A stretch of 64,000 nt of DNA from Haloplanus sp. GDY1 (GTDB lineage Archaea > Halobacteriota > Halobacteria > Halobacteriales > Haloferacaceae), in NCBI RefSeq assembly GCF_023703775.1, contig NZ_CP098514.1:1178001-1242000 (forward strand). Direction: 5' to 3'. How positions within the stretch are numbered: the stretch's first letter is position 1; the number at the start of each line of letters is the position of its first letter. Made by a program: the position numbers and the translations under genes. Shown piece after piece: positions 1-64,000 of the stretch. The notes beneath the pieces are model-generated. The model was not told where the DNA came from. It searched no databases and saw only the letters and a list, made by a program, of their open reading frames with translations.

Positions 1-1
1 C

Positions 2-295
2 GCCGATGAACTGAGTCGGTACCTGCCGCACTCGCTGTCGACGGTCGCGCTCGTCCTCGCCTCGCTCGCGTTCCTGATCGTCGAACCCCACGGCGGGATG
101 GTCATGTCGGTCATCGCCGTCGGCCTGTTCCTGACGGACTTCTTCGAGTTCGAGTCCCGGCAGGTCGAGGCCCGGAACGACATGACGTTCGAGCGGCCCA
201 AAGGCGCCGTCGCGGCGTCGGTGCTCGCCCTCCTGTACGCGGGCTACCAGAGCCTGTTCGTCTTCGTCGAGCCCCTCTGGAACGCCATCGTCTAG
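2..295 (+). CDS. Membrane protein, C-terminal part (gene starts before the window)
   Basis: The reading frame is open from base 2 to the TAG stop at 293-295, so at least 97 residues of a larger protein are present. Two or three hydrophobic segments are visible (roughly residues 11-27, 32-45 and 68-85 of the visible part), separated by a short charged loop rich in Glu and Arg. This marks an integral membrane protein. It lies directly downstream of the converging cytochrome bc cluster, where haloarchaea often carry small uncharacterised membrane proteins. No family can be assigned from the fragment. An internal ATG at 98 exists, but the open frame and hydrophobic sequence upstream of it argue that it is not the true start. 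Confidence 0.7.
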   Translation, partial: ADELSRYLPHSLSTVALVLASLAFLIVEPHGGMVMSVIAVGLFLTDFFEFESRQVEARNDMTFERPKGAVAASVLALLYAGYQSLFVFVEPLWNAIV

Positions 296-402
296 CCCGA
301 CGCTCGTTCTCGGTCAGGACGGCCCCGTCAGCGACGGGTGAGGGCGAAGGGGAACGCCGGCGGTTCGACGAACCGGGAGCGGCGCGGAGAAGGGACGGTT
401 CT

Positions 403-684
403 TCAGGCGTTGCGGCGGTCGTCGACGGCCTTGCGTGCCTGTCTGGCTGCCGGGAGCAGCACCCAGAACGCCAGCGGCCCGAGGAGCGCGAACCAGAACA
501 ACACGTCCATCAGGCCGATGGCCAGCAGGTTGAACAGGTCCGCGTTCGCCGGATTCGGCGACACCGGACTCACGAGCTGTCGGGTACTCTCGAAACTCGG
601 CGTGCGGTACCAGCCCGCGAGCACGAGCCAGCCGAGGCCGGCCCCGGTGAAGATGCCGAGCCCCTTGATGAATTCGTCAGCCAT
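403..684 (-). CDS. Small two-helix membrane protein of the cytochrome bc cluster (DUF7314-like)
   Basis: A 93-residue protein with two hydrophobic segments (about residues 7-24 and 55-80) and a basic C-terminal tail. The ATG at 684 was chosen because it opens with MADEF and overlaps the end of the upstream gene by eight bases. Longer in-frame starts would run deep into that gene. It is the last gene of a leftward run: halocyanin, small membrane protein, cytochrome b, cytochrome b C-terminal subunit, small membrane protein, then this gene. It is therefore probably an accessory or assembly subunit of the bc complex. I believe it matches a haloarchaeal family of unknown function found at this position, but the family name is from memory. 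Confidence 0.75.
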   Translation of the reverse strand: MADEFIKGLGIFTGAGLGWLVLAGWYRTPSFESTRQLVSPVSPNPANADLFNLLAIGLMDVLFWFALLGPLAFWVLLPAARQARKAVDDRRNA

Positions 685-1075
685 CGTTCGACGATTCGTC
701 GGCGTCCTCTTGAGGGTTTCCCATTCCGCGGGCGCGAAAGCGCGTCCCGAGGACGTACACGCCCGCGCCGAACGCGATGGACGCGAGGCCGGCGACGGCG
801 AGAGCCCCACTCAGGAGCGTCGACGGGGGGACGACGCCGACGGCCCGGAACAGTCCGACCACGAGGCGACGCAGGAGGCTGAGGCGGATGGTCGCGGCGT
901 CCAGCAACACGAAGCCGACGACGACGCCGACGACGGCGATCAGCGTCGAGAAGACCGTGATCGTCTTGTAGAGACGCATCGGGACGACCACGTCGCGGTG
1001 GCCGTCCGCGGTCGAGCCGTCGCTCTCGACGGAATCACGGCTCGCGTCGTCGGCGTCGTCCGGAGGAGGGGTCAT
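677..1075 (-). CDS. Membrane protein of the cytochrome bc cluster (DUF7315-like)
   Basis: A 132-residue protein with a polar acidic head (residues 1-30) and two strong membrane segments (about 38-60 and 88-110), followed by an Arg-rich stretch and an acidic tail. It starts 12 bases after the cytochrome b C-terminal subunit and overlaps the next gene by eight bases, so the genes are transcribed together. No catalytic motif or cofactor ligand is visible. The position suggests a structural or assembly role in the quinol-oxidising complex; that role is inferred only from context. Confidence 0.75.
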   Translation of the reverse strand: MTPPPDDADDASRDSVESDGSTADGHRDVVVPMRLYKTITVFSTLIAVVGVVVGFVLLDAATIRLSLLRRLVVGLFRAVGVVPPSTLLSGALAVAGLASIAFGAGVYVLGTRFRARGMGNPQEDADESSNDG

Positions 1076-1087
1076 CGGCCGTCGGCG

Positions 1088-1861
1088 TTACTTCGGCGGC
1101 CGGAGCCGGTAGTACCGACGGTTGAGGTCGTACATGTACCCCTCGCGCATCGTCTTGAGGACGGCGTAGGTGACCGTCGCCGCGACGATGGGGAGGAGGA
1201 ACGTCAGGTCGAACAGCAGGTTGACGTCCATCGGCATCAGGTTCTTGACCGCCAGCAGGCTGATGGTCAGCGCGAAGACGACGCCGCCGACGCCGACGGC
1301 CGACCAGAACGGCTGCTCGACCGGGCGCCGCGCCGACCCCTTGTTCAGGAAGGGGACGATGGCGATGACGCCCACGACGACGACGTTCGCCAGCACGCCG
1401 TAGGTGCGGTCGGCGGTGAGCTTCGACCCGCCGAGGATGGCGAGATCGGGGTTCAGCGGACCGAGTTTCAGCAGGCCGAACGACCAGTAGAGATACCAGT
1501 CGGGCAGGATGATCGCCGGCGTCGAACTCGGGTTCGCGGGCGCGCCGATGTGCGGCGGCATCATCGCGGAGAGGAAGAAGATCATCCCGGTGAAGAAGGC
1601 CGCGATGGAGAGGTTCCGCACCGTCTCGTGGGGCCAGGTCGGGAAGGCGAGCACGTCGCGTTCGACGTAATCCGACTCCGTGCGCAGGTCCTGGTCCTCG
1701 CGCCGCGCGCGCTCGAAGTACTCGTAGGTGAGCCGCGAGAGGCCCGTCGTCCGTTCCTTGCGCTCGCGCCACGTCGGCGTCTCGTCGTCCGGGGCGACGA
1801 TGCCCGGACTGCCGCCGTCGGTTCGCGTCTCGTCGTCCGTGTCGGTGTCTGTCTCGCTCAT
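1088..1861 (-). CDS. petD: Cytochrome b C-terminal subunit (PetD-like) of the bc complex
   Basis: A 257-residue protein that opens with a long acidic head (residues 1-70) and continues into cytochrome b C-terminal-domain sequence. The quinol-oxidation-site motif appears as P120-D121-W122-Y123, in place of the commoner PEWY. Four membrane helices can be drawn at about 85-105, 118-136, 165-190 and 200-225. With the neighbouring N-terminal subunit it forms the split cytochrome b of a quinol:electron-acceptor oxidoreductase in the membrane. The start at 1861 follows the upstream stop by two bases. A longer frame to 2023 would overlap cytochrome b and is rejected. Confidence 0.9.
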   Translation of the reverse strand: MSETDTDTDDETRTDGGSPGIVAPDDETPTWRERKERTTGLSRLTYEYFERARREDQDLRTESDYVERDVLAFPTWPHETVRNLSIAAFFTGMIFFLSAMMPPHIGAPANPSSTPAIILPDWYLYWSFGLLKLGPLNPDLAILGGSKLTADRTYGVLANVVVVGVIAIVPFLNKGSARRPVEQPFWSAVGVGGVVFALTISLLAVKNLMPMDVNLLFDLTFLLPIVAATVTYAVLKTMREGYMYDLNRRYYRLRPPK

Positions 1862-1863
1862 GG

Positions 1864-2658
1864 TTAGTGGGGTTCCGCGATGCCCTGCACCCAGACGATG
1901 CCGATGTGGATGGCGATCAGCGCCGTCACGACGAACGGGAGCAGGAACACGTGCAGGATGTACATCCGCTGGAGCGTCGCCTGGCTGAGTGTGAACCCGC
2001 CGAACAGCAGTTGGGCGATCCACTCACCGGCCAACGGGATCGAGAGCGACATCTCGACCCCGATCTGGCCGGCCCAGAAGGCCAGTTGGTCCCACGGGAG
2101 CAGGTAGCCCGTGTACCCGAACACCATCGTCAGGCTGATGAGGACGATGCCCAGCAGCCAGTTGAGTTCGCGCGGTTCCTTGTACGCGCCCGTGAAGTAG
2201 ACGCGGAGCATGTGGAGGAACACGGCCGCGACCATCACCTGTGCGGACCACCGGTGGATGGATCGCAGCATGAACCCGAACTGGAGGTCGGTCATGATGA
2301 ACGTGATCGAGTTGTACGCCGTACTCGGATCGCCGGTCTGCGCCGGGGCGTAGTAGAAGCCCAGCAGGGCGCCGGACACCGCCGCGACGACGTACGCCAG
2401 CGTCGAGAACGACCCCAGCGCGTACAGCGGGTACCAGTACCAGAACTTGTTGTCCAGATCGTACTGTTCCGTGTGGCTCTTCGGCATCTGGAGGTTGACC
2501 TTGTAGTACAGGTTCTCCAGCAGCTCCAGATAGTCGACGAGCCGGATCCGCTTGTCCATCCAGATGAGTGCCGTCAGGAAGGTGGTCTCCACGGGCGTCA
2601 GATCCTTCCGCTTCATCCACCCCTTGTGGTCCATCTCGTCTTTCTTTTCCAGACTCAT
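1864..2658 (-). CDS. petB: Cytochrome b N-terminal subunit (PetB-like) of the bc complex
   Basis: A 264-residue protein with the four-helix haem-binding core of cytochrome b. Candidate haem ligands are H135 and H149 (13 residues between) and H236 and H251 (14 residues between). The 14-residue spacing in the second pair is the cytochrome b6 pattern rather than the mitochondrial one. Conserved surroundings include the SIHRWSAQ stretch and a Gly-Tyr-Thr-Gly turn followed by LLPWDQ. An unusually long amphipathic N-terminus (about 75 residues) precedes the first helix. The ATG at 2658 lies two bases from the upstream stop. The protein carries the low- and high-potential haems of the quinol oxidoreductase. 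Confidence 0.93.
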   Translation of the reverse strand: MSLEKKDEMDHKGWMKRKDLTPVETTFLTALIWMDKRIRLVDYLELLENLYYKVNLQMPKSHTEQYDLDNKFWYWYPLYALGSFSTLAYVVAAVSGALLGFYYAPAQTGDPSTAYNSITFIMTDLQFGFMLRSIHRWSAQVMVAAVFLHMLRVYFTGAYKEPRELNWLLGIVLISLTMVFGYTGYLLPWDQLAFWAGQIGVEMSLSIPLAGEWIAQLLFGGFTLSQATLQRMYILHVFLLPFVVTALIAIHIGIVWVQGIAEPH

Positions 2659-2660
2659 GC

Positions 2661-3047
2661 TTATCGCTTGTAGTACGGGTACACTGCGCGTTTGACGGTG
2701 TCCCACGCCCCGTCGCCGAGCGTCTCGCCGTCCACGTCCTCCTCACGGATGTAGAGGTCCTCCCACTTGCGACGCCGCTTCTTGACGATGACGACGTCGG
2801 GGAGGAACTCCTTGCGGTACAGCGCGAGGACGAACGCGAGGTCGACGAAGATGACGGCCAGGATGGCACCCAGGAACATGTTGCCCGTCTCGCTCAGGCC
2901 CCACCCGCTCACGAGGCCGTAGGCGAACATGAACACGAACACCACCTCGATGACCGTCAGGAGGACGATGGCGATGGCCGCGGCAGTGCTCTCGCGGGCC
3001 GGTTCGTATCGGTGAATGTCGCCGTAAGTGCTTCCACTCGATGACAT
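2661..3047 (-). CDS. Small membrane protein between halocyanin and cytochrome b (DUF7318-like)
   Basis: A 128-residue protein with two membrane segments (about residues 22-46 and 56-76), then a basic cluster near residues 88-92 and a soluble C-terminus ending in aromatic and basic residues. Its start immediately follows the halocyanin stop (3048), so the genes are co-transcribed and probably translationally coupled. No metal or haem ligands are obvious. The family is widespread at this locus in haloarchaea as far as I recall; a role as a bc-complex subunit is inferred from the position. Confidence 0.8.
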   Translation of the reverse strand: MSSSGSTYGDIHRYEPARESTAAAIAIVLLTVIEVVFVFMFAYGLVSGWGLSETGNMFLGAILAVIFVDLAFVLALYRKEFLPDVVIVKKRRRKWEDLYIREEDVDGETLGDGAWDTVKRAVYPYYKR

Positions 3048-3692
3048 TTACTCTCCTCTCCCGGTACCTGTGTTCGGTGACTCGCCGTACTTCAGGACGT
3101 AGAAGGTGAAGACGAGCGAGACGATGATGCCGAGTATCGTCGCGCCGCCCACCCAGTGGGCCTGAATCGGGACGCCGAGCGTGTGGAGGTCGACTTCGCC
3201 ACCACCACCGCCACCGCCGCCGCCACCGCCACCGCCGCCACCGCCCGAATCGGGGAGGGAGCCGACGACGACTACGCCTTTCATCCCGAGCGCGCGGTGG
3301 GGCTGACAGAAGTACTTTGCGACGCCCTCGGATTCGAAGGTGTGTTCGAACGTGAAGCCGGCATCGGCGGTGAGTTCGCTCTCGAAGTCACCGCCCTCCT
3401 CGGCGACGACGTTGTGCGACTGGCCCTCGCCCGTCCACTCCCAGACGACCGTCGTCCCGGGGTCGACCTGGACGGCCGCGGGCTCGAACGCGTAGGCACC
3501 GCCGTTGCCCTGTGCACCCACCGAAACCGTCACCTCGTCCTGTCCGGTCGCGTCGGCAACCTCGCTGTAGTTGCCCACGTCGCTCATCCAGCCGTCGAAC
3601 GACGGCTGCGCGGCGGCCGGCGTCGCCGTGGCGGCGGCCGTTCCGACGGCGGCGGACCCACCGGCCACTCTCAGGAAGTCCCGCCTCTTCAT
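3048..3692 (-). CDS. hcy: Membrane-anchored halocyanin (blue copper protein) with a polyglycine linker
   Basis: A 214-residue blue copper electron carrier. It begins with a twin-arginine signal (KRRDFLRVAGG, cleavage near the Ala-rich stretch at 25-29). The plastocyanin-type fold supplies the expected copper ligands H93, C129, H132 and M137. A run of 16 glycines (150-165) then links it to a C-terminal membrane helix at about 180-203, so the copper domain is tethered on the outer face. It is the first gene of the bc cluster and is the likely electron acceptor or shuttle for the complex, which has no Rieske gene beside it. A TTTAA box 28-33 bases upstream indicates leaderless transcription from the ATG at 3692. 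Confidence 0.92.
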   Translation of the reverse strand: MKRRDFLRVAGGSAAVGTAAATATPAAAQPSFDGWMSDVGNYSEVADATGQDEVTVSVGAQGNGGAYAFEPAAVQVDPGTTVVWEWTGEGQSHNVVAEEGGDFESELTADAGFTFEHTFESEGVAKYFCQPHRALGMKGVVVVGSLPDSGGGGGGGGGGGGGGGGEVDLHTLGVPIQAHWVGGATILGIIVSLVFTFYVLKYGESPNTGTGRGE

Positions 3693-3719
3693 ACGGTCGA
3701 AGCTGAGGATGGAACGCGC

Positions 3720-3725
3720 TTAAAC
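3720..3725 (-). promoter_or_regulatory. TATA-like box of the halocyanin-cytochrome b operon
   Basis: On the minus strand the sequence GTTTAAG sits 28-33 bases before the ATG at 3692. This is the distance expected for a leaderless haloarchaeal transcript. It would drive the halocyanin, petB and petD run. Confidence 0.55.
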
Positions 3726-3746
3726 CCACCGACTCCCCACCGCCCG

Positions 3747-4604
3747 TCAGTCCGGATCGTCGCGCGATTCGTCCGCCTCGGGGGACGCCGGTTCGGACGC
3801 GTCGTCCCCCTCCAGCGGCGGCAGGAAGTCGGGGCGCTCGCCGTCCTCGACGCCCGCGGCACGCAGCCGGCCCCGGAACTCCTCGGCCCGGAAGCGATCC
3901 GAGAGCCGGGCGTTGGCGACGACGGCGAAGAGGAAGACCCCGAGGGCGACGAAGACGAGCCCGACGACGGGCGGAACGAGGTTGACGTACCCGCCCGGCG
4001 TGGGGATGCGATCGGTGAGCAGCCAGACGCCGATCAGCCCGACCCCGGTCAGGAGCTGGGCGAGCGCGACCACCTGGAGGAGGTTGTTCCCGAGTTGGCC
4101 GGTCCCCTCCGGCACCTCCTCCGGCGCCGGCAGGGAGACGTCCTCGGGGGCGTCGGGCACCTCGTAGGAGTCCATCGAACACAGGGCCACGGTCGGCTTC
4201 ACGTCCCGAACCACCGTTCCGCGCCCCTCGACGCTCCCGTCGGGGCCGACGATGGCGTACCCCTCGTCGGAGTAGGCGACCAGTTTCTCCTCGCCCCCGT
4301 CCTCGAAGCGTTCGAGGACCGCGAACACCTCGCGGGTGGCGATCCGGCTCTTGAGGTCGGCCTCCACCCGGTCGAGCAGTTCCGGGCCGACGATCCACGT
4401 CTCGGGATCGAACGCCGCCTCCCACTCCTCGGCGCTCATCTCCGCCATGTCGCTCGGGCCGAAGTCCTCGAAGTCGTACTTCTCCTCGACTTCGCGACGG
4501 AGGGCCTCGACGTCGGTATCGGCGTCCGATTCGGCCGCGTCGGCCGGGGGCGTGGCCGACGCGTCCTCCCTCCCGTCGGTCGACGACGGTGACGGTTCAG
4601 CCAT
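3747..4604 (-). CDS. Uncharacterised membrane protein of the bc cluster (DUF7319-like)
   Basis: A 285-residue protein with an acidic, Ser/Pro-rich N-terminus (1-40) and a soluble region (about 40-150). Two adjacent membrane helices follow near 180-200 and 205-230, and the tail is again acidic. There are no CxH...CxxH boxes, so it is not a Rieske protein despite its position; its cysteine (in ALCSMD) is isolated. It lies 55 bases upstream of the halocyanin gene, facing the same way, and shares an intergenic region with a divergent four-helix membrane protein. The start at 4604 avoids an upstream extension that would cover that promoter region. Function is unknown; an accessory role in respiration is inferred from context. 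Confidence 0.75.
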   Translation of the reverse strand: MAEPSPSSTDGREDASATPPADAAESDADTDVEALRREVEEKYDFEDFGPSDMAEMSAEEWEAAFDPETWIVGPELLDRVEADLKSRIATREVFAVLERFEDGGEEKLVAYSDEGYAIVGPDGSVEGRGTVVRDVKPTVALCSMDSYEVPDAPEDVSLPAPEEVPEGTGQLGNNLLQVVALAQLLTGVGLIGVWLLTDRIPTPGGYVNLVPPVVGLVFVALGVFLFAVVANARLSDRFRAEEFRGRLRAAGVEDGERPDFLPPLEGDDASEPASPEADESRDDPD

Positions 4605-4661
4605 CGGGTCGAATTGGACCCACAGCGGCATACGCTTTCCGACCTCGCCCCCGAGTCGGGT

Positions 4662-4673
4662 CCGTTTTAACGG
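4662..4673. promoter_or_regulatory. Palindromic TATA-like element in the divergent promoter
   Basis: CCGTTTTAACGG is a perfect 12-base palindrome with a TTTTAA core. It lies 21-32 bases before the ATG at 4694, the right distance for a leaderless promoter of the rightward gene. Because it is symmetrical, it could also place a start for the leftward gene (ATG at 4604) with a leader of about 30 bases. Confidence 0.45.
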
Positions 4674-4693
4674 CCGCATCCCAACCCTCGACG

Positions 4694-5173
4694 ATGGTAC
4701 GCGACGCGACGGTGGCGACGCTGGCCGGCCTCGCGGTGACCGCGAGCCTCCCGTTCTACCTCTACGGCGCCTGGATCATCCTCGACAACGAGACGGTGAC
4801 GTGGGACGTGTTGACCCGCCACCTGAAGTACATCGTCGTCGGCCTGGTGCTGACGACGGTCCCCGTGGTGGGGTGGATGGCGCCGCGACTCCCCGACCAG
4901 TTCGGCGGCCTCGCGGTCCTCCACGCGGTGCTGGGCCTCCAGGCCTACGCGATGCTCGCGTTCGCCCTGACGGGCATCGTCCGCATCTTCCAGGCGAAGT
5001 ACGCGGCGGACCTCTATCGCGACCCCGACCCCGACGTCGACCTGAACGACCTCCACGAGAACATGAGCGCGTGGCGCGGGCGCCTGCGCATCGGCGTCTT
5101 CGGCTACGTGCTCTTCTGGCTGGGTGCCTACCTCGTCGGCGTCGTCCGCTACGTCCAGTTACACGTCCTCTAG
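4694..5173 (+). CDS. Four-helix membrane protein divergent from the bc cluster (DUF7321-like)
   Basis: A 159-residue protein with four membrane helices at about residues 8-28, 44-62, 75-98 and 128-150, and a short acidic loop (105-120) containing repeated Asp residues. Two histidines (H42 and H77) lie at helix ends but do not form a recognisable haem-b pair. The start at 4694 matches the palindromic TATA element just upstream. Its TAG stop shares the tetranucleotide CTAG with the stop of the converging endonuclease III gene. Function is unknown; the location suggests membrane bioenergetics. Confidence 0.75.
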   Translation: MVRDATVATLAGLAVTASLPFYLYGAWIILDNETVTWDVLTRHLKYIVVGLVLTTVPVVGWMAPRLPDQFGGLAVLHAVLGLQAYAMLAFALTGIVRIFQAKYAADLYRDPDPDVDLNDLHENMSAWRGRLRIGVFGYVLFWLGAYLVGVVRYVQLHVL

Positions 5174-5856
5174 TTCCACGCCTCGCCGCTCGCGCGGTCG
5201 ACCGCCGAATCCAGCTTCGAGGAGGGACAGACGTCCTCGAGGACACAGTCGTCGCAGTCCGGATTCCGCGCGTCGCAGGTCGCCCGCCCGTGGCTGATGA
5301 GCAGGTGGGTGAGCTGTTGCCAGTCGGATTCGGGCACGAGGTCCATCAGGTCCGCCTCGATCCGCTCGGGCGTCTCCTCGGTCGTGAGCCCGAGGCGACG
5401 GGAGAGACGCTTCACGTGCGTGTCGACGACGATGCCCTCGACCACGTCGTGTCCGTGCTGGAGGACCACGTTCGCCGTCTTCCGGCCGACCCCCGAGAGC
5501 GCCGTCAACTCCTCCATCGTGTCGGGCACCTCGCCGTCGTGTTCCGCGACGAGGGTCTCGCCGATGGACGTCAGGTAGCCGGCCTTGTTGTTGTGGAAGG
5601 TGATGCCGTAGATGTCGTCGGCGAGTTCCGACTCGTCGGCCGCGGCGTAGTCGGCGGCCGAGGTGTACTTCTCGAAGAGGTCGGCCGTGACCTCGTTGAC
5701 CCGCTCGTCCGTACACTGCGCCGAGAGGACGACCGCGACGAGCAGTTCCAGCCGGTTCGAGTAGGAAAGCGAGATGGTCGCGTCGGGATACTCGTCGTAC
5801 AGCCGATCCAGCACCTCGGCGGCCTGCGCCTCGCGTGACTCCAGTGGCGTACCCAT
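5170..5856 (-). CDS. nth: Endonuclease III (DNA glycosylase/AP lyase)
   Basis: A 228-residue HhH-GPD base-excision repair enzyme that removes oxidised pyrimidines and cleaves the abasic site. The helix-hairpin-helix reads LSGVGRKTANV (120-130) with catalytic K126. The catalytic aspartate is D145 in VVDTHVKRL. The C-terminal 4Fe-4S loop is C194-x6-C201-x2-C204-x5-C210, the standard spacing. The ATG at 5856 was preferred over one at 5934 because the family's N-terminus begins near here and the longer start would enter the promoter of the divergent lipoprotein gene. A second, divergent member of the family lies at 62.9 kb. Confidence 0.95.
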   Translation of the reverse strand: MGTPLESREAQAAEVLDRLYDEYPDATISLSYSNRLELLVAVVLSAQCTDERVNEVTADLFEKYTSAADYAAADESELADDIYGITFHNNKAGYLTSIGETLVAEHDGEVPDTMEELTALSGVGRKTANVVLQHGHDVVEGIVVDTHVKRLSRRLGLTTEETPERIEADLMDLVPESDWQQLTHLLISHGRATCDARNPDCDDCVLEDVCPSSKLDSAVDRASGEAWN

Positions 5857-5964
5857 GACTCGCGCTCGGGAGCGGTCCCGGTTGAGTGTGTCGGCCCGCG
5901 CCGCCTTCTCACGGCTGATTCCCGGGCCGCACATTATTTACCGGGTGGGTCCATTGACGCGCCC

Positions 5965-7182
5965 ATGCAGTGGACGCGTCGGGCACTACTGGCCGGGACG
6001 GCGGTCGGGCTCAGTGGGTGCCTGTCGACCGGCCGCTCGAACGTCGCCTACCCCGAGACGTCGACCGGGACGGCCGCGGACGAACCGCTCGTCGACGCCG
6101 AGACGACGCCGGCGGTCGACGAGGGGGAGGAGGCGCCACAGCAGGCCGAACCGACGGTGCCGAACCGGCAGTTGGCGACCGAGGTCGAGCGGGTGTACGG
6201 CGGCATCGAGTGGTTCGCGACCGACTACGACGCCTCGATAGCGACCTACCAGCGCGTCCTCGGTAACGCCATGGCGACCGTCCAGCGGGTGCGGGACGCC
6301 GCCGAGTTCGACGCCGGCAGCCTCCAACTCGTCCGCCGGGCGACCGACCGGGCAGTCGCGACGGCGCGGGAGGAACTCGGCGGGCACTTCGGGATCCCCG
6401 GACAGATGCGCGAGGAGATCGACGCCCACATCGCGACGGTTCGCCGGTTCGGCAGGCGGGGGGACCTGGACCGCATCGACGTGGAACTCGAACGGCTCTA
6501 CGAGTACCTCCGCGGGATCCGGAGCGACCTGTTCGTCCGCCGCGTCCTCTCGGACCGACAGATCGACGCCCGACTCTACCGGCACCTCCACGACGACACG
6601 CTCGACCCGGAAGACGAGGACGAGAACGGGGACGACGAGGAAGCGGACCCGGGACTGTTCGAACTCCATCACTCGACCGGGTACGCGGGCTACGCCTACA
6701 GCGGCCCGCGGTACATCGAGCGCGAGCCGTTCGGCGACGACGCCGGCGGCGACGAGAACGAGGGGCGAGAACTGCTGGCTCGCCAGCGCACCCACTTCGA
6801 CGCCGTCGGCGAGGCGACCGGCCGAACCGGGTTCGCGTACGTGGTGAGCTACGCGATTCCGGAGGTGGCGGATCAGCCGACGGACTTCGACCCCCTCGAG
6901 TACGACCGCACGCCGCTGTTCGTCCAGCGCTACGCCGACGTGTCGGCGGCGGGGGCGGCCGTCGACGCCCTGTTCGACACGGCGGTGAGCAGGGAGGGGG
7001 CCTACTCCTTCGGCCGCGACCGATGGCACCGGGTGTACTACGAGGCCGGCGGCGACGTCACCTACGCCTTCCTGATCCAGGCAGGGCCGTACGTCCTCGT
7101 CGCCGCCCCCTCGGAAGTCGCGTGGGAGGAGCGCGTCGACTGGACCGATCCCCTGGATCGGCTGTGGCTGTGGAGACCCTGA
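5965..7182 (+). CDS. Tat-exported lipoprotein of unknown function
   Basis: A 405-residue protein with a twin-arginine lipoprotein signal: WTRRALLAG, a short hydrophobic stretch and a lipobox ending LSGC (Cys 19). A Thr/Glu-rich linker (20-60) leads to a mixed helical region (60-200), an acidic loop near 210-225 and a C-terminal domain rich in Tyr and Trp (about 225-405). No enzyme motif is evident. A TTATTTAC box at about 5934-5941 fits leaderless transcription. The next gene, a membrane protein, begins one base after its stop, so the two are likely expressed together on the cell surface. Function is unknown. Confidence 0.8.
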   Translation: MQWTRRALLAGTAVGLSGCLSTGRSNVAYPETSTGTAADEPLVDAETTPAVDEGEEAPQQAEPTVPNRQLATEVERVYGGIEWFATDYDASIATYQRVLGNAMATVQRVRDAAEFDAGSLQLVRRATDRAVATAREELGGHFGIPGQMREEIDAHIATVRRFGRRGDLDRIDVELERLYEYLRGIRSDLFVRRVLSDRQIDARLYRHLHDDTLDPEDEDENGDDEEADPGLFELHHSTGYAGYAYSGPRYIEREPFGDDAGGDENEGRELLARQRTHFDAVGEATGRTGFAYVVSYAIPEVADQPTDFDPLEYDRTPLFVQRYADVSAAGAAVDALFDTAVSREGAYSFGRDRWHRVYYEAGGDVTYAFLIQAGPYVLVAAPSEVAWEERVDWTDPLDRLWLWRP

Positions 7183-7183
7183 C

Positions 7184-7675
7184 GTGTCCCGACACTCGGC
7201 CCTGCCCTCGGCGCGCCGGCAGGTCGGCCTGATCGTCGGCGCGTTCGCCGCGGTGGGCGTCGCCCTCGGCGTCGTCGGGTTCGTCGTCTCCAGGTGGGCA
7301 CGGACGCAGTTCGTCACCGCGGCGACCGGCGCCGACCCGACGACGTTCGGCCCCGTCTTCCTCGCGCTCTCGACGTTCCAGACCACGGTGACGCTGTTTT
7401 TCGCCGGCCCCGTCGTCGCCGCGGCCCTCGGTCTCCTCTCGGGGTCGCGCTTCGCCGACGCCGGCACCGGCGGCCTCGTCGCCGCCGCCGGCGCCCTCGT
7501 CGGCTTCTTCGTCATGGCGGGGGCGGGCCTCGCCGGCATCTCCCTCCTGTCCGGGCCGGGGACCGGTCAGACCTACGCGCTCGCCGGCGCCGTCGGACCC
7601 CTCCTGCTCTCGGGGGTCGCCACCGCGGCCACGGGCGGCGTCGCGGGCCTCCTCGGCTCCCGGTTCGTCCGGTAA
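7184..7675 (+). CDS. Four-helix membrane protein, co-transcribed with the lipoprotein
   Basis: A 163-residue, Gly/Ala/Val-rich protein with four predicted membrane helices at about 14-37, 60-85, 92-120 and 130-158. It begins with GTG one base after the lipoprotein stop; no ATG is available nearby, and the tight spacing supports this start. No transport or enzyme motif is recognisable. It may form a surface complex with the preceding lipoprotein, but that rests only on adjacency. Confidence 0.7.
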   Translation: MSRHSALPSARRQVGLIVGAFAAVGVALGVVGFVVSRWARTQFVTAATGADPTTFGPVFLALSTFQTTVTLFFAGPVVAAALGLLSGSRFADAGTGGLVAAAGALVGFFVMAGAGLAGISLLSGPGTGQTYALAGAVGPLLLSGVATAATGGVAGLLGSRFVR

Positions 7676-7713
7676 CCGGCAGGCATAACTGTCCGCTCCG
7701 CGCGGAGTTCGAT

Positions 7714-8610
7714 ATGTACGGCGAGGCCGCCGCACTCGGGGCGGGCACGGTCCTCAACGCCCTGGCGACGGGCGTGGGGTCGGCCTTTGCCATCGATGCG
7801 GAGACGACCGCCCGGATCGAACTCGACGACACCGGCGACGTCACCGGCGACATCGCTGGCGCGCCGGACGGCGACACCCGGCTGATCCGTCGCTGCGTCG
7901 AGCGCGTCGTCGAGCGGTTCGGCGACGGACAGGGCGGACACGTCCGCACCGAGAGCGAGGTGCCGATGGCCGCGGGCCTGAAGAGTTCGAGCGCCGCCGC
8001 GAACGCGACGGTGCTCGCGACGCTGTCGGCGCTGGACGTGACTGTCGCGGAGCCACGCTCCTCGGAAGATGACGGCGAGGAGCCCGACGGCATCGGTCGC
8101 GAGGAGGCCTGCCGGATCGGCGTCCGGGCGGCCCGCGACGCCGGCGTCACCGTCACCGGCGCGTTCGACGACGCGAGCGCGAGCATGCTCGGCGGCGTCA
8201 CCGTCACCGACAACGAGGCGGACGACCTCCTCGCACGCGAGGCCGTCGAGTGGGACGTCCTCGTCTGGACGCCCGCGGAGCGGGCGTTCAGCGCCGACGC
8301 CGACGTCGAGCGCTGTGCGCGGGTGGCGCCGATGGCACGTCTCGTCGCCGACCTGGCGCTCGACGGTCGCTACGGCGCGGCCATGACCGTCAACGGACTG
8401 GCCTTCTCCGCCGCCCTCGGCTTCCCGACCGATCCGGCGGTGGAGGCGATGCCTCACGCCGCCGGCGTCTCGCTCTCGGGGACCGGCCCGAGCGTCGTCG
8501 CCGTCGGCGAGCGGGCCGAACTGGAGCGGGTTCGCGAACGCTGGAGTCAACGGGAGGGTGACACATGGATGACGACGACACGAACGGACGGCGCACGGGT
8601 GATCGAATGA
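7714..8610 (+). CDS. aroK: Shikimate kinase, archaeal GHMP type
   Basis: A 298-residue kinase of the GHMP superfamily, the archaeal replacement for the bacterial P-loop AroK. It phosphorylates shikimate in the chorismate pathway. The ATP-binding motif appears as P-x3-GLKSSSAAANA around residues 84-97, and the C-terminal glycine-rich motif as SLSGTGPS around 252-259. The start at 7714 (MYGEAAALGAG) is typical of the archaeal family, in contrast to a much longer open frame upstream. Its stop overlaps the ATG of chorismate mutase (ATGA), so two steps of aromatic amino-acid synthesis are translationally coupled. Confidence 0.93.
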   Translation: MYGEAAALGAGTVLNALATGVGSAFAIDAETTARIELDDTGDVTGDIAGAPDGDTRLIRRCVERVVERFGDGQGGHVRTESEVPMAAGLKSSSAAANATVLATLSALDVTVAEPRSSEDDGEEPDGIGREEACRIGVRAARDAGVTVTGAFDDASASMLGGVTVTDNEADDLLAREAVEWDVLVWTPAERAFSADADVERCARVAPMARLVADLALDGRYGAAMTVNGLAFSAALGFPTDPAVEAMPHAAGVSLSGTGPSVVAVGERAELERVRERWSQREGDTWMTTTRTDGARVIE

Positions 8611-8894
8611 GCGACGCGACCGAGGAGATGTCGCTGGAGGAACTCCGCGAGGAGATCGAGGAGATCGACCGCGAACTCGTCGAACTCATCGCCCGCCGGA
8701 CCTACGTCGCGGGCACGGTCGCCGAGGTGAAAGAACAGCGGGGCCTCCCGACGACCGACGAGTCACAGGAGGACCGCGTGATGGAGCGCGCCGGCGAGAA
8801 CGCCGAGACCTTCGACGTGGACGCGAACCTGGTGAAGGCCATCTTCCGCCTGCTCATCGAGTTGAACAAGGTCGAGCAGCGTGACAAGAGGTAG
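8607..8894 (+). CDS. aroQ: Chorismate mutase, AroQ class
   Basis: A 95-residue all-helical chorismate mutase converting chorismate to prephenate for Phe and Tyr synthesis. The hallmark N-terminal helix (EELREEIEEIDRELVELIARR) contains the active-site arginine. A lysine (VKEQRG) and the Asp/Glu residues of helix 2 follow. The ATG at 8607 overlaps the shikimate kinase stop as ATGA. An ATG 42 bases upstream would add only a polar tail overlapping that gene, so I chose the coupled start. Prephenate dehydrogenase lies elsewhere in this window (14.2 kb). Confidence 0.92.
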   Translation: MSDATEEMSLEELREEIEEIDRELVELIARRTYVAGTVAEVKEQRGLPTTDESQEDRVMERAGENAETFDVDANLVKAIFRLLIELNKVEQRDKR

Positions 8895-8949
8895 CATGAA
8901 ACACGCCTTCGGAACGTATTTAGAAGACTGGATCCAGCGCACGTGAACG

Positions 8950-9336
8950 TCACTCCTCGTCGGTCGGTTCGAGGGGGACCCGTTCGACCTCGATGCCGTC
9001 GTAATCTTTCTCCGACGAGAGTGCGTCCATCCCTCGCGTCTCCGCGGTCGCCGCGTGAAACGCGTCGAACGGCGTCATTCCTTCCTCGTAGTAGTTGATA
9101 GCTTTCAGCACCACTTGCTTCTCCTCCTCGTCACGGACGGGGACGAGTTCGAGCAAATTGGCCACGAGCGGAACGTAATCGAACTCGTAGCGTTCTCGGG
9201 CAAGGACGAGTTCGAGATACGAGAGCGCCGACGTTTCGACCTCGTGTTCGTCGAGCGCGGCTTCCGCCGACTCCTGTAGCCAATCGGTGTCTTTCGCGAG
9301 GGCGAGAAGAAAGTCCGTCTCGACGTACACCGTCAT
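8950..9336 (-). CDS. vapC: PIN-domain toxin (VapC-like RNase)
   Basis: A 128-residue PIN-domain protein, expected to be a metal-dependent endoribonuclease. Acidic residues at D8, E42, D91 and D111 match the usual four-residue acidic active site, and the ordering of strands and helices fits the fold. It follows an AbrB-type antitoxin gene with an ATGA overlap (9333-9336), the standard toxin-antitoxin arrangement. It is slightly shorter than many VapC proteins and starts MTVYVETD rather than the usual MxxLDTN, but the active-site pattern is kept. It lies between the aromatic genes and a stretch with a possible transposon scar, consistent with mobile acquisition. Confidence 0.85.
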   Translation of the reverse strand: MTVYVETDFLLALAKDTDWLQESAEAALDEHEVETSALSYLELVLARERYEFDYVPLVANLLELVPVRDEEEKQVVLKAINYYEEGMTPFDAFHAATAETRGMDALSSEKDYDGIEVERVPLEPTDEE

Positions 9337-9575
9337 CTACCGCCCTCACTACGCGCTTCCGCCTTCGCCTCGTCCTCGATGTCCTCTCGTATCTCCTCGA
9401 CGGAGGCATCCCGGAGTTCGCCTGCCGCTGCGCGGACAGCCGCGAGCGGGTCGTCTGCGACCGGAATGAGTTCGATTCTATCCTCGTAGGTCACGATGTG
9501 GTACCGTTCCCCGTACTTTTCTCGTACCTCTTTGGGGATGTAGAGGCGACCCTGCTTGTCCGTCTCTGCTGACAT
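9333..9575 (-). CDS. vapB: AbrB/SpoVT-type antitoxin partner of the PIN toxin
   Basis: An 80-residue protein whose first 45 residues form a swapped-hairpin AbrB/MazE DNA-binding domain (DKQGRLYIPKEVREKYG). The remaining acidic helical tail should bind and neutralise the toxin. The start at 9575 is 27-32 bases from an AT-rich box (around 9601-9608), favouring a leaderless message over the longer in-frame start at 9617. The antitoxin normally represses its own operon; the imperfect direct repeats upstream (9626-9722) are candidate binding sites. Confidence 0.87.
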   Translation of the reverse strand: MSAETDKQGRLYIPKEVREKYGERYHIVTYEDRIELIPVADDPLAAVRAAAGELRDASVEEIREDIEDEAKAEARSEGGR

Positions 9576-9625
9576 AGACGAGTGTTCAGTGGCACAGTCG
9601 AAAAATCTTTCCACCAATCAGGAAT

Positions 9626-9722
9626 CGGCACCACGCTACAGTTTGTTCGACTTCGCGGTACGGGCGATATCGACGCCGCCTGGCGTTCGATTAGATTTCG
9701 GTACCACGTTATAGTTTGATTC
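9626..9722. repeat. Imperfect direct repeats upstream of the toxin-antitoxin genes
   Basis: Two copies of a roughly 22-base element (CGGCACCACGCTACAGTTTG at 9626-9645 and CGGTACCACGTTATAGTTTG at 9699-9718) differ at four positions and lie 73 bases apart. They are AT-richer than the surroundings. They could be regulatory sites for the antitoxin or remains of a mobile element. No function can be shown from the sequence. Confidence 0.5.
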
Positions 9723-9779
9723 AGAGGATCGTATGATGGAGTTATTCACCTGAACGAGGTGGAACAAGGGAAAATCGGC

Positions 9780-9910
9780 AGCCTCAGTCACCGTCTCGCC
9801 TACGGACGTGTTCCGGAAGTCGCTTCGCTCGACGCCCGGTCCAGTCCGAGAATCCGCTTCCGAGTGGGGAACCGCTACTCGGTCGGTATTGCCCGTATCT
9901 GACATCCTCC
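9780..9910 (-). pseudogene. Possible degraded C-terminus of an IS1341-type TnpB
   Basis: On the minus strand, one frame in this segment reads a short Ser/Thr/Glu-rich peptide with the phrase FRNTSVGET. This resembles the low-complexity tail of haloarchaeal TnpB proteins as I remember them. There is no zinc-ribbon or RuvC-like motif left, and the frame has no credible start or Shine-Dalgarno. The 384 bases between vapB and the exchanger gene hold no intact gene. Treat this as a possible transposon scar only; the match is short. Confidence 0.25.
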
Positions 9911-9960
9911 CCCGACGAAGGCCGTGTTCCCTCACCGAGGGTGAGTCCACGGGAGGAGGC
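9901..9960. repeat. Nested hairpin resembling an IS200/IS605-family end
   Basis: GACATCCTCCCCCG at 9901-9914 can pair imperfectly with CGGGAGGAGG at 9950-9959. A perfect inner inverted repeat (CTCACC, three-base loop, GGTGAG) lies at 9931-9945. The GACATCCTCC start is common at the ends of IS200/IS605-type elements in haloarchaea. The right arm abuts the stop codon of the exchanger gene, so a role as its transcription terminator is an alternative. Confidence 0.4.
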
Positions 9961-10949
9961 TATCCGACCAGTCCAAGGATACCCAGAATCCACCGAACAA
10001 TTTCGGAGGCGGTAAACAGGGCTCCTTCCGTCCGGGAGAGTTCCCGTTTCGTCCACAGGGCGGCCACCATCAGGAGGGAAACTCCAGCCACCCACGCCAA
10101 CGTCTCCAGCGCCAGCCCCCTTGCTACGAGCGGACGAATCACCGCTGCGACGCCCAGGATTCCCGTGAGGTTGTATATGTTGCTGCCGACGATGTTGCCG
10201 ACCGAGACGCCGCGGCTCCCCCGCTGGATCGCCACCAGCGAGACGGCGAACTCCGGTGTCGACGTTCCCGCTGCGACGATCGTCCCGCCGATCACCCACT
10301 CGGAGATACCGACGCCGCGGGCCAACCCCGAAGCAGCAACCACCATGTAGTCGCCACTCACCAGCACCAGCGCTAAGCCACCCAGGAGCAGTCCGAAATC
10401 ACGCCCACGGAAAGGGATACGTTCGGTCACGGAGCTGTCCACCCCGCCGTCCCCCGATGCCTGCGTGGTGGATCCCGTCGACGTCGACTGGCTGGCGCGG
10501 AGTAGATAGCCCGTATAGGCGACGAACACTCCCGTCAGGAGGACGCCTTCGAGCCGCGTAACCCGAAGATCGAAAACCGCGATTCCACCGGCGAGCGTGC
10601 TCCCCAGTAGAGCGATGCCGTCGCGATGGACGAGGGATTCGGCGATCGGGATCACCTTCAACAGGGAGATCACGCCCAGGATAAACGCCAGATTGTAGAT
10701 GTTCGATCCGAGGACGTTTGCGACCGCGATATCGCCCGCCCCTTTGAGCGCAGCGTCGACCGAAACCGCGAGCTCCGGTGTCGACGTTCCCATCGCGACG
10801 ATCGTCAGCCCGATCGTGAGATCCGAGAGTCCGAACCGTCGGGCCAACCGCACGACCGCATCGACCAGGAGGCGTGCGCCGATCCACAGACCAAGTACCG
10901 AGAGAAGAATCACGCCGAGTTGAACGATCGGACCGACCCGGACCATCAC
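9960..10949 (-). CDS. Calcium/sodium antiporter family protein (CaCA, YrbG-like)
   Basis: A 329-residue membrane protein with the two inverted alpha-repeats of the cation/Ca2+ exchanger superfamily. Each repeat has the GTSTPE signature (about residues 53-58 and 228-233) and a GSNIYN motif about 27 residues later. Around ten membrane helices are present, with a polar, Ser/Thr-rich central loop (150-178). It should exchange Ca2+ for Na+ or H+ across the cytoplasmic membrane. Two ATG codons stand in tandem at the start. The gene lies alone, between a possible transposon scar and a non-coding stretch. Confidence 0.9.
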   Translation of the reverse strand: MMVRVGPIVQLGVILLSVLGLWIGARLLVDAVVRLARRFGLSDLTIGLTIVAMGTSTPELAVSVDAALKGAGDIAVANVLGSNIYNLAFILGVISLLKVIPIAESLVHRDGIALLGSTLAGGIAVFDLRVTRLEGVLLTGVFVAYTGYLLRASQSTSTGSTTQASGDGGVDSSVTERIPFRGRDFGLLLGGLALVLVSGDYMVVAASGLARGVGISEWVIGGTIVAAGTSTPEFAVSLVAIQRGSRGVSVGNIVGSNIYNLTGILGVAAVIRPLVARGLALETLAWVAGVSLLMVAALWTKRELSRTEGALFTASEIVRWILGILGLVG

Positions 10950-11299
10950 ACCAGTCTACTGCGGGTCCGTCAATCAAAGTTGGGTAGCCAGTGTGGGTCA
11001 CGTTCGACGGCGGACTACTGAACCACGGTGCCGTCCAACTAGCCGAGGTGACGGACCGGCGTCGGTATCGGGGGGTTCGTCGAAAGAGCGGCGATTCCTG
11101 CCGTCTCGGCGACACCGGTCGCCACCTGAACGGAGTGGAGGGACGAGAGCGTCGGCAGTCTCGAAGTCGATGCCCGCGCTTCTCGACGAGCGCCCGTCGT
11201 CGCGTTGGCCTCACTCGTCGGGGTCGTCGGCGTCTTCCGAGCGGACACCGACGAACCGCCGCGGGGGACGTCCGGGCGGGTCGGGGGACGGGGTCGCGC
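10950..11299. other. Gene-poor stretch between the exchanger and carbonic anhydrase
   Basis: No convincing gene is seen in these 350 bases. Short open frames on both strands have compositions like out-of-frame GC-rich DNA. One plus-strand frame (about 11130-11265) encodes a weakly hydrophobic Ala/Val/Gly stretch that could be the worn tail of a membrane protein, but no start, family motif or conserved context supports it. An AT-rich segment near 10966-10985 probably holds the exchanger promoter. Confidence 0.5.
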
Positions 11300-11980
11300 T
11301 CAGTACGCCCACAGCCGCTCGATCCGCGACGCGATATCGGGGTGGGCCGCCCGCAGGTCGTCGGCGTCGCGTTCGCCGTCGACGTTTATGACGTGGACCT
11401 CGCCGCGCCGCCCCGAGTAGACGTCCTGGAAATCGTAGACGACGCCGATCACGTCGACCCGGTCGGGGATTTCGTCGCTCCCGACGAGGAAGTCGACCTG
11501 CCGGTCGACGTTGTACTCCACCAGGTAGTTGACCGCGGTGGCCCTGTCGAGTCCGCCCGGGAGCGCCGCCACCCCCGCCTCCAGCGGTGGCTCCAGCAGG
11601 CCGAGACACCGCTCGATGCCCGGCGGTTCGTCGACGCCGCCGGTCAGGTCCTCGTACGCCGCGGTCACCGCGCCACAGCCCGTGTGGCCGACGACGACGA
11701 CGGTTTCGGTGCCCGTGTGTGCGATCGGGTAGAGCACGTCGCCCGAGACGACGTCGCCCGCGGCCGTCCGCTCGACGACGCGGTTGCCGATGTTGCCACA
11801 GGTGAAGAGGTGGCCGGGCGTGTCGTTCCCCCAGATGTGGTCCTGCAGGACGCGCGAGTCCGAACAGCAGACGGTCACGACCGGCGGGCGTTGAGCCGTC
11901 TGGACGTCGTCGAATCGATCCGCGAACGCGTCGGCGTGATCGAGGTTCCGGTCGAGGAGGTCGACGAACGTTCGATGCAT
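11300..11980 (-). CDS. can: Beta-class carbonic anhydrase
   Basis: A 226-residue zinc enzyme interconverting CO2 and bicarbonate in the cytoplasm. The beta-class ligand set is present: a Cys in VCCSDSR (C39), the D41/R43 dyad, H99 and C102 in HTGCG. The length is normal for the class. The ATG at 11980 precedes MHRTFVDLL, the natural beginning. A longer frame would run into the converging surE region and is rejected. It stands alone, 38 bases from the surE stop, and both genes point left. Confidence 0.93.
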   Translation of the reverse strand: MHRTFVDLLDRNLDHADAFADRFDDVQTAQRPPVVTVCCSDSRVLQDHIWGNDTPGHLFTCGNIGNRVVERTAAGDVVSGDVLYPIAHTGTETVVVVGHTGCGAVTAAYEDLTGGVDEPPGIERCLGLLEPPLEAGVAALPGGLDRATAVNYLVEYNVDRQVDFLVGSDEIPDRVDVIGVVYDFQDVYSGRRGEVHVINVDGERDADDLRAAHPDIASRIERLWAY

Positions 11981-12018
11981 TGCTCTCGGGTACGAACCGT
12001 CGGTCAAAGGTGTTTCCG

Positions 12019-12807
12019 CTAACTCCGATAGGTCTCCGCGAGGGCGTCGAGCGCCTCGTGGTGCTGGGTGGAGTGGGGTGCCGTGAGCGGCGAGACGCTG
12101 ACGCGGCCCTCGACGATGGCCCGGCGGTCGGTCCCCTGCGGATCGGGCAGGTTCCCCTCGCGCATCCGCGCCCAGACGTTGTCGGTGAGGCTGATCCGCT
12201 CGCCGTCGCGTTCGGCGCGCATGTCGTACAGCGTCGAGGGTTCCGTGATTTCGAGGGGTGCGAGGTCCTCGCCCGGGTGGTGGATGGGAGCGTTGACGTT
12301 CAGGTACTCGGCCTGATCGAAGACGCCGGCGCCGACGGCGTGTTCGACGAGGTAGGCCGTCGCCTCGGTGGCGTTGCGGTAGTCCCGCCGCCGGTCGGCG
12401 GCGTGTTCCCACTCGCCGTCGTCGCCGGGGACGTACAGCGAGACGGCGATGGCGGGCACGTCGAAGAAGGCGGCCTCGACGGCGGCGCTGACGGTGCCCG
12501 AGCGCCCGAGGACGTAGGCCCCGAGGTTGGCGCCGCGGTTACAGCCCGCGATCACCATGTCCACGTCGGGACAGAGCGCCTCCAGACCGACGACGGTGCA
12601 GTCCGCGGGCGTGCCGTGAATCGCGTACCCCAACTCGTGTTCCTCGACGTCGACCTCCCGAGACATCGCGCGCCCGACGGCGCTCCGGTCGCCGTTGGGG
12701 GCGACGGCCGTCACCTCCGTGAACGCCGAGAGTGCGTCGTAGAGCGCCCGAAACCCGACGGAGTCGATTCCGTCGTCGTTCGTCAGGAGGACGTGTGGCT
12801 GGTCCAT
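12019..12807 (-). CDS. surE: 5'/3'-nucleotidase SurE
   Basis: A 262-residue metal-dependent phosphatase that dephosphorylates nucleoside monophosphates, often linked to stationary phase. The N-terminal LLTNDDGID motif (N10, D11, D12) supplies metal ligands. The SAVG turn around residues 42-46 and the Asn in AGCNRGANLG (about 88-97) complete the SurE active site. The length fits the family. It is flanked by carbonic anhydrase downstream and the Rsm22-like methyltransferase upstream, all on the same strand, but the gaps of 38 to 39 bases leave the operon structure uncertain. Confidence 0.94.
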   Translation of the reverse strand: MDQPHVLLTNDDGIDSVGFRALYDALSAFTEVTAVAPNGDRSAVGRAMSREVDVEEHELGYAIHGTPADCTVVGLEALCPDVDMVIAGCNRGANLGAYVLGRSGTVSAAVEAAFFDVPAIAVSLYVPGDDGEWEHAADRRRDYRNATEATAYLVEHAVGAGVFDQAEYLNVNAPIHHPGEDLAPLEITEPSTLYDMRAERDGERISLTDNVWARMREGNLPDPQGTDRRAIVEGRVSVSPLTAPHSTQHHEALDALAETYRS

Positions 12808-12846
12808 GCCCGCCCCTCGGGCGGCCGCCGAGTTAGGCGCTCCGCT

Positions 12847-14238
12847 TCACGCGACGCGGTCGACGACCGCCTCGTCGTCGACGACGAGGTTGTACGCCCC
12901 CTCGTCGTCGTTCCAGAGCGCGAGGGCGTTCTCGAACCGGAGGACCGCCCCGTACTCCGCCGCCGCGAGGGCTCGGTTCAGCGCCGACTCCCGGGTCACC
13001 ACCGCGTAGTGCTCCAGGCGCTCGCTCCCGTCGCCCACCTTGAACAGGGGGTTGCCGCCGTCCGCCAGGTTCCGACTGAGTTTCACCGCCAGCAGGTCGA
13101 TCCGTTCCGTGACGTGGCGCTCCATGTCGGCCATCCGGGCGTGCCGCGACGGGTCGGCGCGGACGTCGACCCGCCGCGTCCCGTCCGTCCGGAGGAGCGA
13201 GTAGGAGAACTTCACCGTCTCGTTGCGGAAGGTGCCGGGGTCGTCGCCCGCGTCGTCGAGGCGGCGCTGGAGTCGCGGCGCCTCGATCCGCGGGCGCTCG
13301 TCGAACGACCAGCCGCGGTCCTCGGGGGCCGTGCCCGGCCACAGGCGGAGCGTGGGCGCGTAGACGGTCACGTCCGGGTCGGCGGCGACGGCGCGTTCGA
13401 TCCGCCGCAGTCCGGTGCTGGTTTCGAGGTCGGCGGGCGAGAGCGCGAGGAGCGTCCCGTCGTCGGCGAGGGCGTCCAGCCCCCGCTCGACGACCGACAC
13501 GGGGTCGTCGAGTTCGCTCAGGACGTTCGCCGCCAGGATCAGGTCGTACGCCCCGTCGAGTTCGAACTCCTCGATCCGTTCGCGGTGGACCGTCGTGCGG
13601 ACGTTCCGGCGCGTCGTCGCGAGCAGGGAGTCGAGGACGTCCGCCGCGGCGCTGGGCTCGACGGCGTGGTAGTCGACGACGGCGTCCTCGGGCAGGTAGT
13701 CGAAGAGGCCGAGGGCGGGACCGCCGACGCCCGCGCCGACGTCGAGGACGCGGAGTCGGCGGGGCAGGAGCGACCGCTCGACCAGGTCGTCGAGGGGGTA
13801 GCCGACGGCCGCGTAGTAGTCGGGGAGGTGGTAGATGGCGTAGCCGAGCGCCACCTCCTCGTCGTACTCGACCGGATTCTGGTGGTAGTAGTCGGCCTTC
13901 AGCCGCCGGATCACCTCTCGAAGGCGGTCCCCGGCGTCGCCGCGGTGCCAGTTCGCGCCGTAGCGGGCGACGAGGAGGTCCTCGACCGCGTCGACGTAGC
14001 GGTCGGGGAGGCGCGTGGGCGACCAGTCGGCCGGCGAGACGGGGTCCTCGGCGGCGGGGACGAAGGTGCCGTCGTCGCGCTCGAACAGGCCGAGGTCGGC
14101 GGCCTCCTCGCGGAGCACCCGCCGGACGACCGCCGGATGCGGGTGGCCGTCGACGTACTCGGCGACCTCCTCGGGGTCGATCGGCCGCACCTGCCGGAGG
14201 TACTTGGCGTTCGACCGGACGGCCTCGCGGTCGATCAT
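12847..14238 (-). CDS. Rsm22-like SAM-dependent methyltransferase
   Basis: A 463-residue protein with an N-terminal helical region (1-170) and a Rossmann methyltransferase core. The SAM-binding motif I is VLDVGAGVGGPAL (about 177-189), followed by an acidic motif II at HAVEPS. Its layout resembles the small-subunit rRNA methyltransferase family Rsm22, which in mitochondria is needed for ribosome assembly. The archaeal role is inferred. The ATG at 14238 overlaps the TyrA stop as ATGA, so translation is coupled. Clustered zinc-binding cysteines, seen in many Rsm22 proteins, are not evident, so the name carries some doubt. Confidence 0.75.
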   Translation of the reverse strand: MIDREAVRSNAKYLRQVRPIDPEEVAEYVDGHPHPAVVRRVLREEAADLGLFERDDGTFVPAAEDPVSPADWSPTRLPDRYVDAVEDLLVARYGANWHRGDAGDRLREVIRRLKADYYHQNPVEYDEEVALGYAIYHLPDYYAAVGYPLDDLVERSLLPRRLRVLDVGAGVGGPALGLFDYLPEDAVVDYHAVEPSAAADVLDSLLATTRRNVRTTVHRERIEEFELDGAYDLILAANVLSELDDPVSVVERGLDALADDGTLLALSPADLETSTGLRRIERAVAADPDVTVYAPTLRLWPGTAPEDRGWSFDERPRIEAPRLQRRLDDAGDDPGTFRNETVKFSYSLLRTDGTRRVDVRADPSRHARMADMERHVTERIDLLAVKLSRNLADGGNPLFKVGDGSERLEHYAVVTRESALNRALAAAEYGAVLRFENALALWNDDEGAYNLVVDDEAVVDRVA

Positions 14239-14972
14239 CCCTCGCCACCCGCCTCCCGGTAGAGGTCCTCGAAGGCCTCGCCCTCGGCGTCGGCGACCCG
14301 GCGGGCGGCCTCGGCGACGGCGTCGGCGCCGTCGAAGGTCTCCTGAATCTCGCGGTACACGTGCGGCGTCCCCCCGGTCACCGTCGCCACGAGGTCGTCC
14401 AGCCCGGCCGAGACGGGGGTCGCGAACTCCTCGCGGACGTCGGCGGCCGCGAGGGCGTACGCGAGGACGGCGGTGTGGGCACCGGCCTGCACCGTCTCCA
14501 TGGCGGCGTCGTGTTCCTCGACGGTCGTCTCGAAGGTGTGGTTGCCGGCGGCGGCGACGTCCGCGCGGACGGCGTCGGTGACCGGGCCGGGGGCGTCGGC
14601 GACGACGGCCACGTTGCCCGGGGCGTTCGACGCGGCGAACAGGGGGTGCATCGACGCGCGCTCGCGGTCCGGCAGGTGTTCGCGCATCGACTCGACCGGC
14701 CCCCGCATCACGCCGCTCACGTCGCACATCGCCCGCTCGGCGTTGGGCGCGTACCGCTCGACGGCCGCGGCGACGGCGGAGATGGGGACGGCCAGACAGA
14801 CCGCGTCGAACGTCTCGGTCGTGTCCGTCGGCACCGCCCGCACGTCGGTCCCGACGTCGGCGGCGGCCCGCTCCGCGGCCGCGGCGTCGACGTCGGCGAG
14901 GGCGACGGGTCGGTCGACGGTCCGGGCGACCCAGCGGCCCATCTCGCCCGCGCCGACCACCAGCAGATCCAT
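14235..14972 (-). CDS. tyrA: Prephenate dehydrogenase
   Basis: A 245-residue NAD(P)-dependent dehydrogenase that decarboxylates prephenate to 4-hydroxyphenylpyruvate for tyrosine. The N-terminal Rossmann motif is LLVVGAGEMGRW (residues 3-14). The family-typical segment DVSGVMRGPVE (about 86-96) and a conserved His in SMHPLF (108) follow; that histidine is the hydride-transfer residue in TyrA enzymes. The ATG at 14972 places the nucleotide-binding motif at the very N-terminus. An ATG 27 bases upstream is possible but adds only a polar tail. The gene is coupled to the downstream Rsm22-like gene. Confidence 0.88.
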   Translation of the reverse strand: MDLLVVGAGEMGRWVARTVDRPVALADVDAAAAERAAADVGTDVRAVPTDTTETFDAVCLAVPISAVAAAVERYAPNAERAMCDVSGVMRGPVESMREHLPDRERASMHPLFAASNAPGNVAVVADAPGPVTDAVRADVAAAGNHTFETTVEEHDAAMETVQAGAHTAVLAYALAAADVREEFATPVSAGLDDLVATVTGGTPHVYREIQETFDGADAVAEAARRVADAEGEAFEDLYREAGGEG

Positions 14973-15033
14973 GCGCGTGGCTTCCTCCCGACCGCTCAAA
15001 AGGGGTTCGGTGCGGGTGGCGTCGGTGGTCGGC

Positions 15034-16203
15034 TCAGAGGTCGAGTCGGAGGACGCGATTGCCGACCAGGAGCGCGAGCGCCACGCCCGTCACGCCCACG
15101 AGGAGGCCGTAGGCTGCCGCCCACCCCGCGACGTCCGAGAGGGCGCCGACGACGACGCTTCCCGTCGCCCCGAGCACCATGTACGCGGTGCGGACGAGGC
15201 CGAAGGCGGCGCCGCGCTCGTCCGCGCGGAACTTGTCGAAATAGCGGGACTGGAGCGGGGCGCCCCAGGTCATCGCGACGCCGACGAAGACGATGGCGGG
15301 CAGGAGCGCGATCCGTGGGCCGACGACCAGGAGCGCGTAGCCGACGACGCCGCAGGCCATCGTCGCGATCGAGGCGCCGTCGCGCCCGATCCGGTCGGAG
15401 ACCCACCCGATGGTGGGCGTCCCGAGGCCGTTGACGACGAAGTACGCCGAGAACAGCAGGCCGGCGCTCGTCCCGGACAGGTCGCGGAAGGCGACGAGGA
15501 AAGTGGGGAGAAAGGAGGCGGTCGCCTGCCACGCGAACGCCCCGAGGAAGGCCACGAGGGTCGTGAAGGCGATGGGCGGGCGGGTGAGCAGGCCGATCAG
15601 CGGGCGGATCGCCATGCGGTCGCGCATCGACTCGTCGGGACGCTCCGGCGGCGTCCGCTCGATCCGCCAGGCGAAGGTGACGAAGATGGGGACGGCGACG
15701 GCGGCGCCGACGCCGATGGCGGCCCGCCACCCGAAGCGGACGGCGACGGCGGTGGCGACGACGGGCGCGATCAGGCCCGCCAGCGGGCCGCCCCCGACGT
15801 GGATGCCGATGGCGCGGCCGATGTCGTCGAACTCCTTGGTGAGCAGCGAGGTGGCGACGCTGTAGTGGAGGCCGGCGCCCGCGCCGAGGACGACCGTCAG
15901 GACGGCGAAGACCGCGAAGGTGGGTGCGAGCGCGAGCGACAGGCTGGCGGCCGCCGTCACGCCGACGGACGCGAGGATCACCCGTCGCTCGCCGAAGCGG
16001 TCGCCGAGGATGCCGGACGGGAACTGCGTGAGCGCGTAGGCGGCCCACATGCCCGAGAGCGCGAGGCCGACGGCACCCGTCGAGACGGAGAAGTGGTCGG
16101 TCACGTCGGGCACGACGGGGCTGATGACCAGTCGCGCCAGCATCGTGGCGGCGAACGCGAGCGTACAGAGGCCGAGGACCGTGTGGCGATACCGCCAGTT
16201 CAC
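15034..16203 (-). CDS. Major facilitator superfamily transporter
   Basis: A 389-residue carrier with twelve predicted membrane helices in two halves. The MFS loop 2-3 signature appears as GILGDRFGERR (about residues 64-74), and its second-half echo as GWVSDRIGRDG (about 259-269). The central cytoplasmic loop (180-200) is basic and Pro-rich. The family moves small solutes by proton or sodium coupling; the substrate cannot be told from the sequence. It lies alone between tyrA and a peptidase gene, all leftward with gaps of 45-61 bases. Confidence 0.88.
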   Translation of the reverse strand: MNWRYRHTVLGLCTLAFAATMLARLVISPVVPDVTDHFSVSTGAVGLALSGMWAAYALTQFPSGILGDRFGERRVILASVGVTAAASLSLALAPTFAVFAVLTVVLGAGAGLHYSVATSLLTKEFDDIGRAIGIHVGGGPLAGLIAPVVATAVAVRFGWRAAIGVGAAVAVPIFVTFAWRIERTPPERPDESMRDRMAIRPLIGLLTRPPIAFTTLVAFLGAFAWQATASFLPTFLVAFRDLSGTSAGLLFSAYFVVNGLGTPTIGWVSDRIGRDGASIATMACGVVGYALLVVGPRIALLPAIVFVGVAMTWGAPLQSRYFDKFRADERGAAFGLVRTAYMVLGATGSVVVGALSDVAGWAAAYGLLVGVTGVALALLVGNRVLRLDL

Positions 16204-16248
16204 ACCGGGTCTGGATCGACCGCGGCGAAGTGCTTTGCGGTACCGGCG

Positions 16249-17415
16249 CTACACGACCAGTTCGACCGGGTACTCCGTCAGGTTCTCGTGGCCGTCCTCG
16301 GTGACGACGACCAGGTCCTCGATGCGCACGCCGCCGACGTCGGGGTCGTACAGCCCCGGTTCGACCGTGATCACGTTCCCGGGGTCGAGTTCGTCGCCGT
16401 CGGGGGCGACCCGCGGCAGTTCGTGGACGTCGAGGCCGACGCCGTGGCCGGTGCTGTGGATGAACCCCGTCTCCGCGTCCGGATCGCTGCGCAGCGTCGG
16501 CACCCCGGCCGCCTCGAAGACGTCACAGGCGGCGTCGTGGACCGCCGCACCCGTGACGCCGGGTTCGACGGCGTCGAGGGCGGCCCGCCGCGCCTCGTCG
16601 GTCAGGTCGAACCACTCCCGCAGCGTCGGACTCGGCTCGCCCCGCAGGAAGGTCCGCGTCATGTCCGCGTGGTACCGCGTCTCCTTGTCGCGGGGGAAGA
16701 TGTCGACGACGATCGGTTCGTCGGCGCGCAGGGGGCCCGACCCCCGGTCGTGTGGGTCGGCCGCGTCGCTGCCGCAGGCGACGATGGTCTCGTCGAGCGC
16801 GCACCCCTCCTCCAGCAGCGTCCGCTCGATCTCCCGGCGCACCGCCTCGCTCGTCAGCGGGTCGCCGTCGCGGTGGAGGACGCCCTCGACGACCGTCGCG
16901 GACTCGATCAGCGACTCGGCGGTCGCCATCGCCCGCTCGTTGGCCCGCTGGGCCCGACGGACGTGGTCGACCTCCGCGGGCGTCTTGACGGCGCGGATCC
17001 GCGTCACCGCGTCCGCGTCGTCGACGTCGACGGTCACGCCCGCCTCGCGCAGGCCGTCGGCGGTGCCGAGGGGGAAGCGCGCGGGGACGGCCACCGACCC
17101 CACCCCGACGTCGTCGAGGAAGTCGGCGACGGCGGCCGCCCTGCCGGCGACGGGGCCCGCCTCGCTCACCCGGTCGCGGTAGTCGTACGTCGAGAGGCGG
17201 GAGACGGTGTCCGCTCGGGAGTCCTTTCGCGCGCGGCCGTACTCCAGCCCCGAGACGAGGACGTGGATCCCGTCGGGCGTGTAGCAGGTGACGAAGGGAT
17301 CGGGGGCGTCGAACCCCGAGAGGTAGCGCTGGGTCGAGTCGGTGCCGTCGGCGTCGACGAGGTAGCCGTCGAGGTCGCCGAGTGCGGCGTCGAGCGCGGA
17401 GAGATCCGGATCCAT
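16249..17415 (-). CDS. pepQ: M24-family aminopeptidase (Xaa-Pro dipeptidase-like)
   Basis: A 388-residue pita-bread metallopeptidase. The N-terminal creatinase-like domain (1-135) precedes the catalytic domain. The dinuclear metal ligands of M24 peptidases can be assigned: the Asp in VVDIF, the Asp in YHADMTRTF, the His in STGHGVGL, the Glu in TVEPGLY and the Glu in VRIEDL. It likely releases N-terminal residues from Xaa-Pro peptides in the cytoplasm. The ATG at 17415 was chosen over one 27 bases upstream because that extension is only a basic out-of-family tail. Confidence 0.9.
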   Translation of the reverse strand: MDPDLSALDAALGDLDGYLVDADGTDSTQRYLSGFDAPDPFVTCYTPDGIHVLVSGLEYGRARKDSRADTVSRLSTYDYRDRVSEAGPVAGRAAAVADFLDDVGVGSVAVPARFPLGTADGLREAGVTVDVDDADAVTRIRAVKTPAEVDHVRRAQRANERAMATAESLIESATVVEGVLHRDGDPLTSEAVRREIERTLLEEGCALDETIVACGSDAADPHDRGSGPLRADEPIVVDIFPRDKETRYHADMTRTFLRGEPSPTLREWFDLTDEARRAALDAVEPGVTGAAVHDAACDVFEAAGVPTLRSDPDAETGFIHSTGHGVGLDVHELPRVAPDGDELDPGNVITVEPGLYDPDVGGVRIEDLVVVTEDGHENLTEYPVELVV

Positions 17416-17458
17416 ACCCCTCCGTCGGAGTCGGGGCGGCAAATACGCTTGGTCGGCG

Positions 17459-18160
17459 CTACGTCAGCGTCCGCACGGCGTCGACGAGGAAGACGACGCC
17501 GAACCCGGCGAGGACGAGGGCGCTGACGCCGGCGACGACGGGGGCGAACCGCGCGACGCGTCGCTGGGCCGCCCGGAGCGCCGCGGGGAAGCCGGTGATC
17601 CACAGGCCGATGCCGAGGAAGAAGCCGACGATGAGGGCCGGACTCCCCGTCCGGACCACCAGCAGTCCCGCGAGGTCGGCGCCCAGGTAGGGCGTATACG
17701 AGAGCACGTCGAGTTCCCCGGGCTCGAGGAGGCCGACGCCGATGGTCAGCCAGAAGAGGATCTGGTAGGGGTTGGTGAGCGCCAGGACGAACGCCTTGCG
17801 GAAGCCGGTGGCCGCCCGGACGGCCGGGCCGTCCGTCGGGACGGCGTCCGCGTCGCGCCGCGCCTCCGACGCGGCCCCGTAGGCGAAGTAGAGCATGAGC
17901 AGCCCACCGGCGCCGACCATCGCCGCGCGGACGCTCGGGAAGCGCTCGACGAAGGTGACGACGCCGAGCAGCGAGCAGACGAAGAAGACGGCGTCGGCGG
18001 TCATCGCCCCGAGGCCGGTCCGGGCGCCGGCCAGCCAGCCGTTGTTGACGGACTCCTCGGCGATGACGGCGTTCATCGGCCCTGGCGGGGCGGCGAGGGC
18101 GAGGCCGAAGACGACGCCTGCCAGCAGCGACGGGAGGGGGCTCGGCACGGACCACACCAC
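17459..18160 (-). CDS. LysE/RhtB-family exporter
   Basis: A 233-residue membrane protein with six helices. The family signature near the N-terminus, APPGPMNAVI (about 24-33), and the TNPYQILFW motif (129-137) identify the LysE/RhtB amino-acid exporter superfamily. It probably expels amino acids or derivatives. The polar loop at 104-118 separates the two halves. A strong inverted repeat (18219-18254) sits 60-95 bases upstream and could be its operator or the terminator of the transporter gene beyond. Confidence 0.88.
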   Translation of the reverse strand: MVWSVPSPLPSLLAGVVFGLALAAPPGPMNAVIAEESVNNGWLAGARTGLGAMTADAVFFVCSLLGVVTFVERFPSVRAAMVGAGGLLMLYFAYGAASEARRDADAVPTDGPAVRAATGFRKAFVLALTNPYQILFWLTIGVGLLEPGELDVLSYTPYLGADLAGLLVVRTGSPALIVGFFLGIGLWITGFPAALRAAQRRVARFAPVVAGVSALVLAGFGVVFLVDAVRTLT

Positions 18161-18218
18161 GCCGTCGGCGAGAAAAACGCTTCCGAACTCGTCTCATACG
18201 GTTTACTGTACGTCAGTA

Positions 18219-18254
18219 CCAGTGGTTCGCCGGATCGTCACGGCGAACCACCGG
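18219..18254. repeat. Inverted repeat between the LysE and GDT1-type genes
   Basis: The arms CCAGTGGTTCGCC (18219-18231) and GGCGAACCACCGG (18242-18254) pair at 12 of 13 positions around a 10-base loop. A shorter inverted repeat (TACTG five-base gap CAGTA) lies just beside it at 18204-18218. The element stands between two leftward genes, so it may terminate the upstream one or bind a regulator of the LysE gene. There is no T-run, which weakens the terminator reading. Confidence 0.6.
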
Positions 18255-18275
18255 TGAACAGTTACAACAATCGTG

Positions 18276-18986
18276 TCAGAGCAGCGTCAGCACGGCCGTC
18301 GACACCGTCGAGACGACCGTCTCCCAGACGGAGAACCCGGTGAGGATGCTCAGCACGGTGTCGGCCGCGAAGAAGGCGAAAAGCCCCGCGGAGAAGAGGT
18401 GAGCCTTCCGGAGGTCCAGGCGGTGGGAGAACTTGTGGAAGAAGAAGGCGTTGGCGAGGCTCACGGGGATGATGGCGAGCATCTCGCCGACCCAGATGGC
18501 GGGGTGGGCGCCGTACTGGGCGGCCAGCCCGATGGTGACGAGTTGGGTCTTGTCGCCGAACTCCCCGGCCGCCATCATCGCGAAGATGGGGACGAAGCCG
18601 CCGAGGCTGTCGGGGAGTTCCCGGCCGAACACCTGGGGTTCGAAGTCCTCGGACAGCGAGGTCACGCCGCCGTCGGTCGCCGCCGGGTCGACGCCCTCCG
18701 CGTCGCCGCTCGACGGCGCGGAGCGGTAGAGCAGGACGGCGAAGACCAGAAACAGGGCGGCCGTGAACGCGTCGAGGACGACCGCCGGGAGCGCACGCTG
18801 GAGCGCCTCGCCGACCACGATTTCGATCGCGGTCCACCCGGCGAAGGCCGTCCCCGCGGCGCTCACGACCACCAGCGGGTTGTAGCGGGTCGAGAGCCCA
18901 GCGATGATGAACTGCACCTTCTCGCCGGGCAACACGACGAGTTGGGCGACGAAGGCGACGGTGAGGATTTCGAGCCACCCCGTCAC
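18276..18986 (-). CDS. TMEM165/GDT1-family cation transporter, probable manganese exporter
   Basis: A 236-residue membrane protein of the UPF0016/GDT1 family with six to seven helices and a polar central loop (about 104-128). The second repeat keeps the hallmark ExGDKT (EFGDKTQL, about 147-154). The first repeat has only a decayed version, PGEKVQF (about 20-26). Family members move Mn2+ or Ca2+. The GTG start overlaps the stop of a DtxR/MntR-type regulator gene (GTGA, 18983-18986), which supports manganese as the substrate. No ATG is available nearby, and the overlap decides the start. Confidence 0.85.
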   Translation of the reverse strand: MTGWLEILTVAFVAQLVVLPGEKVQFIIAGLSTRYNPLVVVSAAGTAFAGWTAIEIVVGEALQRALPAVVLDAFTAALFLVFAVLLYRSAPSSGDAEGVDPAATDGGVTSLSEDFEPQVFGRELPDSLGGFVPIFAMMAAGEFGDKTQLVTIGLAAQYGAHPAIWVGEMLAIIPVSLANAFFFHKFSHRLDLRKAHLFSAGLFAFFAADTVLSILTGFSVWETVVSTVSTAVLTLL

Positions 18987-19666
18987 GCGTCGCTCACTTC
19001 CTCGGGGGCGTCGGCGGGCCGGACGCGGATCGTCCGCGCGACCGACTCGGGGAGGCTCTGTTCGTCGTCGCCGATCCGGACGGTCACCATGCCGAACGGC
19101 GCCACGTCGACGACGACCAGTTCCGTCCCCGGGCGGATGCCCGCGTCGTCGAGGTAGGCGAGTTCCTCCTCGTCGCGGTCGCGCACCCGACCGACGACGA
19201 CCCGGTCGCCCGACTCGTGGTCGCTCAGGGGCGTCGTCTCGTCGCCCTCGAGGGGGTGGAGGTCCGCGTTGGGGATCGGATCGCCGTGTGGATCCACCTC
19301 GGGGTCGCCGAGGGCCTCGGCCACCCGCCGCTCGAACTCCTCGGAGATGTGGTGTTCGAGGGCGTCGGCCTCCTCGTGGACGTCGGTCCACGAGTAGTCG
19401 AGGTGTTCGGCGAGGTACGCCTCCAGCAGCCGGTGGTGGCGGAGCACCTCCAGCGCCACCGTCTCACCCTCCGGGGTCAGCTCGACGCCCTTGTACTTCT
19501 CGCGCTCCAGCAGGCCCCGGTCCGCGAGTTTCTGGACCATGCTGGTCACCGTCGGCGCCGTCTTGCCGACTTCGTCGGCGATGGCGGAGGTGGACACCGG
19601 CGCGCCCTCCTCGGACTGGAGCCGATAGATCGCCTTGAGGTAATCCTCCATCGCGTCGCTGAGCAT
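18983..19666 (-). CDS. DtxR/MntR-family metal-dependent transcription regulator
   Basis: A 227-residue repressor with three domains: a winged helix (1-72), a metal-binding dimerisation domain (73-135, with the His and Glu pairs in LRHHRLLEAYL and HEEADALEHH), and a C-terminal FeoA/SH3-like domain (150-225). It should bind Mn2+ or Fe2+ and then DNA. It is the first gene of an operon with a GDT1-type transporter. Just upstream of the start is a TTAG-six bases-CTAA element (19684-19697), like sites bound by archaeal DtxR proteins, suggesting self-regulation. Confidence 0.9.
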   Translation of the reverse strand: MLSDAMEDYLKAIYRLQSEEGAPVSTSAIADEVGKTAPTVTSMVQKLADRGLLEREKYKGVELTPEGETVALEVLRHHRLLEAYLAEHLDYSWTDVHEEADALEHHISEEFERRVAEALGDPEVDPHGDPIPNADLHPLEGDETTPLSDHESGDRVVVGRVRDRDEEELAYLDDAGIRPGTELVVVDVAPFGMVTVRIGDDEQSLPESVARTIRVRPADAPEEVSDA

Positions 19667-19683
19667 CGCTCTGTCTGTCGGAT

Positions 19684-19697
19684 TTAGCCCCGTCTAA
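19684..19697. promoter_or_regulatory. Candidate metal-regulator operator
   Basis: TTAGCCCCGTCTAA is an inverted repeat with TTAG/CTAA arms and a six-base centre. It sits 18-31 bases before the regulator ATG at 19666, where it would overlap the promoter. It resembles sites of archaeal DtxR-type repressors; this is an inference from pattern and position. Confidence 0.4.
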
Positions 19698-19746
19698 TCA
19701 ATAAGGGTGTCGTGTCGAACTGCGGGGTGGGGGCCGCGCGACCCCG

Positions 19747-20919
19747 TCAGACGCCCTGTCCCATCAGGTGGCTCCGAAGCAGGTCGGCCGTCTTGACCCC
19801 GGCGTCGGCGTTGATCAGCACGACCGTCCCGTCGTCGTCGAGGGCGCCCCGCTCCGCGAGTTCCCAGGCCCCCGCCGCGGCGGCGCCGCCAGTCGCGCCC
19901 ACCTCGGTGCCGAGTCGCTGGGTCAGGGCCACCGCGCTCTCCAGCAGGTCCTCGTCGGCGACGGCCACCGCGTCGCCGCCGCTCCCGTCGAGTGCGTCGA
20001 GGGCGAGCGACCCGCCCGCCGGGTCGGGAATCTCCAGTTCGCCACAGATGGTGTCGGGGTACGCCACCGGGTCGACGGCGTCCGCGCCCGCGTCGTGAGC
20101 CTCGACCACCGGCGCACAGCCCTCGGCCTGGACGGCGTGGACGCGCGGCACCCGGTCGGTCAGGCCGAGTTCCATCAGGTCGCGGAACCCGCGTTCGATC
20201 CCCACCAGCGTCTCGCCGGTGCCGACGGCGACGACGACGGCGTCCGGCGCCGTCCAGTCGCGCGCGCCGGCCACCTCGTAGGCCAGCGTCCGGTAGCCGT
20301 CGTGGCGGTACGGGGTCGTGAACTCCTGGAGCGAGTGCCAGTCGGCGACCAGATCGGAGTCGAGGGCGTCGAGGGCGTCCGGATACCGCCCGCCGATCAC
20401 GCGCATGTCCGCGCCGTGGACGTTCACCATCGCCTTGTTCGGGAAGGGGGCGCGGGAGGGGAGGTACGCGTAGCAGTCGGTCCCGATCCGGCCGGCGTAG
20501 GCCGCCGCCGACTGGCCGGCGTTCCCCGGCGCCGCGAGCGCCAGCAGGTCCGCACCACTCGCCGCGGCCATCGTCACCGCGACCGAGAGGCCACGGTCGA
20601 GTATCGTCCCCGTGGGGTTCCGCCCCTCGTCCTTGAGGAGGACCGACCCGACGCCGAGGTCGGCGGCGAGGCCGTCGGCGTCGAGCAGCGGCGTCGCCCC
20701 CTCGCCCGCCGAGACGGCGTCGGTCGCGGGGACGGGCAACAGGGCGTCGTACGCCCACAGCGAGTCCGGATCGGCCGGTAGCGCCGCCGGGTCGACGGCG
20801 TCGAGGTCGTACGCCGGGGTGAGCGGTGCGCCGACGTCGCTCCGGCCGACGTGGTCCGGGGCGTACCGCTCGCCGGTCGCCGTGCAGTCGAGGCCGAGGA
20901 GGGTCTCGGAGGTGTCCAT
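19747..20919 (-). CDS. Threonine synthase-like PLP-fold protein lacking the PLP lysine
   Basis: A 390-residue protein of PLP fold type II, most like threonine synthase. Conserved family features are GEGATPLL (73-80), LLKDEGRNPTG (94-104), APGNAGQSAAAYAGR (about 129-143) and a phosphate-binding GTGET (about 203-207). The normal NPTGSFKDRG motif, whose lysine forms the Schiff base with PLP, here reads NPTGTILDRG, so residue 107 is Leu. The N-terminal zinc-ribbon-like region also retains only one Cys (C12). It may be a catalytically dead paralog, a regulator, or an enzyme using another lysine. It stands alone with an intact reading frame. Confidence 0.82.
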   Translation of the reverse strand: MDTSETLLGLDCTATGERYAPDHVGRSDVGAPLTPAYDLDAVDPAALPADPDSLWAYDALLPVPATDAVSAGEGATPLLDADGLAADLGVGSVLLKDEGRNPTGTILDRGLSVAVTMAAASGADLLALAAPGNAGQSAAAYAGRIGTDCYAYLPSRAPFPNKAMVNVHGADMRVIGGRYPDALDALDSDLVADWHSLQEFTTPYRHDGYRTLAYEVAGARDWTAPDAVVVAVGTGETLVGIERGFRDLMELGLTDRVPRVHAVQAEGCAPVVEAHDAGADAVDPVAYPDTICGELEIPDPAGGSLALDALDGSGGDAVAVADEDLLESAVALTQRLGTEVGATGGAAAAGAWELAERGALDDDGTVVLINADAGVKTADLLRSHLMGQGV

Positions 20920-20989
20920 GCCGGCGGTTGCGACCGGAGGGGCAAATCCCTGTCCATGGATTCTTTAGCCACGCGACCGACCGCCGGGT

Positions 20990-22267
20990 ATGGACGACAC
21001 ACCGACGGTCGCCGTCGCCGGCGCCGGGTTGGCGGGGCTGGTCGCCGCGCGACGCCTCGCCGAGGCCGGCGCCGAGGTCACCGTCTTCGAACGCCGCGAC
21101 GAGGTCGGCGGCCGGGTGCGAACCCGCCGCCGGGACGGCTTCACCCTCGATCGAGGCTTTCAGGTGCTCTTCACCGCCTACCCGGCCGTCCGCGAGGAAC
21201 TCGACCTCCGGGCGCTCGACCTGCAGTCCTTCTCCCCGGGCGCGGTGATCTGTCGCCCGGGCGAGCGATCGGTGCTCTCCGACCCTCTCCGTGACCCCCT
21301 GTCGCTCACACAGACCCTGTTCAACCGCGAGGTGACCACGACCGACAAACTCCGGACGCTCGCGCTCCGTCAGCACGTCGGGAGTCGCGACGAGGCGACC
21401 GTCTTCGAGGGTTCGGACGCCCCCATCGACGAGTACCTCCGCGACTGGGGGTTCTCCGAGTCCTACGTCGACCACTTCGTCGCCCCCTTCTACGGCGGCA
21501 TCACCCTCGATCGCTCCCTGTCCACGTCGAAGCGGGTCTTCGAGTACACGTTCAAGGCGATGAGCGAGGGGCTGATCGCCCTGCCCGCGGCGGGGATGGC
21601 CGCCGTCCCCGCACAACTGGCCGAGCGCGCCCGCGAGGCGGGCGCGAGTATCGGCCTCGACGACCCGGTCGCTGCCGTCTCCGGCGACGACGACGGCGCG
21701 ACCGTCGAGGCCGAGAGCCGGACCCTCGACGCCGACGCGGCGGTCGTCGCCACCGACCCGCGCACCGCGCGACGGCTGACCGGCGTCGCGTCGATTCCGA
21801 CGGCGGCCCGCCCCTCCGTCACCGCGTACTGCTCCCTGCCGGACGGCCCCTCGCTGGACGAGGCCCGGAAGATCCACCTGAACGCCGCTGACGACCGACC
21901 GAACGCCGTCGTGCCGCTCTCGGCCGTCGCGCCGACGTACGCCCCCGACGACCGGCGGCTGCTCGCGGCCACCTTCCTCGGCGACGACGCGCTCGACGCC
22001 GACGACGCGGCCCTCCGCGACGCGACGCGCGAGGCGCTCGCGGACTGGTTCCCCGAACGCCGCTTCGGGGGGCTCGAACACGTCCACACCGACCGGATCG
22101 AGTTCGCGCAGTTCGCCCAGCCCCCCGGCGTCCACGACGACCTGCCCGACGCCCACGACCCGAACGGTCGTGTCTACCTCGCCGGCGACTACACGGCGTG
22201 GTCCTCCATCCAGGGGGCGATGCGGAGCGGCCGCGAGGCCGCCGAGGCGGTGCTCGCGGACCTGTGA
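20990..22267 (+). CDS. FAD-dependent amine-oxidase/phytoene-desaturase family protein
   Basis: A 425-residue flavoprotein. The N-terminal dinucleotide-binding motif VAGAGLAGLVAARRLAEAG (about 9-27) is followed by the FAD-ribose Glu in VFERRDEVGGR. The C-terminal FAD motif YLAGDYTAWSSIQGAMRSG (about 395-413) is typical of the amine oxidase, protoporphyrinogen oxidase and phytoene desaturase superfamily. The substrate is unknown; carotenoid, isoprenoid and porphyrin oxidations are all plausible. It is divergent from the threonine synthase-like gene and back-to-back with the exonuclease stop. A TTCTTTAG box near 20961-20968 fits a leaderless start. Confidence 0.87.
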   Translation: MDDTPTVAVAGAGLAGLVAARRLAEAGAEVTVFERRDEVGGRVRTRRRDGFTLDRGFQVLFTAYPAVREELDLRALDLQSFSPGAVICRPGERSVLSDPLRDPLSLTQTLFNREVTTTDKLRTLALRQHVGSRDEATVFEGSDAPIDEYLRDWGFSESYVDHFVAPFYGGITLDRSLSTSKRVFEYTFKAMSEGLIALPAAGMAAVPAQLAERAREAGASIGLDDPVAAVSGDDDGATVEAESRTLDADAAVVATDPRTARRLTGVASIPTAARPSVTAYCSLPDGPSLDEARKIHLNAADDRPNAVVPLSAVAPTYAPDDRRLLAATFLGDDALDADDAALRDATREALADWFPERRFGGLEHVHTDRIEFAQFAQPPGVHDDLPDAHDPNGRVYLAGDYTAWSSIQGAMRSGREAAEAVLADL

Positions 22268-22942
22268 CTACCCGTCGAATCGACTTTCGGTGCCCAGATA
22301 GGCCGACTCGAACGGCTCCCCGACGTCGGCGTAGAACAGCGCCAGGTTCGCCTCGAGGTCGGTGCGCAGGTAGTGATCGATGACCGCGGCGAGCGTCTCC
22401 CGGAACCGGTCGCCCGTCTCCGTGCCGAGCGTCCGGAGGTAGGCCGGGCCGAGTTCGTCGCCGAACACGCCGTTCGTGACCGGGTCGCCACGCCAGACCG
22501 TCTTCGCGGGCGCGTAGCCGTACGACTCCAGACACGCCTCCAGGCTGGGCCACGGCTCGTCGCGCTCCTCGGCGCGATCCCGGCGGTCCGGAAACAGGTC
22601 GACGTGCGTCTCCGCGGCCGTGATCGCCGGCAGGTCGAGCGACGCGCCGTGACGCGCCAGTCGCCCCTCGACGAACGGCAGGTCGAACTCGATCCCGTTG
22701 TAGGTGACGAGCGCGTCGGCGTCGCTCCGGTCGAGGCGATCCATCGCTCTTCGGATCAGCGACACCTCGCCGTCGCCGTCCCGGTGGAACGTCTCGTAGG
22801 TCGCGTCGGTCAGCGGCGCCGCTCGCTCGTGGACGCCGACGCCGACGGAGACGAGTTCGCCGTCCTGCGGGTTCGTGGCCGTGGTCTCGATGTCCACCGT
22901 CGCCACCGTCTCGGCGTCCGGGGGGTCGCGGGGGAATCGCAT
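22268..22942 (-). CDS. DnaQ-like 3'-5' exonuclease (RNase H fold)
   Basis: A 224-residue exonuclease of the DEDD superfamily. Motif I is VDIETTA (Asp and Glu, about 17-19), motif II is TYNGIEFDLPF (Asp, about 82), and motif III lies near FRETLAAVIDHYLRTDLEAN, with an Asp that fits the DEDDy or DEDDh type. It resembles the stand-alone archaeal ribonuclease-H-like protein with a YprB-type domain. It probably trims nucleic-acid 3' ends; the substrate is not evident. The ATG at 22942 gives the family's normal N-terminus; a GTG 15 bases upstream is possible. The stop is adjacent to that of the converging FAD protein. Confidence 0.82.
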   Translation of the reverse strand: MRFPRDPPDAETVATVDIETTATNPQDGELVSVGVGVHERAAPLTDATYETFHRDGDGEVSLIRRAMDRLDRSDADALVTYNGIEFDLPFVEGRLARHGASLDLPAITAAETHVDLFPDRRDRAEERDEPWPSLEACLESYGYAPAKTVWRGDPVTNGVFGDELGPAYLRTLGTETGDRFRETLAAVIDHYLRTDLEANLALFYADVGEPFESAYLGTESRFDG

Positions 22943-23022
22943 CGGTAGCGATGGCACCTCGATCCCTCAAGAAGTTGGCGTCTCCCGTCAACGTTTACAA
23001 GCCGGCCGGGCGAATCGGGGGT

Positions 23023-23643
23023 ATGGTCCCCACCTCCGACTGGCTCTCGCTCGACACCGACGAGACGGTCGTCTGGCGGGGCGCACCCCGCGTGCGTCGC
23101 GTCCTGCCGACGGTCGTCGCGGCCGCGCTCTGGATCGTCGTCCTCGCCGTCGGCGCCGCCGTCGCCCTACGGACGCGCATGTTCCCGACACCGATTCCGG
23201 TCGCCGGCGCCGCCCTCCTCGCCCTCCCGGCGGTCGGCGCGGCCGCGGCGTCGTACCTCCGGACCGTGAACGTCGAGTACGTCCTCACGGACCGGAACTG
23301 CTACCGCAAGCGCGGCGTCCTCTCGACGCGCGTGACGCGGATCGGCCTCGCGAACGTCCAGCGGACCGCCCTCGACAAGTCCGTCTGGGGAACCCTCTTC
23401 GACTACGGCACCGTCTCGATCAGCACCGCCGGCTCCGACGGCGTCGACCTGCGCCTGACGGACCTCGACGACCCCGAGGCGGCCCGCGACGAACTCCGCC
23501 GGCTGGCGGGCGCCGACGGGAGCGAACGGCGGGAACGCCGCCCCGCCGGACTGGACGCCGCGACGGCCGACGCGCTCCTGGCGGAGGTCGGCGCGTTGCG
23601 CTCGGCCGCCGACCGCCTCGACCGGGAGGTGAGCGACGGATGA
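23023..23643 (+). CDS. Membrane protein with bacterial PH-like (YdbS/YdbT, bPH2) domain
   Basis: A 206-residue protein with two membrane helices (about 27-47 and 53-75) followed by a bPH2 domain (about 80-155), recognised by VEYVLTDRNCYRKRGVLSTRV and DYGTVSISTAG. The C-terminus is a coiled-coil-like helix (170-206). Such proteins sit in the cytoplasmic membrane, often in pairs, and their role is unknown. Its stop overlaps the start of a second, similar gene (ATGA), and the two share the DYGT(V/I)SISTAG stretch, so they are tandem paralogs. The ATG at 23023 keeps the start clear of the exonuclease promoter. Confidence 0.82.
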   Translation: MVPTSDWLSLDTDETVVWRGAPRVRRVLPTVVAAALWIVVLAVGAAVALRTRMFPTPIPVAGAALLALPAVGAAAASYLRTVNVEYVLTDRNCYRKRGVLSTRVTRIGLANVQRTALDKSVWGTLFDYGTVSISTAGSDGVDLRLTDLDDPEAARDELRRLAGADGSERRERRPAGLDAATADALLAEVGALRSAADRLDREVSDG

Positions 23644-24269
23644 GCGGGACCGAGGCGCCGGCCGACGACGCCGCGAACCCGGACTGGCTCACTCTCGATC
23701 CCGACGAGGAGATCGTCTGGACCGGACAGCCGGCGTTCGAGACCCTCTACGGCACCATCGCGACCGGCCTCGTCCTGACGGTCGTGTTGATCGGCTTCCT
23801 GATCCTGCTGGGGGTGCCCTTCGCCTACTACCGGATCGAGAACACGGAGTACGTCGTGACGACGAAGTCGCTGTACGTCAAGACGGGGATCCTCTCGACC
23901 AACATCGAGACGGTCGACCTCGACCGCATCCAGAACACGGAGTTCACGCGGAGCTTCTGGGGCAAGCAGTTCGACTACGGCACCATCTCGATCAGCACCG
24001 CCGGCAGCAGCGGCGCCGAGATCTCCTTCGACGGCATCCCGGACGCCCCGGCCGTGCGCGACCGCATCACCGAACTCCAGCGCCGGCACGGCGGACGGGA
24101 CGAGGACGGCGAGGGCGGCGACGCGCCCGCGAGCGCCGACCAGTTGGCCGAACTGATCGAGGAGGTCCGCGCCACCCGCGAGGCGTTCGAACGGATCGAA
24201 GACCACCTCACCGACGGGACGGCCGACGACGACGACGATCAGTCCCGGACGAACGCCTCGTCGCCGTAG
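23640..24269 (+). CDS. Second PH-domain (bPH2) membrane protein
   Basis: A 209-residue paralog of the preceding protein. The N-terminal segment ends in WLTLDPDEEIVW, matching WLSLDTDETVVW in its neighbour. One or two helices span about 37-63, the bPH2 domain covers about 64-140 and an acidic helical tail follows. The C-terminus is poly-Asp. It is translationally coupled to the first gene (ATGA at 23640) and its last 31 bases overlap the converging E1-alpha gene. The pair probably forms a heteromeric membrane complex. Confidence 0.82.
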   Translation: MSGTEAPADDAANPDWLTLDPDEEIVWTGQPAFETLYGTIATGLVLTVVLIGFLILLGVPFAYYRIENTEYVVTTKSLYVKTGILSTNIETVDLDRIQNTEFTRSFWGKQFDYGTISISTAGSSGAEISFDGIPDAPAVRDRITELQRRHGGRDEDGEGGDAPASADQLAELIEEVRATREAFERIEDHLTDGTADDDDDQSRTNASSP

Positions 24270-25333
24270 CGGTCGAGGATGTCGAGGAAGCCGGCGCGTT
24301 GCTGCCGGAGTTCCGGCGGCAGGTCCGCGTAGGCGTGATCGAACATCGAGGCCGGGTCGGCCTCCACCTCGGCGGCGGCCTCGACGACCGCGGCGACGTG
24401 ATCCTCGACCGCCGCACGGATCTCCGCGTCGCGCTCGTCGTCCAGTCGGTCGGTCCGCCGGAGGAACGACTCGAACCGGTCCAGCGGGTCGCGGTCCCGC
24501 CACTTCTCCACTTCCTCCTCGTCCCGGTAGACGCTGGGGTCGTCGGCGGTGGTGTGGGCGCCGTAGCGGTACGTGACCGCCTCGATCAGCGTCGGTCGGT
24601 CCTCGTCCTCGTCGGGGTCGCGCGCCCGGTCGACGGCCTCCTTCGTCACCTTGTAACAGGCGAGGGGGTCCATCCCGTCGACGCGGACCCCCGCCATGCC
24701 GTACGCGTCCGCCTTCACCGCGATGGTGTCGCTCGCGGTCTGTCGCTCCACGGGCACCGAGATGGCCCAGCCGTTGTTGTTGCAGAAAAAGACCGTCGGC
24801 GTGTCGAACACGCCCGCGAAGTTCATCGCCTCGTGGAAGTCGCCCTCGCTGGTCGCGCCGTCGCCGAAGTGGACGACCGTCGCGCGGTCGTCGCCTTTCA
24901 GCTTCGACGCCCACGACATCCCGACGGCGTGGGGCAGGTGGTCCGCGATGGTGATGTTGAGCGGGAAGACGTGCTTGTCCGCGAGCGTCGCGTTCCCCGC
25001 CTCGTGGCCCATCCAGTACGACAGGTAGCCGGCGTCCAGGTCGCGGACCACGACCGCCCCGTGTTCGCGGTACTGATAGAGGATCCAGTCGTCGTCGGCC
25101 AGGGCGTACGTCGACCCCACCTGCGCGCCCTCCTGGCCCGCGCCGGAGGCGAAGGTGCCGAGGCGACCCTGTCGCTGAATGTTGATCGCCCGCTGATCGA
25201 AGTGACGGGTCAGGCGCATGTCGCGGTACATCCCGAGGAGCGTCTCGTCGTCGAGGTCCGGTACCGCGTCCTCGTCGACGGGGACGCCGTCCTCGTCAAG
25301 CACCCGGACGAACTCCCCTTCCTCGTAGTCCAC
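24239..25333 (-). CDS. Thiamine-dependent 2-oxoacid dehydrogenase E1 alpha subunit (orphan)
   Basis: A 364-residue E1-alpha protein. The thiamine diphosphate motif starts at GDGATSEGDFHEAMNFAG (157-174) and ends at N187 of CNNNGW. The phosphorylation-loop region is RYGAHTTADDPSVYR. E1-alpha needs an E1-beta partner, then E2 and E3, to oxidise pyruvate or branched-chain oxoacids, but none is encoded nearby. This copy is therefore an orphan in the window. Haloarchaea carry several such dehydrogenase loci although they use ferredoxin-dependent enzymes for pyruvate and oxoglutarate. The neighbours (PH-domain proteins, phosphoesterase) do not hint at a substrate. Confidence 0.88.
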   Translation of the reverse strand: MDYEEGEFVRVLDEDGVPVDEDAVPDLDDETLLGMYRDMRLTRHFDQRAINIQRQGRLGTFASGAGQEGAQVGSTYALADDDWILYQYREHGAVVVRDLDAGYLSYWMGHEAGNATLADKHVFPLNITIADHLPHAVGMSWASKLKGDDRATVVHFGDGATSEGDFHEAMNFAGVFDTPTVFFCNNNGWAISVPVERQTASDTIAVKADAYGMAGVRVDGMDPLACYKVTKEAVDRARDPDEDEDRPTLIEAVTYRYGAHTTADDPSVYRDEEEVEKWRDRDPLDRFESFLRRTDRLDDERDAEIRAAVEDHVAAVVEAAAEVEADPASMFDHAYADLPPELRQQRAGFLDILDRYGDEAFVRD

Positions 25334-25438
25334 GGTCAGTCACCCCGCGCGCGCCGTCGACCGTTCCGGTGTCGGTGACTCCGCCGTGGTCCTGGCCGTC
25401 CCTGCATACGTCGGTCGAGAACCTCCGCCGAGTAAATC

Positions 25439-26140
25439 TTACCGGAGGTGGGGCCGCAGGTCGTCGAGGGGTGGGAACCACAACGCCCCGTCCGCGCCCT
25501 CCTCGCCCGCCCCCGCCTCGACCACGCCCGGCCGAACCGCATCGAGGTCGGGCACCAGCGGCGAGTCGACGCGCTCCAGCCGTTCGATCCGGACCCCCGC
25601 GGCGACCGTCGAGAACGCCGGCACCACCAGGGTCGGCCGGTCGCGGGACGCCCCAGTCCGCAGGAAGCAGTCGCGCTTGCGCCCCGCGACGGTGATCGCG
25701 GGGTGGACGTGTCCGCAGACGTACCGTTCCGCGTCCGTTCCGGGGACCTCGTGCCCGTGACAGACGACGGTCCCGTCCGGGAGACGGTGGGCGTCGTGGA
25801 CGGGGCCCGGCCAGGCGTCGTGGAGGCCGCCGTCGTGGTTGCCGGCGACCGCGACGGGGCGCGCCCCCGCCGTACGCACCAGGCCCGCCAGGTCCCGAAG
25901 CGCGTCGACCGCCCGGTCGGTCGGCGCGCCGAACCGATGGAGCAGGTCGCCGGCGAAGACCACCGTCGCGGGGTCGGTCGCCGAGATGGCCGCCGCCAGT
26001 CGGGTCCGGAGGTCCGCACGCTCGTCCAGCAACGGGCCGACGTTCGCGGCGTCGGCCCGGCCGACGTGGGGGTCGGCGACGACGAGCGTCGCCGTCGCCG
26101 GGAGGTAGGCCGCCCGGCCGTGGGTTCGGGGCGTCGGCAC
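25439..26140 (-). CDS. Metallophosphoesterase (calcineurin-like)
   Basis: A 233-residue phosphoesterase of the archaeal MJ0037 type. The dinuclear metal motifs are present: DPHVG (23-27), GDLLH (about 65-69), GNHD (about 99-102), CHGHE (about 126-130) and GHVHP (about 143-147). It may hydrolyse phosphodiesters in nucleic acids or nucleotides; archaeal homologs often neighbour large helicase-related genes, but not here. The gene ends 105 bases from the E1-alpha start and begins 37 bases from the J-domain gene, all leftward. The C-terminal 60 residues are outside the core fold. Confidence 0.87.
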   Translation of the reverse strand: MPTPRTHGRAAYLPATATLVVADPHVGRADAANVGPLLDERADLRTRLAAAISATDPATVVFAGDLLHRFGAPTDRAVDALRDLAGLVRTAGARPVAVAGNHDGGLHDAWPGPVHDAHRLPDGTVVCHGHEVPGTDAERYVCGHVHPAITVAGRKRDCFLRTGASRDRPTLVVPAFSTVAAGVRIERLERVDSPLVPDLDAVRPGVVEAGAGEEGADGALWFPPLDDLRPHLR

Positions 26141-26177
26141 GGGGCGTTCACGGGGCCGGACGGACTAAGCGGTATCG

Positions 26178-26783
26178 CTAGTCCGCGTGCTCCTTCGCCG
26201 TGTCGTAGGCCTCGCGGAGGCGTCGGAACGATTCGCTGTCGCCGCCCTGGTCGGGGTGGACGTCCTTCACGCGACGGCGGTAGGCCGCCCGCACCTCGTC
26301 GGCGTCGGCGGTCGGCTGGAGGCCGAGGTGAGAGAACGCCGCGCCGACCGACGGCCCGCCGGCCGTGGTCGGCCCCGATCCGGTCCCGGCTCCCGGCACG
26401 TCGAAGGGGAGGCGACGACCGAGCGCCGAACCGGGCATCTCGTGTTCGCAGAGGACGGCCGCCGTCCCCGCCCGCTCGATGCGGAAGTAGGCCTGGGGGT
26501 CGAAGGTGACCGCGACGTCCCGTTCGGGCAGGTAGAAGGCGACCGACTCCTCGTGAACCGTCGCGTCCTCGACGTACCGCTCGCCGATGGCACCGAGGTA
26601 CTGCCGGATCTCGGCGCGGCGGCGGTCGGTCCCGTCGATCCGCCGACTGCGGTCGGTCGGTGGGGCGGGAAACAGGCGGTCGCCGACGACGAAGATACCC
26701 GCGACCAGCAGCGTGAGGACGACGCCCATCCCGGCCCCGGCGAGCAACCACGGGGGCAACAGCTCAAGCCACTCCAGCGCCAC
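26178..26783 (-). CDS. Membrane-anchored J-domain protein
   Basis: A 201-residue protein with an N-terminal membrane helix (about 12-36), a soluble middle part (45-125), a Gly/Pro/Thr-rich linker (about 126-146) and a C-terminal J domain. The J domain carries the essential H176-P177-D178 motif, followed by QGGDSESFRRLREAYDTAK as in DnaJ helix III. It should recruit and stimulate an Hsp70 at the membrane. It is not linked to dnaK here. The Hsp70-kinase fusion at 51.9 kb is one conceivable partner, but no adjacency supports that. DnaJ zinc and G/F domains are absent. Confidence 0.85.
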   Translation of the reverse strand: MALEWLELLPPWLLAGAGMGVVLTLLVAGIFVVGDRLFPAPPTDRSRRIDGTDRRRAEIRQYLGAIGERYVEDATVHEESVAFYLPERDVAVTFDPQAYFRIERAGTAAVLCEHEMPGSALGRRLPFDVPGAGTGSGPTTAGGPSVGAAFSHLGLQPTADADEVRAAYRRRVKDVHPDQGGDSESFRRLREAYDTAKEHAD

Positions 26784-26833
26784 GCGACCCCGTTGGCGGC
26801 CCGCGGTAAAGAACTTCTCGGCGGCGGGGGCGC

Positions 26834-27592
26834 CTATCCGATGTACCGCAGGTCGTCGTCCGTCGGCACCTGGGCGCTCTGGTTTTGCATCTCCTGGATC
26901 TTGCCGACGACCTCCTCCATCTCCTCGGCGCGGTCCTCGAGGGACGCGTAGTCGAGTTCGAACCCGAGGACCGACTCCAACACCTCAAGCACCGCACGGG
27001 CGCTCTTGGGATCGACCAGATAGCCGCTGGTCTCGCCCATCAGACAGGCGGCGTCGAGGCCGCGACGGCCACCCAGCCCCAGCAACAGGCCGCTGACGCC
27101 GACGATGCCGCCGGCGGGTTCGTCCTCGCGGAACTCCACGTTCTCGGCCTCCAGCTCCCCCTTCAGGTCCGCGTCGGTCACCGCCCCGAGGACGTGGTAC
27201 TCCTCGATGAGTTCGCCGGTCGGGACGCCACCGAGGGCGAACAGTCGGTCCGTCCCGAGGTCCTCGGCGACGTCGAGAAAGGACTCGGTGAGGTGGTAGT
27301 GGCCGGCGTTGCTCCCCGCCTGGTGGTCGCCGGTGAGGACGAGCAGGTCACGGCCACCGGTCTCGACGGCGTGAAACTCCGCACAGACGAGTTCCGCGAC
27401 CCCCTCGTCGTCGATGCTCACCTGCGGGGGGAACTCGTCGGCGTAGACGCGGCGGACGAGTTCGCTCTCGAACTCCTCCAGCAGGTACTCCGCGGCGAGT
27501 TTCCCCACGTGACCGACGCCGGGCAACCCCTCGATCAACACCGGATCGGATAGCTCCGACTCCGCGACCGTCTCGATCTCGATGGCGTCCAT
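26834..27592 (-). CDS. PAC2-family protein (proteasome assembly chaperone-like)
   Basis: A 252-residue protein of the archaeal PAC2 family. Conserved features are LIEGLPGVGHVGKLAAEYL (about 19-37), the GDHQAGSN region (about 88-95) and a C-terminal coiled coil (about 215-240). Family members resemble eukaryotic proteasome assembly chaperones, though the archaeal function is not proven. It lies five bases downstream of nop10, so it belongs to the translation gene run. This pairing of PAC2 with ribosome genes is common in archaea. Confidence 0.9.
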   Translation of the reverse strand: MDAIEIETVAESELSDPVLIEGLPGVGHVGKLAAEYLLEEFESELVRRVYADEFPPQVSIDDEGVAELVCAEFHAVETGGRDLLVLTGDHQAGSNAGHYHLTESFLDVAEDLGTDRLFALGGVPTGELIEEYHVLGAVTDADLKGELEAENVEFREDEPAGGIVGVSGLLLGLGGRRGLDAACLMGETSGYLVDPKSARAVLEVLESVLGFELDYASLEDRAEEMEEVVGKIQEMQNQSAQVPTDDDLRYIG

Positions 27593-27597
27593 ACCGG

Positions 27598-27780
27598 CTA
27601 TTCGCGTTCGCGGCGCTTAAGAGCGCGTCGGTACTTCCCGTACGGGTCCGCAGGATCGAACGGCGCCGGGGCGCTGTTGACGGCCTCGGCACCGCACTCG
27701 GGACACGCCTCGCCGAGCGTGTACACCGGGCGGTCGTGGCGCTCCCGCCACGAGCCACACACCCGGATGTCCGCCTTCAT
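27598..27780 (-). CDS. nop10: Nop10, box H/ACA snoRNP component
   Basis: A 60-residue protein of the H/ACA pseudouridylation complex, which binds Cbf5 and guide RNA. The N-terminal zinc ribbon is reduced: C8 is followed by C26 and C29 (CPEC). The family motif [11 protein letters not shown] (20-30) and the C-terminal [13 protein letters not shown] (40-52) are clear. The ATG at 27780 overlaps the aIF2-alpha stop (ATGA, 27777-27780). The gene is part of the L44e-S27e-aIF2-alpha-Nop10-PAC2 operon. Confidence 0.93.
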
Positions 27781-28577
27781 TCGTCGTCGGTCTCGCGCTC
27801 GCGGTGGTACCGCGCCGTGCCGCCCGCGGCCTCGATGGCCTCGCTGGCGCGCTTCGCGCTGGCTTCGAGTTCCGACTCCGCGCGCTTGTAGTCCGGCGCC
27901 TGCACTTGGATGCGGTACTCCGGCGACCCGACGTACGACACCGTCAGGTCGATCTCGTCGCTCACGTCGCCGTTGCCCTCCGCGGCCTTCAGCGCCTCCT
28001 TGATGTGGTCGACGCCGTCGCCGCTCGGACACTCCAGGTCGACGTAGCCGGTGACGTTGACGTAGGGGACCGAGACGTTCTCGCGGGCCGTCGAAACGAT
28101 GGTGTCGACGTCCTCGTCGTCCAGATCGACGTCCTCGAGCGCCTCGCTCCCGTGGATGGCTGCCGACTCGAAGGCGTCGTAGAGGCTCTCGAACTCGGCG
28201 AGCAGCGCGTCGGCGACCGCCTGGTACTGCTCGTCGGCGACGTCTTCCCCGAAGGCGAGGGACATCCACTTGTCGGCCTTCTGCTCGTTTTTCCACTCCT
28301 GGATCTTCTCTTTGTGCTGGTGTTCGTTGACGTCCTTGATCGAGAGGTCGATCTGCTGTGATCCCTCGTCGACGTCCAGCACCTTGGCGACGACCGTCTG
28401 CCCCTCGCGGACGTGGTCGCGGACGTTCTTGATCCAGCCGCTTGCGACCTCGCTGATGTGGGCGAGGCCGCGTTTGTCCTCGTACTCCTCGAGGTCGACG
28501 AAGACGCCGAAGTCGGTGATCTCGTCGACCTTGCCGACGACGAGTTCGCCCGGTTCGGGCCAGCCACTGTACTTCAT
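27777..28577 (-). CDS. eif2a: Translation initiation factor aIF2 subunit alpha
   Basis: A 266-residue subunit of the initiator-tRNA-binding factor. It has an N-terminal S1 domain (about 1-85; [40 protein letters not shown]), a helical middle domain (about 88-175) and a C-terminal alpha-beta domain (about 176-260). A serine equivalent to the eukaryotic regulatory Ser51 region lies in the S1 loop, but no kinase link is implied. It follows S27e by ten bases and overlaps nop10, so the translation genes are expressed together. Confidence 0.96.
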
Positions 28578-28587
28578 GGTGGGTGTG

Positions 28588-28761
28588 TCAGCGTGCCTCG
28601 ACGGTGCCGGTTACCTCGCCCTCGAAGGCCGCGTGACCGCCGGTCGGCCGGGCGAGCGTGCTCCCGCAGACCGCACAGTTCACCGTCGTCGACACCTTGT
28701 CGAAGACGGTCTGTTCGTTGCCACAGTCCGCACACTCGACGGTGACGAAGTTCCCCGTCAT
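28588..28761 (-). CDS. rps27e: 30S ribosomal protein S27e
   Basis: A 57-residue zinc-ribbon ribosomal protein. The four zinc cysteines are C10 and C13 (CADC), C29 and C32 (CAVC). The ending GKxTG-like region is here [13 protein letters not shown]. The start at 28761 overlaps the L44e stop (ATGA). It is a small gene that fits exactly into the operon between L44e and aIF2-alpha. Confidence 0.95.
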
Positions 28762-29039
28762 TCCTGGAACTCCAGTCGACCGGCGCGCCAGCCCTCGCGC
28801 ATGTGGGCCTTCCCACACTCGGCACAGCGGTACTTCAGGTGCGTCTTCTTCGTGGGTTTGTCGCCACCCGGCACCTTCGAGAACTTCCCGGCGTTGCCGA
28901 TGGTGGTCGTGGCGCGTTCGCGCTGGCGGTCGATCCACTTCATCCCCGTCTCGCGACCGCGACGCACTTTCTCGACCTCGTGTTCGAAGTGCCCGTTGCA
29001 GTGCGGGCAGTACGTGTTGAATCGGCGTGGCATCTGCAT
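28758..29039 (-). CDS. rpl44e: 50S ribosomal protein L44e
   Basis: A 93-residue ribosomal protein with zinc-binding cysteines in NTYCPHCN (C11, C14) and RCAECGKAH (C71, C74). The start [11 protein letters not shown] matches haloarchaeal L44e, so the ATG at 29039 is preferred over the second ATG at 29033. A TTTTAAC box near 29072-29078 lies 33-40 bases upstream and probably drives the five-gene translation operon. The protein sits near the E-site of the large subunit. Confidence 0.95.
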
Positions 29040-29120
29040 AGATATCTACCTTACCGGGAATTTCACGTCGGGCGTTAAAACCCGTTCGGTGTCCGCTCGG
29101 CGGGCGAGGCCGGGGCGTCC

Positions 29121-29906
29121 CTACTCGGGGAACAGCGGCGGCGCCACGCGCTCCCGTTCGAGGAGTTCGATCTCGTGGCCGTCCTGATCCGTCGTGAACG
29201 CGTACATGTCGTCACAGGAGGCGGGGTCGCGGTAGTCCGCCGCCTCGCGGACCATGAGTTGCTCCCAGTCGTCGTGCAGGTCGTCGACCCGGACACAGAG
29301 GTGACCCCACGCGTCGCCCATGTCGTAGCTCCGGCCGTCGTAGTTGTAGGTGAGTTCGACCGCCATCGCCTCCGGCGGCGCGTCCGAGGGTTCCGTGAAG
29401 TAGTTCGCGAAGGTGTCGGACTCCCACCGGCCGGCGGGGACGTGTTCGAACTTCCGGGTCCAGAAGCCGAGCGCCTCGTCGGCGTCCTCGACGCGGATCA
29501 TGGTGTGATCGAGGCTCCAGCGCGCCCCGTGGTCGCGCTCGACGATCTCCACCTCGTGGCCGTCCGGATCCGTCACGAAGGCGTAGCTCCCGCCACAGGA
29601 GTCGGGGTCGCGGTAGTCCTCGACGCCCGCCGCCATCAGTTCCTCGTAGGCGTCGTAGACGTCCTCGACGCGCACGGCGATGTGGCCCCACGCGTCGCCC
29701 ATGTCGTAGCTCCGGCCGTCGTGGTTGTGCGTGAGCTCCAGCATCGCCCCCGCCTCGTGCATGTCTTCGGGACCGAGGTAGACGTTGGTGAACGTGTCGG
29801 CCTCCCAGCGATCCTTCTCCTCGTAGCCGAGGTGTGACTGGTACCACGAAAGCGAGTCGTCGAGGTCCGAAACTCGCATCATGACGTGATCGAGGGTTCC
29901 GTCCAT
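29121..29906 (-). CDS. Two-domain VOC (glyoxalase/dioxygenase) protein
   Basis: A 261-residue protein made of two tandem VOC modules (about 1-125 and 131-255). Each has the glyoxalase I-like pattern LDHxMxRV, followed later by SYDMGDAWGHxxVRV and ending DGHEVEIVER or DGHEIELLER. His and Glu from both halves form a metal site. Lactoylglutathione lyase is the usual annotation; haloarchaea lack glutathione, so the substrate may be another thiol adduct or a dioxygenase substrate. The two modules are about half identical, pointing to a duplication. Confidence 0.88.
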   Translation of the reverse strand: MDGTLDHVMMRVSDLDDSLSWYQSHLGYEEKDRWEADTFTNVYLGPEDMHEAGAMLELTHNHDGRSYDMGDAWGHIAVRVEDVYDAYEELMAAGVEDYRDPDSCGGSYAFVTDPDGHEVEIVERDHGARWSLDHTMIRVEDADEALGFWTRKFEHVPAGRWESDTFANYFTEPSDAPPEAMAVELTYNYDGRSYDMGDAWGHLCVRVDDLHDDWEQLMVREAADYRDPASCDDMYAFTTDQDGHEIELLERERVAPPLFPE

Positions 29907-29970
29907 GGGCGAGGGGACGGCGGGGACGCCGAAAAACGTACCGCAAGCGGCGGTCCCTCGCCCCGGTCAG

Positions 29971-30798
29971 TTACCAGCGGCTCGCGGGGAACGGGATCGG
30001 GTCGCCGCCGACCGGCCACGGGTCGGGGCGCGGACCCGGCCACGGCCAGGGCCACGGCCACGGCGGCCACTCGTCGGGCGGGACGGTGAGCCCTCGCCGT
30101 GCCGTTGCGGCCCCGCTACCGGGTGTGAGCCGTCGCGGATCGACGGCGGCCATCCGCCGAGGCCCCCGGAGCGACGCCCAGCCGTCGTCGCGGCCGGCGC
30201 GGTCCATCGGCAGGGGCACCGGGTCCCCGTTGTCGGCGTACGGCCACGGACCCGGGCGCGGACCCGGTCCCGGCCAGGGCCACGGCCACGGCGGCCACTG
30301 CGGCGGCCACGGCCACGGATCCGGCGGGGGCGTGAGCCCCACCGGCGAGTCCGTGCGGAGGCTCGGCTGCGGGCTCGGATCGCCCCGATAGCCGACGGCC
30401 GGCCGCGACGTGCCGCCGGCGGGGCGGATCCCACCGCCGGACGACGACTCGACGTCGAGGAGGCCCTCCTCCTCGAGGTGCGAGAGGTACTCCTCACGGA
30501 TCTCGAGGAAGTCGGAGAGTCGGTCCCCGACGGCGGGCGGGGCGCCCAGCAGACAGATCGGGTCGTTCGGATGGTCCCGGCAGTACTCGACCCACTCCGC
30601 TTCCTCCCCGGGAATCGGCTGGAACACCGATCCGCCCCCGCCGACCAGGTTCTCCTCCTCCAGTCGGTCGAGGTACGCCCGCTGGGCGTCCTCGACGCGC
30701 TGGACCCAGTCGGCGCGCATCCGTCGGGATAGCTCCCGACGCTCCTCGGAGTCGAGCGCTTCCAGACGGTCGATCAGGTCGTCGATGTCGGCTCCCAT
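29971..30798 (-). CDS. Uncharacterised protein with two Trp-Pro-rich repeats
   Basis: A 275-residue protein with no family that I recognise. The N-terminal half is acidic and helical, with related segments around AYLDRLEEENL (41-51) and EYLSHLEEEGL (103-113) and two cysteines in WVEYCRDHPNDPICLLGAPP (69-88). The C-terminal half holds two similar Trp/Pro-rich blocks (about 155-197 and 238-271), each running LTxPPDxWP, alternating Trp-Pro, GPRP, PWP and GDP(V/I)P. The protein ends in SRW. There is no signal peptide. The ATG at 30798 follows an AT-rich island (30826-30850) suited to a promoter. The low-complexity blocks are in frame and duplicated, so selection or slippage shaped them. Confidence 0.7.
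   Translation of the reverse strand: MGADIDDLIDRLEALDSEERRELSRRMRADWVQRVEDAQRAYLDRLEEENLVGGGGSVFQPIPGEEAEWVEYCRDHPNDPICLLGAPPAVGDRLSDFLEIREEYLSHLEEEGLLDVESSSGGGIRPAGGTSRPAVGYRGDPSPQPSLRTDSPVGLTPPPDPWPWPPQWPPWPWPWPGPGPRPGPWPYADNGDPVPLPMDRAGRDDGWASLRGPRRMAAVDPRRLTPGSGAATARRGLTVPPDEWPPWPWPWPWPGPRPDPWPVGGDPIPFPASRW
29986..30336. repeat. Duplicated GC-rich blocks encoding Trp-Pro repeats
   Basis: Two DNA blocks (about 29986-30087 and 30208-30336) share a long near-identical core built from GGCCACGGCCAGGGCCACGG-like units. Each block also contains internal six- to twelve-base repeats. They encode the two Trp-Pro segments of the overlapping gene, so both the DNA and the protein are repetitive. Slippage-prone composition makes copy-number change likely. 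Confidence 0.65.
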
Positions 30799-30872
30799 CG
30801 AGTAGTCCCTCCGGGGAGAGTATTTGTCACTATCGATAATTAATGTTAATGATTCAACTGTTCGGCGCCGCG

Positions 30873-31292
30873 CTACCGGTACACCCACCACGCGACCGCC
30901 AGGCAGGCGACCGTTCCGAGCGGCCAGGCGGTGCGTCCGGGCTGGAACGCGAAGCCACGGGCGAGGGTCAGCTGCGCCACCCCGGCGGCGGCGAGGAGGC
31001 CGGCCGTCACGCGCGGGTCCTCGCGCCCCAGGGCGTACCCGCCCGCCGCGCTCGCGAGCGCGAGAAGGTAACTCCCGACCGAGAGCGGCCACGCCGTGAT
31101 GTAGGGCGGGAGGCCGCGCGTGTAGCGAAGGAGGAAGTCCCAGAGGAAGGTGACGGCGAACGGGTCGACGGTGACGAGCCCCCAGGCGAAGACGAACGTG
31201 GGTGGGCGAGCGCCCGCGAAGGTCTGGACCGACCACGGGACCGCGAGGAGCGCGAGGACGGCGAGCGGGTCGGCGGCCGAACGATCGGACAC
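30873..31292 (-). CDS. Haloarchaeal membrane protein (TIGR04206-like)
   Basis: A 139-residue protein with about four membrane helices (9-28, 34-52, 62-85 and 95-135), rich in Trp and Ala, with conserved-looking motifs VPWSVQT and AWPLSVGSYLLALASAAGG. It begins with GTG at 31292, one base after the stop of the GTPase gene, so the two are co-transcribed. I think it belongs to a haloarchaeal family of unknown function catalogued as TIGR04206, but the name is from memory. No catalytic residues are visible. Confidence 0.72.
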   Translation of the reverse strand: MSDRSAADPLAVLALLAVPWSVQTFAGARPPTFVFAWGLVTVDPFAVTFLWDFLLRYTRGLPPYITAWPLSVGSYLLALASAAGGYALGREDPRVTAGLLAAAGVAQLTLARGFAFQPGRTAWPLGTVACLAVAWWVYR

Positions 31293-31293
31293 G

Positions 31294-32406
31294 CTACCGG
31301 CGGGCGACGACGCGCATCACGTCCTCGTCGGCGAGTTCGTGGTCGCGTCCGACCTGCTGTTCGTCGTGTTTCGCGCTCGGGCCGGTGACCCGGGCGAAGC
31401 GAAACCGCTCGTCGAGGGTGCCACCCAGCTTCTCGAGCGCGTCGTCGACGGTGTGTTCGCCCTCCCGCAGAACCAGCGGCTCCTCGTAATCGACGCCCCG
31501 TCCCGGTTTGTCCATGTACACTCGGATCAGGCCCAGCGCGTCCCATATCTCCTCTTTGAGGGCGTCGAGACCGCGATCCTCCGCCGCGCTGATGAACACC
31601 ACCTCGTCGGGATCGAGGCCGTGGTCGCGGAGCTCCTCCTCCACGGTGGGGAGGTAGTCCTTGTCGATCAGATCGGCCTTGTTGACCGCGACGATGGAGG
31701 GGAGATACACCCGGTTGTCCTGGATGCCGTCGATGAGTTCGTCGATGGAGCAGTCGCCGCGGATCGTCACGTCGGCGTTGACGTAGCCGTGTTCGCGGAG
31801 GACGCTCTTGATCGTCCCCTCGTCGAGGTTCACGTCGTCGGTCGTGGTCACACGGAGCCCCCCCTTGCCCGTCTTGGTGATCGAGAGGTTCGGCGGGGAC
31901 GTGTCCAGTCGCACCTTGTTGGCGTACAGTTCCTCGCTGAGGCGGTCGTACTGCTGGATCTCGAACACCGAGAGGACGAACACCACGAGGTCGGTCGTGC
32001 GGACGACCGACAGCACCTCCTGCCCGCCGCCGCGTCCGCCGGCGGCGCCCTCGATCAGCCCCGGGACGTCGAGGATCTGGATGTTGGCGCCGTTGTACTT
32101 GAGCATCCCGGGGTTCACGTCGAGCGTGGTGAACTCGTACTCCCCGACCTCGCTCTCGGCGTTGGTGAGGGCGTTCAACAGGGTCGATTTGCCGACGCTG
32201 GGGAAGCCGACGAGGCCGACGCTGGCGTCGCCGGTCTTCTCGACGGCGTACCCCTGCCCGCCGCCCGACGAGGACCGCTGTTCGAGCTTCTCCTTTTTTT
32301 CCGCCAGCTTCGCCTTCAGCCGACCGATGTGCTGTTCGGTGGACTTGTTGTACGGCGTGTTGGCGATCTCCTCACGGAGGTCCTCGATCTCCTCCTCCAG
32401 ACCCAT
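31294..32406 (-). CDS. DRG-type Obg-family GTPase
   Basis: A 370-residue GTPase of the developmentally regulated GTP-binding group. It has an N-terminal helical hairpin (1-45), then G1 GFPSVGKST (67-75), G3 DVPGLIEGAAGGRGGG, G4 NKAD, a basic HTH-like insertion and a C-terminal TGS domain (about 295-370, RVYMDKPGRGVDYEEPLVL). DRG proteins associate with ribosomes and translation. The ATG at 32406 begins MGLEEEIEDL as in homologs; a much longer open frame upstream is not coding. A GGTTTTTCG box at 32432-32440 fits a leaderless start. Confidence 0.94.
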   Translation of the reverse strand: MGLEEEIEDLREEIANTPYNKSTEQHIGRLKAKLAEKKEKLEQRSSSGGGQGYAVEKTGDASVGLVGFPSVGKSTLLNALTNAESEVGEYEFTTLDVNPGMLKYNGANIQILDVPGLIEGAAGGRGGGQEVLSVVRTTDLVVFVLSVFEIQQYDRLSEELYANKVRLDTSPPNLSITKTGKGGLRVTTTDDVNLDEGTIKSVLREHGYVNADVTIRGDCSIDELIDGIQDNRVYLPSIVAVNKADLIDKDYLPTVEEELRDHGLDPDEVVFISAAEDRGLDALKEEIWDALGLIRVYMDKPGRGVDYEEPLVLREGEHTVDDALEKLGGTLDERFRFARVTGPSAKHDEQQVGRDHELADEDVMRVVARR

Positions 32407-32457
32407 TACCCGCCACTCGGCCGGCGGCGTCGAAAAACCTGTTCCTTCGGCGTGGCG

Positions 32458-32508
32458 CGGTCCCGCGCCCCAAGCGGTCCCACGCCCCAAGCGGTCCCAC
32501 GCCCCAAG
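32458..32508. repeat. Three tandem copies of a 17-base unit
   Basis: The unit CGGTCCCACGCCCCAAG is repeated three times end to end (32458-32474, 32475-32491, 32492-32508); the first copy differs at one base. It lies in the intergenic region between the GTPase and the divergent small gene at 32564, upstream of both promoters. A length polymorphism or protein-binding site is possible. Confidence 0.9.
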
Positions 32509-32563
32509 TGATAGCGTTTCGACACGGTTATACTGTGGTGTGGAGACGTGGGGAACGGAACCG

Positions 32564-32767
32564 ATGCCGGATCCCGAGCGGCTGCGAGACAGCACCCAGA
32601 TCGTGCTGCCCTGTGAGGAGCTGTCCGGACTCCGCGGCGACATCGAGTCCGACTTCGCCGTCTCCGTCTTCGCGGCCGACGGGACGACCTGTCGGATCGT
32701 CGGCAGCCCGGTCGAGATCAAGGCCGTCGGTCGCTTTCTCGCCCGCCACGGGATCAACCTCGCGTGA
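32564..32767 (+). CDS. Small conserved haloarchaeal protein (VNG_1110C-like)
   Basis: A 67-residue protein, acidic and without membrane segments. The central LPCEELSGLRGDIESDFAVSVF and the ending RIVGSPVEIKAVGRFLARHGINLA suggest a small alpha-beta fold with a KH-like turn. I recall a haloarchaeal family named after VNG_1110C with this ending, but the match is from memory. A GGTTATACTG box at 32526-32535 lies about 29-38 bases before the ATG, supporting expression. It precedes the cytochrome oxidase genes on the same strand. Function is unknown. Confidence 0.72.
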   Translation: MPDPERLRDSTQIVLPCEELSGLRGDIESDFAVSVFAADGTTCRIVGSPVEIKAVGRFLARHGINLA

Positions 32768-32811
32768 GGACGCGTCGAAGCGTTTTCTACGGTCGACTCC
32801 CTACGCCGCGT

Positions 32812-33174
32812 ATGGACGATCAACCGGGACTGAGCGATCAGTATCGGATGGCGAGTCCCTGGCCGCTCTTCGTCGCGCTCGGCATCCCCATCGCGGAACT
32901 CGGCATCCTGTTCGACGTGTTCGTCGTCGCGGTGGCGGGGCTGCTCCTGTTCTGCGGGAGCGTGACCGGGCTGATCCGGGAGGCCGGCTACGCCGAGACG
33001 GCGTGGCGACCGCTCGCCGTCTTCGCCGTCCTCCTGGTCGCCGTCGGCGGCGTCCTCGCCTTCACCGACGTGAACCTCGTGACGCGCGGCTACGCCATCA
33101 TCACGGCCGGCGTCATCCTCGCCCTCGCGGGCATCGGCGGCGAACTGTTCGTCCCGAAACGGGAACCGGTCTGA
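32812..33174 (+). CDS. Membrane protein of the cytochrome oxidase cluster (DUF7541-like)
   Basis: A 120-residue protein with a short polar head (MDDQPGLSDQYRMASPWP) and four membrane helices (about 18-36, 37-57, 68-88 and 90-110). It lies upstream of a second small membrane protein and oxidase subunit I, all rightward. The head motif followed by hydrophobic helices is typical of a haloarchaeal family at this position, named here from memory. A role in haem-copper oxidase assembly or as an accessory subunit is inferred from context only. The start at 32812 avoids an N-terminal extension that overlaps the upstream stop region. Confidence 0.75.
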   Translation: MDDQPGLSDQYRMASPWPLFVALGIPIAELGILFDVFVVAVAGLLLFCGSVTGLIREAGYAETAWRPLAVFAVLLVAVGGVLAFTDVNLVTRGYAIITAGVILALAGIGGELFVPKREPV

Positions 33175-33262
33175 GCGCCGTCACGGGAGCGCTCGCGGCG
33201 GTCGACCGACCCCACCTGCCCGGATGGAAACCTATTTGTTCGGCCTGTGTTATGGGTGGGAT

Positions 33263-33559
33263 ATGGCGACGAAAGTGTTCGATCGGGAGACGCTCCTCGA
33301 TCTGACGGTGAATTTCATTCCGCTGTTCATCATCCTCTTTTTCATCGTCGGATACGCCGTCTTCAACCCGTTCGACATCGGCACGACGGGTCGGATCCTC
33401 CAGTACGTACTGCTGGTCGCTCCCTTCGTTTTGCTCGCGATCCTGACCTACCTCTCGGGCAAGGCCATCTCGCTGGCGGAGAAGGGAAGTCCGGTGTACA
33501 TGCCCGGCGGCGCGACCGTCGACGGCGCCGAACCGATCGAGGACGAACACGGGGAGTGA
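33263..33559 (+). CDS. Membrane protein of the cytochrome oxidase cluster (DUF6684-like)
   Basis: A 98-residue protein with two membrane helices (about 15-37 and 45-67) and a C-terminal acidic tail. The pattern MATKVFDRETLLDLTVN then IPLFIILFFIVGYAVFNPF is typical of a small haloarchaeal family next to oxidase subunit I. A CTATTTGT box at 33230-33237 is 26-33 bases upstream of the ATG, favouring the start at 33263 over one at 33224. No cofactor ligands are present, so it is likely an accessory subunit. Confidence 0.8.
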   Translation: MATKVFDRETLLDLTVNFIPLFIILFFIVGYAVFNPFDIGTTGRILQYVLLVAPFVLLAILTYLSGKAISLAEKGSPVYMPGGATVDGAEPIEDEHGE

Positions 33560-33631
33560 CCCCCCGCCGGACGGCCGTCAGCCCCTCCGAGAGCCGCGTC
33601 CGTCGGCCGATCCGTCGAAAACCGGTCCCGA

Positions 33632-33642
33632 ATATTTCTTAA
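33632..33642 (+). promoter_or_regulatory. TATA-like box of cytochrome oxidase subunit I
   Basis: ATATTTCTTAA lies 24-34 bases before the ATG at 33666, the position expected for a leaderless haloarchaeal message. It gives oxidase subunit I its own promoter in addition to read-through from upstream. Confidence 0.6.
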
Positions 33643-33665
33643 CCCTGCGTTCCTGAGCAACGCCC

Positions 33666-35420
33666 ATGCAGATCACCGGACAGTTAGCGTTGACGGTGTT
33701 CATGGGGCTCTTCCTCGTGATCATCGCCGCGTGGCTCGCGCGGATCGAGGACTGGCGGTCGTACACGCCGCTCGGGAGCGGCGGGGCGACCGGCGAGTCG
33801 GGGTACGTCTCACAGGAGAAGCCGGCCGGTATCATCCGTTGGCTGACGACGGTCGACCACAAGGACATCGGGATGCTCTACGGCGCCTACGGCGTCATCG
33901 CCTTCGTCGTCGGCGGCCTCATGATCATGATCATGCGGGTCGAGCTGATCGACCCCGGAATGACGATCATCTCGAACACGTTTTACAACTCCCTGTTGAC
34001 GAGTCACGGGATCACCATGCTGTTCCTGTTCGGGACGCCCATCATCGCGGCGTTCGCGAACTACCTCGTCCCGCTCCTGATCGGCGCGGACGACATGGCG
34101 TTCCCCCGGATCAACGCCATCGCCTTCTGGCTCCTGCCGCCCGGGGCGCTGCTCATCTGGGCCGGGTTCTTCCCGCTCGGTGACATCGTCCCCGCCCAGA
34201 CCGCCTGGACGCTCTACACGCCGCTCTCGGCGGGCGTCGGCGGCGGCAATCAGGCCAACGCCGGGGTCGACCTGATGATCCTCGGCCTCCACCTCACCGG
34301 CGTCTCGGCGACGATGGGGTCGATCAACTTCATCGCGACCATCCTCACCGAACGCGCCGAGGAGGTGACCTGGGCCAACCTCGACATCTTCTCGTGGACC
34401 ATCCTCACCCAGTCGGGGCTGATCCTCTTTGCCTTCCCGCTGCTCGGGAGCGCGCTGATCATGCTCCTGCTGGACCGCAACCTCGGCACCACCTTCTTCG
34501 CCATCGAAGCCGGCGGGACGATGCTCTGGCAACACCTGTTCTGGTTCTTCGGCCACCCCGAGGTGTACATCCTCGTCCTCCCGCCGATGGGCATCGTCAG
34601 TTACGTCCTCCCGCGGTTCTCCGGCCGGCGGCTGTTCGGCTTCAAGTTCGTCGTCTACTCCACGCTCGCCATCGGCGTGCTCTCCTTCGGCGTCTGGGCC
34701 CACCACATGTTCGCCACCGGCATGGACCCGCGCCTGCGCGCCTCGTTCATGGCGGTGTCGCTCGCCATCGCCATCCCCTCGGCGGTGAAGACGTTCAACT
34801 GGATCACGACGATGTGGAACGGCCGCCTCCGCCTGACGACGCCGATGCTGTTCTGTGTCGGCTTCGTCTCCAACTTCATCATCGGCGGCGTCACCGGCGT
34901 CTTCCTCGCCTCCATCCCCGTCGACCTGGTGCTTCACGACACCTACTACGTCGTCGGCCACTTCCACTACATCGTCATGGGCGCCATCGCCTTCGCCGGC
35001 TTCGCCGGACTCTACTACTGGTTCCCGATGTTCACCGGCCGGATGTACCAGCGCCGCCTCGGCAAGTGGCACTTCTGGCTCTGGATGTTCGGGTCGAACA
35101 TCACGTTCATCGCCATGATCGTCCTCGGCTACGGCGGCATGCCCCGGCGCTACTCCACCTACCTGCCGCAGTTCGCCACCTTCCACCAGATCGCCACGCT
35201 CGGCGCCGTGTTGATGTTCGTCGGCGGCCTCATCTGGACGTACAACTTCGTCGTCTCGTGGCTGGAGGGGCCGAAGGTGCAGGACGGCGACCCGTGGAAC
35301 CTGCGCGACGACGGCATGTACACCAACGAGTGGCAGTGGTTCGAGAACAGGATGGAGACGGCCATCACCGACGGCGGCGACGAGGAGGTCGCCACCGACG
35401 GCGGCACGACCGACGAGTAA
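33666..35420 (+). CDS. coxA: Cytochrome c oxidase subunit I (A-type haem-copper oxidase)
   Basis: A 584-residue terminal oxidase subunit. Low-spin haem ligands are H114 and H434 and the high-spin haem ligand is H432. CuB ligands are H297, H346 and H347, and Y301 (in HPEVY) is the cross-linked tyrosine of A-type enzymes; E299 marks the D channel. K375 lies in the AIPSAVKTFNW stretch near the K channel. It has about twelve helices plus an N-terminal extra helix. It reduces O2 and pumps protons. Subunit II and other subunits are not in the window. The poorly conserved C-terminal tail (540-584) is acidic. Confidence 0.95.
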   Translation: MQITGQLALTVFMGLFLVIIAAWLARIEDWRSYTPLGSGGATGESGYVSQEKPAGIIRWLTTVDHKDIGMLYGAYGVIAFVVGGLMIMIMRVELIDPGMTIISNTFYNSLLTSHGITMLFLFGTPIIAAFANYLVPLLIGADDMAFPRINAIAFWLLPPGALLIWAGFFPLGDIVPAQTAWTLYTPLSAGVGGGNQANAGVDLMILGLHLTGVSATMGSINFIATILTERAEEVTWANLDIFSWTILTQSGLILFAFPLLGSALIMLLLDRNLGTTFFAIEAGGTMLWQHLFWFFGHPEVYILVLPPMGIVSYVLPRFSGRRLFGFKFVVYSTLAIGVLSFGVWAHHMFATGMDPRLRASFMAVSLAIAIPSAVKTFNWITTMWNGRLRLTTPMLFCVGFVSNFIIGGVTGVFLASIPVDLVLHDTYYVVGHFHYIVMGAIAFAGFAGLYYWFPMFTGRMYQRRLGKWHFWLWMFGSNITFIAMIVLGYGGMPRRYSTYLPQFATFHQIATLGAVLMFVGGLIWTYNFVVSWLEGPKVQDGDPWNLRDDGMYTNEWQWFENRMETAITDGGDEEVATDGGTTDE

Positions 35421-35456
35421 GCAGCCCCCGTTTTCGGTCGCGGTTCGACGCCGCAG

Positions 35457-35540
35457 TCAGGTCGCCAGCAGGATGCCGGTGACGAACATCAGGAGCGCGA
35501 CGCTCCCCAGAATGATGCCGAGGATGTCCTGGTTGGTCAT
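35457..35540 (-). CDS. Single-helix 27-residue membrane peptide
   Basis: A 27-residue open frame starting with ATG at 35540: a short polar head (MTNQDI) then one membrane helix (LGIILGSVALLMFVTGILLA). It lies in the gap between oxidase subunit I and the next gene, on the opposite strand. Tiny membrane peptides often occur with terminal oxidases. The clean hydrophobic profile and small polar start argue for coding, but there is no Shine-Dalgarno or homology evidence available here. Confidence 0.5.
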   Translation of the reverse strand: MTNQDILGIILGSVALLMFVTGILLAT

Positions 35541-35621
35541 ACGTCGAGGGACGACCGGCGTCGGCAAAGGCTCGTCGGTTCGAATGGAAAGCGCTAATCG
35601 CCTCCCGGCCGTAGCGCCGCC

Positions 35622-35903
35622 GTGACCGGGACGCAGTCGCGCCTCGACGGCCGGCGGTTCGTGCTGTTCCTGTACGTGCTCATCGTCGGCATCGCCGGCG
35701 CCCTCGGCCTCGTACTGGGGTCGGTCGTCCCGATGGGGAGCGCGCCGCGGCTGTTCTTCCTGATCCGGCTGCCGCCGACCGGAGTCGGCTTCGCGGCCTA
35801 CGGGATGGTGACCGTCGCCGTCGCCCTCGGCGTCCCGCTGGCGCTCGTGGGCTACCTGTCCGACCGACTCGATACCGAGACGGCCCGGGGTAAAGACACT
35901 TAG
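35622..35903 (+). CDS. Membrane protein of the cytochrome oxidase cluster (DUF7520-like)
   Basis: A 93-residue protein with two helices (about 12-37 and 52-78) and a GTG start at 35622. The polar N-terminus MTGTQSRLDGRRF and the short loop with RLPPTGVG are typical of a haloarchaeal family found near coxA. No ATG is available in frame. It is probably part of the oxidase gene group; the function is unknown. Confidence 0.75.
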   Translation: MTGTQSRLDGRRFVLFLYVLIVGIAGALGLVLGSVVPMGSAPRLFFLIRLPPTGVGFAAYGMVTVAVALGVPLALVGYLSDRLDTETARGKDT

Positions 35904-35926
35904 TCCTGGCTGGTCGAGAGGGGAAC

Positions 35927-36325
35927 ATGTACCACGTCGTGATCGGCGTCGACGACAACGAGGAGCGAGCACTCGCGTGTGCGCGGGCCGTCGCCGACCT
36001 GCCGGGGGCCGAGACGGGGGCGCGCGTCACCATCATCCACAGTTTCACGGACAACCCGAGCGGCGCCTCCGCGTCACAGATCGGCTCGGTGCGCGAAGCG
36101 ACCGAGTTCCTCGAGGAGCGCGGCATCGAGGTGAGCGTGACGGAGTCGAGCGGCGACCCCGCCGAACAGATCCTCGACGCGGCGACCGACGGGGACGCGA
36201 ACCTCATCGTCGTCGCCGGCCGGAAGCGCTCGCCGACTGGGAAGGCGCTGTTCGGGAGCGTCACGCAGTCGGTGATCCTGAACGCCGACCGGCCGGTGAT
36301 GGTCGCCGGCGACACCGACGACTAG
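35927..36325 (+). CDS. Universal stress protein (UspA family)
   Basis: A 132-residue UspA-fold protein. It shows the start VVIGVDDNEERAL, the central DAATDGDANLIVVAGRKRSPTGKALFGSVTQSVI (about 84-117) with the ATP-binding G-x2-G-x9-G(S/T) pattern, and the final strand PVMVAGD. It probably binds ATP and acts in stress responses in the cytoplasm. The stop shares the tetranucleotide CTAG with the stop of the converging thioredoxin-fold gene. The gene lies 23 bases downstream of the small oxidase-cluster protein. Confidence 0.92.
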   Translation: MYHVVIGVDDNEERALACARAVADLPGAETGARVTIIHSFTDNPSGASASQIGSVREATEFLEERGIEVSVTESSGDPAEQILDAATDGDANLIVVAGRKRSPTGKALFGSVTQSVILNADRPVMVAGDTDD

Positions 36326-37035
36326 AACAGCGCCTCGGCGTACGTCGCCGGCGGCTTCCGCCCGGCGACGGTGTCCACGAGGTCGCCCGCGCGGAACCGA
36401 CAGACGGCGGGCGCCGTGGTCACGTCGAACGTGCGACGGAACGCGGGCACGGATTCGCCGTCGACGCCGGCGACGGCGACGTCGTCGGGGAGCGCGTCGA
36501 GCACGGCGTCGAGGTCGTCCTTCAGGGCGTCACAGGGCGCACAGTCGCGTCGCCACACCGTTATCACGGCGTCGTGGTGCGCGTCGAGAAACGCCGCCCA
36601 CTCCTCGTCGTCGAGTTCGGGCACGCCCGCCGGCACCGGCGACGCCGGCGTGAGTTCGCCGACGAGCGTCGCCATCGTCGCCAGTCGCTGGTCGTCGACG
36701 CCGGGGCCGGCGTCGGCCTCCGGCCGGTCGCTCGCGGAGCGTGACTCCGCGCCGCCGAGGACGGCCCGGATCGAGAGCGCCGCGATCAGATCCTCGCGGG
36801 TCACCGTCCCGGCGTCGATCCGCTCGCCGGCCGCCGCCTCGCTCACGCCGAACGTCTCCGCGACCGTCCGACGGAACCGGTCGGCGTCCGCGTCGGCGTA
36901 GGAGTCGCGGTAGATCCGGCGGGTCGACTCGAACTCGTCGGTCGTGACCAGCCCGTCCGACCGTTCGTCGACGACGCCGGCCGCGATCAGTCGGTCCAGC
37001 GCGGATTCGAGGGCCGCCTCCGAGGGACCGTCCAT
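36322..37035 (-). CDS. Thioredoxin-fold protein co-transcribed with the ABC transporter
   Basis: A 237-residue protein with an N-terminal helical domain (1-95) and a C-terminal thioredoxin fold (about 140-235) bearing the redox motif C165-A-P-C168 and the cis-proline at P209. No signal peptide or membrane segment is present, so it works in the cytoplasm. Its start at 37035 is one base after the livF stop, placing it at the end of the branched-chain amino-acid/amide transporter operon. A GTG nine bases upstream is an alternative start. The fusion of a helical domain to thioredoxin is unusual; the partner proteins are unknown. Confidence 0.8.
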   Translation of the reverse strand: MDGPSEAALESALDRLIAAGVVDERSDGLVTTDEFESTRRIYRDSYADADADRFRRTVAETFGVSEAAAGERIDAGTVTREDLIAALSIRAVLGGAESRSASDRPEADAGPGVDDQRLATMATLVGELTPASPVPAGVPELDDEEWAAFLDAHHDAVITVWRRDCAPCDALKDDLDAVLDALPDDVAVAGVDGESVPAFRRTFDVTTAPAVCRFRAGDLVDTVAGRKPPATYAEALF

Positions 37036-37036
37036 C

Positions 37037-37780
37037 TCAGACACCCAGGTAGCGCTCCCGGATCTCGTCGTCCCCGCGGAGTTCGTCGGCCGTGCCGTCG
37101 AAGACGATCTCTCCCTGGTCGACGACGTACGCGTGCCCGGCGATCTTGATCGCGGCCGCCGCGTTCTGTTCGACCAGCAGGATCGTCACGCCCTGCTCGC
37201 TGATCCGCTCGATGGCCGCCTCCACGTCCTCGACGATCTGGGGGGCCAGCCCCTCGTAGGGCTCGTCGAGCAGGAGGAGGTCGGTGCTCTGCTTGAGCGC
37301 GCGGGCGATGGCGAGCATCTGCTGTTCCCCGCCGGAGAGCGTCCCCGCCTTCTGGGTCTTCCGCTCGCCGAGGCGGGGGAAGTCGTCGTACACCTGTTCG
37401 GTGGACATCGACCGGCCGGTCGAGGTGAGCGGCCGTCGCCAGGTGTTCGAGGCGTTGCGCGACACCTCCGCGATCCGGAGGTTCTCCTCGACGGTGAGGT
37501 TGGCGAACACCCGCCGCTCCTCGGGCACCAGCGAGATGCCCTGCATCGCCACGTCGTCGGCGGGCATGCCGGTGATGTCCTCGCCCTTGAACCGGATCGA
37601 TCCCTCGCGGACCTGCGGGGGGTTCGCGCCACAGATGGAGCGGAGCGTGGTCGTCTTGCCCGCGCCGTTGCGTCCGAGGAGGGCACAGATCTCCCCCTCC
37701 TCGACGGACAGCGAGAGGTCACGGAGGATGTGGCTCTCGCCGTAGTAGGCGTCGATGGCGTCGACGTCGAGCAGGCTCAC
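37037..37780 (-). CDS. livF: ABC transporter ATPase, LivF type
   Basis: A 247-residue ATPase. Walker A is GRNGAGKTTT (about 37-46), the signature is LSGGEQQ and Walker B is LLLLDEP. The Q-loop lies in LVPEERRVF. An insertion of about 20 residues (WRRPLTSTGRSMSTEQVYDD) follows. It powers import with LivG and the permeases. The GTG start at 37780 overlaps the livG stop (GTGA). Confidence 0.93.
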   Translation of the reverse strand: MSLLDVDAIDAYYGESHILRDLSLSVEEGEICALLGRNGAGKTTTLRSICGANPPQVREGSIRFKGEDITGMPADDVAMQGISLVPEERRVFANLTVEENLRIAEVSRNASNTWRRPLTSTGRSMSTEQVYDDFPRLGERKTQKAGTLSGGEQQMLAIARALKQSTDLLLLDEPYEGLAPQIVEDVEAAIERISEQGVTILLVEQNAAAAIKIAGHAYVVDQGEIVFDGTADELRGDDEIRERYLGV

Positions 37781-38535
37781 AGGTCGACACCTCCGAGGTA
37801 GGCCTCCTGCACCTCGGGATCGCCCCTGATCTCGTCGGGCGTCCCCTCGGCGATCACCTGGCCGCGGTTGAGGACGACGATCCGATCCGAGATCCGGAAG
37901 ACGATCTCCATGTCGTGTTCGATGAGGACGAACGTGAGGCCGAGTTCGCGTTTGACCTCCTCGACGAGGTCGACCGTCGACTCGGTCTCCTCCGGGGACA
38001 TGCCGGCGGTCGGTTCGTCCATCAGGAGGAGGTCGGGTTCGGCCGCGAGGGCGATACCGATCTCGAGGCGGCGCTTGTCGCCGTACGGCAGTTCGGCGGC
38101 CGTCCGGTCGGCCTGCGCGAGGAGGCCGACCGCGTCGAGGGTGTCCGCCGCCACCTGGTGGACGCCGGTGAGGCTGTCCCGGTGTTCGAGGAACTTGAAC
38201 CCGAATGATCCGTGTTCGGCCGCGAGCGCAGCGATCTCGGCGTTCTCTCGGACGGTGAGGTTCGAGAAGATGGAGGCCGTCTGGAAGGACTTGCTGATCC
38301 CCATCTGGACCACCTCGTGGGGGTCGCGGTTCACGATGGACTCGCCCTTGAACCGGATGTCGCCGGCGGTCGGGTCGAGACGGCGCGTGATGAGGTTGAT
38401 GAGCGTCGACTTCCCCGCGCCGTTCGGTCCGATGATCGAGACGCGTTCGTCCTCCTCGACGGAGAGGTCCACGTCGTCGGTGGCGACGAGGCCGCCGAAC
38501 TCCTTGACCAGCCCCTCGGTTTCGAGCAGCGCCAT
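37777..38535 (-). CDS. livG: ABC transporter ATPase, LivG type
   Basis: A 252-residue ATPase of the LivG subfamily. Walker A is GPNGAGKST (about 36-44), Walker B is DLLLMDEPTAGM and the H-loop is LIEHDMEIVF. The signature is degenerate: PYGDKRRLEIG in place of LSGGQ, which is common in LivG-type proteins. The ATG at 38535 is favoured, sharing one base with the livM stop; a GTG three bases upstream is possible. Confidence 0.93.
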   Translation of the reverse strand: MALLETEGLVKEFGGLVATDDVDLSVEEDERVSIIGPNGAGKSTLINLITRRLDPTAGDIRFKGESIVNRDPHEVVQMGISKSFQTASIFSNLTVRENAEIAALAAEHGSFGFKFLEHRDSLTGVHQVAADTLDAVGLLAQADRTAAELPYGDKRRLEIGIALAAEPDLLLMDEPTAGMSPEETESTVDLVEEVKRELGLTFVLIEHDMEIVFRISDRIVVLNRGQVIAEGTPDEIRGDPEVQEAYLGGVDL

Positions 38536-39638
38536 CACTCCTCACCCCCCGTGATCCGGTCGCGGACATCGCGGAAGAACCCCCAGATGCCGCGGGGGAA
38601 GACCCAGATGGTCACGACGAACACGAGGCCGAGGATCAGGTGCCAGAAGGGCGCGATGAAGTCGACCGGATGCCCCCCGCTGACGATGTTCTCGACGTAG
38701 AGGTAGACCCCCGCGCCGACGATGGGACCGAACAGCGATCCGGTCCCGCCGAGGACGGTCATGATGACCACCTCCCCGCTCGTGGTCCAGTACAGCGAGG
38801 CCAGCGGGACGTACGATCCGTGGATGACGAACAGGCTCCCGGCCACGCCGGCGAAGAAGCCGGAGAGGATGAACGACATCAGCCGGTAGCGCCAGACGTT
38901 CAGCCCGACGAACTCGGCGCGCTGTTCGTTCTCGCGGATCGCACGGAACACCATCCCGTACGGCGAGTGGAGGATGCGGTAGCCGAGCGCCACACAGAGG
39001 AGCGTGATGACCGCCACGAAGGCGTAGAGATACGTCCCCAGTAGGGGTCCGAGGACGAGCGGAAGTTCGCCCTCGAGCGGGACCATCCCGAGCAGTTCGC
39101 CCGTCTGGACGCCGGTGAACCCGTTCTCCCCGCCGGTGATGAAGGCCAGCGGCGAGGAGGACATGTAGAACAGCATCTGTGCGAACGCGAGCGTGAGGAT
39201 GGCGAAGTAGATGCCGCCCCGGCGGAGCGACAGGAAGCCCAGGAACCACGCGAGCAGGACGGCGAAGCCCGTCCCGGCCGCCACCATCAGGATGGGCGAG
39301 CCGGAGACCTGCTGGCTGAACACGGCGGCCGCGTAGGCCGCGCCGCCCCAGAAGGCCGCGTGGCCGAAGGAGAGCAGCCCGGTGTAGCCGAGCAGCAGGT
39401 CGAACCCGAGCGCGAAGATGCCCCAGATGAGGATGAGCGTCGCGAGGCTCTGGTAGCCACGCAGGATCCCGCTCGTGACGGGCATGCGGGCGAAGACGAA
39501 GGGGAAGACGGCGAGGACGACGGCGGTGCCCGCCATGACGCGCGCCTCGTTGCCGCGGGGCGCCCAGACGCCGATGGCCTCGGCGATGGCCCCCTGTTCG
39601 GCCTCCGTCTCCGCCGTGGACGCAGGTTCGTCGCTCAC
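38535..39638 (-). CDS. livM: ABC transporter permease, LivM type
   Basis: A 367-residue permease with about ten helices. The polar acidic N-terminal extension (1-35) is followed by the LivM core, including the conserved NVWRYRLMSFILSGFFAGVAGSLF and the loop GLGTGSLFGPIVGAGV-like region (VLGGTGSLFGPIVGAGV). It pairs with LivH to form the channel. GTG at 39638 overlaps the livH stop (GTGA), which fixes the start. No ATG lies in frame nearby. Confidence 0.92.
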   Translation of the reverse strand: MSDEPASTAETEAEQGAIAEAIGVWAPRGNEARVMAGTAVVLAVFPFVFARMPVTSGILRGYQSLATLILIWGIFALGFDLLLGYTGLLSFGHAAFWGGAAYAAAVFSQQVSGSPILMVAAGTGFAVLLAWFLGFLSLRRGGIYFAILTLAFAQMLFYMSSSPLAFITGGENGFTGVQTGELLGMVPLEGELPLVLGPLLGTYLYAFVAVITLLCVALGYRILHSPYGMVFRAIRENEQRAEFVGLNVWRYRLMSFILSGFFAGVAGSLFVIHGSYVPLASLYWTTSGEVVIMTVLGGTGSLFGPIVGAGVYLYVENIVSGGHPVDFIAPFWHLILGLVFVVTIWVFPRGIWGFFRDVRDRITGGEE

Positions 39639-40576
39639 GGTGCCACCCCCTCCTCGCCGAGGAGGCCCTGTGGCCGCACCAGCAGGATGACCGCCGCGAT
39701 GGCGTAGAGCCCCACCTGCGCCCACGAGGAGAACGTCGCCACGAGAATGGCGTAGGTGAGCCCGAAGATGACGCCCCCCAGCGTCGCGCCGGCGATGGAG
39801 CCGACGCCGCCGATGACGACGGTCAGGAACGCGGGCACGAGGATGTCGTTCCCGATGGTCGGGTTGACGGGGTTGAGCGGGCCGCCGACGACGCCCGCGA
39901 CGCCGGCCAGCGCCGCGCCGATCCCGAAGACGGCGATGTACGGCCGGCTCAGCCGGATGCCGAGCAGTTCGACCATCTCGGGGTCGCGGGTGCCGGCCCG
40001 GACCACCAGCCCGAAGTCGGTGTACTCGACTAGCAGGTAGACGATGGCGACCAGCACCGCCGTGATGAGGATGACGTAGTATCGCCACGAGGAGATGGGG
40101 ATCCCCGCCAGGAACGGCACCTGCGGCGCCCCTTCGGCCCAGGCCGGCTGCGAGAAGGGCAGGCTGCTGGAGCCGAAGAAGATGCGGAAGACCTCCTGCA
40201 CGACGATGGCGAGCCCGAAGGTGACGAGGATCTGGTCCGTGTCCGGGCGATCCTTGAACGGTTCCACGACCCAGCGCTCCATCGCCAGTCCGACGACGAA
40301 CACGACGACCGGCACGAGAAGCAGGGCGGGGATGTACCCGAGGTCGAGGCCCAGGGTCCCGTAGCCCCACTCCTGCAGGAGGCCGCTGGTGAGGTTGATT
40401 TCGAGGGCGAACAACAGGCCGGCGTAGGTGCCGATCAGGTACAGCGCGCCGTGGGCGAAGTTGACGAACTTCAGCGTCCCGAGGATGATCGACAGGCCGA
40501 CCGCCAGCAGGATGTAGATGGCGCCCTGCTGCAGTCCGTTGAGGAGGACGGTTATCGCCTCGATGTGAAAGCTCAT
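39635..40576 (-). CDS. livH: ABC transporter permease, LivH type
   Basis: A 313-residue permease with about eight helices. The LivH signature LQQGAIYILLAVGLSIILGTLKFVNFAHG (about 15-43) and a second GGVGSIAGATLGGVIFG (about 263-279) are clear. It sits 133 bases downstream of the binding-protein gene, so it may have a separate promoter in that gap. LivH, LivM, LivG and LivF overlap one another and form one transcription unit. Confidence 0.93.
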   Translation of the reverse strand: MSFHIEAITVLLNGLQQGAIYILLAVGLSIILGTLKFVNFAHGALYLIGTYAGLLFALEINLTSGLLQEWGYGTLGLDLGYIPALLLVPVVVFVVGLAMERWVVEPFKDRPDTDQILVTFGLAIVVQEVFRIFFGSSSLPFSQPAWAEGAPQVPFLAGIPISSWRYYVILITAVLVAIVYLLVEYTDFGLVVRAGTRDPEMVELLGIRLSRPYIAVFGIGAALAGVAGVVGGPLNPVNPTIGNDILVPAFLTVVIGGVGSIAGATLGGVIFGLTYAILVATFSSWAQVGLYAIAAVILLVRPQGLLGEEGVAP

Positions 40577-40626
40577 CGTCTCACCCCACGGGAGTCGTCA
40601 CGCCCGGAGGATCGACGACGGGGAAC

Positions 40627-40662
40627 GGTTAGTAGTGTCATGTTTAGGGTTAGTGTGGTCAT
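40627..40662. promoter_or_regulatory. Direct repeats upstream of livH
   Basis: GGTTAGTAGTGTCAT (40627-40641) and GGTTAGTGTGGTCAT (40648-40662) repeat with a start-to-start distance of 21 bases, two turns of the helix. They lie in the 133-base gap between the binding-protein gene and livH, next to AT-rich sequence. A regulator-binding site for the permease operon is plausible. Confidence 0.45.
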
Positions 40663-40709
40663 AATTGGCTATAGTTTTGCACCACGGGTGAGCGAGGGGG
40701 AAGCCGGCG

Positions 40710-42074
40710 TTACTCGTCGCCGTACTCGCCGAGTTCGCACTCCGCCGCCGGGCCGGCGTCACACGCGTAGCCCAGTTCGTCGCGGCTCGTGATGTTGATG
40801 ATCTCGAAGTACCGCCCCTCCTGCTGTTCGGACTCGGGGAGCCCGCGGACGACCGGCACGTCGCGCTGGGCCTGGTGGTCGCAGGCCCGCATCGTCTCCG
40901 GCCCCATGCCGATGTTGCTGTACTCGTAGCCCTCGAGCTGGCGGATCACCTCGGGCGGGTAGAACGTCCCGGCCCGCTCGACGGCCGCGGCGTACTGGAG
41001 CGTCTGGGAGTAGGCGAGCTGTGCCGGTCCCGAGGGGACGCGGTCGTACTCGTCCTGGAACACCTGCAGGAACTCCTGGGACGGCGTGTTGTCGATCTGG
41101 GAGTCCCAGGCGACGGTGCCGAACACGCCCTCGATGGCGGCGCCCGCGGCCTCGGCCATCGGGCGGTTGTACAGCGGGACGACGAGCTCCATGTTCTCGT
41201 CGATGCCGGCGTCGACCGCCTGGCTCACCGACGTTGCGCCGTCCAGCCCGTAGTGGTCCAACAGGAGGACGTCGGCCCCGGAGTTCGCCGCCTCCGAGAG
41301 GTACGACGAGTAGTCGCTGGTCCCGAGCGGCGTCGCGACGGAGTCGACCTGCTCCCAGCCAGCCGTCTCGGTCAGGAACTGGTTCATCGACTCCTGGACG
41401 GTCTGACCCCAGCTGTAGTCGGCGTAGAGCTGGTAGAACTCCAGGTCGCTCCCGTACTCGTCACGGAGGACCGGCGCGAGCGCCTGCCCAGTCATGTACG
41501 CGTTGAACATCTCCCGGAAGCCGTAGCGGACGCAGTTCGCGCCCGTCGTCTCGTTGGAGTGGGTGAGACAGGCCATGAACAGGACCTTCTCGCGCTGACA
41601 CAGCTCCTGCACCGCGATGGCGACGGCCGAGGACGACCCGCCGGTCACCATGATCGCGTCGTCGCGCTGGATCATCCGCGACGCGGACTGGCGCGCGGTG
41701 TCGGCGTCGGTCGCCGTGTCGCCGCTCACCGAGTCGATCTGGTAGTCGAGGACGCCGTCGCCCGAGAGGTCGTCGAACTGGGAGTCGACCCAGCCGCCGC
41801 CGTTGTTCAGGTGATCGACCGCCAGTTCGTACGCGCGGAGTTCGTCCTCGCCCTCGGAGGCGTACGGCCCGGACTGGGGGACGTTGAACCCGAGCGTCGC
41901 CGTATCGCCCTCGATGGGATAGTTGCCGAGCACGGGGTACTCCGATCCGCCGCCACCGCCGCCACCGCCACCGCCGCCCGAACAGCCCGCCAGGCCGACG
42001 AGGCCCGCGGTGCCGGCGGCGCCGGCCGCTTTGATCACGTCACGTCGATCCACATTGCCACCATTGCTACCCAT
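40710..42074 (-). CDS. Branched-chain amino acid/amide-type ABC substrate-binding lipoprotein
   Basis: A 454-residue periplasmic-binding-protein-like lipoprotein. It has a Tat signal (DRRDVIKAAG), a lipobox ending LAGC (C31), a polyglycine spacer (33-43) and then a LivK-type two-lobed domain. Two cysteines near the C-terminus (ACDAGPAAECELG) may form a disulfide. The family serves branched-chain amino acids, amides or urea; the exact ligand is not clear. The ATG at 42074 starts MGSNGG; an ATG six bases upstream is possible. An AT-rich promoter lies at about 42096-42110. It is the first gene of the transporter locus. Confidence 0.9.
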   Translation of the reverse strand: MGSNGGNVDRRDVIKAAGAAGTAGLVGLAGCSGGGGGGGGGGGSEYPVLGNYPIEGDTATLGFNVPQSGPYASEGEDELRAYELAVDHLNNGGGWVDSQFDDLSGDGVLDYQIDSVSGDTATDADTARQSASRMIQRDDAIMVTGGSSSAVAIAVQELCQREKVLFMACLTHSNETTGANCVRYGFREMFNAYMTGQALAPVLRDEYGSDLEFYQLYADYSWGQTVQESMNQFLTETAGWEQVDSVATPLGTSDYSSYLSEAANSGADVLLLDHYGLDGATSVSQAVDAGIDENMELVVPLYNRPMAEAAGAAIEGVFGTVAWDSQIDNTPSQEFLQVFQDEYDRVPSGPAQLAYSQTLQYAAAVERAGTFYPPEVIRQLEGYEYSNIGMGPETMRACDHQAQRDVPVVRGLPESEQQEGRYFEIINITSRDELGYACDAGPAAECELGEYGDE

Positions 42075-42212
42075 ACACATCCCGGCGGCCAGAACGTTAA
42101 TAATAGTTTCTGTTCAATAGTCGGATAATTTACCATTATAGTCAACGATCGAACTGGACGGCCCGGCCGGCGGGGGGTCGACAGGGAGGGTCGGCGGATC
42201 GGCGGGGAATCG

Positions 42213-42890
42213 CTACGGCGACCCCAGGGCGTCGACGACGGCGGGCAGGGTCGTCACCTCGACGTCGGGCCGGGCGCCGATGGCCTCCGGCGGATCGCGG
42301 GTCCGGTTCACCCACGCCGTCGCCATGCCGGCGTTGCCGGCGCCGGCGACGTCCCACGCGTTGGAAGAGATCAGTCGGCACGCGTCGAGCGGTCGGTCGA
42401 GCGTCTCGGCGGCGTGTTCGTACACCGCCGGATCGGGCTTGAACGTCCGCACCCCGTGGGCGCTGACGATTCCGTCCAGGTGAGGCGCCAACCCCGCGTT
42501 CTCCGCCAGCCGTTCGAGCATCTCCGGGTCGCCGTTCGAGAGGACGACGACGTCGTGCCCGGCCGCGGACAGGCGATCGAGCGTTTCGACGGCGCCCGGG
42601 AACGGCTCCAGGTGGTCGTACGCCCCCAGGATGCGCTCCCGGGTCTCCGCGTCCGGGTCGAGGTCGTACTGGGCCAGCGCGTAGTCGAGGGCGTGGTCCG
42701 TGATCGACCAGAAGGGTTCGTAGTCGTCCATCTGCGCGCTCTGGTAGGAGTACTGGAGCTGTTTCCGCCGCCACGTCTCGTCGACCGCCGCCACCAGTCG
42801 GTCGGCGACGCCGAGTTCCTCGCCCAGACGGGTCCGCACGCTACTCGTGTCACACAGCGTCCCGTACATGTCGAAGCAGAGTCCGGCCAT
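42213..42890 (-). CDS. Haloacid dehalogenase-like hydrolase (type II family)
   Basis: A 225-residue HAD protein with the dehalogenase layout. The nucleophile is D7 in CFDMYGT, motif II is VVLSNGD, and the motif III lysine is in TFKPDP, followed by SSNAWDVAGAGNAGM. These fit 2-haloacid dehalogenase type II, though many relatives act on phosphate esters. The ATG at 42890 begins MAGLCFDMYG; an ATG at 42944 adds a polar tail and overlaps the promoter. It is divergent from the GNAT gene. The usual dehalogenase aspartate is kept, but the substrate is not certain. Confidence 0.87.
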   Translation of the reverse strand: MAGLCFDMYGTLCDTSSVRTRLGEELGVADRLVAAVDETWRRKQLQYSYQSAQMDDYEPFWSITDHALDYALAQYDLDPDAETRERILGAYDHLEPFPGAVETLDRLSAAGHDVVVLSNGDPEMLERLAENAGLAPHLDGIVSAHGVRTFKPDPAVYEHAAETLDRPLDACRLISSNAWDVAGAGNAGMATAWVNRTRDPPEAIGARPDVEVTTLPAVVDALGSP

Positions 42891-42982
42891 ACCGGGAACG
42901 AGGGCCGGCGGCCCCTTGGTCGTTCCCCCGGGGTCACGGCCCACCGCGACACTTTAAGGAGCGGCCCCGCCACATCCCCTGC

Positions 42983-43738
42983 ATGGACATTCGTGAGGCA
43001 CGGGCGGAGGACATCGAGGGAATCAGGACGGTCGCACACCACTCCCTCGCCGCGTCGTACGGACACGCACTGGAGGACGACATCATCGCGCAGGCCGTCG
43101 AGCGGTGGTACGACGAGGAGACGCTCGTCGACGACCTGGACGACTCGAACACGGAGTTCCTCGTCGCCGTCGACGACGACCGACTCGTCGGCTTCGCCCA
43201 GAGCTACGTCGTCGAACGCCGGGAGACGGTCGGCGAAATCGACTGGCTCCACGTCGAACCCGACAGCCGGGGGATCGGCCTCGGCGACGAACTGCTGGCG
43301 GCGCTGGAGCAGCGACTCCTGGATCACGGCGTCACCCGCATCGAGGGGCGCGTGCTGGCGGCCAACGAGGCGGGGACCGACTTCTACGAGAACGAGGACT
43401 TCGAGGCCATCGGCGAACGAACCGTCGAAATCGGCGGCGAACCGTTCGTCGAAAAGCTCTACTCCAAGTTCCCCGAAACCGGCGGCCGACAGGTGCTCTC
43501 CGAGGCCGCGACGCTCCCCGACGGCCGGCAGGTGTACGTCGCCCTCGACGAGAGCGTCCGGGGCTCGAACGGCCCCTTCTACTCGGTGTATCTCGACCGC
43601 GACCGCACCGAGCGCTACGGCTACCTCTGTGGCAACTGCGACGGCTTCGCCGTCTCGATGGACACCATGGGTCGGGTCGTCTGCGAGGACTGCGAGAACC
43701 GCCGCAAGCCGACCCGGTGGGACGCGAGCTACCTCTAG
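42983..43738 (+). CDS. GNAT N-acetyltransferase fused to a zinc ribbon (DUF5816-like)
   Basis: A 251-residue protein. The N-terminal GNAT domain (1-158) has the acetyl-CoA motif (D)WLHVEPDSRGIGLGDELL, where the usual Q/RxxGxG/A pattern reads RGIGLG. The C-terminal part (about 165-251) is a separate domain ending in a zinc ribbon with CGNC and CEDC. The fusion suggests that the zinc ribbon positions the substrate, which may be a protein N-terminus or a small amine. The start is 93 bases from the divergent HAD gene. Confidence 0.85.
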   Translation: MDIREARAEDIEGIRTVAHHSLAASYGHALEDDIIAQAVERWYDEETLVDDLDDSNTEFLVAVDDDRLVGFAQSYVVERRETVGEIDWLHVEPDSRGIGLGDELLAALEQRLLDHGVTRIEGRVLAANEAGTDFYENEDFEAIGERTVEIGGEPFVEKLYSKFPETGGRQVLSEAATLPDGRQVYVALDESVRGSNGPFYSVYLDRDRTERYGYLCGNCDGFAVSMDTMGRVVCEDCENRRKPTRWDASYL

Positions 43739-43830
43739 CGATTACCCGGTTATATCACAAAGTATTATTCCGTCGGTCGTCCAGCAGAGTGCATGGAGCG
43801 AACCGAACCGACGGGAGGGGTGGCGTCGTG

Positions 43831-45330
43831 GTGAGCACGGCGCCGCTGCTCGGCCTGTTGACGGTAGTGCTGCTCGCCTTCGCGGCGCTCGGCGCGTGGT
43901 ACGCCCGGGGGCGAATCGAGACGGTCGAGGACTACATCACCGCCCGCGACTCGGCGGGCGGCGGGACGCTGACGGCGACGGTGGTCGCCTCCAGCATGGG
44001 CGCGTGGATCCTGTTCAGCCCCGCCGAGGCCGGCGCCGCGTTCGGCGGCATCACGGCCGTCGCGGGGTACGCCGCCGGCTCCGCGCTCGCGCTCGCCGCC
44101 TTCGCCGTCGTCGGCCCGCGCATCCGTGACCTGCTCCCGCGGGGCCACAGCCTCACCGAGTACGCCTACGCCCGCTACGGGTCGGCGATGTACGCCTACG
44201 TCCTCGTCGTCAGCGTCGCCTACATGTTCGTCTTCCTCGCCGCGGAGTTCACCGGCATCGCGAGCGCGCTCTCGCTGATCGCGGGCGTCCCCGGCTGGCA
44301 GACCGCGACGGTCGTCGGCGTCACAGTCCTCGCGTACACCGGCTACGGCGGCCTGCGCGCGAGCATCGTCACCGACACCGTCCAGACCCTCCTCGTCCTC
44401 CCGCTCCTGATCGTGAGCGTCGTCGTCACGATTCTGGCGCTCGGGGGGACCGACGCCGCCCACGCCGCCATCGTCGACTCCTCGCCCGAACTCCTGACGG
44501 TCGGCTCCGCGACCGGCCTGGAGTTCGGCGCCTACGTCGTCGTCGCCATCGTCGGGGCGGAGATGCTGAACCAGGCGTGGTGGCAGCGAGTCTACGCCGC
44601 GAGCGACGAGCGCACGCTCCGCCGGGCCTTCCTCGTCGCCGCCGTCGCCGTCGTGCCCATGGTCTTTCTCGCCGGCGCCTTCGGCCCCGTCGCCGTCGGT
44701 CTCGGCCTCGTCCAGGCGCCCGCCGACGCCAGCGTCTCCTTCTTCCTCGTCGTGACCGACGTCCTCCCCGACGCGGCCGTGATCGCCGTCGCCGTCCTCG
44801 CCGTCCTGCTCGTGGTCTCCAGCGCCGACACGCTGTTCAACGCCATCGCGAGCGTCGTCACCGCGGACCTGCCGCGACTCCTCGACGTCTCCGGCGACCG
44901 CCTCACCGCGACCGCGCGCGGCGTCACCGTCGTCGTCGCCGCCGCCGCCACCGTCGTCGGCGCGCAGGGCTACTCCGTGCTCACGCTCTTTCTCCTCGCG
45001 GACCTGCTCGCCGCCGCGACCTTCGTCCCCCTCCTGCACGGCCTCTTCTCGCCGCGGGCGACCTCCGCTGGCGCCCTCACCGCGAGCGCCGTCGCCCTGG
45101 TCGTCGGCCTCGCGTTCTTCCCGCCCGCTCGCGGCGTCCTGCCGCTCGCGACGCTCCCCGCGGCAACCTACTTCCGTGCCTTCCTCGGTGCCGCCGCCGT
45201 CTCGACCACCCTGACGGTCGCGGCGGCCCGCCTCGGCGACGAGCGGTTCGACCTCGACGACCTCGACCGGGAGATCCGCCGACTCGACGACGAGCCCGCG
45301 ACCGACGGCTCGGGGGGTGAGCGCCGGTGA
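43831..45330 (+). CDS. Sodium:solute symporter family protein
   Basis: A 499-residue carrier of the SSS family with about thirteen helices. Features include YITARDSAGGG after the first helix, the helix-4 region and the SSADTLFNAIASVVTADLPR stretch (about 330-349) typical of this superfamily. It couples Na+ to uptake of a sugar, amino acid or other solute; the substrate is unknown. The start is GTG (43831, or the GTG at 43828). Its stop overlaps the GTG of a 39-residue membrane peptide, a likely small partner subunit. Confidence 0.85.
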   Translation: MSTAPLLGLLTVVLLAFAALGAWYARGRIETVEDYITARDSAGGGTLTATVVASSMGAWILFSPAEAGAAFGGITAVAGYAAGSALALAAFAVVGPRIRDLLPRGHSLTEYAYARYGSAMYAYVLVVSVAYMFVFLAAEFTGIASALSLIAGVPGWQTATVVGVTVLAYTGYGGLRASIVTDTVQTLLVLPLLIVSVVVTILALGGTDAAHAAIVDSSPELLTVGSATGLEFGAYVVVAIVGAEMLNQAWWQRVYAASDERTLRRAFLVAAVAVVPMVFLAGAFGPVAVGLGLVQAPADASVSFFLVVTDVLPDAAVIAVAVLAVLLVVSSADTLFNAIASVVTADLPRLLDVSGDRLTATARGVTVVVAAAATVVGAQGYSVLTLFLLADLLAAATFVPLLHGLFSPRATSAGALTASAVALVVGLAFFPPARGVLPLATLPAATYFRAFLGAAAVSTTLTVAAARLGDERFDLDDLDREIRRLDDEPATDGSGGERR

Positions 45331-45446
45331 CCCTCTCGGCGCTCGGCTTCGCCGCCCTGATCTGGGGGTCGCTCGCGCTGGTCGTCGTCGTCTTCCTGTA
45401 CGAACTGCTGGCGGTGTGGCGGGAGTACGACCGCGGCGCCGCGTGA
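45327..45446 (+). CDS. 39-residue membrane peptide overlapping the symporter
   Basis: A 39-residue open frame starting with GTG at 45327, whose first bases overlap the symporter stop (GTGA). It has one clear membrane helix (about residues 8-27, LIWGSLALVVVVFLYELL) and a short basic-acidic tail (WREYDRGAA). Small membrane partners of SSS transporters are known in other organisms (for example with MctP and YhdT-like pairs), which is the basis for the guess. Overlapping starts and stops support real translation. Confidence 0.65.
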   Translation: MTLSALGFAALIWGSLALVVVVFLYELLAVWREYDRGAA

Positions 45447-45591
45447 ACGGCGGATCGCACGCGTAATTCATCCCGCTCGTGTTCGGCGTCCCGTCGCATC
45501 TCGACGGGGCGCCCCCCTGCGGACGTGGCATCCGTTTCGCAGCCTGAAATCCGGCTGGAGGATATACCACCCGCGGGCGTCATCGATCCGT

Positions 45592-45702
45592 ATGGACCGT
45601 GCCTTCGGAAGTCGAGAGGACGCACCGCCCTGGACGCCGAAACTCGGGCTCCTCGTGTCGATCCCGACCGTCGCGAGCCGTCGGCATCCCGACACACGAT
45701 GA
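45592..45702 (+). CDS. Possible short upstream open frame before the PQQ lipoprotein
   Basis: A 36-codon open frame begins with ATG at 45592. A GGATATACC box lies 25-33 bases upstream (45559-45567), the right distance for a leaderless message. It ends 16 bases before the lipoprotein ATG and is in a different frame. The peptide is basic and not hydrophobic. It may be a leader peptide or chance; only the promoter spacing supports it. Confidence 0.25.
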   Translation: MDRAFGSREDAPPWTPKLGLLVSIPTVASRRHPDTR

Positions 45703-45718
45703 CGCCGCGTCGTCGAAC

Positions 45719-46921
45719 ATGAACCGACGGACGTTCCTGTCGACGGCGGTCGTCGGCGCGAGCGCGCTCTCGGGGTGTCTGTCGATGCTCCCGTCGTCGG
45801 ACACGCCCCTGCCGGACGCTCCCACCGGGGCGTGGACGCAGTACGGAGCCGGCGGGGCGAACACGCACGCACCGGACGTCTCCGCACCACCGCGAGGGAA
45901 CCTGGCGTGGACGTCGGAGGCGTTCACGCGCTGGCAGCCCGCGGTTTCCGACGGGACGGTGTACACGACGAACTTCGATCCCAGCCACGACGGGAGTGCG
46001 ATCGCCCTCGACGCACGGGACGGCACCGAACGGTGGCGAACCACCCTGGACGCCAGCGGGGACAACGGGACCGTCGTCGTCGACGATCGGTGCGTCGTGG
46101 CACACGACGGGGAACTCGTCGCGCTCGATTCCCGGACGGGCGAGCGGCTCTGGACGGCCCCGACGAACGGGTTCGAACACCTCGTCGCGGACGACGCCAC
46201 CGGGACCGTCCTGGTCGCGTCCGAGGTCGGTATCGAAGCGTTCGGAGCAGCGAACGGGGAGCGACGCTGGGAGACCTACACGGTAACCGGGCTCGCCCGT
46301 GCGCCCGCAGTGTACGACGGGCGCGTGTTCGCCGTCGGAGACGTGGACGGAGCGCCGTCGCTCGTCGCCGTCTCGCTGGCGGACGGCTCGGACCGCTGGC
46401 GGAGCCAACTCACGGCCGCACCCGAGTCCGCCGCGCCCGTCGCGACCCGGGAGGGCGTGTTCGTCTCCGACGACCGAACGCTCGTCGTCCACGACAGGGA
46501 GACCGGCGACCGGCTCCGCGAACTCCGCTCGTTCGGTGAGGACGACGACGTCCCCCCACGGACGGTCGCCGTCGACGGCGGGACCGTCTTCGTCACCGGT
46601 TCGGACGGCGCCGTCGCGATCGACGGCGACACCGGCACGGAGCGCTGGCACCGCGACACGCCGGTGTACAAGCCGGGGCTCTGTGTCGGGAGCGAGACGG
46701 TCGTGTTCCCGGTCGGCAACCCCGAATTCGCACCCGGGAAGAAGACGATCAGCGCGTTCGACCGCGAATCGGGCGAGCTACGCTGGCACTACTCGTTCGA
46801 TCCGGGCTTCCACAACCAGGTGACGTCCCCTCCGGTGCTGGTCGACGGGGCCGTGTTCTTCACGGCCACCCACATCGACGGTCTCGGCGCCCTCGGCGAC
46901 GTGCCCGCACGGGAGAGCTAG
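45719..46921 (+). CDS. PQQ-type beta-propeller lipoprotein
   Basis: A 400-residue outer-surface lipoprotein with a Tat-like signal (MNRRTFLSTAVVG) and a lipobox ending LSGC (C20). Seven to eight repeats of the propeller follow, each with an AxDxxTG(E)xxW or ALDxRDGTERW ending. No calcium- or PQQ-binding catalytic residues are evident, so it may be a structural or scaffold protein, as with BamB-like or haloarchaeal PQQ-repeat proteins. The start at 45719 is set by the signal peptide. It stands alone; the neighbours are a symporter and acetyl-CoA synthetase. Confidence 0.87.
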   Translation: MNRRTFLSTAVVGASALSGCLSMLPSSDTPLPDAPTGAWTQYGAGGANTHAPDVSAPPRGNLAWTSEAFTRWQPAVSDGTVYTTNFDPSHDGSAIALDARDGTERWRTTLDASGDNGTVVVDDRCVVAHDGELVALDSRTGERLWTAPTNGFEHLVADDATGTVLVASEVGIEAFGAANGERRWETYTVTGLARAPAVYDGRVFAVGDVDGAPSLVAVSLADGSDRWRSQLTAAPESAAPVATREGVFVSDDRTLVVHDRETGDRLRELRSFGEDDDVPPRTVAVDGGTVFVTGSDGAVAIDGDTGTERWHRDTPVYKPGLCVGSETVVFPVGNPEFAPGKKTISAFDRESGELRWHYSFDPGFHNQVTSPPVLVDGAVFFTATHIDGLGALGDVPARES

Positions 46922-46994
46922 TTCCCGGAGCCGGTCGCCCGCTCCCCGCGAAGACGTCGCTCCAACACTACCGCTGACCCCCCTGCGACGGTCC

Positions 46995-48989
<1,995 letters not shown>

Positions 48990-49169
48990 GTGTCACGGTA
49001 GACTTTCCAATCATTCGTGATAAACCTACGCCATGCGGGTTCGACGACCGTCGGTTCCGGCATCGTGCGGTCGCCGGATTCGGCGGCGGGCGGCGTGACC
49101 GGCCGGTTTTGCGGGAACCCGAACCATTCAGAAGGCTTTTGAGCGATCCGGCGATACTCCCCACACAGC

Positions 49170-50933
49170 ATGCCTGCGGACTTCAACTGGGCGATCGGTG
49201 GAGAGGCCGGCGACGGCATCGATTCCACCGGGAAAATCTTCGCCCAGGCGCTCTCGAGGGCCGGTCGGCACGTGTTCACCTCCAAGGACTTCGCGTCGCG
49301 CATCCGCGGCGGGTACACGGCGTACAAAGTCCGCACGTCAGTTGACCAGGTTCAGAGCGTCGTCGACCGGCTGGACGTACTCATCGCGCTCACCCAGCGG
49401 ACCATCGACGAGAACCTCGACGAACTCCACGAGGGGAGCGTCATCATCTACGACGGGGATCGGACGACGATGCAGGACGTCGAGATCCCCGAGGGGATGA
49501 TCGGGCTGGACGTGCCCCTGAAGAGCCTCGCCGAGGACGCCGGCGGCGCGATCATGCGCAACGTCGTCGCGCTCGGCGCCGCGTGCGCGGTGGGTGAGTT
49601 CCCCATCGAGAACCTCGACAGCGCGCTCGAAAAGCGGTTCGGCGACAAGGGGTCGGCCATCGTCGACAACAACAAGGAGGCCGCACGGCTGGGTCGGGAG
49701 TACGTCCTCGACGAGTACGACCACGAGTTCGGCTTCGACCTGGAGTGTACCGACGAGAACTACGTCCTCCTGAACGGCGACGAGGCCATCGGGATGGGCG
49801 CCATCGCCGCAGGCTGTCGGTTCTACGCCGGCTACCCCATCACGCCCGCGACCGACGTGATGGAGTACCTCACGGGCCGCATCGAGGAGTACGGCGGCCA
49901 CGTCGTGCAGGCCGAGGACGAACTCTCGGCGATCAACATGGCGCTCGGCGCCGCCCGCGCGGGCGCCCGGTCGATGACCGCCACCTCCGGCCCCGGCATC
50001 GACCTCATGACGGAGACGTTCGGGCTGGTCGCCACCAGCGAGACGCCGCTGGTCATCTGTAACGTGATGCGCTCGGGTCCCTCGACGGGGATGCCCACCA
50101 AGCAGGAACAGGGCGACCTGAACGCGATGCTCTACGGCGGCCACGGCGAGGTGCCGCGGTTCGTCCTCGCGCCGACCACCATCGCGGAGTGTTTCCACAA
50201 GACCGTCGAGGCGTTCAACCTCGCCGAGAAGTACCAGTTGCCCGTCTACCTGACCGCCGACCTCTCGCTCGCGGTCACCGAACAGACCTACCCGCCCGAG
50301 GAGTTCGACATGGACGCGGTCGAAATCGACCGCGGGAAGGTCGTCGACGAGGGGACCGTCGGGGAGTGGCAGGACGAACAGGGACGGTTCAAACCCCACG
50401 CCCTCACCGACGACGGGATCAGCCCACGGACGTTCCCGGGCACCGAGGGCGGCGTCCACATGTCCACCGGCCTCGAACACGACGAACTCGGGCGCCGGAC
50501 CGAGGACACCGACATGCGCGTCCAGCAGGTCGACAAGCGGAGTCGAAAGGTCGACACGGCGCGCGAGCGCGAACCCTTCGAGCCCCGCGAGTTCGGGAAC
50601 CCGGACGCCGACACGCTCGTCGTCTCGTGGGGGTCGAACGAGGGGGCGCTGATCGAGGCCAAGACCTTCCTCGACGAGGAGGGAGTCGACGCCCGCTTCC
50701 TCTCGGTGCCCTACATCTTCCCCCGTCCCGACCTGACCGAGGCCGTCGAGGCGGCCGAGGAGACGGTCGTCGTCGAGTGCAACGCCACGGGGCAGTTCGC
50801 CGACCTGATCGAACACGACACGCTGACGCGAGTCACCCGCATCAACAAGTACGACGGCGTCCGCTTCAAGGCGGACGAACTCGCCGAACGGATCGCCGAC
50901 GTGCTGGCGACCGGCGAGGAGGCCACCGCATGA
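49170..50933 (+). CDS. korA: 2-oxoacid:ferredoxin oxidoreductase subunit alpha (KorA-like)
   Basis: A 587-residue protein fusing a gamma-type domain (about 1-190, GGEAGDGIDSTGKIFAQALSRAG) to the alpha/pyrimidine domain (about 190-587, YPITPATDVMEYL). This is the arrangement of archaeal 2-oxoglutarate ferredoxin oxidoreductase and the related pyruvate enzyme. With the beta subunit it oxidatively decarboxylates a 2-oxoacid to the acyl-CoA and reduces ferredoxin. The beta subunit overlaps it by four bases (ATGA at 50930). Substrate choice between pyruvate and 2-oxoglutarate is not clear, but the fused gamma-alpha form favours KorA. Confidence 0.93.
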   Translation: MPADFNWAIGGEAGDGIDSTGKIFAQALSRAGRHVFTSKDFASRIRGGYTAYKVRTSVDQVQSVVDRLDVLIALTQRTIDENLDELHEGSVIIYDGDRTTMQDVEIPEGMIGLDVPLKSLAEDAGGAIMRNVVALGAACAVGEFPIENLDSALEKRFGDKGSAIVDNNKEAARLGREYVLDEYDHEFGFDLECTDENYVLLNGDEAIGMGAIAAGCRFYAGYPITPATDVMEYLTGRIEEYGGHVVQAEDELSAINMALGAARAGARSMTATSGPGIDLMTETFGLVATSETPLVICNVMRSGPSTGMPTKQEQGDLNAMLYGGHGEVPRFVLAPTTIAECFHKTVEAFNLAEKYQLPVYLTADLSLAVTEQTYPPEEFDMDAVEIDRGKVVDEGTVGEWQDEQGRFKPHALTDDGISPRTFPGTEGGVHMSTGLEHDELGRRTEDTDMRVQQVDKRSRKVDTAREREPFEPREFGNPDADTLVVSWGSNEGALIEAKTFLDEEGVDARFLSVPYIFPRPDLTEAVEAAEETVVVECNATGQFADLIEHDTLTRVTRINKYDGVRFKADELAERIADVLATGEEATA

Positions 50934-51793
50934 GTTCCAACGTTCGATTCACCGACTTCAAGTCCGACGCACAGCCGACCTGGTGTCCCGGATGCGGCGA
51001 CTTCGGGACGATGAACGGCATGATGAAGGCGCTGGCCGAGACCGGCAACACCCCCGACGAGACGTTCGTCGTCGCCGGCATCGGCTGTTCCGGCAAGATC
51101 GGGACGTACATGCGCTCCTACGCCATCCACGGCGTCCACGGGCGCGCGCTCCCCGTGGGGACGGGCGTCAAACTCGCCAACCCCGACATCGAGGTGATGG
51201 TCGCGGGCGGCGACGGCGACGGCTACTCCATCGGCGCGGGCCACTTCATCCACGCCGTCCGCCGGAACGTCGACATGACCTACGTCGTCATGGACAACCG
51301 CATCTACGGGCTGACCAAGGGCCAGGCCTCGCCGACCAGTCGCGAGGACTTCGAGACGTCGACGACGCCCGAGGGGCCACAGCAACCGCCCGTGAACCCG
51401 CTCGCCCTGGCGCTCGCGGCCAGCGGGACCTTCATCGCGCAGTCGTTCTCGACGGACGCCCAGCGTCACGCCGAAATCGTCAAGCAGGCCGTCGAACACG
51501 ACGGCTTCGGCTTCGTCAACGTGTTCTCCCCCTGCGTGACGTTCAACGACGTCGACACCTACGACTACTTCCGGGACCACATCGTCGATCTGCAGGATGC
51601 GGACCACGATCCGACGAGCTACGAGGACGCCCGCTCGCGCATCCTCGACCGCGACAAGGAGTACCAGGGCGTCCTCTACCGGGACGAGGAGTCGGTGCCC
51701 TACGAGCGGAGCCACGGCGTCGACGCGGACATGTCGGACATCCCCGACGGCGCTCCCGAGGACGCGATGGATCTGGTCCGCGAGTTCTACTGA
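50930..51793 (+). CDS. korB: 2-oxoacid:ferredoxin oxidoreductase subunit beta (KorB-like)
   Basis: A 287-residue subunit that binds thiamine diphosphate and one 4Fe-4S cluster. Candidate cluster cysteines are C19 and C22 (CPGCG), C53 (GCSGKIG) and one near FSPCVTF. The TPP motif GDGDGYSIG (about 91-99) and the Asn in MDNRIYGLTKG follow. The start overlaps korA (ATGA). It forms the catalytic part of the complex with KorA and passes electrons to ferredoxin. Confidence 0.95.
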   Translation: MSSNVRFTDFKSDAQPTWCPGCGDFGTMNGMMKALAETGNTPDETFVVAGIGCSGKIGTYMRSYAIHGVHGRALPVGTGVKLANPDIEVMVAGGDGDGYSIGAGHFIHAVRRNVDMTYVVMDNRIYGLTKGQASPTSREDFETSTTPEGPQQPPVNPLALALAASGTFIAQSFSTDAQRHAEIVKQAVEHDGFGFVNVFSPCVTFNDVDTYDYFRDHIVDLQDADHDPTSYEDARSRILDRDKEYQGVLYRDEESVPYERSHGVDADMSDIPDGAPEDAMDLVREFY

Positions 51794-51902
51794 TCGGCTC
51801 CGGGGCCGACGTTCTCGGGCCGCGCCGGCGAGGGCGTTCGATACGGTCCGCCTTTCGACGGCCGCAAAAAAAGTTAAGCGGCGGTGTGACTGGCTTACGA
51901 CC

Positions 51903-54900
51903 GTGTCTCACTTCCGGGACCCGATCGTCGGGATCGACCCTGGCACCTCGACGACCCGCTGTGCCGTCTACGACGGGGAACGGCCACGGATCGTCCCGAA
52001 CGGGGCCGGCCGCGAGGCGACCCCCACCGTCGTCTCCGTCGCCGAGGACGGAACGTTGGTGGCCGGCACGCGCGCGGCCGACCGCACGACCACACATCCC
52101 GAGCGGACGGTCACCGACCTCGTCGACCGCCTCCGGACGGGCGAACCGGTCGTCGTGGACGGCGTGTCGTACCCGCCGGAGACGCTGGCCGCGGCCGTCA
52201 TCTCGCGGGCCCTTCCCGACGGCGCGGGCGACCTGGAGAAGTGTGTCCTCACCGCGCCCAACGGCGCCACGAGGGCGTACCGTCGTCGACTTCGGGACGC
52301 CGCCTCCATCTTGGAGTTCTCCGTCGAGCGCACCGTCCACTCGACGGCGGCCGCCGCCATGGCCTACGGGTTCGACCGGGACGGCGAGCGGACCGTCCTC
52401 GTCTGTGACTTCGGCGGCGGGACCGCCGACGTCTCGGTGCTCGACATCGACGGCGGCGTCTACCACGTCTTCGCGACCGACGGGGTCCCCGATTTCGGCG
52501 GCGCGGATTTGGACGCCGCCGTCGCCGACCACCTCGCGTCGGCGTTCGCGGACGACCACGGCGTCGACCTTCGGTCGGACCCCCAGGCTCACCGCCGACT
52601 GATCGAGGCGGCCGCGGACGCACGCGCCGATCTCTCTACCCGCGAGCGGACCCGTATCCAACTCCCGGCCGTCACCGTCACCGACGACGGTCCCCTCGAC
52701 CTCGATACCTCCCTGTCCAGTTCGGCGTTCGAGTCGATCGTCGACGACGTGATCGACCGAATCGAGGCCCCCATCGACCGCGTTCTCGACGCGGCCGCCG
52801 TCGACGGTGTCGACGACGTGGTGCTCGCGGGGGACGCGACGCGCACGCCGGCGGTCCGTGAACGCATCGAGGCGGTCACCGAGACGGTGCCCACGACGAC
52901 CGCCGATCCCGGCACGGCCGCGGCGCTCGGCGCGGCGATCCAGGGCGGCGTCCTCTCCGGACACGTCGACGACGTCGTTCTGCTCGATGCCCTCTTTCGC
53001 TCCCTCGGCGTGGCCGTCGACGGCGACGGGTTCGAACCGCTCGTCCGGGCGGATACGACCGTTCCCACCGAGGCGTCCAAGACGTTCACGACGACGGCCG
53101 ACGAACAGTCCGGCGTTCGCGTCCGGGTTCGCGAGGGTGGGTCCGCCCCCGACGGCGGCACCGTCCTCGGCGACGTGGCGCTGACGGACCTCCCGGCCGC
53201 ACCCGCCGGTGACCCCCGAATCGAGGTGACGCTCTCGATCGACGAACGGCGGATCGTCAACGCCACCGCGGCGTGTGAGGAGACGGGAGAGGAAGCCGAG
53301 GCCACGTTCGACGCCCGTCGGCGTCTGACTCCCGCAGCGGTGGACTGGAGTCGACGGGTGCTGTTCAGGGTGGGGTCGCCCGATTCCGAGAGTCCGGTGC
53401 GGATCGCCGCCGCTCGTCCGGACCGACTCCTCGAACCGAGAACCGGGTCGGACGATCCGGCCGACTACCCCCCGATCACCAGCCCCGTCCTCCCCCACGG
53501 CGTCGGTTTGGAGACGGTCGGCGACGGCGACGGCCCCGGCTTCGAACGCCTCCTCGATGCGGGGACCTCGCTCCCCGCCCAGGCGTCGCGGACGTTCACC
53601 ACCGCGACGGACGACCAGGAGTCGGTCCGCGTCCGCGTCCTGCGCGAGGGCACGTCGGACACCCCGGAACCGGTCGGCGAGGTCACGGTTCGGGACCTCC
53701 CATCGGCGCCGGCAGGGAACCCGGACATCGCGGTCGATGTCGCCGTGGACGCGACGGGGACGCTGACGGTATCGGCGACGGTCGACGACGCCGACGACCC
53801 CGCGGCGTCGACCGAGTTCGACCTGTTCGACGGGAGGGCTGTGACGGGGCGCGACGACCCGTCCGGCGGCGACGACGGTCCCGAACTCCTCGACCGATCG
53901 CCGACGGCGGCGGAAATCGAGTGTTTGCTCGACGTGCGCGACGACCTCTCGCGGGCGCTCGACGCCGACGCCGACGACCCGGAACCGGTGCAGGCTGGGC
54001 TGCGGGCGACCCGGAAGAAGCTCGACCGCCTGACCGACGACGAACTCACCGCGTCGATCGCCGAGGACGCCCTCGCCGTCGCCGACGATCTCGACCGGGC
54101 CGTCGGCGGCGATCCGGGCACGACCGATCGACTCCGGCGGTGGATCCGGTCCACGCGGCGGCGGGTGGAGAGCGCGCTCGACGCGGCCGACGCGACCCTC
54201 CTCGCTCCCGACCCGGGCGAGTCGATCGACCCCGACCGGCACAGCGTCGTCGCGCGCGTCGAGTCGGAGCGACCGGCCGACGCAGTGGTCGACGTGCGGG
54301 CGACGGGATACGCGCGGGCGGGCCGGGTCGAGCGGCCGGCGAAGGTGACCGTGAGCGACGGTCCGGGAGGGGCGTCGCTCGCCGGTCCCCCCGACGCGAT
54401 TCCCGGACGTCCCGACGTCTCGGTCGACCACGGCGCGCTCTCCCGCGGCGACCGGATCGGCAGCGGCGGCCGGGCCGACGTGTTCGAGGCCACCGTCCCG
54501 TCGCCCGACGGTCCCGTGACCGTCGCGCTCAAGGAGCCCCGGTTCTCGGGGACGCTCCACGCGGACGTCGGCGAGCGCTTCGTCGACGAGGCGAGACGGT
54601 GGGCGCGCCTGGACGACCACGACCACGTCGTCGGCGTCGTCGACTGGGGTGCCGAACCGCTCCCCTGGATCGCCATGGAGTACATGGACGGGGGAACGCT
54701 CGACGAACGCGCCGGCGACGTGTCCGTGCCCCAGGCACTCTGGACGGCACTGGCGGTCGCTCGCGGCGTCAGTCACGCCAACAAGCGCGGCGTCGCCCAC
54801 CTCGATCTGAAGCCGGAGAACGTCCTCTTTCGCTCGGTCGACGGCGCCTGGGACGTGCCGAAGGTGGCGGACTGGGGCCTCTCCAGACACCTCCTCGACC

Positions 54901-55250
54901 GCTCGTCGGGCGCGAGCGGCTACACCCCGACCTACGCCGCCCCCGAGCAACTCGACGGCGACGGATCGGTCGACGCTACCACCGACGTCTACCAACTGGG
55001 AGCCGTCTGCTACGAACTGTTCACCGGGCGGCCGCCGTTCGAGGGCGACGGCCCGGGCGACGTCGTCGAGCAGGTCCGAACGTCGACGCCGCCGCCCCCC
55101 AGCGACGTCGCGTCGGTCCCCGATACCGTCGACGACGTCCTCCTGACGGCCCTCGCCACCGACCCCGCGGACCGGTACGAGTCGACGCTCTACCTCCGCG
55201 ACGCCCTCCGGGACGCGTTCGAGTCGACGGTCGGCCCGCTGGAGCGGTGA
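51903..55250 (+). CDS. Hsp70-Ser/Thr protein kinase fusion protein
   Basis: A 1115-residue multidomain protein. Residues 1-355 are an Hsp70 nucleotide-binding domain: phosphate-1 GIDPGTSTT (10-18), phosphate-2 CDFGGGTADVSVLDI (168-182) and adenosine motif AGDATRTP (309-316). Then come two Hsp70 beta-substrate-binding domains (about 357-460 and 525-645) and a helical segment (about 665-740). The kinase domain spans about 845-1110: glycine loop IGSGGRADVFEA, K877, HLDLKPEN with D968, D990 in DWG, and APE near 1013. The kinase looks active. DnaK K70 and E171 are replaced by A59 and S147. No membrane segment is seen. The GTG at 51903 is followed at once by the Hsp70 core; an A-rich box lies 25-38 bases upstream. 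Confidence 0.92.
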   Translation: MSHFRDPIVGIDPGTSTTRCAVYDGERPRIVPNGAGREATPTVVSVAEDGTLVAGTRAADRTTTHPERTVTDLVDRLRTGEPVVVDGVSYPPETLAAAVISRALPDGAGDLEKCVLTAPNGATRAYRRRLRDAASILEFSVERTVHSTAAAAMAYGFDRDGERTVLVCDFGGGTADVSVLDIDGGVYHVFATDGVPDFGGADLDAAVADHLASAFADDHGVDLRSDPQAHRRLIEAAADARADLSTRERTRIQLPAVTVTDDGPLDLDTSLSSSAFESIVDDVIDRIEAPIDRVLDAAAVDGVDDVVLAGDATRTPAVRERIEAVTETVPTTTADPGTAAALGAAIQGGVLSGHVDDVVLLDALFRSLGVAVDGDGFEPLVRADTTVPTEASKTFTTTADEQSGVRVRVREGGSAPDGGTVLGDVALTDLPAAPAGDPRIEVTLSIDERRIVNATAACEETGEEAEATFDARRRLTPAAVDWSRRVLFRVGSPDSESPVRIAAARPDRLLEPRTGSDDPADYPPITSPVLPHGVGLETVGDGDGPGFERLLDAGTSLPAQASRTFTTATDDQESVRVRVLREGTSDTPEPVGEVTVRDLPSAPAGNPDIAVDVAVDATGTLTVSATVDDADDPAASTEFDLFDGRAVTGRDDPSGGDDGPELLDRSPTAAEIECLLDVRDDLSRALDADADDPEPVQAGLRATRKKLDRLTDDELTASIAEDALAVADDLDRAVGGDPGTTDRLRRWIRSTRRRVESALDAADATLLAPDPGESIDPDRHSVVARVESERPADAVVDVRATGYARAGRVERPAKVTVSDGPGGASLAGPPDAIPGRPDVSVDHGALSRGDRIGSGGRADVFEATVPSPDGPVTVALKEPRFSGTLHADVGERFVDEARRWARLDDHDHVVGVVDWGAEPLPWIAMEYMDGGTLDERAGDVSVPQALWTALAVARGVSHANKRGVAHLDLKPENVLFRSVDGAWDVPKVADWGLSRHLLDRSSGASGYTPTYAAPEQLDGDGSVDATTDVYQLGAVCYELFTGRPPFEGDGPGDVVEQVRTSTPPPPSDVASVPDTVDDVLLTALATDPADRYESTLYLRDALRDAFESTVGPLER

Positions 55251-55259
55251 GCGGCGGCA

Positions 55260-55463
55260 TCACGCGAGGAGGACGGGTATCGCGAGCGACGTCAGCGGGA
55301 GTGGGATCGCCCCCGTGACCCACAGGACGGCCGCGAAGGCCGCCACCCCGAGGGCGTAGCCGGCGGCGGGCGAGAGCGCGGCGACCGGTCCGGCGGCGTG
55401 CCCGACACCGACCGCCACGAGGAGGGCGGCCGCGAGGTACCCGCCCTCGCGACGCGTCGTCAT
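55260..55463 (-). pseudogene. Apparent N-terminal fragment of an SLC13-type anion transporter
   Basis: A 67-residue open frame with two membrane helices (about 8-27 and 33-58). The stretch LWVTGAIPLPLTSLAIPVLLA matches the beginning of SLC13/DASS transporters, which read (W/L)WxTEAIPLPxT. In that family the sequence would continue for another 400-plus residues, but a TGA stop follows directly and the Hsp70-kinase gene ends nine bases beyond, on the opposite strand. It therefore looks like the cut-off head of a larger gene, or possibly a stand-alone small membrane protein. The stop is intact, so translation of the short peptide may still occur. Confidence 0.5.
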
Positions 55464-55497
55464 CTACCCTCCTCCCGCGCGTCGACACCGTCGTGCA

Positions 55498-55523
55498 TCG
55501 GTGGCCGACGCGTCGGCCACCGA
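55498..55523. repeat. 26-base perfect palindrome
   Basis: A 26-base perfect palindrome with no spacer, made from TCGGTGGCCGACG and its exact complement. It lies between the VIT1-like gene and the transporter fragment, both leftward, 35 bases upstream of the fragment's start. It is directly followed on the plus strand by CAAAAAT. It could be an operator, a terminator hairpin or a recombination site. Perfect symmetry of this length is well above what GC-rich DNA gives by chance in such a short gap. Confidence 0.85.
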
Positions 55524-55555
55524 CAAAAATCCGTCCCCGGACCGCCGGTCGGCGC

Positions 55556-56137
55556 TTACCCCGGCAGGACGAGGTTGAGGAGGGCGACCACGAGGCCCGC
55601 GAGCCCCATCCGCACGCCCGCGACGTAGGGGTTCAGGCCCGCGACGGTTCCCATGTACGCGCCGAAGGTAAAGAGGGTCGTCACGCCGACGCCGACGGCC
55701 GCGACGGTGCTCTCGAACATCGTCAGCGTCGACCCTTCGAGGAGGTACGGGAGCAGGGGGAGCACGATCCCGACCAGCGGCCCCAGCCCGCTGGTGACGG
55801 CGCTGATCGCCCGGGCGTCCCGCATCCGTCGGGTCACTCGCGTGTCGTCGAGGTCGGTGAGCATCGCGCGTTCGATGCTCGCGACCTGCGCCCGGCGTTC
55901 GGCGCGTTCGATCTCCCAGACGCTCCAGACGCCGGAGGTACACAGGCCGACCGCCGCCCCGAGGCCGATGGCGACGACGGTCACCCCCTCGTCGATCCCC
56001 GAGAGGTACGCCCCCACGGTGACGCCGATGCTGGTGAGGGTGCCGTCGAAGCCGTTCGAGATGAAGTAGCGGCGGGAGATCGACCGCACCTCGTCGTGGG
56101 CGAGCGCCGACCGGAGGGAGCGCAGTCGGTCGCGCAC
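55556..56137 (-). CDS. VIT1/CCC1-family membrane transporter
   Basis: A 193-residue membrane protein with about five helices. The N-terminal RYFISNGFDGTLTSIGVTVGAYLSG (about 22-46) matches the start of VIT1/CCC1-like iron or manganese transporters. The cytoplasmic charged loop (about 74-107) contains the Glu-rich segment ERAERRAQVASIERAMLTDLDD. The GTG at 56137 begins one base after the DUF211 stop. A longer ATG start at 56182 would overlap DUF211 by 44 bases and is not preferred. The VIT1-DUF211 pairing recurs in haloarchaea. Confidence 0.8.
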   Translation of the reverse strand: MRDRLRSLRSALAHDEVRSISRRYFISNGFDGTLTSIGVTVGAYLSGIDEGVTVVAIGLGAAVGLCTSGVWSVWEIERAERRAQVASIERAMLTDLDDTRVTRRMRDARAISAVTSGLGPLVGIVLPLLPYLLEGSTLTMFESTVAAVGVGVTTLFTFGAYMGTVAGLNPYVAGVRMGLAGLVVALLNLVLPG

Positions 56138-56138
56138 G

Positions 56139-56426
56139 TCAGTCCTGCGGGGTCCGGACCTCCTCGACCAGATACTCCCCACACACCACCTGGTCGACGG
56201 AGTGGACGGATCCGCCGAGGCGTTCGACTTCGTCGTCGACGCGCTCGACCGCGATGTCCGATCCCTCCACCGTGAGCTTCAGGGTCTGTACCTCGGCGTC
56301 GGTCTCCACGAGCAGCGCGTTGACGGCCTCGATCCCGTCGAGGTCGGCGAGCCGGCTGGCCACCTCGACCGTCGACGGCTGGTGGGGTTTCAACACGTCG
56401 AGGACGACGCGACGGACTGGTGCCAT
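56139..56426 (-). CDS. DUF211 family protein
   Basis: A 95-residue protein of the archaeal DUF211 family, a ferredoxin-like fold without known enzyme function. Typical motifs are VRRVVLDVLKPHQPSTVEVASRLADLDGIEAVN (about 4-36) and the ending SVHSVDQVVCGEYLVEE. It may bind metal ions or nucleotides; a structural homolog forms metal-stabilised oligomers. It precedes the VIT1-like transporter by one base, so a metal link is likely. Confidence 0.9.
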   Translation of the reverse strand: MAPVRRVVLDVLKPHQPSTVEVASRLADLDGIEAVNALLVETDAEVQTLKLTVEGSDIAVERVDDEVERLGGSVHSVDQVVCGEYLVEEVRTPQD

Positions 56427-56475
56427 CGGTCCCCCGTACCGGACGCGCCGGCCTAAGTGTACCGACGGTGACGGA

Positions 56476-56577
56476 TCAGACGAAGAGAAACGAGGGGAGA
56501 TAGAGCGCGAGACAGAGGAGGGCGGCGCGGCGGTCGATCCCGCGCCGGACGTACATGATCCCGAGTTCGACCAGCAT
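56476..56577 (-). CDS. Small one-helix membrane peptide (33 residues)
   Basis: A 33-residue open frame with ATG at 56577 (a GTG codon stands just before it). A short basic segment (MYVRRGIDRR) is followed by a hydrophobic helix (AALLCLALYLPSFLFV) that ends at the stop. It lies in a 248-base gap between DUF211 and the geranylgeranyl reductase gene. Size and hydrophobicity suit a small membrane protein, but no homology can be offered. Confidence 0.35.
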   Translation of the reverse strand: MLVELGIMYVRRGIDRRAALLCLALYLPSFLFV

Positions 56578-56674
56578 CACACGTCGCCTCAACTCGCTAG
56601 CTCATAGCTCCGTCGCCGTGCCCCGCTCGTCCCGGTTCAGCAAGACTGATTACGCTCTCCCGGCATCGGGGGAT

Positions 56675-57910
56675 ATGTCCGACCGTTTCGACGTGATCGT
56701 CGCCGGCGCCGGGCCCGCGGGGGCCCAGTGTGCCCGCGACCTCGCTCAGCGGGACTACGACGTCCTCGTCCTCGAGGCGGAAGCCGAGGACGACTTCCCC
56801 CGCCAGAGCAACAAGTCGACCGCCGGGACTTTCCCCTCCATGATGGCCTCCTTCGGCGTGCCCGACGAGGTGGTGATGAACTACACCGACGACGTGGTGC
56901 TGGAGTCGCCGAACGACCACTACGTCCAGCACCAACCCGGTGCAGTGCTGGAGTTCGCCGACTTCAAGCGCTGGCTGGTGGGCGAGGGCCGCGAGGAGGG
57001 GGCGACCTACCGGTTCGACGCCCGCGTCAACGGCCCGATCATGGAGGGCGGCACGATTTCGGGCGTCAGGTACGCGGGCGACGAGGAGGCGTCCGCCGAC
57101 ATCGTCGTCGACGCGACGGGGCCGGCCGCGCCGCTCGCGAAGGAACTCGGCGTGAGCGACCTGCAACGGGAACACCAGGCCATCGGCGTGGAGTGGGAGA
57201 TGGAGGGCGTCGACGTCGACCACCCCGACTACGCCGACCTCACCGACGCGATGATGCTCCGTCTCGACCACGAGTACGCCCCCGGTGGCTACTCCTGGAT
57301 CTTCCACACCGGCGGCGACACCGCGAAGGTCGGCCTCTGTTACATCCAGAACGCGAGCCACGAGCAGTACGGTCGCGACGGGGCGAGCATCGACGACTAC
57401 CTCCACCACTGGCTCGACACCGACCCGCGCTTCGCCGACGCGGAGCGCATCGCCGAGAAACAGCAACACCGCGGCTCGGCTCACATCCAGATGCCCGGCC
57501 AGCTCTGTACGGACGGGTTCATGGCCATCGGCGACGCCGTGCCGACCATCGACCCGCTGTGGGGCGAGGGGATCCACAAGGGGATGAAGTCGGGGCGTAT
57601 GGCCGCCATCACGGCCGACCGCTGTTTCACCGAGGCCGACCCCGACACCTCGGCGGAGGCCATGTCGGTCTACAGCAAACTCTGGCACAGCGAGGTGGCT
57701 CCACGGATGCGGGAGCGGCTCCTGATGACCGAACTCCTGTATCTCGCCCCCAACGATCGGTACGACACGCTGATGGCGGACCTCCAGGGAACCGACAGCG
57801 ACACGCTGGCGAAGGCCAACGCGGGCAACGTCCGTGCGATGCTGAAGCTCCTCCACCTCGGCGACGTGCCCCTCCTGGGGAAGTTCGCGAGGGAGCGGCT
57901 CTCCGGCTAA
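56675..57910 (+). CDS. Geranylgeranyl reductase family protein (digeranylgeranylglycerophospholipid reductase-like)
   Basis: A 411-residue FAD-dependent reductase. It has the dinucleotide motif VIVAGAGPAGAQCARDLA (about 7-24), VVDATG, the family motif near 280 (GSAHIQMPGQLCTDGFMAIGDAVPTIDPLWGEGIHKGMKSG) and the catalytic Cys in PGQLC. These enzymes saturate the isoprenoid chains of archaeal membrane lipids, using reduced ferredoxin or NADPH; carotenoid or quinone side chains are alternatives. The ATG at 56675 gives the standard N-terminus; an upstream extension in frame is out of family. The gene points right, divergent from the small peptide and DUF211. Confidence 0.9.
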   Translation: MSDRFDVIVAGAGPAGAQCARDLAQRDYDVLVLEAEAEDDFPRQSNKSTAGTFPSMMASFGVPDEVVMNYTDDVVLESPNDHYVQHQPGAVLEFADFKRWLVGEGREEGATYRFDARVNGPIMEGGTISGVRYAGDEEASADIVVDATGPAAPLAKELGVSDLQREHQAIGVEWEMEGVDVDHPDYADLTDAMMLRLDHEYAPGGYSWIFHTGGDTAKVGLCYIQNASHEQYGRDGASIDDYLHHWLDTDPRFADAERIAEKQQHRGSAHIQMPGQLCTDGFMAIGDAVPTIDPLWGEGIHKGMKSGRMAAITADRCFTEADPDTSAEAMSVYSKLWHSEVAPRMRERLLMTELLYLAPNDRYDTLMADLQGTDSDTLAKANAGNVRAMLKLLHLGDVPLLGKFARERLSG

Positions 57911-57962
57911 CCGGAACGACCCTTCCGCAACCCCTTTCGGCGTCTCGCGCCTCGGGTCGGAT

Positions 57963-58784
57963 GTGACTCAGTCCACCGGTGAGGTGCGGCGAACGAACGG
58001 CATGCCGATCCTCGGTCTCGGCACGTGGCAGAACACGGCCCCCGAGGAGTGTGCGGACGCCGTGGCGACGGCGCTCGATCTGGGCTATCGCCACGTCGAC
58101 ACCGCACAGGCCTACGACAACGAGGAACACGTCGGCGAGGGGATCGCGCGGGCGAACCTCGACCGCGAGGACCTCTTCCTGGCGACGAAGGTGTGGATCG
58201 ACGACCTCGCGCCCGGGGACGTCCGGGCCTCCACCGAGGAGAGCCTGGAGCGACTCGGCGTCGACGCGGTCGACCTGCTCTACGTCCACTGGCCGGCCGG
58301 GGCGTACGACCCCGAGGGGACGCTCGGCGCCTTCGACGACCTGTACGACGACGGCCTGATCGACCGCATCGGCGTCAGCAACTTCGAACCGGCACAGGTG
58401 ACGGAGGCCGTCGAGGCGGCCGACGCGCCGATCTTCGCCAACCAGATCGAGTGCCACCCGCTGCTCCCGCAGACGGAACTCCGGGAGCACTGCGCCGACC
58501 TCGACGTCGAGGTGGTGGCGTACTCGCCGCTGGCCCGCGGCGAGGTGTTCGACGTGCCAGAGATCCAGTCGGTCGCCGAGAGACACGGCGTCAGCGAGGC
58601 GCAGGTGTCGCTGGCGTGGCTCCGCGAGAAGGGCGTGACCGCAATCCCGAAGGCGACCGGCGAGGACCACGTCCGCGACAACTGGGCGTCGCGAACGCTC
58701 GACCTCGACGACGAGGACGTGGCGACGATCGACGGCATCGGTCGGGAGAAACGGCTGGTCGACCCCGACTTCGCCCCCTGGTAG
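57963..58784 (+). CDS. Aldo/keto reductase
   Basis: A 273-residue NADPH-dependent oxidoreductase of the AKR superfamily. The catalytic tetrad is complete: D46, Y51, K76 and H109. The signature VDTAQAYDNEEHVGEGI and the cofactor-binding IPKATGEDHVRDN are present. The substrate is likely an aldehyde or keto compound. It begins with GTG at 57963, 52 bases after the reductase stop. Its TAG stop directly abuts the stop of the converging DUF373 gene. Confidence 0.92.
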   Translation: MTQSTGEVRRTNGMPILGLGTWQNTAPEECADAVATALDLGYRHVDTAQAYDNEEHVGEGIARANLDREDLFLATKVWIDDLAPGDVRASTEESLERLGVDAVDLLYVHWPAGAYDPEGTLGAFDDLYDDGLIDRIGVSNFEPAQVTEAVEAADAPIFANQIECHPLLPQTELREHCADLDVEVVAYSPLARGEVFDVPEIQSVAERHGVSEAQVSLAWLREKGVTAIPKATGEDHVRDNWASRTLDLDDEDVATIDGIGREKRLVDPDFAPW

Positions 58785-59900
58785 TCAGGAGCGCTCGGCC
58801 GCCTCGGCGTCCGCCTCCTCCTCGTGGTCCGCGACGTTCGCGGCCACCCTGACGCCGATCAGCGAGACGACGATCGCGGTGACGACAAAGAGCGCGAGGC
58901 GTTCGGTCGCCGGCACGGTGATCCCCGCCACCCGCAGATTGCCGAGAACCCCCTCGCGTTCGAGGAAGTAACCCGCGAATCCGCGGACGACGAGGCCGAG
59001 GGCGACGACGCCGAACGGCAGGTTCAGATACGGCCGGGGCACCCGATCCGAGTCGATGAGTTCGTCGAGGAGGCGGCCGGCGCTCGCGGTCAGCGCCGCC
59101 AGCGCCAGCCACGGGATGCTGCTGTAGGCGAACTGCATGACCGGAACCACGACCCCCTCGGTCGTCGTCGAGACGGCGAGCGCACCGAGGAAGGCGCCGA
59201 CGAGTGCGAGGCCACCCGCGACGGCGTAGGTGACGACCGACACCTGCCCGGAGTAGAGGGCCTCCCGGATCCGGTCGGGGAGACGGGAGAGGTAGGTGTC
59301 GATGGCGAGCCCCTTGTAGAGGACGGCGGCCCCGAGCAGCGAGGCGAGGCCGGCCAGCGCCACGGGCAGGGAGAACCGCACGAGCAACACCGGGAGGAGC
59401 AGCAGGCCGACGCCGAGCGGAACCAGGACGGTCGAGCGCAGTTCCTCGTCGGCGAGGAACTGCTTGAGGAGGTAGTACGTCGATTCGATGTCCCGGGCCT
59501 GCCGGACGACGACGCGGTCGACCGAGTCGACGGGGAGGCGGCTCTCGACGATGGGGACCAGCCGCTCGTCCTCGGCGCTGTCGGTGACGATGATCGCCGA
59601 GCGCGGGTCGTGGCGGTCGAGCAGGTCGTCGATCTGTGCGGCGACCGACCGGTCGGCGCCGACGGCCGAGTCGCCGGTTCCCGAGACGACGGCGACGATG
59701 GCGTCCTCGCCCTCGCCGCGGAGGTCGCGGGTGACCCGCAGCGCCTCCAGCAGGCAGTTCACCGTCGAATCCTCCGGGTCCGCGAGTCCGACCTCCGTCA
59801 CCAGCGACCGCACCGCGTCCCACCCGTCGACGGGCATCGACACGCCGACCGTCCGCCCGATGTCGTCGGCGCGGTCGACACACAGGACCAGGGTTGTCAC
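58785..59900 (-). CDS. DUF373 family membrane protein
   Basis: A 371-residue protein of the archaeal DUF373 family. The N-terminal soluble domain (1-150; VLCVDRADDIGRTVG) resembles a nucleotide-binding or von Willebrand-like alpha/beta fold. Six or seven membrane helices follow (about 158-355). The ending is acidic. The function is unknown. It is transcribed leftward from a promoter near 59920-59930. Confidence 0.92.
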   Translation of the reverse strand: MTTLVLCVDRADDIGRTVGVSMPVDGWDAVRSLVTEVGLADPEDSTVNCLLEALRVTRDLRGEGEDAIVAVVSGTGDSAVGADRSVAAQIDDLLDRHDPRSAIIVTDSAEDERLVPIVESRLPVDSVDRVVVRQARDIESTYYLLKQFLADEELRSTVLVPLGVGLLLLPVLLVRFSLPVALAGLASLLGAAVLYKGLAIDTYLSRLPDRIREALYSGQVSVVTYAVAGGLALVGAFLGALAVSTTTEGVVVPVMQFAYSSIPWLALAALTASAGRLLDELIDSDRVPRPYLNLPFGVVALGLVVRGFAGYFLEREGVLGNLRVAGITVPATERLALFVVTAIVVSLIGVRVAANVADHEEEADAEAAERS

Positions 59901-59946
59901 GGTGACGAGAACTATCCACGGGAATAAATATCCCCCGCTGCGGGGG

Positions 59947-60948
59947 TCAGAATCGGAGCCGGAAGCCCCGGTCGTCGTCGACGACGACGCCCGCCATCCC
60001 GGCGCCGAAGGCGTACGCGACGGCCGTCGCGCCGCCGCGGAGGCGTGCGGCCAGCCCCTTCTCCGGTTCGAACTCGCGGACCGACACCTCGGCGTCGAGC
60101 AGGTCGGCTACGTGGTCCTCGACGTCGTCCCGGTCACCGACGTCGTCGACCAGCCCCAGTTCGTGGGCGTCCTCGCCGAGGTAGACCCGCGCCTCCGTCT
60201 CCCGGATCGCCTCGGGGTCCATGTCGCGTCCCTCGGCCACCCGCTCGACGAAGTCGTCGTAGAAGCCGTCGATCAACCCCTGCAGGTACTCCCGCTCCTC
60301 CGCGGAGAGTTCCTTCAGGGGCATGCCGGCGTCCTTGTACTCCCCCGCGGCGAAGCGCTCGTAGGAGACACCGAGTTCGTCGGCCAGCTCCGAGACGTTC
60401 ACCCGCGAGCCGATGACGCCGATGCTGCCGACGATGCTGGCGCGGCGCGCCCAGAGTTCGTCACACCCACTCGCGATCCAGTAGCCGCCGCTGGCACAGA
60501 CGTCGGTGGCGTAGGCCACGGTCGGGCCGTCGAAGTCGGCGGCCGCCTTCCGGATGTCGTCGCTCGGGACCACCTCCCCGCCGGGCGTGTCGAGTTTCAC
60601 CAGCAGGGCCTCCGTGGCGTCGTCCTCGTCCGCGCGTTCGATCACGTCGACCACGTCGTCGGCGGTGGCGCCGAGCGACCCGCCCGGGATCGGACTCGGC
60701 GTCGAGCCGTCACGGGTGATCGGCCCCTCGACCGCCACCTCCGCGACGTTGTAGTCGGGAAAGATCGAGTCCGCCAGGTCGCCGGCGGCGCGCGCACCGA
60801 GGACCACCACGCCGACGGTCACCAACATCCCGAGGAGGTCCGCGAGCGATCCGGGCAGAACCACGAAGATCACGAAACCGAGGACGGCCGCGAGCAACCC
60901 GCCGCCGAGGACGACGGCGAGTCGGCCGACGTCGTCTCCCTCACTCAC
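59947..60948 (-). CDS. sppA: Signal peptide peptidase SppA (S49 family)
   Basis: A 333-residue membrane protease with two N-terminal helices (about 10-31 and 38-56) and a soluble serine-protease domain. The nucleophile is S153 (in CASGGYWIAS) and the general base is K205 (EYKDAG). Their 52-residue spacing equals that of Bacillus SppA. It cleaves remnant signal peptides or membrane proteins after secretion. The promoter box GTTTTTATGCC lies near 60985-60995. The C-terminus has a weaker hydrophobic stretch (about 310-325). Confidence 0.93.
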   Translation of the reverse strand: MSEGDDVGRLAVVLGGGLLAAVLGFVIFVVLPGSLADLLGMLVTVGVVVLGARAAGDLADSIFPDYNVAEVAVEGPITRDGSTPSPIPGGSLGATADDVVDVIERADEDDATEALLVKLDTPGGEVVPSDDIRKAAADFDGPTVAYATDVCASGGYWIASGCDELWARRASIVGSIGVIGSRVNVSELADELGVSYERFAAGEYKDAGMPLKELSAEEREYLQGLIDGFYDDFVERVAEGRDMDPEAIRETEARVYLGEDAHELGLVDDVGDRDDVEDHVADLLDAEVSVREFEPEKGLAARLRGGATAVAYAFGAGMAGVVVDDDRGFRLRF

Positions 60949-61015
60949 GTTCGTTCACCATACGCAGTGCTGGGGGACGGATCGGCATAAAAACACGTGC
61001 GTCGACGGAGCCGAA

Positions 61016-61939
61016 CTACAGGAGGCCGGTCTTCTGCAGCTTCATCAGGTCCTCGGTGTCGAGGGTCTCGCCTTCCTTGAACTTCTGGTAGATCTCCTCG
61101 GCCTCCTCCTTGGCGGCCTCGCGCTCGGCCTCGCGCTCGTCCTGCTGTTCCTGCTCCTCTTCCTTGTCGAGTTCGCGCAGGCGCTTCTGGACGCGCACGA
61201 AGTCCTCGTGGTGCCGGTCGGCCGCTTCCTGGGCCTCGACGAAGAGTTCGTGCATCTCGTCGGCCTTGTCGCGGATCTCGTCGGCCTCGCGATAGGCCTC
61301 GATCATCTGGTTGTGATGCTCCTGGGCCTTGTCCGCGAGCTCCGTCACCTTCTGGTGGTGCTGGGACGCCTCGGAGCGGACCTCCTCGGCCTCCTCGACG
61401 AGTTCCTCGAGTTCGCTGGCGTCGTCGAGTTTCTCCTTGCGCTGCTGGTACTCCTCGCGCTTGTCCTCGATCTTCTCGATGAGTTCGCGCTCGTCCTCCG
61501 CGCTCAGGACCTCGGTCTGCTGGCGGAACTCGAGCTGTTCGATCTCCTCTTCGAGCTCTTCGAGATCCTTGCCGTCGCCGAGTTCGAGGTCCTGTTTCAT
61601 CTCCTCGACCTCGTCGAAGAGCTCGTTGGCCTTCGCGTTGAGCTCGTTGCGCTGTTCCTTGTGTTCCTGGACCTTCTCGTTGAGCTCGTCGCGCTTCTCG
61701 CGGTGCTCCTGGGCCTCGTCGACCTTCTCCCGCGTTTTGGCGTTCAGGTCGTCACGCTTGGAGGCCCGCTCCGACGCCATCTGGTTGAGTTCGTTGCGTC
61801 GGTCGCGGAGCTGACCGGCGAGTTTGATGAGCTGTCCCTTCGAGTCGTTTTCGAGCTGATCGTCGGTGAGTTCGACGTTGTTCTCGTCTTCGAGCGCCGC
61901 AACGTCGAATTCGTCGAGTACTTCTTCTGTTGTTACCAT
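61016..61939 (-). CDS. Long coiled-coil protein (DUF7121-like)
   Basis: A 307-residue, very acidic protein that is almost wholly coiled coil from about residue 35 to 285, rich in Glu, Lys, Arg and Gln in heptads. The N-terminus (MVTTEEVLDEFDVAALEDENNVELTDDQLEND) is compact and the C-terminal end (EEIYQKFKEGETLDTEDLMKLQKTGLL) is a conserved short module. It resembles SMC-like or structural proteins, but no ATPase domain is present. I recall haloarchaeal homologs called DUF7121. The ATG at 61939 is preceded by a leader with a hairpin. Confidence 0.85.
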   Translation of the reverse strand: MVTTEEVLDEFDVAALEDENNVELTDDQLENDSKGQLIKLAGQLRDRRNELNQMASERASKRDDLNAKTREKVDEAQEHREKRDELNEKVQEHKEQRNELNAKANELFDEVEEMKQDLELGDGKDLEELEEEIEQLEFRQQTEVLSAEDERELIEKIEDKREEYQQRKEKLDDASELEELVEEAEEVRSEASQHHQKVTELADKAQEHHNQMIEAYREADEIRDKADEMHELFVEAQEAADRHHEDFVRVQKRLRELDKEEEQEQQDEREAEREAAKEEAEEIYQKFKEGETLDTEDLMKLQKTGLL

Positions 61940-62040
61940 TGTTGAAACCTCGATACCACCGCTCCGGGCGGACTGGCGGCTCCTCGTCCCGCAACCAACC
62001 GTGGATAAGAATTCCCGATCATTCTGCGTGCGATGCCGCC

Positions 62041-62057
62041 ACGCGCCGGAGGCGCGT
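62041..62057. repeat. Hairpin in the leader of the coiled-coil gene
   Basis: ACGCGCC, a three-base loop GGA and GGCGCGT form a perfect seven-base stem. On the minus strand it lies 102-118 bases before the ATG at 61939, downstream of a TATTTAT box (62087-62093). The transcript would therefore carry a leader of about 120 bases containing this hairpin near its 5' end. Most genes here appear leaderless, so this stands out. Confidence 0.5.
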
Positions 62058-62173
62058 TGGTACCAGCGAATACAGCCGACACACACATAAATACTTCGGT
62101 GGCAGAAGGGCTGCGAAACGGTACCAAGGCACGGTATATCGGGCGTGTGAACCGTTCACAACTGGTCCGGAGA

Positions 62174-62183
62174 GATATATAAA
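62174..62183 (+). promoter_or_regulatory. TATA box for the small cysteine-rich gene
   Basis: ATATATAAAC at 62174-62183 is a strong TATA-like box in GC-rich DNA. It lies 56-65 bases before the ATG at 62239 and would start transcription near 62208, giving a leader of about 30 bases. Confidence 0.6.
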
Positions 62184-62238
62184 CGACGGGAGCCCCGACG
62201 CTACAGTTTCAGTTTCACCGCGCGGACGGCACGGGTTC

Positions 62239-62421
62239 ATGTCGGTCGCGCGACTACCCGGAGATATGCTCGAGAACCTCACGAGTACGTGCGAGGCGGC
62301 CGGCTGTGATCGACCCCTCGACGAGGACGCCCTGATGGTGGCGATGCGGACCGACGCGGGCGAGCGCCGGGCCTACGAGTGTGCCTGCGGCGCGGTGACG
62401 GTCACCGTCGTCAGGGAGTAG
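62239..62421 (+). CDS. Small cysteine-containing protein (possible zinc binder)
   Basis: A 60-residue protein from the ATG at 62239 (a second ATG at 62266 would give 51 residues). It has cysteines at about 18, 23, 48 and 50 in CEAAGC and CAC. This is a possible four-cysteine zinc site. The rest is acidic with MRTDAGERRAYEC. A strong TATA box lies upstream, so the gene is likely expressed. It shares no evident family and is flanked by the coiled-coil gene and DUF371. Confidence 0.6.
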   Translation: MSVARLPGDMLENLTSTCEAAGCDRPLDEDALMVAMRTDAGERRAYECACGAVTVTVVRE

Positions 62422-62471
62422 GTCGGCGCCGAGTCGGTACCGCTAAACCCGCCCGCCGGCGATCACCCGCC

Positions 62472-62885
62472 ATGGAGGAGGTCGTTCGCGCCCGCGGCCA
62501 CGAACACGTCGCCGCGACCCACGGAAGCACGTTCGAGGTGACGACCGACGACTGGTTGACGCCGGCGGGCGACTGCATCGTCGGCATCGAGGCCGACCGC
62601 GCGCCCGCCGACTTCGACGACGCCTTCGTCGACGCCTGCCGCGACCCCGGGGCGACGATCACCCTGACGCTCGACGTCGGCGGCCGGACGCGCGCGGTGC
62701 GCGCCCGCGGTCACCCCGACCTCACCTTCGAGAGCGACCGGAGCGCCGTCGTCCGGACGAGCACCTACGTCGACGACCGCACCGTCGCCGTCGGCGCCGA
62801 CGCCGCGGCGGCCGACCTCGACCGCTCCCTCGTGTCGGCCCTCGCCGACGGCGCTGCCCTCACCCTGACGCTCGCCGTCGACTGA
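62472..62885 (+). CDS. DUF371 family protein
   Basis: A 137-residue protein of the archaeal DUF371 family. Conserved features are RARGHEHVAATHGSTFEVTTDDWLTPAGDCIVGI (about 6-39) and the later GHPDLTFESDRSAVVRTSTYVDDRTVAV (about 78-105). It is a beta-rich fold of unknown function. It precedes the endonuclease III-family gene by 36 bases on the same strand. Confidence 0.9.
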   Translation: MEEVVRARGHEHVAATHGSTFEVTTDDWLTPAGDCIVGIEADRAPADFDDAFVDACRDPGATITLTLDVGGRTRAVRARGHPDLTFESDRSAVVRTSTYVDDRTVAVGADAAAADLDRSLVSALADGAALTLTLAVD

Positions 62886-62921
62886 CGCCGCGCTTTTCTC
62901 GCTCCGCTCCCAACGACGCCC

Positions 62922-63725
62922 ATGCCCGACGAACCCGCCGAGAACGTCAGCGGCGGCGCCGACGGCGGCGGCGCCGACGCCCGGTTCGCCGCCGGCGACC
63001 CCGAGACGCGTGCGGAGGCCGTCGTCGACGCCCTCGGCGACGTCTACTGGCGGAAGGCCTACGGCGGCCGGGACGCCTTCCCCTGTCTCGTCCGCACGAT
63101 CCTGAGCCAGAACACGAGCGACGTGGCGAGTCAACCGGCCTTCGACGCCCTGCTTGATCGCTACGGCCGCGACGGTGACCTCGCGGCGTCGCTCGCGGCC
63201 GCCGACCGCGGGACGCTCGCCTCGACCATCGAGTCCGCGGGGCTCTACAACCGGAAGTCCCGCGTCATCGTCGACTGTGCCGAGGAGGTCCTCGCCGACT
63301 TCGGCGGCGCCGACGCGTTCGACGACTTCGTCCGCGAGGGCGACCCCACCGAGGTACGGGAGCGACTGCTCGACGTGCGCGGCGTCGGCCCCAAGACCGC
63401 CGACTGCGTCCTCCTCTTTGCCGGCGGCCGCGGCGGCGTCTTCCCCGTCGACACCCACGTCCATCGCATCGCCCGGCGCATGGGGCTGGCGCCGCCGGAC
63501 GCGGATCACGATGCGGTCCGGGAGGCCCTGGAGGACGCGGTGCCGGCGGAGAAATGCGGGTTCGGCCACACCGCCATGATCCAGTTCGGCCGCGAGCACT
63601 GCTCGGCGCGCAAACCCGCGTGTCTCGACGGCCTGGAGGCGTGTCCGCTCGCCGACCTGTGTGATCGGATCGGGGTCGATCCCGACTCGGGAGCCGTCGT
63701 CGATCCGGCCGACGACTTCGATTGA
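62922..63725 (+). CDS. Endonuclease III-family DNA glycosylase (second HhH-GPD protein)
   Basis: A 267-residue DNA glycosylase with an acidic, Gly-rich N-terminal extension (1-28). The HhH motif is LDVRGVGPKTADCVLL (150-165) with catalytic K158. The catalytic aspartate is D177 in PVDTHVHRIARRMG. The iron-sulfur loop is C227-x6-C234-x6-C241-x5-C247, with four extra residues between the second and third cysteines compared with classical Nth. It probably acts on oxidised or alkylated bases, or on mismatches, as some archaeal relatives do. It is a paralog of nth at 5.2 kb. The next gene is convergent and partial. Confidence 0.88.
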   Translation: MPDEPAENVSGGADGGGADARFAAGDPETRAEAVVDALGDVYWRKAYGGRDAFPCLVRTILSQNTSDVASQPAFDALLDRYGRDGDLAASLAAADRGTLASTIESAGLYNRKSRVIVDCAEEVLADFGGADAFDDFVREGDPTEVRERLLDVRGVGPKTADCVLLFAGGRGGVFPVDTHVHRIARRMGLAPPDADHDAVREALEDAVPAEKCGFGHTAMIQFGREHCSARKPACLDGLEACPLADLCDRIGVDPDSGAVVDPADDFD

Positions 63726-63904
63726 GTGGCGCTGTTGGAGACGCGTCCGAACGAAGTCTCCGGTGTCTCCGCGTGCGGTCTCCCACGGAGGTCCTCTCCG
63801 CGCCTGAACACACGCCACGACACCCGTTCGCACGTGAAGGTGAATCTTCGCGAGACCGGCGCTGGGGTCGTTCCGGCGGAACACCAGGGGAGCAGTCGAA
63901 CGGC

Positions 63905-64000
63905 TCAGAGCAGCCGTGTTTCCGACAGGAACACGTGATACTCCAGGTCGTCACCCACCTCCACCATCTCCTCGTCCGAGAGTTCGAACCGGTACACACA
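63905..64000 (-). CDS. C-terminal fragment of an unknown protein (runs off the window)
   Basis: The last 31 residues before a TGA stop (63905-63907) are open to the window edge. The fragment is acidic (YRFELSDEEMVEVGDDLEYHVFLSETRLL). The frame and codon use look real, but no family can be named. The gene is transcribed towards the endonuclease gene, ending 179 bases from it, and that gap shows no gene. Confidence 0.55.
   Translation of the reverse strand, partial: CVYRFELSDEEMVEVGDDLEYHVFLSETRLL

Follow-up and report, generated by a model that had tools for sequence, protein, structure and literature searches.

Gene content and layout of the locus

The window analyzed here, a stretch of 64,000 nucleotides from Haloplanus sp. 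GDY1, carries on its minus strand a gene of 275 codons (29971..30798; ATG at 30796-30798, TAA at 29971-29973) whose product includes 50 Pro and 17 Trp residues and is referred to as the Trp-Pro protein. The original prediction placed at these positions a novel protein with duplicated Trp-Pro-rich repeats and left the strand unstated; the observation was confirmed on the minus strand, and the orthologues begin at the same Met. The protein is indeed novel with regard to Pfam, NCBIfam, PHROGs and PADLOC, where it and its relatives obtained only chance-level matches. Sequence searches of solved structures returned nothing convincing, Rfam had no match for the gene, and a search covering a part of the literature found no paper on the protein.

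The upstream neighbour encodes a membrane protein of the TIGR04206 family (30873..31292, minus strand; 155.1 bits against a cut-off of 90), and the downstream neighbour a two-domain glyoxalase-like protein (29121..29906, minus strand) recognized by a family match in two stretches. The TIGR04206 gene, labelled 'near_ArtA', adjoins a GTPase gene in the window and directly precedes the glyoxalase gene in six congeners. No partner gene co-occurs with the Trp-Pro gene, and the TIGR04206 neighbour is also present in genomes without it. Upstream of the gene, an AT-rich block, TAACATTAATTATCGATA (30831..30848, minus strand), is conserved in the four genomes that have the gene and is largely kept even ahead of the one decayed copy; it has a single match in the window at up to three mismatches, and none in 100 shuffles. 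This block is a probable promoter or operator; it exceeds the length of a plain TATA box and might serve other genes as an operator too. A Shine-Dalgarno-like GGAGG (30808..30812, minus strand) lies 9 nt before the ATG, and a similar GGAGG is found in the orthologues. On the other side, the element GGTACGTTTTTCGGC (29928..29942, minus strand), upstream of the glyoxalase gene, has counterparts in six empty sites and delimits the insertion.

The first 118 residues (30445..30798, minus strand) form a head that is seen in alignments and predicted helices. As originally described, it is acidic, helical and repetitive and has two cysteines: two copies of a helix motif, the YLDRLEEENL region (30639..30679, minus strand; also seen in the alignments) and the EYLSHLEEEGLLDV region (30453..30493, minus strand), form a 41-nt direct repeat pair (D3) that is 71% identical, and C73 and C82 are the only Cys residues. 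The orthologues of G002 and G009 also have two Cys each. The tail includes the two Trp-Pro blocks that had been noted as closing in GDP(V/I)P, located at residues 154-197 (GLTPPPDPW...GDPVPLP; 30208..30339, minus strand) and 236-271 (GLTVPPDEW...GDPIPFP; 29986..30093, minus strand); both start with GLT-x-PPD-x-W and end with GDP(V/I)P(L/F)P, and at the DNA level they form an 86-nt direct repeat with 81% identity. Trp is followed by Pro at 13 of its 17 positions and the longest x-Pro run spans 16 residues; neither value was reached in 5000 composition shuffles. AlphaFold, run on the single sequence, predicted the tail as unstructured with low confidence, and the model of the whole protein (mean pLDDT 54) gave no structure for the Trp-Pro repeat.

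Selection on the reading frame and turnover in the genus

The two intact orthologues are 79 and 82% identical to the window protein, and dN/dS for the three pairs of the whole gene was 0.27, 0.17 and 0.11, which bears out the idea that the protein is under selection. Purifying selection was strongest in block 1 (residues 157-197; 0.044, 0.035 and 0.071), where each pair shows 11-13 synonymous against 2-4 nonsynonymous changes. The values were 0.12, 0.27 and 0.06 in block 2 (residues 237-275), 0.23, 0.12 and 0.09 in the head, 0.46, 0.40 and 0.15 in the linker (residues 119-156), and 0.66, 0.27 and 0.20 in the middle segment (residues 198-236). Constraint is highest in block 1, so this segment does something specific. 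Both blocks are kept in all three intact genes, and the outcome that had been named as speaking against a protein, frame-shifted or variable repeats in relatives, does not apply to them: gaps between intact copies comprise whole codons, and the length differences correspond to one extra PW unit in block 1 of G002 and one extra PV unit in block 2 of G009.

One might suspect a mere DNA repeat, or an antisense shadow, that encodes no protein, given that the gene holds GC-rich repeats, with a 27-nt unit in seven copies, and that the copy of G006 is frameshifted. This explanation is very improbable, and for the intact copies it is refuted, by dN/dS values well below 1 and whole-codon gaps, by the joint conservation of the start, the upstream block and GGAGG, and by what was found in other genomes. 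The DNA pattern for PWPWPW occurs in 13 of 167 genomes of the taxonomic family and corresponds to the Trp-Pro gene in 3; the other 10 have one site each, an in-frame ORF of at least 60 residues exists at 3 of these 10, and in our judgement no site belongs to a convincing gene read in this frame. Trp is a costly residue, and among the 167 genomes scanned such a regular Trp-Pro alternation in a convincing gene is found only in this protein family. An ORF of 275 residues also runs antisense to the gene (29905-30732, plus strand); its Arg/Pro make-up, typical of antisense shadows, suggests that it only mirrors the GC-rich coding strand. There is hardly any doubt that the Trp-Pro gene is a real, selected protein-coding gene.

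The genus set comprised 12 genomes, that of the window included. The gene is intact in 3 (G000, G002 and G009), decayed at the same site in 1 (G006) and absent from 8. Six of the latter (G001, G004, G005, G007, G008 and G010) show a clean empty site, with the neighbours 38-125 bp apart; in G011 the TIGR04206 gene is not in view at the locus, and G003 has no GTPase or TIGR04206 match within 1.5 kb upstream. The dS of the gene (0.49-0.76) is near that of the TIGR04206 gene (0.49-0.59) and of the glyoxalase gene (0.36-0.41), so the gene has probably been at this site since the species split. A tree of the neighbour genes from 11 genomes (G003 left out) requires at least two presence changes, with a weak key node (68/90); the tree of the glyoxalase alone was too poorly resolved for use. 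The blocks and the intact frame are missing from G006, but there the whole gene has decayed (L004:1501-2047): the frame is shifted and the second Cys is lost. This copy runs directly from the beginning of block 1 into the last part of block 2, with the intervening stretch gone, as if the two repeats had recombined. With genomes in which the gene is present, absent or decayed, the family offers clean material for work on the origin and loss of orphan genes.

Distant relatives and variable tails

Searches with a profile of the head added only three carriers, two in the same taxonomic family (G189 and G191) and one in another family (G274). The members counted as real were present in 6 of 170 family genomes, 4 of 392 order genomes, and 5 of 391 and 5 of 390 class genomes; these sets overlap, those of the class are drawn samples, and the counts omit weak rows that were not inspected (class rows with E of 0.01-0.1, G030, L010, L012, L014 and others). 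Among the weak matches that were looked at, that of G438 lies inside a GyrA-like ORF and was judged to be due to chance, as was that of G450, and L011 was rejected. Pattern scans yielded 426 and 34 stretches in genome contigs and 8, 75 and 13 in viral contigs, none of which was confirmed. Plasmid and phage records had no match, and no mobile element was identified.

The G274 locus holds the gene itself and a smaller paralogue, flanked by PurH and a membrane-protein gene. The latter has a match in 27 of 28 family genomes and PurH is upstream at 18 of 28 loci; besides the locus of G274 itself, none of the 28 compared loci has the gene or its paralogue upstream, and the sole other match, a weak one in L114, lies on the far side and on the opposite strand. 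The paralogue, AYCDEYPYDPLCRKF (L041:5817-6191, minus strand), forms a two-gene cassette with the G274 relative, whose 3' end it overlaps. In G189 and G191 the gene (L008:1372-1839, and L009:1423-1890 on the minus strand) is flanked by a small membrane-protein gene on one side and a large gene on the other, and it is missing there in G190 and G192; the dN/dS of this pair is 0.25. The gene is thus found at three sites, the genus locus and these two, and its placement suggests a lone gene that is gained and lost between core genes.

The head is the only part of the window protein that G189 and G191 share. Their tails are Gly-rich and hydrophobic, as in G189 (MVASGVGVGVAVGGNAGLV), and both have the conserved end ADDIINNPxIGPxAREFAxRMxF; the tail of G274 is rich in aromatic residues, Pro and Cys (DPWPWPDFCMLYPWFC...PDPFPFPDPIPRPGPRPDPVPF). 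The tails vary by member; of the three known lineages, two have an aromatic/Pro-rich one. Given that G189 and G191 have the head and no Trp-Pro tail, the head could carry out the function, with the tail as a stiff spacer or an arm for solubility in which residue identity is of little importance. This we consider unlikely, because constraint peaks in block 1 and is lower in the linker (0.15-0.46) and the middle segment (0.20-0.66). Swapped tails (Trp-Pro, Cys/aromatic-Pro, or Gly-rich hydrophobic) on a conserved head, together with the patchy presence of the gene and the fact that short disulfide loops often occur outside cells, would also suit an exported adhesin or a halocin-like peptide, in which the head would act as leader or carrier and the lineage-variable Trp-Pro tail would bind surfaces or membranes. 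Export is nevertheless doubtful: no hydrophobic signal stretch is visible by reading the N-terminus, the TIGR04206, glyoxalase and GTPase neighbours are not export or modification genes, and selection on the tail is strongly purifying and not diversifying.

A CP12-like cysteine loop and its possible role

In the alignments, the core of the family consists of two helix motifs of varying sequence, R..Y(L/I)..L.E.GL, that flank the loop C-R-(E/D)-H-P-x-D-P-(I/L/M)-C. In the window protein this loop reads C-R-D-H-P-N-D-P-I-C (residues 73-82; 30553..30582, minus strand). The original interpretation held as to novelty, in-frame repeats and selection, whereas the surface-binding or phase-forming role that it imagined is hypothetical; it fell short with regard to this loop, a family-wide C-x3-P-x4-C pattern that it had taken merely as a two-cysteine motif. 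The Cys pair and the Pro are invariant in the six head sequences of alignment A3 and also in the G274 paralogue. Among the 45 window ORFs and 268 locus ORFs that passed a gene-likeness filter, which left out the window gene itself, C-x3-P-x4-C is confined to family members; three copies are present in the G274 protein and one in its paralogue. AlphaFold, from the single sequence of the head (mean pLDDT 68), predicted helices at residues 5-13, 17-48, 66-75, 80-83 and 94-110, so that helices sit on either side of the loop. A fold search with this model gave nothing at E <0.001 and did not have CP12 among its results, and the best Z of a VIA-align comparison over nine chains was 3.1; given that the model is weak, neither outcome excludes any fold.

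The presence of His and Asp between the Cys residues makes metal binding possible, and His76 and Asp79 are invariant in the six rows of A3. In such a head, C73-x2-H76-x5-C82 and D79 would coordinate a metal such as zinc, and the tail would serve as a binding rod. This is rather improbable, since the position of the His is occupied by Tyr in the G274 paralogue and by Ala and Gln in the other G274 copies of the pattern; the residue that stays constant is Pro.

The G274 paralogue was also the source of the CP12 lead: it is the only family member with a score against the Pfam CP12 family (PF02672), at 12.4 bits and E 0.27, below the gathering cut-off of 22.7, and neither the window protein nor the six members of A3 gave a match. 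In the available part of the review PMC9406205 (also PMC3906501), the C-terminal Cys pair of CP12 is defined as CxxxPxxxxC, and this end interacts with GAPDH. The window protein has this motif (C73...P77...C82), and actual CP12 chains read EEYCKDNPETNECR and QAYCEANPDALECR at the loop. When two CP12 stretches were compared by hhalign with A3, which does not include the G274 paralogue and is therefore a test on other sequences, exactly the loop was aligned (19 columns, P 0.0007, probability 26%); with A5 the probability was 20%. None of 150 column shuffles in each of three schemes reached the real score, although in the scheme that kept the Cys and Pro columns in place the top shuffle nearly did (22.0 against 22.4). 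The AWD_VEEL core of CP12 is absent from the window protein and its relatives, as judged by reading and by hhalign, which aligns the loop alone, and an N-terminal Cys pair, which some CP12s can lack, is absent from the window protein and from those of G002 and G009; hence, by its defining features, the family is not CP12. A likeness of only 19 columns is compatible with descent and with convergence alike. By analogy, the loop may work like that of CP12. A candidate source on salt-lake CP12, PMC8506154, was set aside because its available part concerns cyanophage CP12 only.

From these data we tentatively propose, as the most likely of the readings considered, that the Trp-Pro protein is an accessory, cytoplasmic protein of some haloarchaea that acts in binding or as a scaffold under redox control. 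In an oxidising environment, C73 and C82 would form a disulfide that closes a short loop at Pro77, as in the C-terminus of CP12; the closed loop would fix the helix-loop-helix, and the head would then bind a partner or itself. Each Trp-Pro block would be an extended, polyproline-II-like rod with Trp at every second residue, and the two rods of a chain could make multivalent hydrophobic contacts favoured by strong salt. The absence of the second Cys from the decayed G006 copy counts in favour of this proposal; the change of the tail between members, with a Gly-rich one in G189 and G191, counts against it. A more specific version is quite unlikely: an archaeal redox switch, with a CP12 loop acquired outside photosynthetic lineages by descent or convergence, that would bind a dehydrogenase, for example a GAPDH of bacterial type, while the Trp-Pro tail drives complex assembly in molar salt. 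If the CP12-like loop were a working redox switch, a mode of regulation of photosynthetic organisms would exist in heterotrophic archaea.

Among known systems, two resemble the tail. The linker of TonB is an x-Pro repeat rod in which x is Glu or Lys; Pro likewise occupies every second residue in the Trp-Pro blocks, for which an extended rod is expected, whereas x is Trp and there is no TonB domain. Indolicidin is a Trp/Pro-rich antimicrobial peptide in which Trp and Pro also alternate; in contrast to this short, cationic and secreted peptide, the Trp-Pro repeat is the tail of a protein with an acidic head and without a visible signal. With CP12 (PF02672) the family shares a small and flexible protein, the C-x8-C pair and the Pro four residues past the first Cys, usually with Tyr before. 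Unlike CP12, the Trp-Pro protein has neither the core nor a second Cys pair, carries the loop internally instead of at the C-terminus, adds helix repeats and a Trp-Pro tail, and belongs to a presumably non-photosynthetic archaeon, whereas CP12 regulates GAPDH and PRK in photosynthetic organisms. The available part of PMC9406205 describes CP12-like C-terminal ends grafted on other proteins, GAPDH B and ADK3; the Trp-Pro protein resembles them in carrying a CxxxPxxxxC loop on an unrelated protein, and differs in that their loop extends the C-terminus of an enzyme, while the Trp-Pro protein is no known enzyme.

Follow-up and report, generated by a model that had tools for sequence, protein, structure and literature searches.

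The 64,000-nucleotide stretch of Haloplanus sp. GDY1 DNA analyzed here (the window) contains a gene in which a DnaK-like Hsp70, a GrpE domain and a Hanks-type Ser/Thr kinase are joined in a single chain, in the order NBD-SBDbeta-SBDbeta-GrpE-kinase (NBD, nucleotide-binding domain; SBD, substrate-binding domain). We propose that its product acts as a sensor kinase responding to peptides, in which a Ser/Thr kinase of the Hanks type receives its input through a module made up of haloarchaeal DnaK and GrpE, a functional reading for which we judge the chances to be about even. The features of the gene and of the region just upstream are the following.

51866..51877 (+): A-rich TATA-like box AAAAAAAGTTAA, about 30 nt 5' of the GTG, recognized by resemblance to the consensus only
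51903..55250 (+): whole fusion gene, 1115 aa, GTG start; open frame without stop; orthologues L020/L021
51921..52958 (+): Hsp70 NBD, aa 7-352; Pfam HSP70 1.3e-111; residue map; DnaK fold, Z ~40; K70 to V and E171 to S (E. coli DnaK numbering)
52968..52988 (+): Hsp70 interdomain linker DDVVLLD, aa 356-362, conserved in the alignment
52989..53312 (+): SBD1, first substrate-binding beta-domain, aa 363-470, without a helical lid behind it
53490..53846 (+): SBD2, second substrate-binding beta-domain, aa 530-648; 43% identity to SBD1 (self-match)
53907..54035 (+): GrpE bundle hairpin, copy 1, two helices, aa 669-711; GrpE-hairpin HMM 8.8e-14; AlphaFold2 helices
54051..54185 (+): GrpE bundle hairpin, copy 2, two helices, aa 717-761; GrpE-hairpin HMM 2.2e-7; copy-to-copy p=0.0005; AlphaFold2 helices
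54192..54362 (+): GrpE beta-wing, aa 764-820; Pfam GrpE; wing HMM 2.4e-21; all Foldseek matches are GrpEs
54438..55226 (+): Hanks-type Ser/Thr kinase, aa 846-1108; K877, D968, K970, N973, D990 and APE; HLD replaces HRD

Above their curated cut-offs, the Pfam models matched the 1115-aa protein as follows: HSP70 in three stretches (E=1.3e-111), GrpE at aa 716-818 (E=1.8e-15) and Pkinase at aa 848-1094 (E=5e-28). The NCBIfam DnaK, GrpE and PknB-type models agree with Pfam on the same parts. An earlier note, made from the sequence alone, had described one intact gene of 1115 residues combining an Hsp70 NBD, tandem duplicated substrate-binding beta-domains and a kinase with residues K877, D968, N973 and D990, and had proposed Pfam searches for both halves as a check. 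This description stands in every part: the frame is open, the two halves are both significant, two SBD-beta are present and the four residues lie where they were claimed. An artificial fusion due to a sequencing error, assembly fault or frameshift, the concern raised in that note, is excluded by full-length orthologues (57-61% identity) at the same locus in two congeneric species and by a related fusion in Halomicrobium. As for the A-rich promoter-like box, it is indeed there and its position would fit a leaderless transcript, its reading as a promoter being a matter of resemblance.

The Hsp70 part is recognizable as a DnaK by its structure and is unusual in its key residues. NBD and SBD1 together match DnaK structures with Z ~40, and the NBD is actin-like with its phosphate loops (D8, GGG 196-198). 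Residues were mapped by alignment with E. coli DnaK, the landmark residues of which were checked. Of the two catalytic positions, K70 is V in the window gene and in both orthologues and K in Halomicrobium, whereas E171 is S in the window gene, A in both orthologues and D in Halomicrobium. In the allosteric relay (P143, Y145, F146, D148 and R151) only P143 and R151 are kept: the alignment shows Y145 and D148 lost in all six fusions, and F146 is also lost in all six as read by eye. D8, the GGG loop, R167 and the interdomain linker are kept too, and the peptide-pocket positions 399, 401, 426, 436 and 438 are hydrophobic or conserved in both SBD1 and SBD2. No C-terminal helical lid (SBD-alpha) was found in the full-length model, where aa 472-527 are of low confidence and form only short helices before SBD2 begins. 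The roles of the catalytic and relay residues have been described (PMC4595643), and the K70A substitution gives an ATPase mutant (PMC4109909). Since both catalytic and allosteric residues have disappeared from the ATPase, a normal chaperone cycle appears unlikely for the fusion Hsp70. The host genome also carries a normal grpE-dnaK-dnaJ cluster. Loss of these residues alongside kept nucleotide-binding loops, linker and peptide pockets favors a sensor; on the other side, most relay residues are gone, NBD-SBD communication may be lost and the module may only recruit. The full-length AlphaFold2 model has a mean pLDDT of 73.6 and a pTM of 0.39, and therefore does not predict the overall arrangement or the NBD-GrpE-kinase contacts.

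The segment between SBD2 and the kinase, previously taken for a helical linker, turned out to be a GrpE domain. In addition to the Pfam match, two profiles constructed in this analysis, a GrpE-hairpin HMM made from haloarchaeal GrpEs and a beta-wing HMM, gave two tandem hairpin matches (aa 672-714, 8.8e-14, and aa 719-762, 2.2e-7) followed by a wing match (aa 768-820, 2.4e-21), and the same pattern was obtained with both congeneric orthologues. The two hairpin copies resemble each other beyond shuffled sequences (p=0.0005, 2000 shuffles). In the Halomicrobium fusions copy 1 alone is detectable by sequence and the second hairpin is not recognizable. An AlphaFold2 model of aa 660-822 built from 20 alignment rows (pLDDT 89.8, pTM 0.82) consists of four helices and then the wing, and the same four helices are seen in the full-length model. 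When this segment was compared with the PDB using Foldseek, all 11 matches at E<=1e-3 were GrpEs. Segment residues 6-104 align with single-chain four-helix bundles at ~2.5 A, with Z values that are common among bundles. The Pfam match starts at model position 60 of 165, and the long N-terminal helix is absent. In known GrpEs the bundle is the product of dimerization and comes with this long helix (PMC10803776), and one GrpE beta-domain inserts into the Hsp70 NBD and opens it (PMC4753570). We infer a cis-encoded GrpE with one chain and one wing, its four-helix bundle being predicted to form from that single chain. The tandem hairpins, taken with the known insertion of one beta-domain into the NBD (PMC4753570), count in favor of a sensor.

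The kinase appears complete. Its catalytic Lys, HxDxKxxN, DWG and APE motifs are invariant across the six fusion kinases. The arginine of the HRD motif is replaced by leucine (HLD) in all six, as well as in those sibling kinases of the genome that were compared. Non-RD kinases generally do not need activation-loop phosphorylation. The host genome encodes 11 sibling kinases besides the fusion, several of them joined to PQQ propellers, HEAT repeats, plastocyanin, a LamG-like domain or an FtsZ-type GTPase. Among the 12 species of the genus, PF00069 kinases number 12, 15 and 11 in the three that have the fusion, one in another species and none in the remaining eight. A small PP2C is found in exactly the three fusion species, besides a dissimilar protein encoded by a 601-aa frame of G090. 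That the fusion occurs within the genus only where the kinome and this small PP2C are also present is in keeping with a sensor kinase; with three species, few and related, the co-occurrence is suggestive only. Pfam detected no FHA readers in the genus, and a protein beside the PP2C that looks FHA-like by eye has no Pfam support for that identity. PADLOC matches to PD-T4-6 and Mad6 span the kinase domain only.

Full-length orthologues are encoded by G083 and G099, and the fusion is thus found in 3 of the 12 species of the genus. All three share the order korA-korB-fusion-FAD oxidoreductase. The nine sister species keep the flanking genes without the fusion; korB directly adjoins the FAD gene in G024 and G102, and the spot is occupied by other genes in some species. 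The neighbors of the fusion in the window are metabolic genes, among which no defence island was seen, and no conserved partner gene beside the fusion points to a pathway. A profile search of 381 Halobacteria genomes, which scored two candidates per genome and which a very divergent fusion could escape, identified fusions beyond the genus only in G129, G143 and G179 (Halomicrobium group). The co-occurrence across haloarchaea that the earlier note expected was therefore not found: the fusion is present in 5 of the 381 class genomes sampled and in six genomes in all, on which ground a widespread haloarchaeal system was rejected. A GrpE within a frame of more than 1000 aa was not found elsewhere in the phylum, this genome being alone among 148 sampled, and a scan of genome contigs with the fusion protein returned bacterial Hsp70s and kinases only, with no haloarchaea.

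The three Halomicrobium genomes carry rearranged fusions with a kinase of a different lineage, and plasmid copies are present. Two of the proteins, WP_012807418.1 and WP_153555030.1 (~1160 aa), are annotated just as 'nucleotide exchange factor GrpE', a label that conceals these members of the family. The Halomicrobium fusion kinases are sister to the FtsZ-linked kinase (support 100/99), and a shared single origin of the fusion kinases was rejected (AU p=0.00014). The NBD tree unites the two fusion clades on long branches and the GrpE tree does not; when tested alone, the NBD of each clade falls among haloarchaeal DnaKs, not bacterial ones, at a spot that is unresolved or weakly supported. These trees would fit either one origin followed by a kinase swap or an architecture that arose twice. 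Within the genus, a single vertical gain without loss is ruled out by the korB+FAD tree, which needs at least two changes; because the fusion-free G024 groups with G083 in this tree, gain and loss or repeated gain is needed. The fusion has a lower pS than korA between G083 and G099 (0.16 against 0.32) and a higher one between G000 and G083, a contrast that hints at exchange between species.

By the Nei-Gojobori method, the kinase has a dN/dS of 0.25-0.30; GrpE gave 0.41-0.56, the NBD 0.45-0.52 and the SBDs 0.44-0.86. The whole fusion evolves at 0.44-0.48, as against 0.04-0.11 for the neighboring korA and korB. Constraint is thus strongest on the kinase and weaker on the SBDs, and the values of ~0.4-0.9 for GrpE and SBDs could reflect relaxed constraint. 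Strongest constraint on the kinase, together with the pairing of the same parts with different kinases in two lineages, speaks for a sensor kinase.

The idea of a peptide-sensing kinase put forward in the earlier note seems reasonable for a conserved Hsp70-kinase fusion with duplicated SBDs. In the mechanism that we envisage, exposed peptide segments would occupy the two SBD-beta clefts. With ATP hydrolysis presumably impaired and an exchange factor joined to the chain, the NBD would serve as a nucleotide- and peptide-dependent conformational switch instead of a cycling chaperone. The GrpE wing would dock in cis on the NBD and, once peptide is bound, would release or reposition the kinase, which would then phosphorylate targets in the kinase/PP2C network of the cell. 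Taken to its most specific form, this would be a soluble, self-contained unfolded-protein sensor kinase, in which a non-cycling, two-cleft Hsp70, under the control of a one-chain, monomeric GrpE of its own, drives the kinase of the same chain. The sensor would then be a portable signaling input, since two haloarchaeal lineages pair it with kinases of different origin, and GrpE, ordinarily a dimeric exchange factor, would have become an intramolecular regulator. We put forward this full version tentatively, giving it somewhat less than an even chance.

Because the relay residues are lost, the main rival is recruitment without sensing, whereby Hsp70/GrpE would bind chaperone clients, or host DnaK through the GrpE wing, and so carry a constitutively active kinase to them, with no conformational signal from SBD to kinase. 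Besides the loss of Y145 and D148 (and, by eye, F146) in every fusion, HLD in place of HRD suggests that these kinases have no need of activation-loop phosphorylation. A J-domain-kinase chimera that recruits Hsp70, DNAJ-PKAc, is moreover known (PMC6533061). Recruitment does not, however, explain why the interdomain linker and R167 are kept, and a cis exchange factor would be superfluous for a pure tether; we regard it as unlikely, while leaving it a sizeable part of the probability. The converse, a functional chaperone that contains its own exchange factor and whose kinase only autophosphorylates for tuning, would agree with the match of NBD and SBD to DnaK structures and with GrpE in cis. It is difficult to reconcile with the replacement of K70 and E171, the missing lid, a kinase that is the most constrained domain and a genome already equipped with grpE-dnaK-dnaJ, and we consider it very unlikely.

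The remaining alternatives start from the pattern of evolution. In an anti-virus or conflict kinase, fast-evolving SBDs would recognize viral proteins and the kinase would trigger a protective shutdown. Patchy presence (3 of 12 species), a hotspot of gain and loss that lies between korB and FAD genes, the occurrence on plasmids in Halomicrobium, an SBD dN/dS reaching 0.86 and kinase matches to PD-T4-6 models all point that way, and some bacterial conflict systems contain HSP70 and GrpE genes (PMC7159879). The PD-T4-6 and Mad6 matches, however, show no more than membership in the Hanks kinases, the neighbors are metabolic with no defence island, and the 11 sibling kinases carry ordinary sensory domains. 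A defence role is possible, the grounds for it being patchiness and fast evolution only, and we think it rather improbable. The same fast evolution, with an overall dN/dS far above that of korA/korB, could be taken as decay of a fusion with little function, but the open frame is retained in all six genomes, dN/dS stays below 1 and the kinase residues are invariant, which makes decay extremely improbable.

In archaea, where kinase signaling has been little studied, it is an open question how a cell that has no endoplasmic reticulum could report protein misfolding through Ser/Thr phosphorylation. The fusion offers a one-gene test case, with Hsp70, exchange factor and kinase in a single chain and hosts with a compact kinase/phosphatase set. 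With its hairpin duplicated, the GrpE part further provides a clear natural experiment on the reason for GrpE dimerization and on whether one wing on one chain suffices. We know of no paper on a one-chain GrpE.

In the eukaryotic unfolded-protein response, PERK and IRE1 with BiP couple an Hsp70 to a kinase in such a way that unfolded protein alters phosphorylation. Unlike in the fusion, Hsp70 and kinase are there separate proteins across a membrane, and we claim no homology for the coupling. The earlier note knew of no described system with this architecture in archaea. In open-licence papers we likewise found no description of Hsp70-GrpE-kinase fusions, in archaea or otherwise, and as far as found a Hanks sensor kinase with this sensory module is unprecedented; HSP70 had been seen paired with a kinase before, in a Pirellula sp. 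protein (gi|32474490) listed in 2005 by Krupa & Srinivasan (PMC1262709). Compared by description, that protein also combines a Ser/Thr kinase with an HSP70 domain in a single polypeptide, but is bacterial, has the kinase first and the HSP70 C-terminal, and no GrpE or second SBD is described for it. The DNAJ-PKAc chimera of fibrolamellar carcinoma (PMC6533061) likewise fuses a chaperone-machine domain to a protein kinase, but with a J-domain instead of Hsp70/GrpE and by a tumour rearrangement, not as an evolved gene. The fusion shares beta-wing and bundle hairpin with classical GrpE at clear E-values, the wing-NBD contact being putative, and differs in its tandem-duplicated hairpin, in lacking the long N-terminal helix and in being joined in cis to its Hsp70. 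With the DnaKs of haloarchaea and bacteria it has in common NBD, SBD-beta and conserved linker, whereas K70/E171 and relay residues are replaced, the lid is absent, and a second SBD-beta, GrpE and kinase are added. The Halomicrobium proteins WP_012807418.1 and WP_153555030.1 are likewise single chains that contain an Hsp70 NBD, a pair of SBD-beta, GrpE and a kinase, but carry their extra SBD-beta N-terminally and not after SBD1, and draw their kinase from another paralogue lineage.

The interval from korB to the FAD oxidoreductase gene (window 51793-56555), in which the Hsp70-kinase fusion lies, is a hotspot of gene gain and loss. In some sister species it is vacant and in others it is occupied by other genes, which by eye are transporter-like or FAD-linked oxidase-like. 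In the window itself a further gene is present here, with the fusion on one side of it and the FAD gene on the other:

window 55556-56182 (-), VIT-family-like membrane protein

No match to this protein was found at the corresponding locus in any of the 11 other species of the genus.

Elsewhere in the Haloplanus sp. GDY1 genome, further Hanks kinases and a phosphatase were located as follows:

L010:1246-6363 (+), tandem kinase gene pair
L015:2107-4266 (+), kinase with HEAT repeats
L017:2843-4435 (+), kinase with plastocyanin-type copper domain
L018:2697-4724 (+), kinase with LamG-like domain
L019:2101-4086 (-), Hanks kinase and FtsZ/tubulin-type GTPase in one fused protein (genome C1:370000-377500)
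L145:8467-9888 (+), small PP2C phosphatase with a zinc-ribbon protein gene immediately before it (genome near C1:757216)

By eye, each tandem kinase has a membrane segment as well as propeller repeats of the PQQ type, and a third kinase gene of this kind lies at L014. The PP2C and the adjoining zinc-ribbon protein, which looks FHA-like by eye but lacks Pfam support for FHA, are both kept in the three species having the fusion and 11-15 Hanks kinases.

The rearranged fusions of Halomicrobium include those at two loci:

L044:11593-15069 and L045:5590-9072, Hsp70-GrpE-kinase proteins of 1158-1160 residues

Their sole label in public records is 'nucleotide exchange factor GrpE'. The nearest relative of their kinases is the kinase of the L019 fusion, whose GTPase part matches Tubulin (1.6e-32) and FtsZ_C (3.4e-19).
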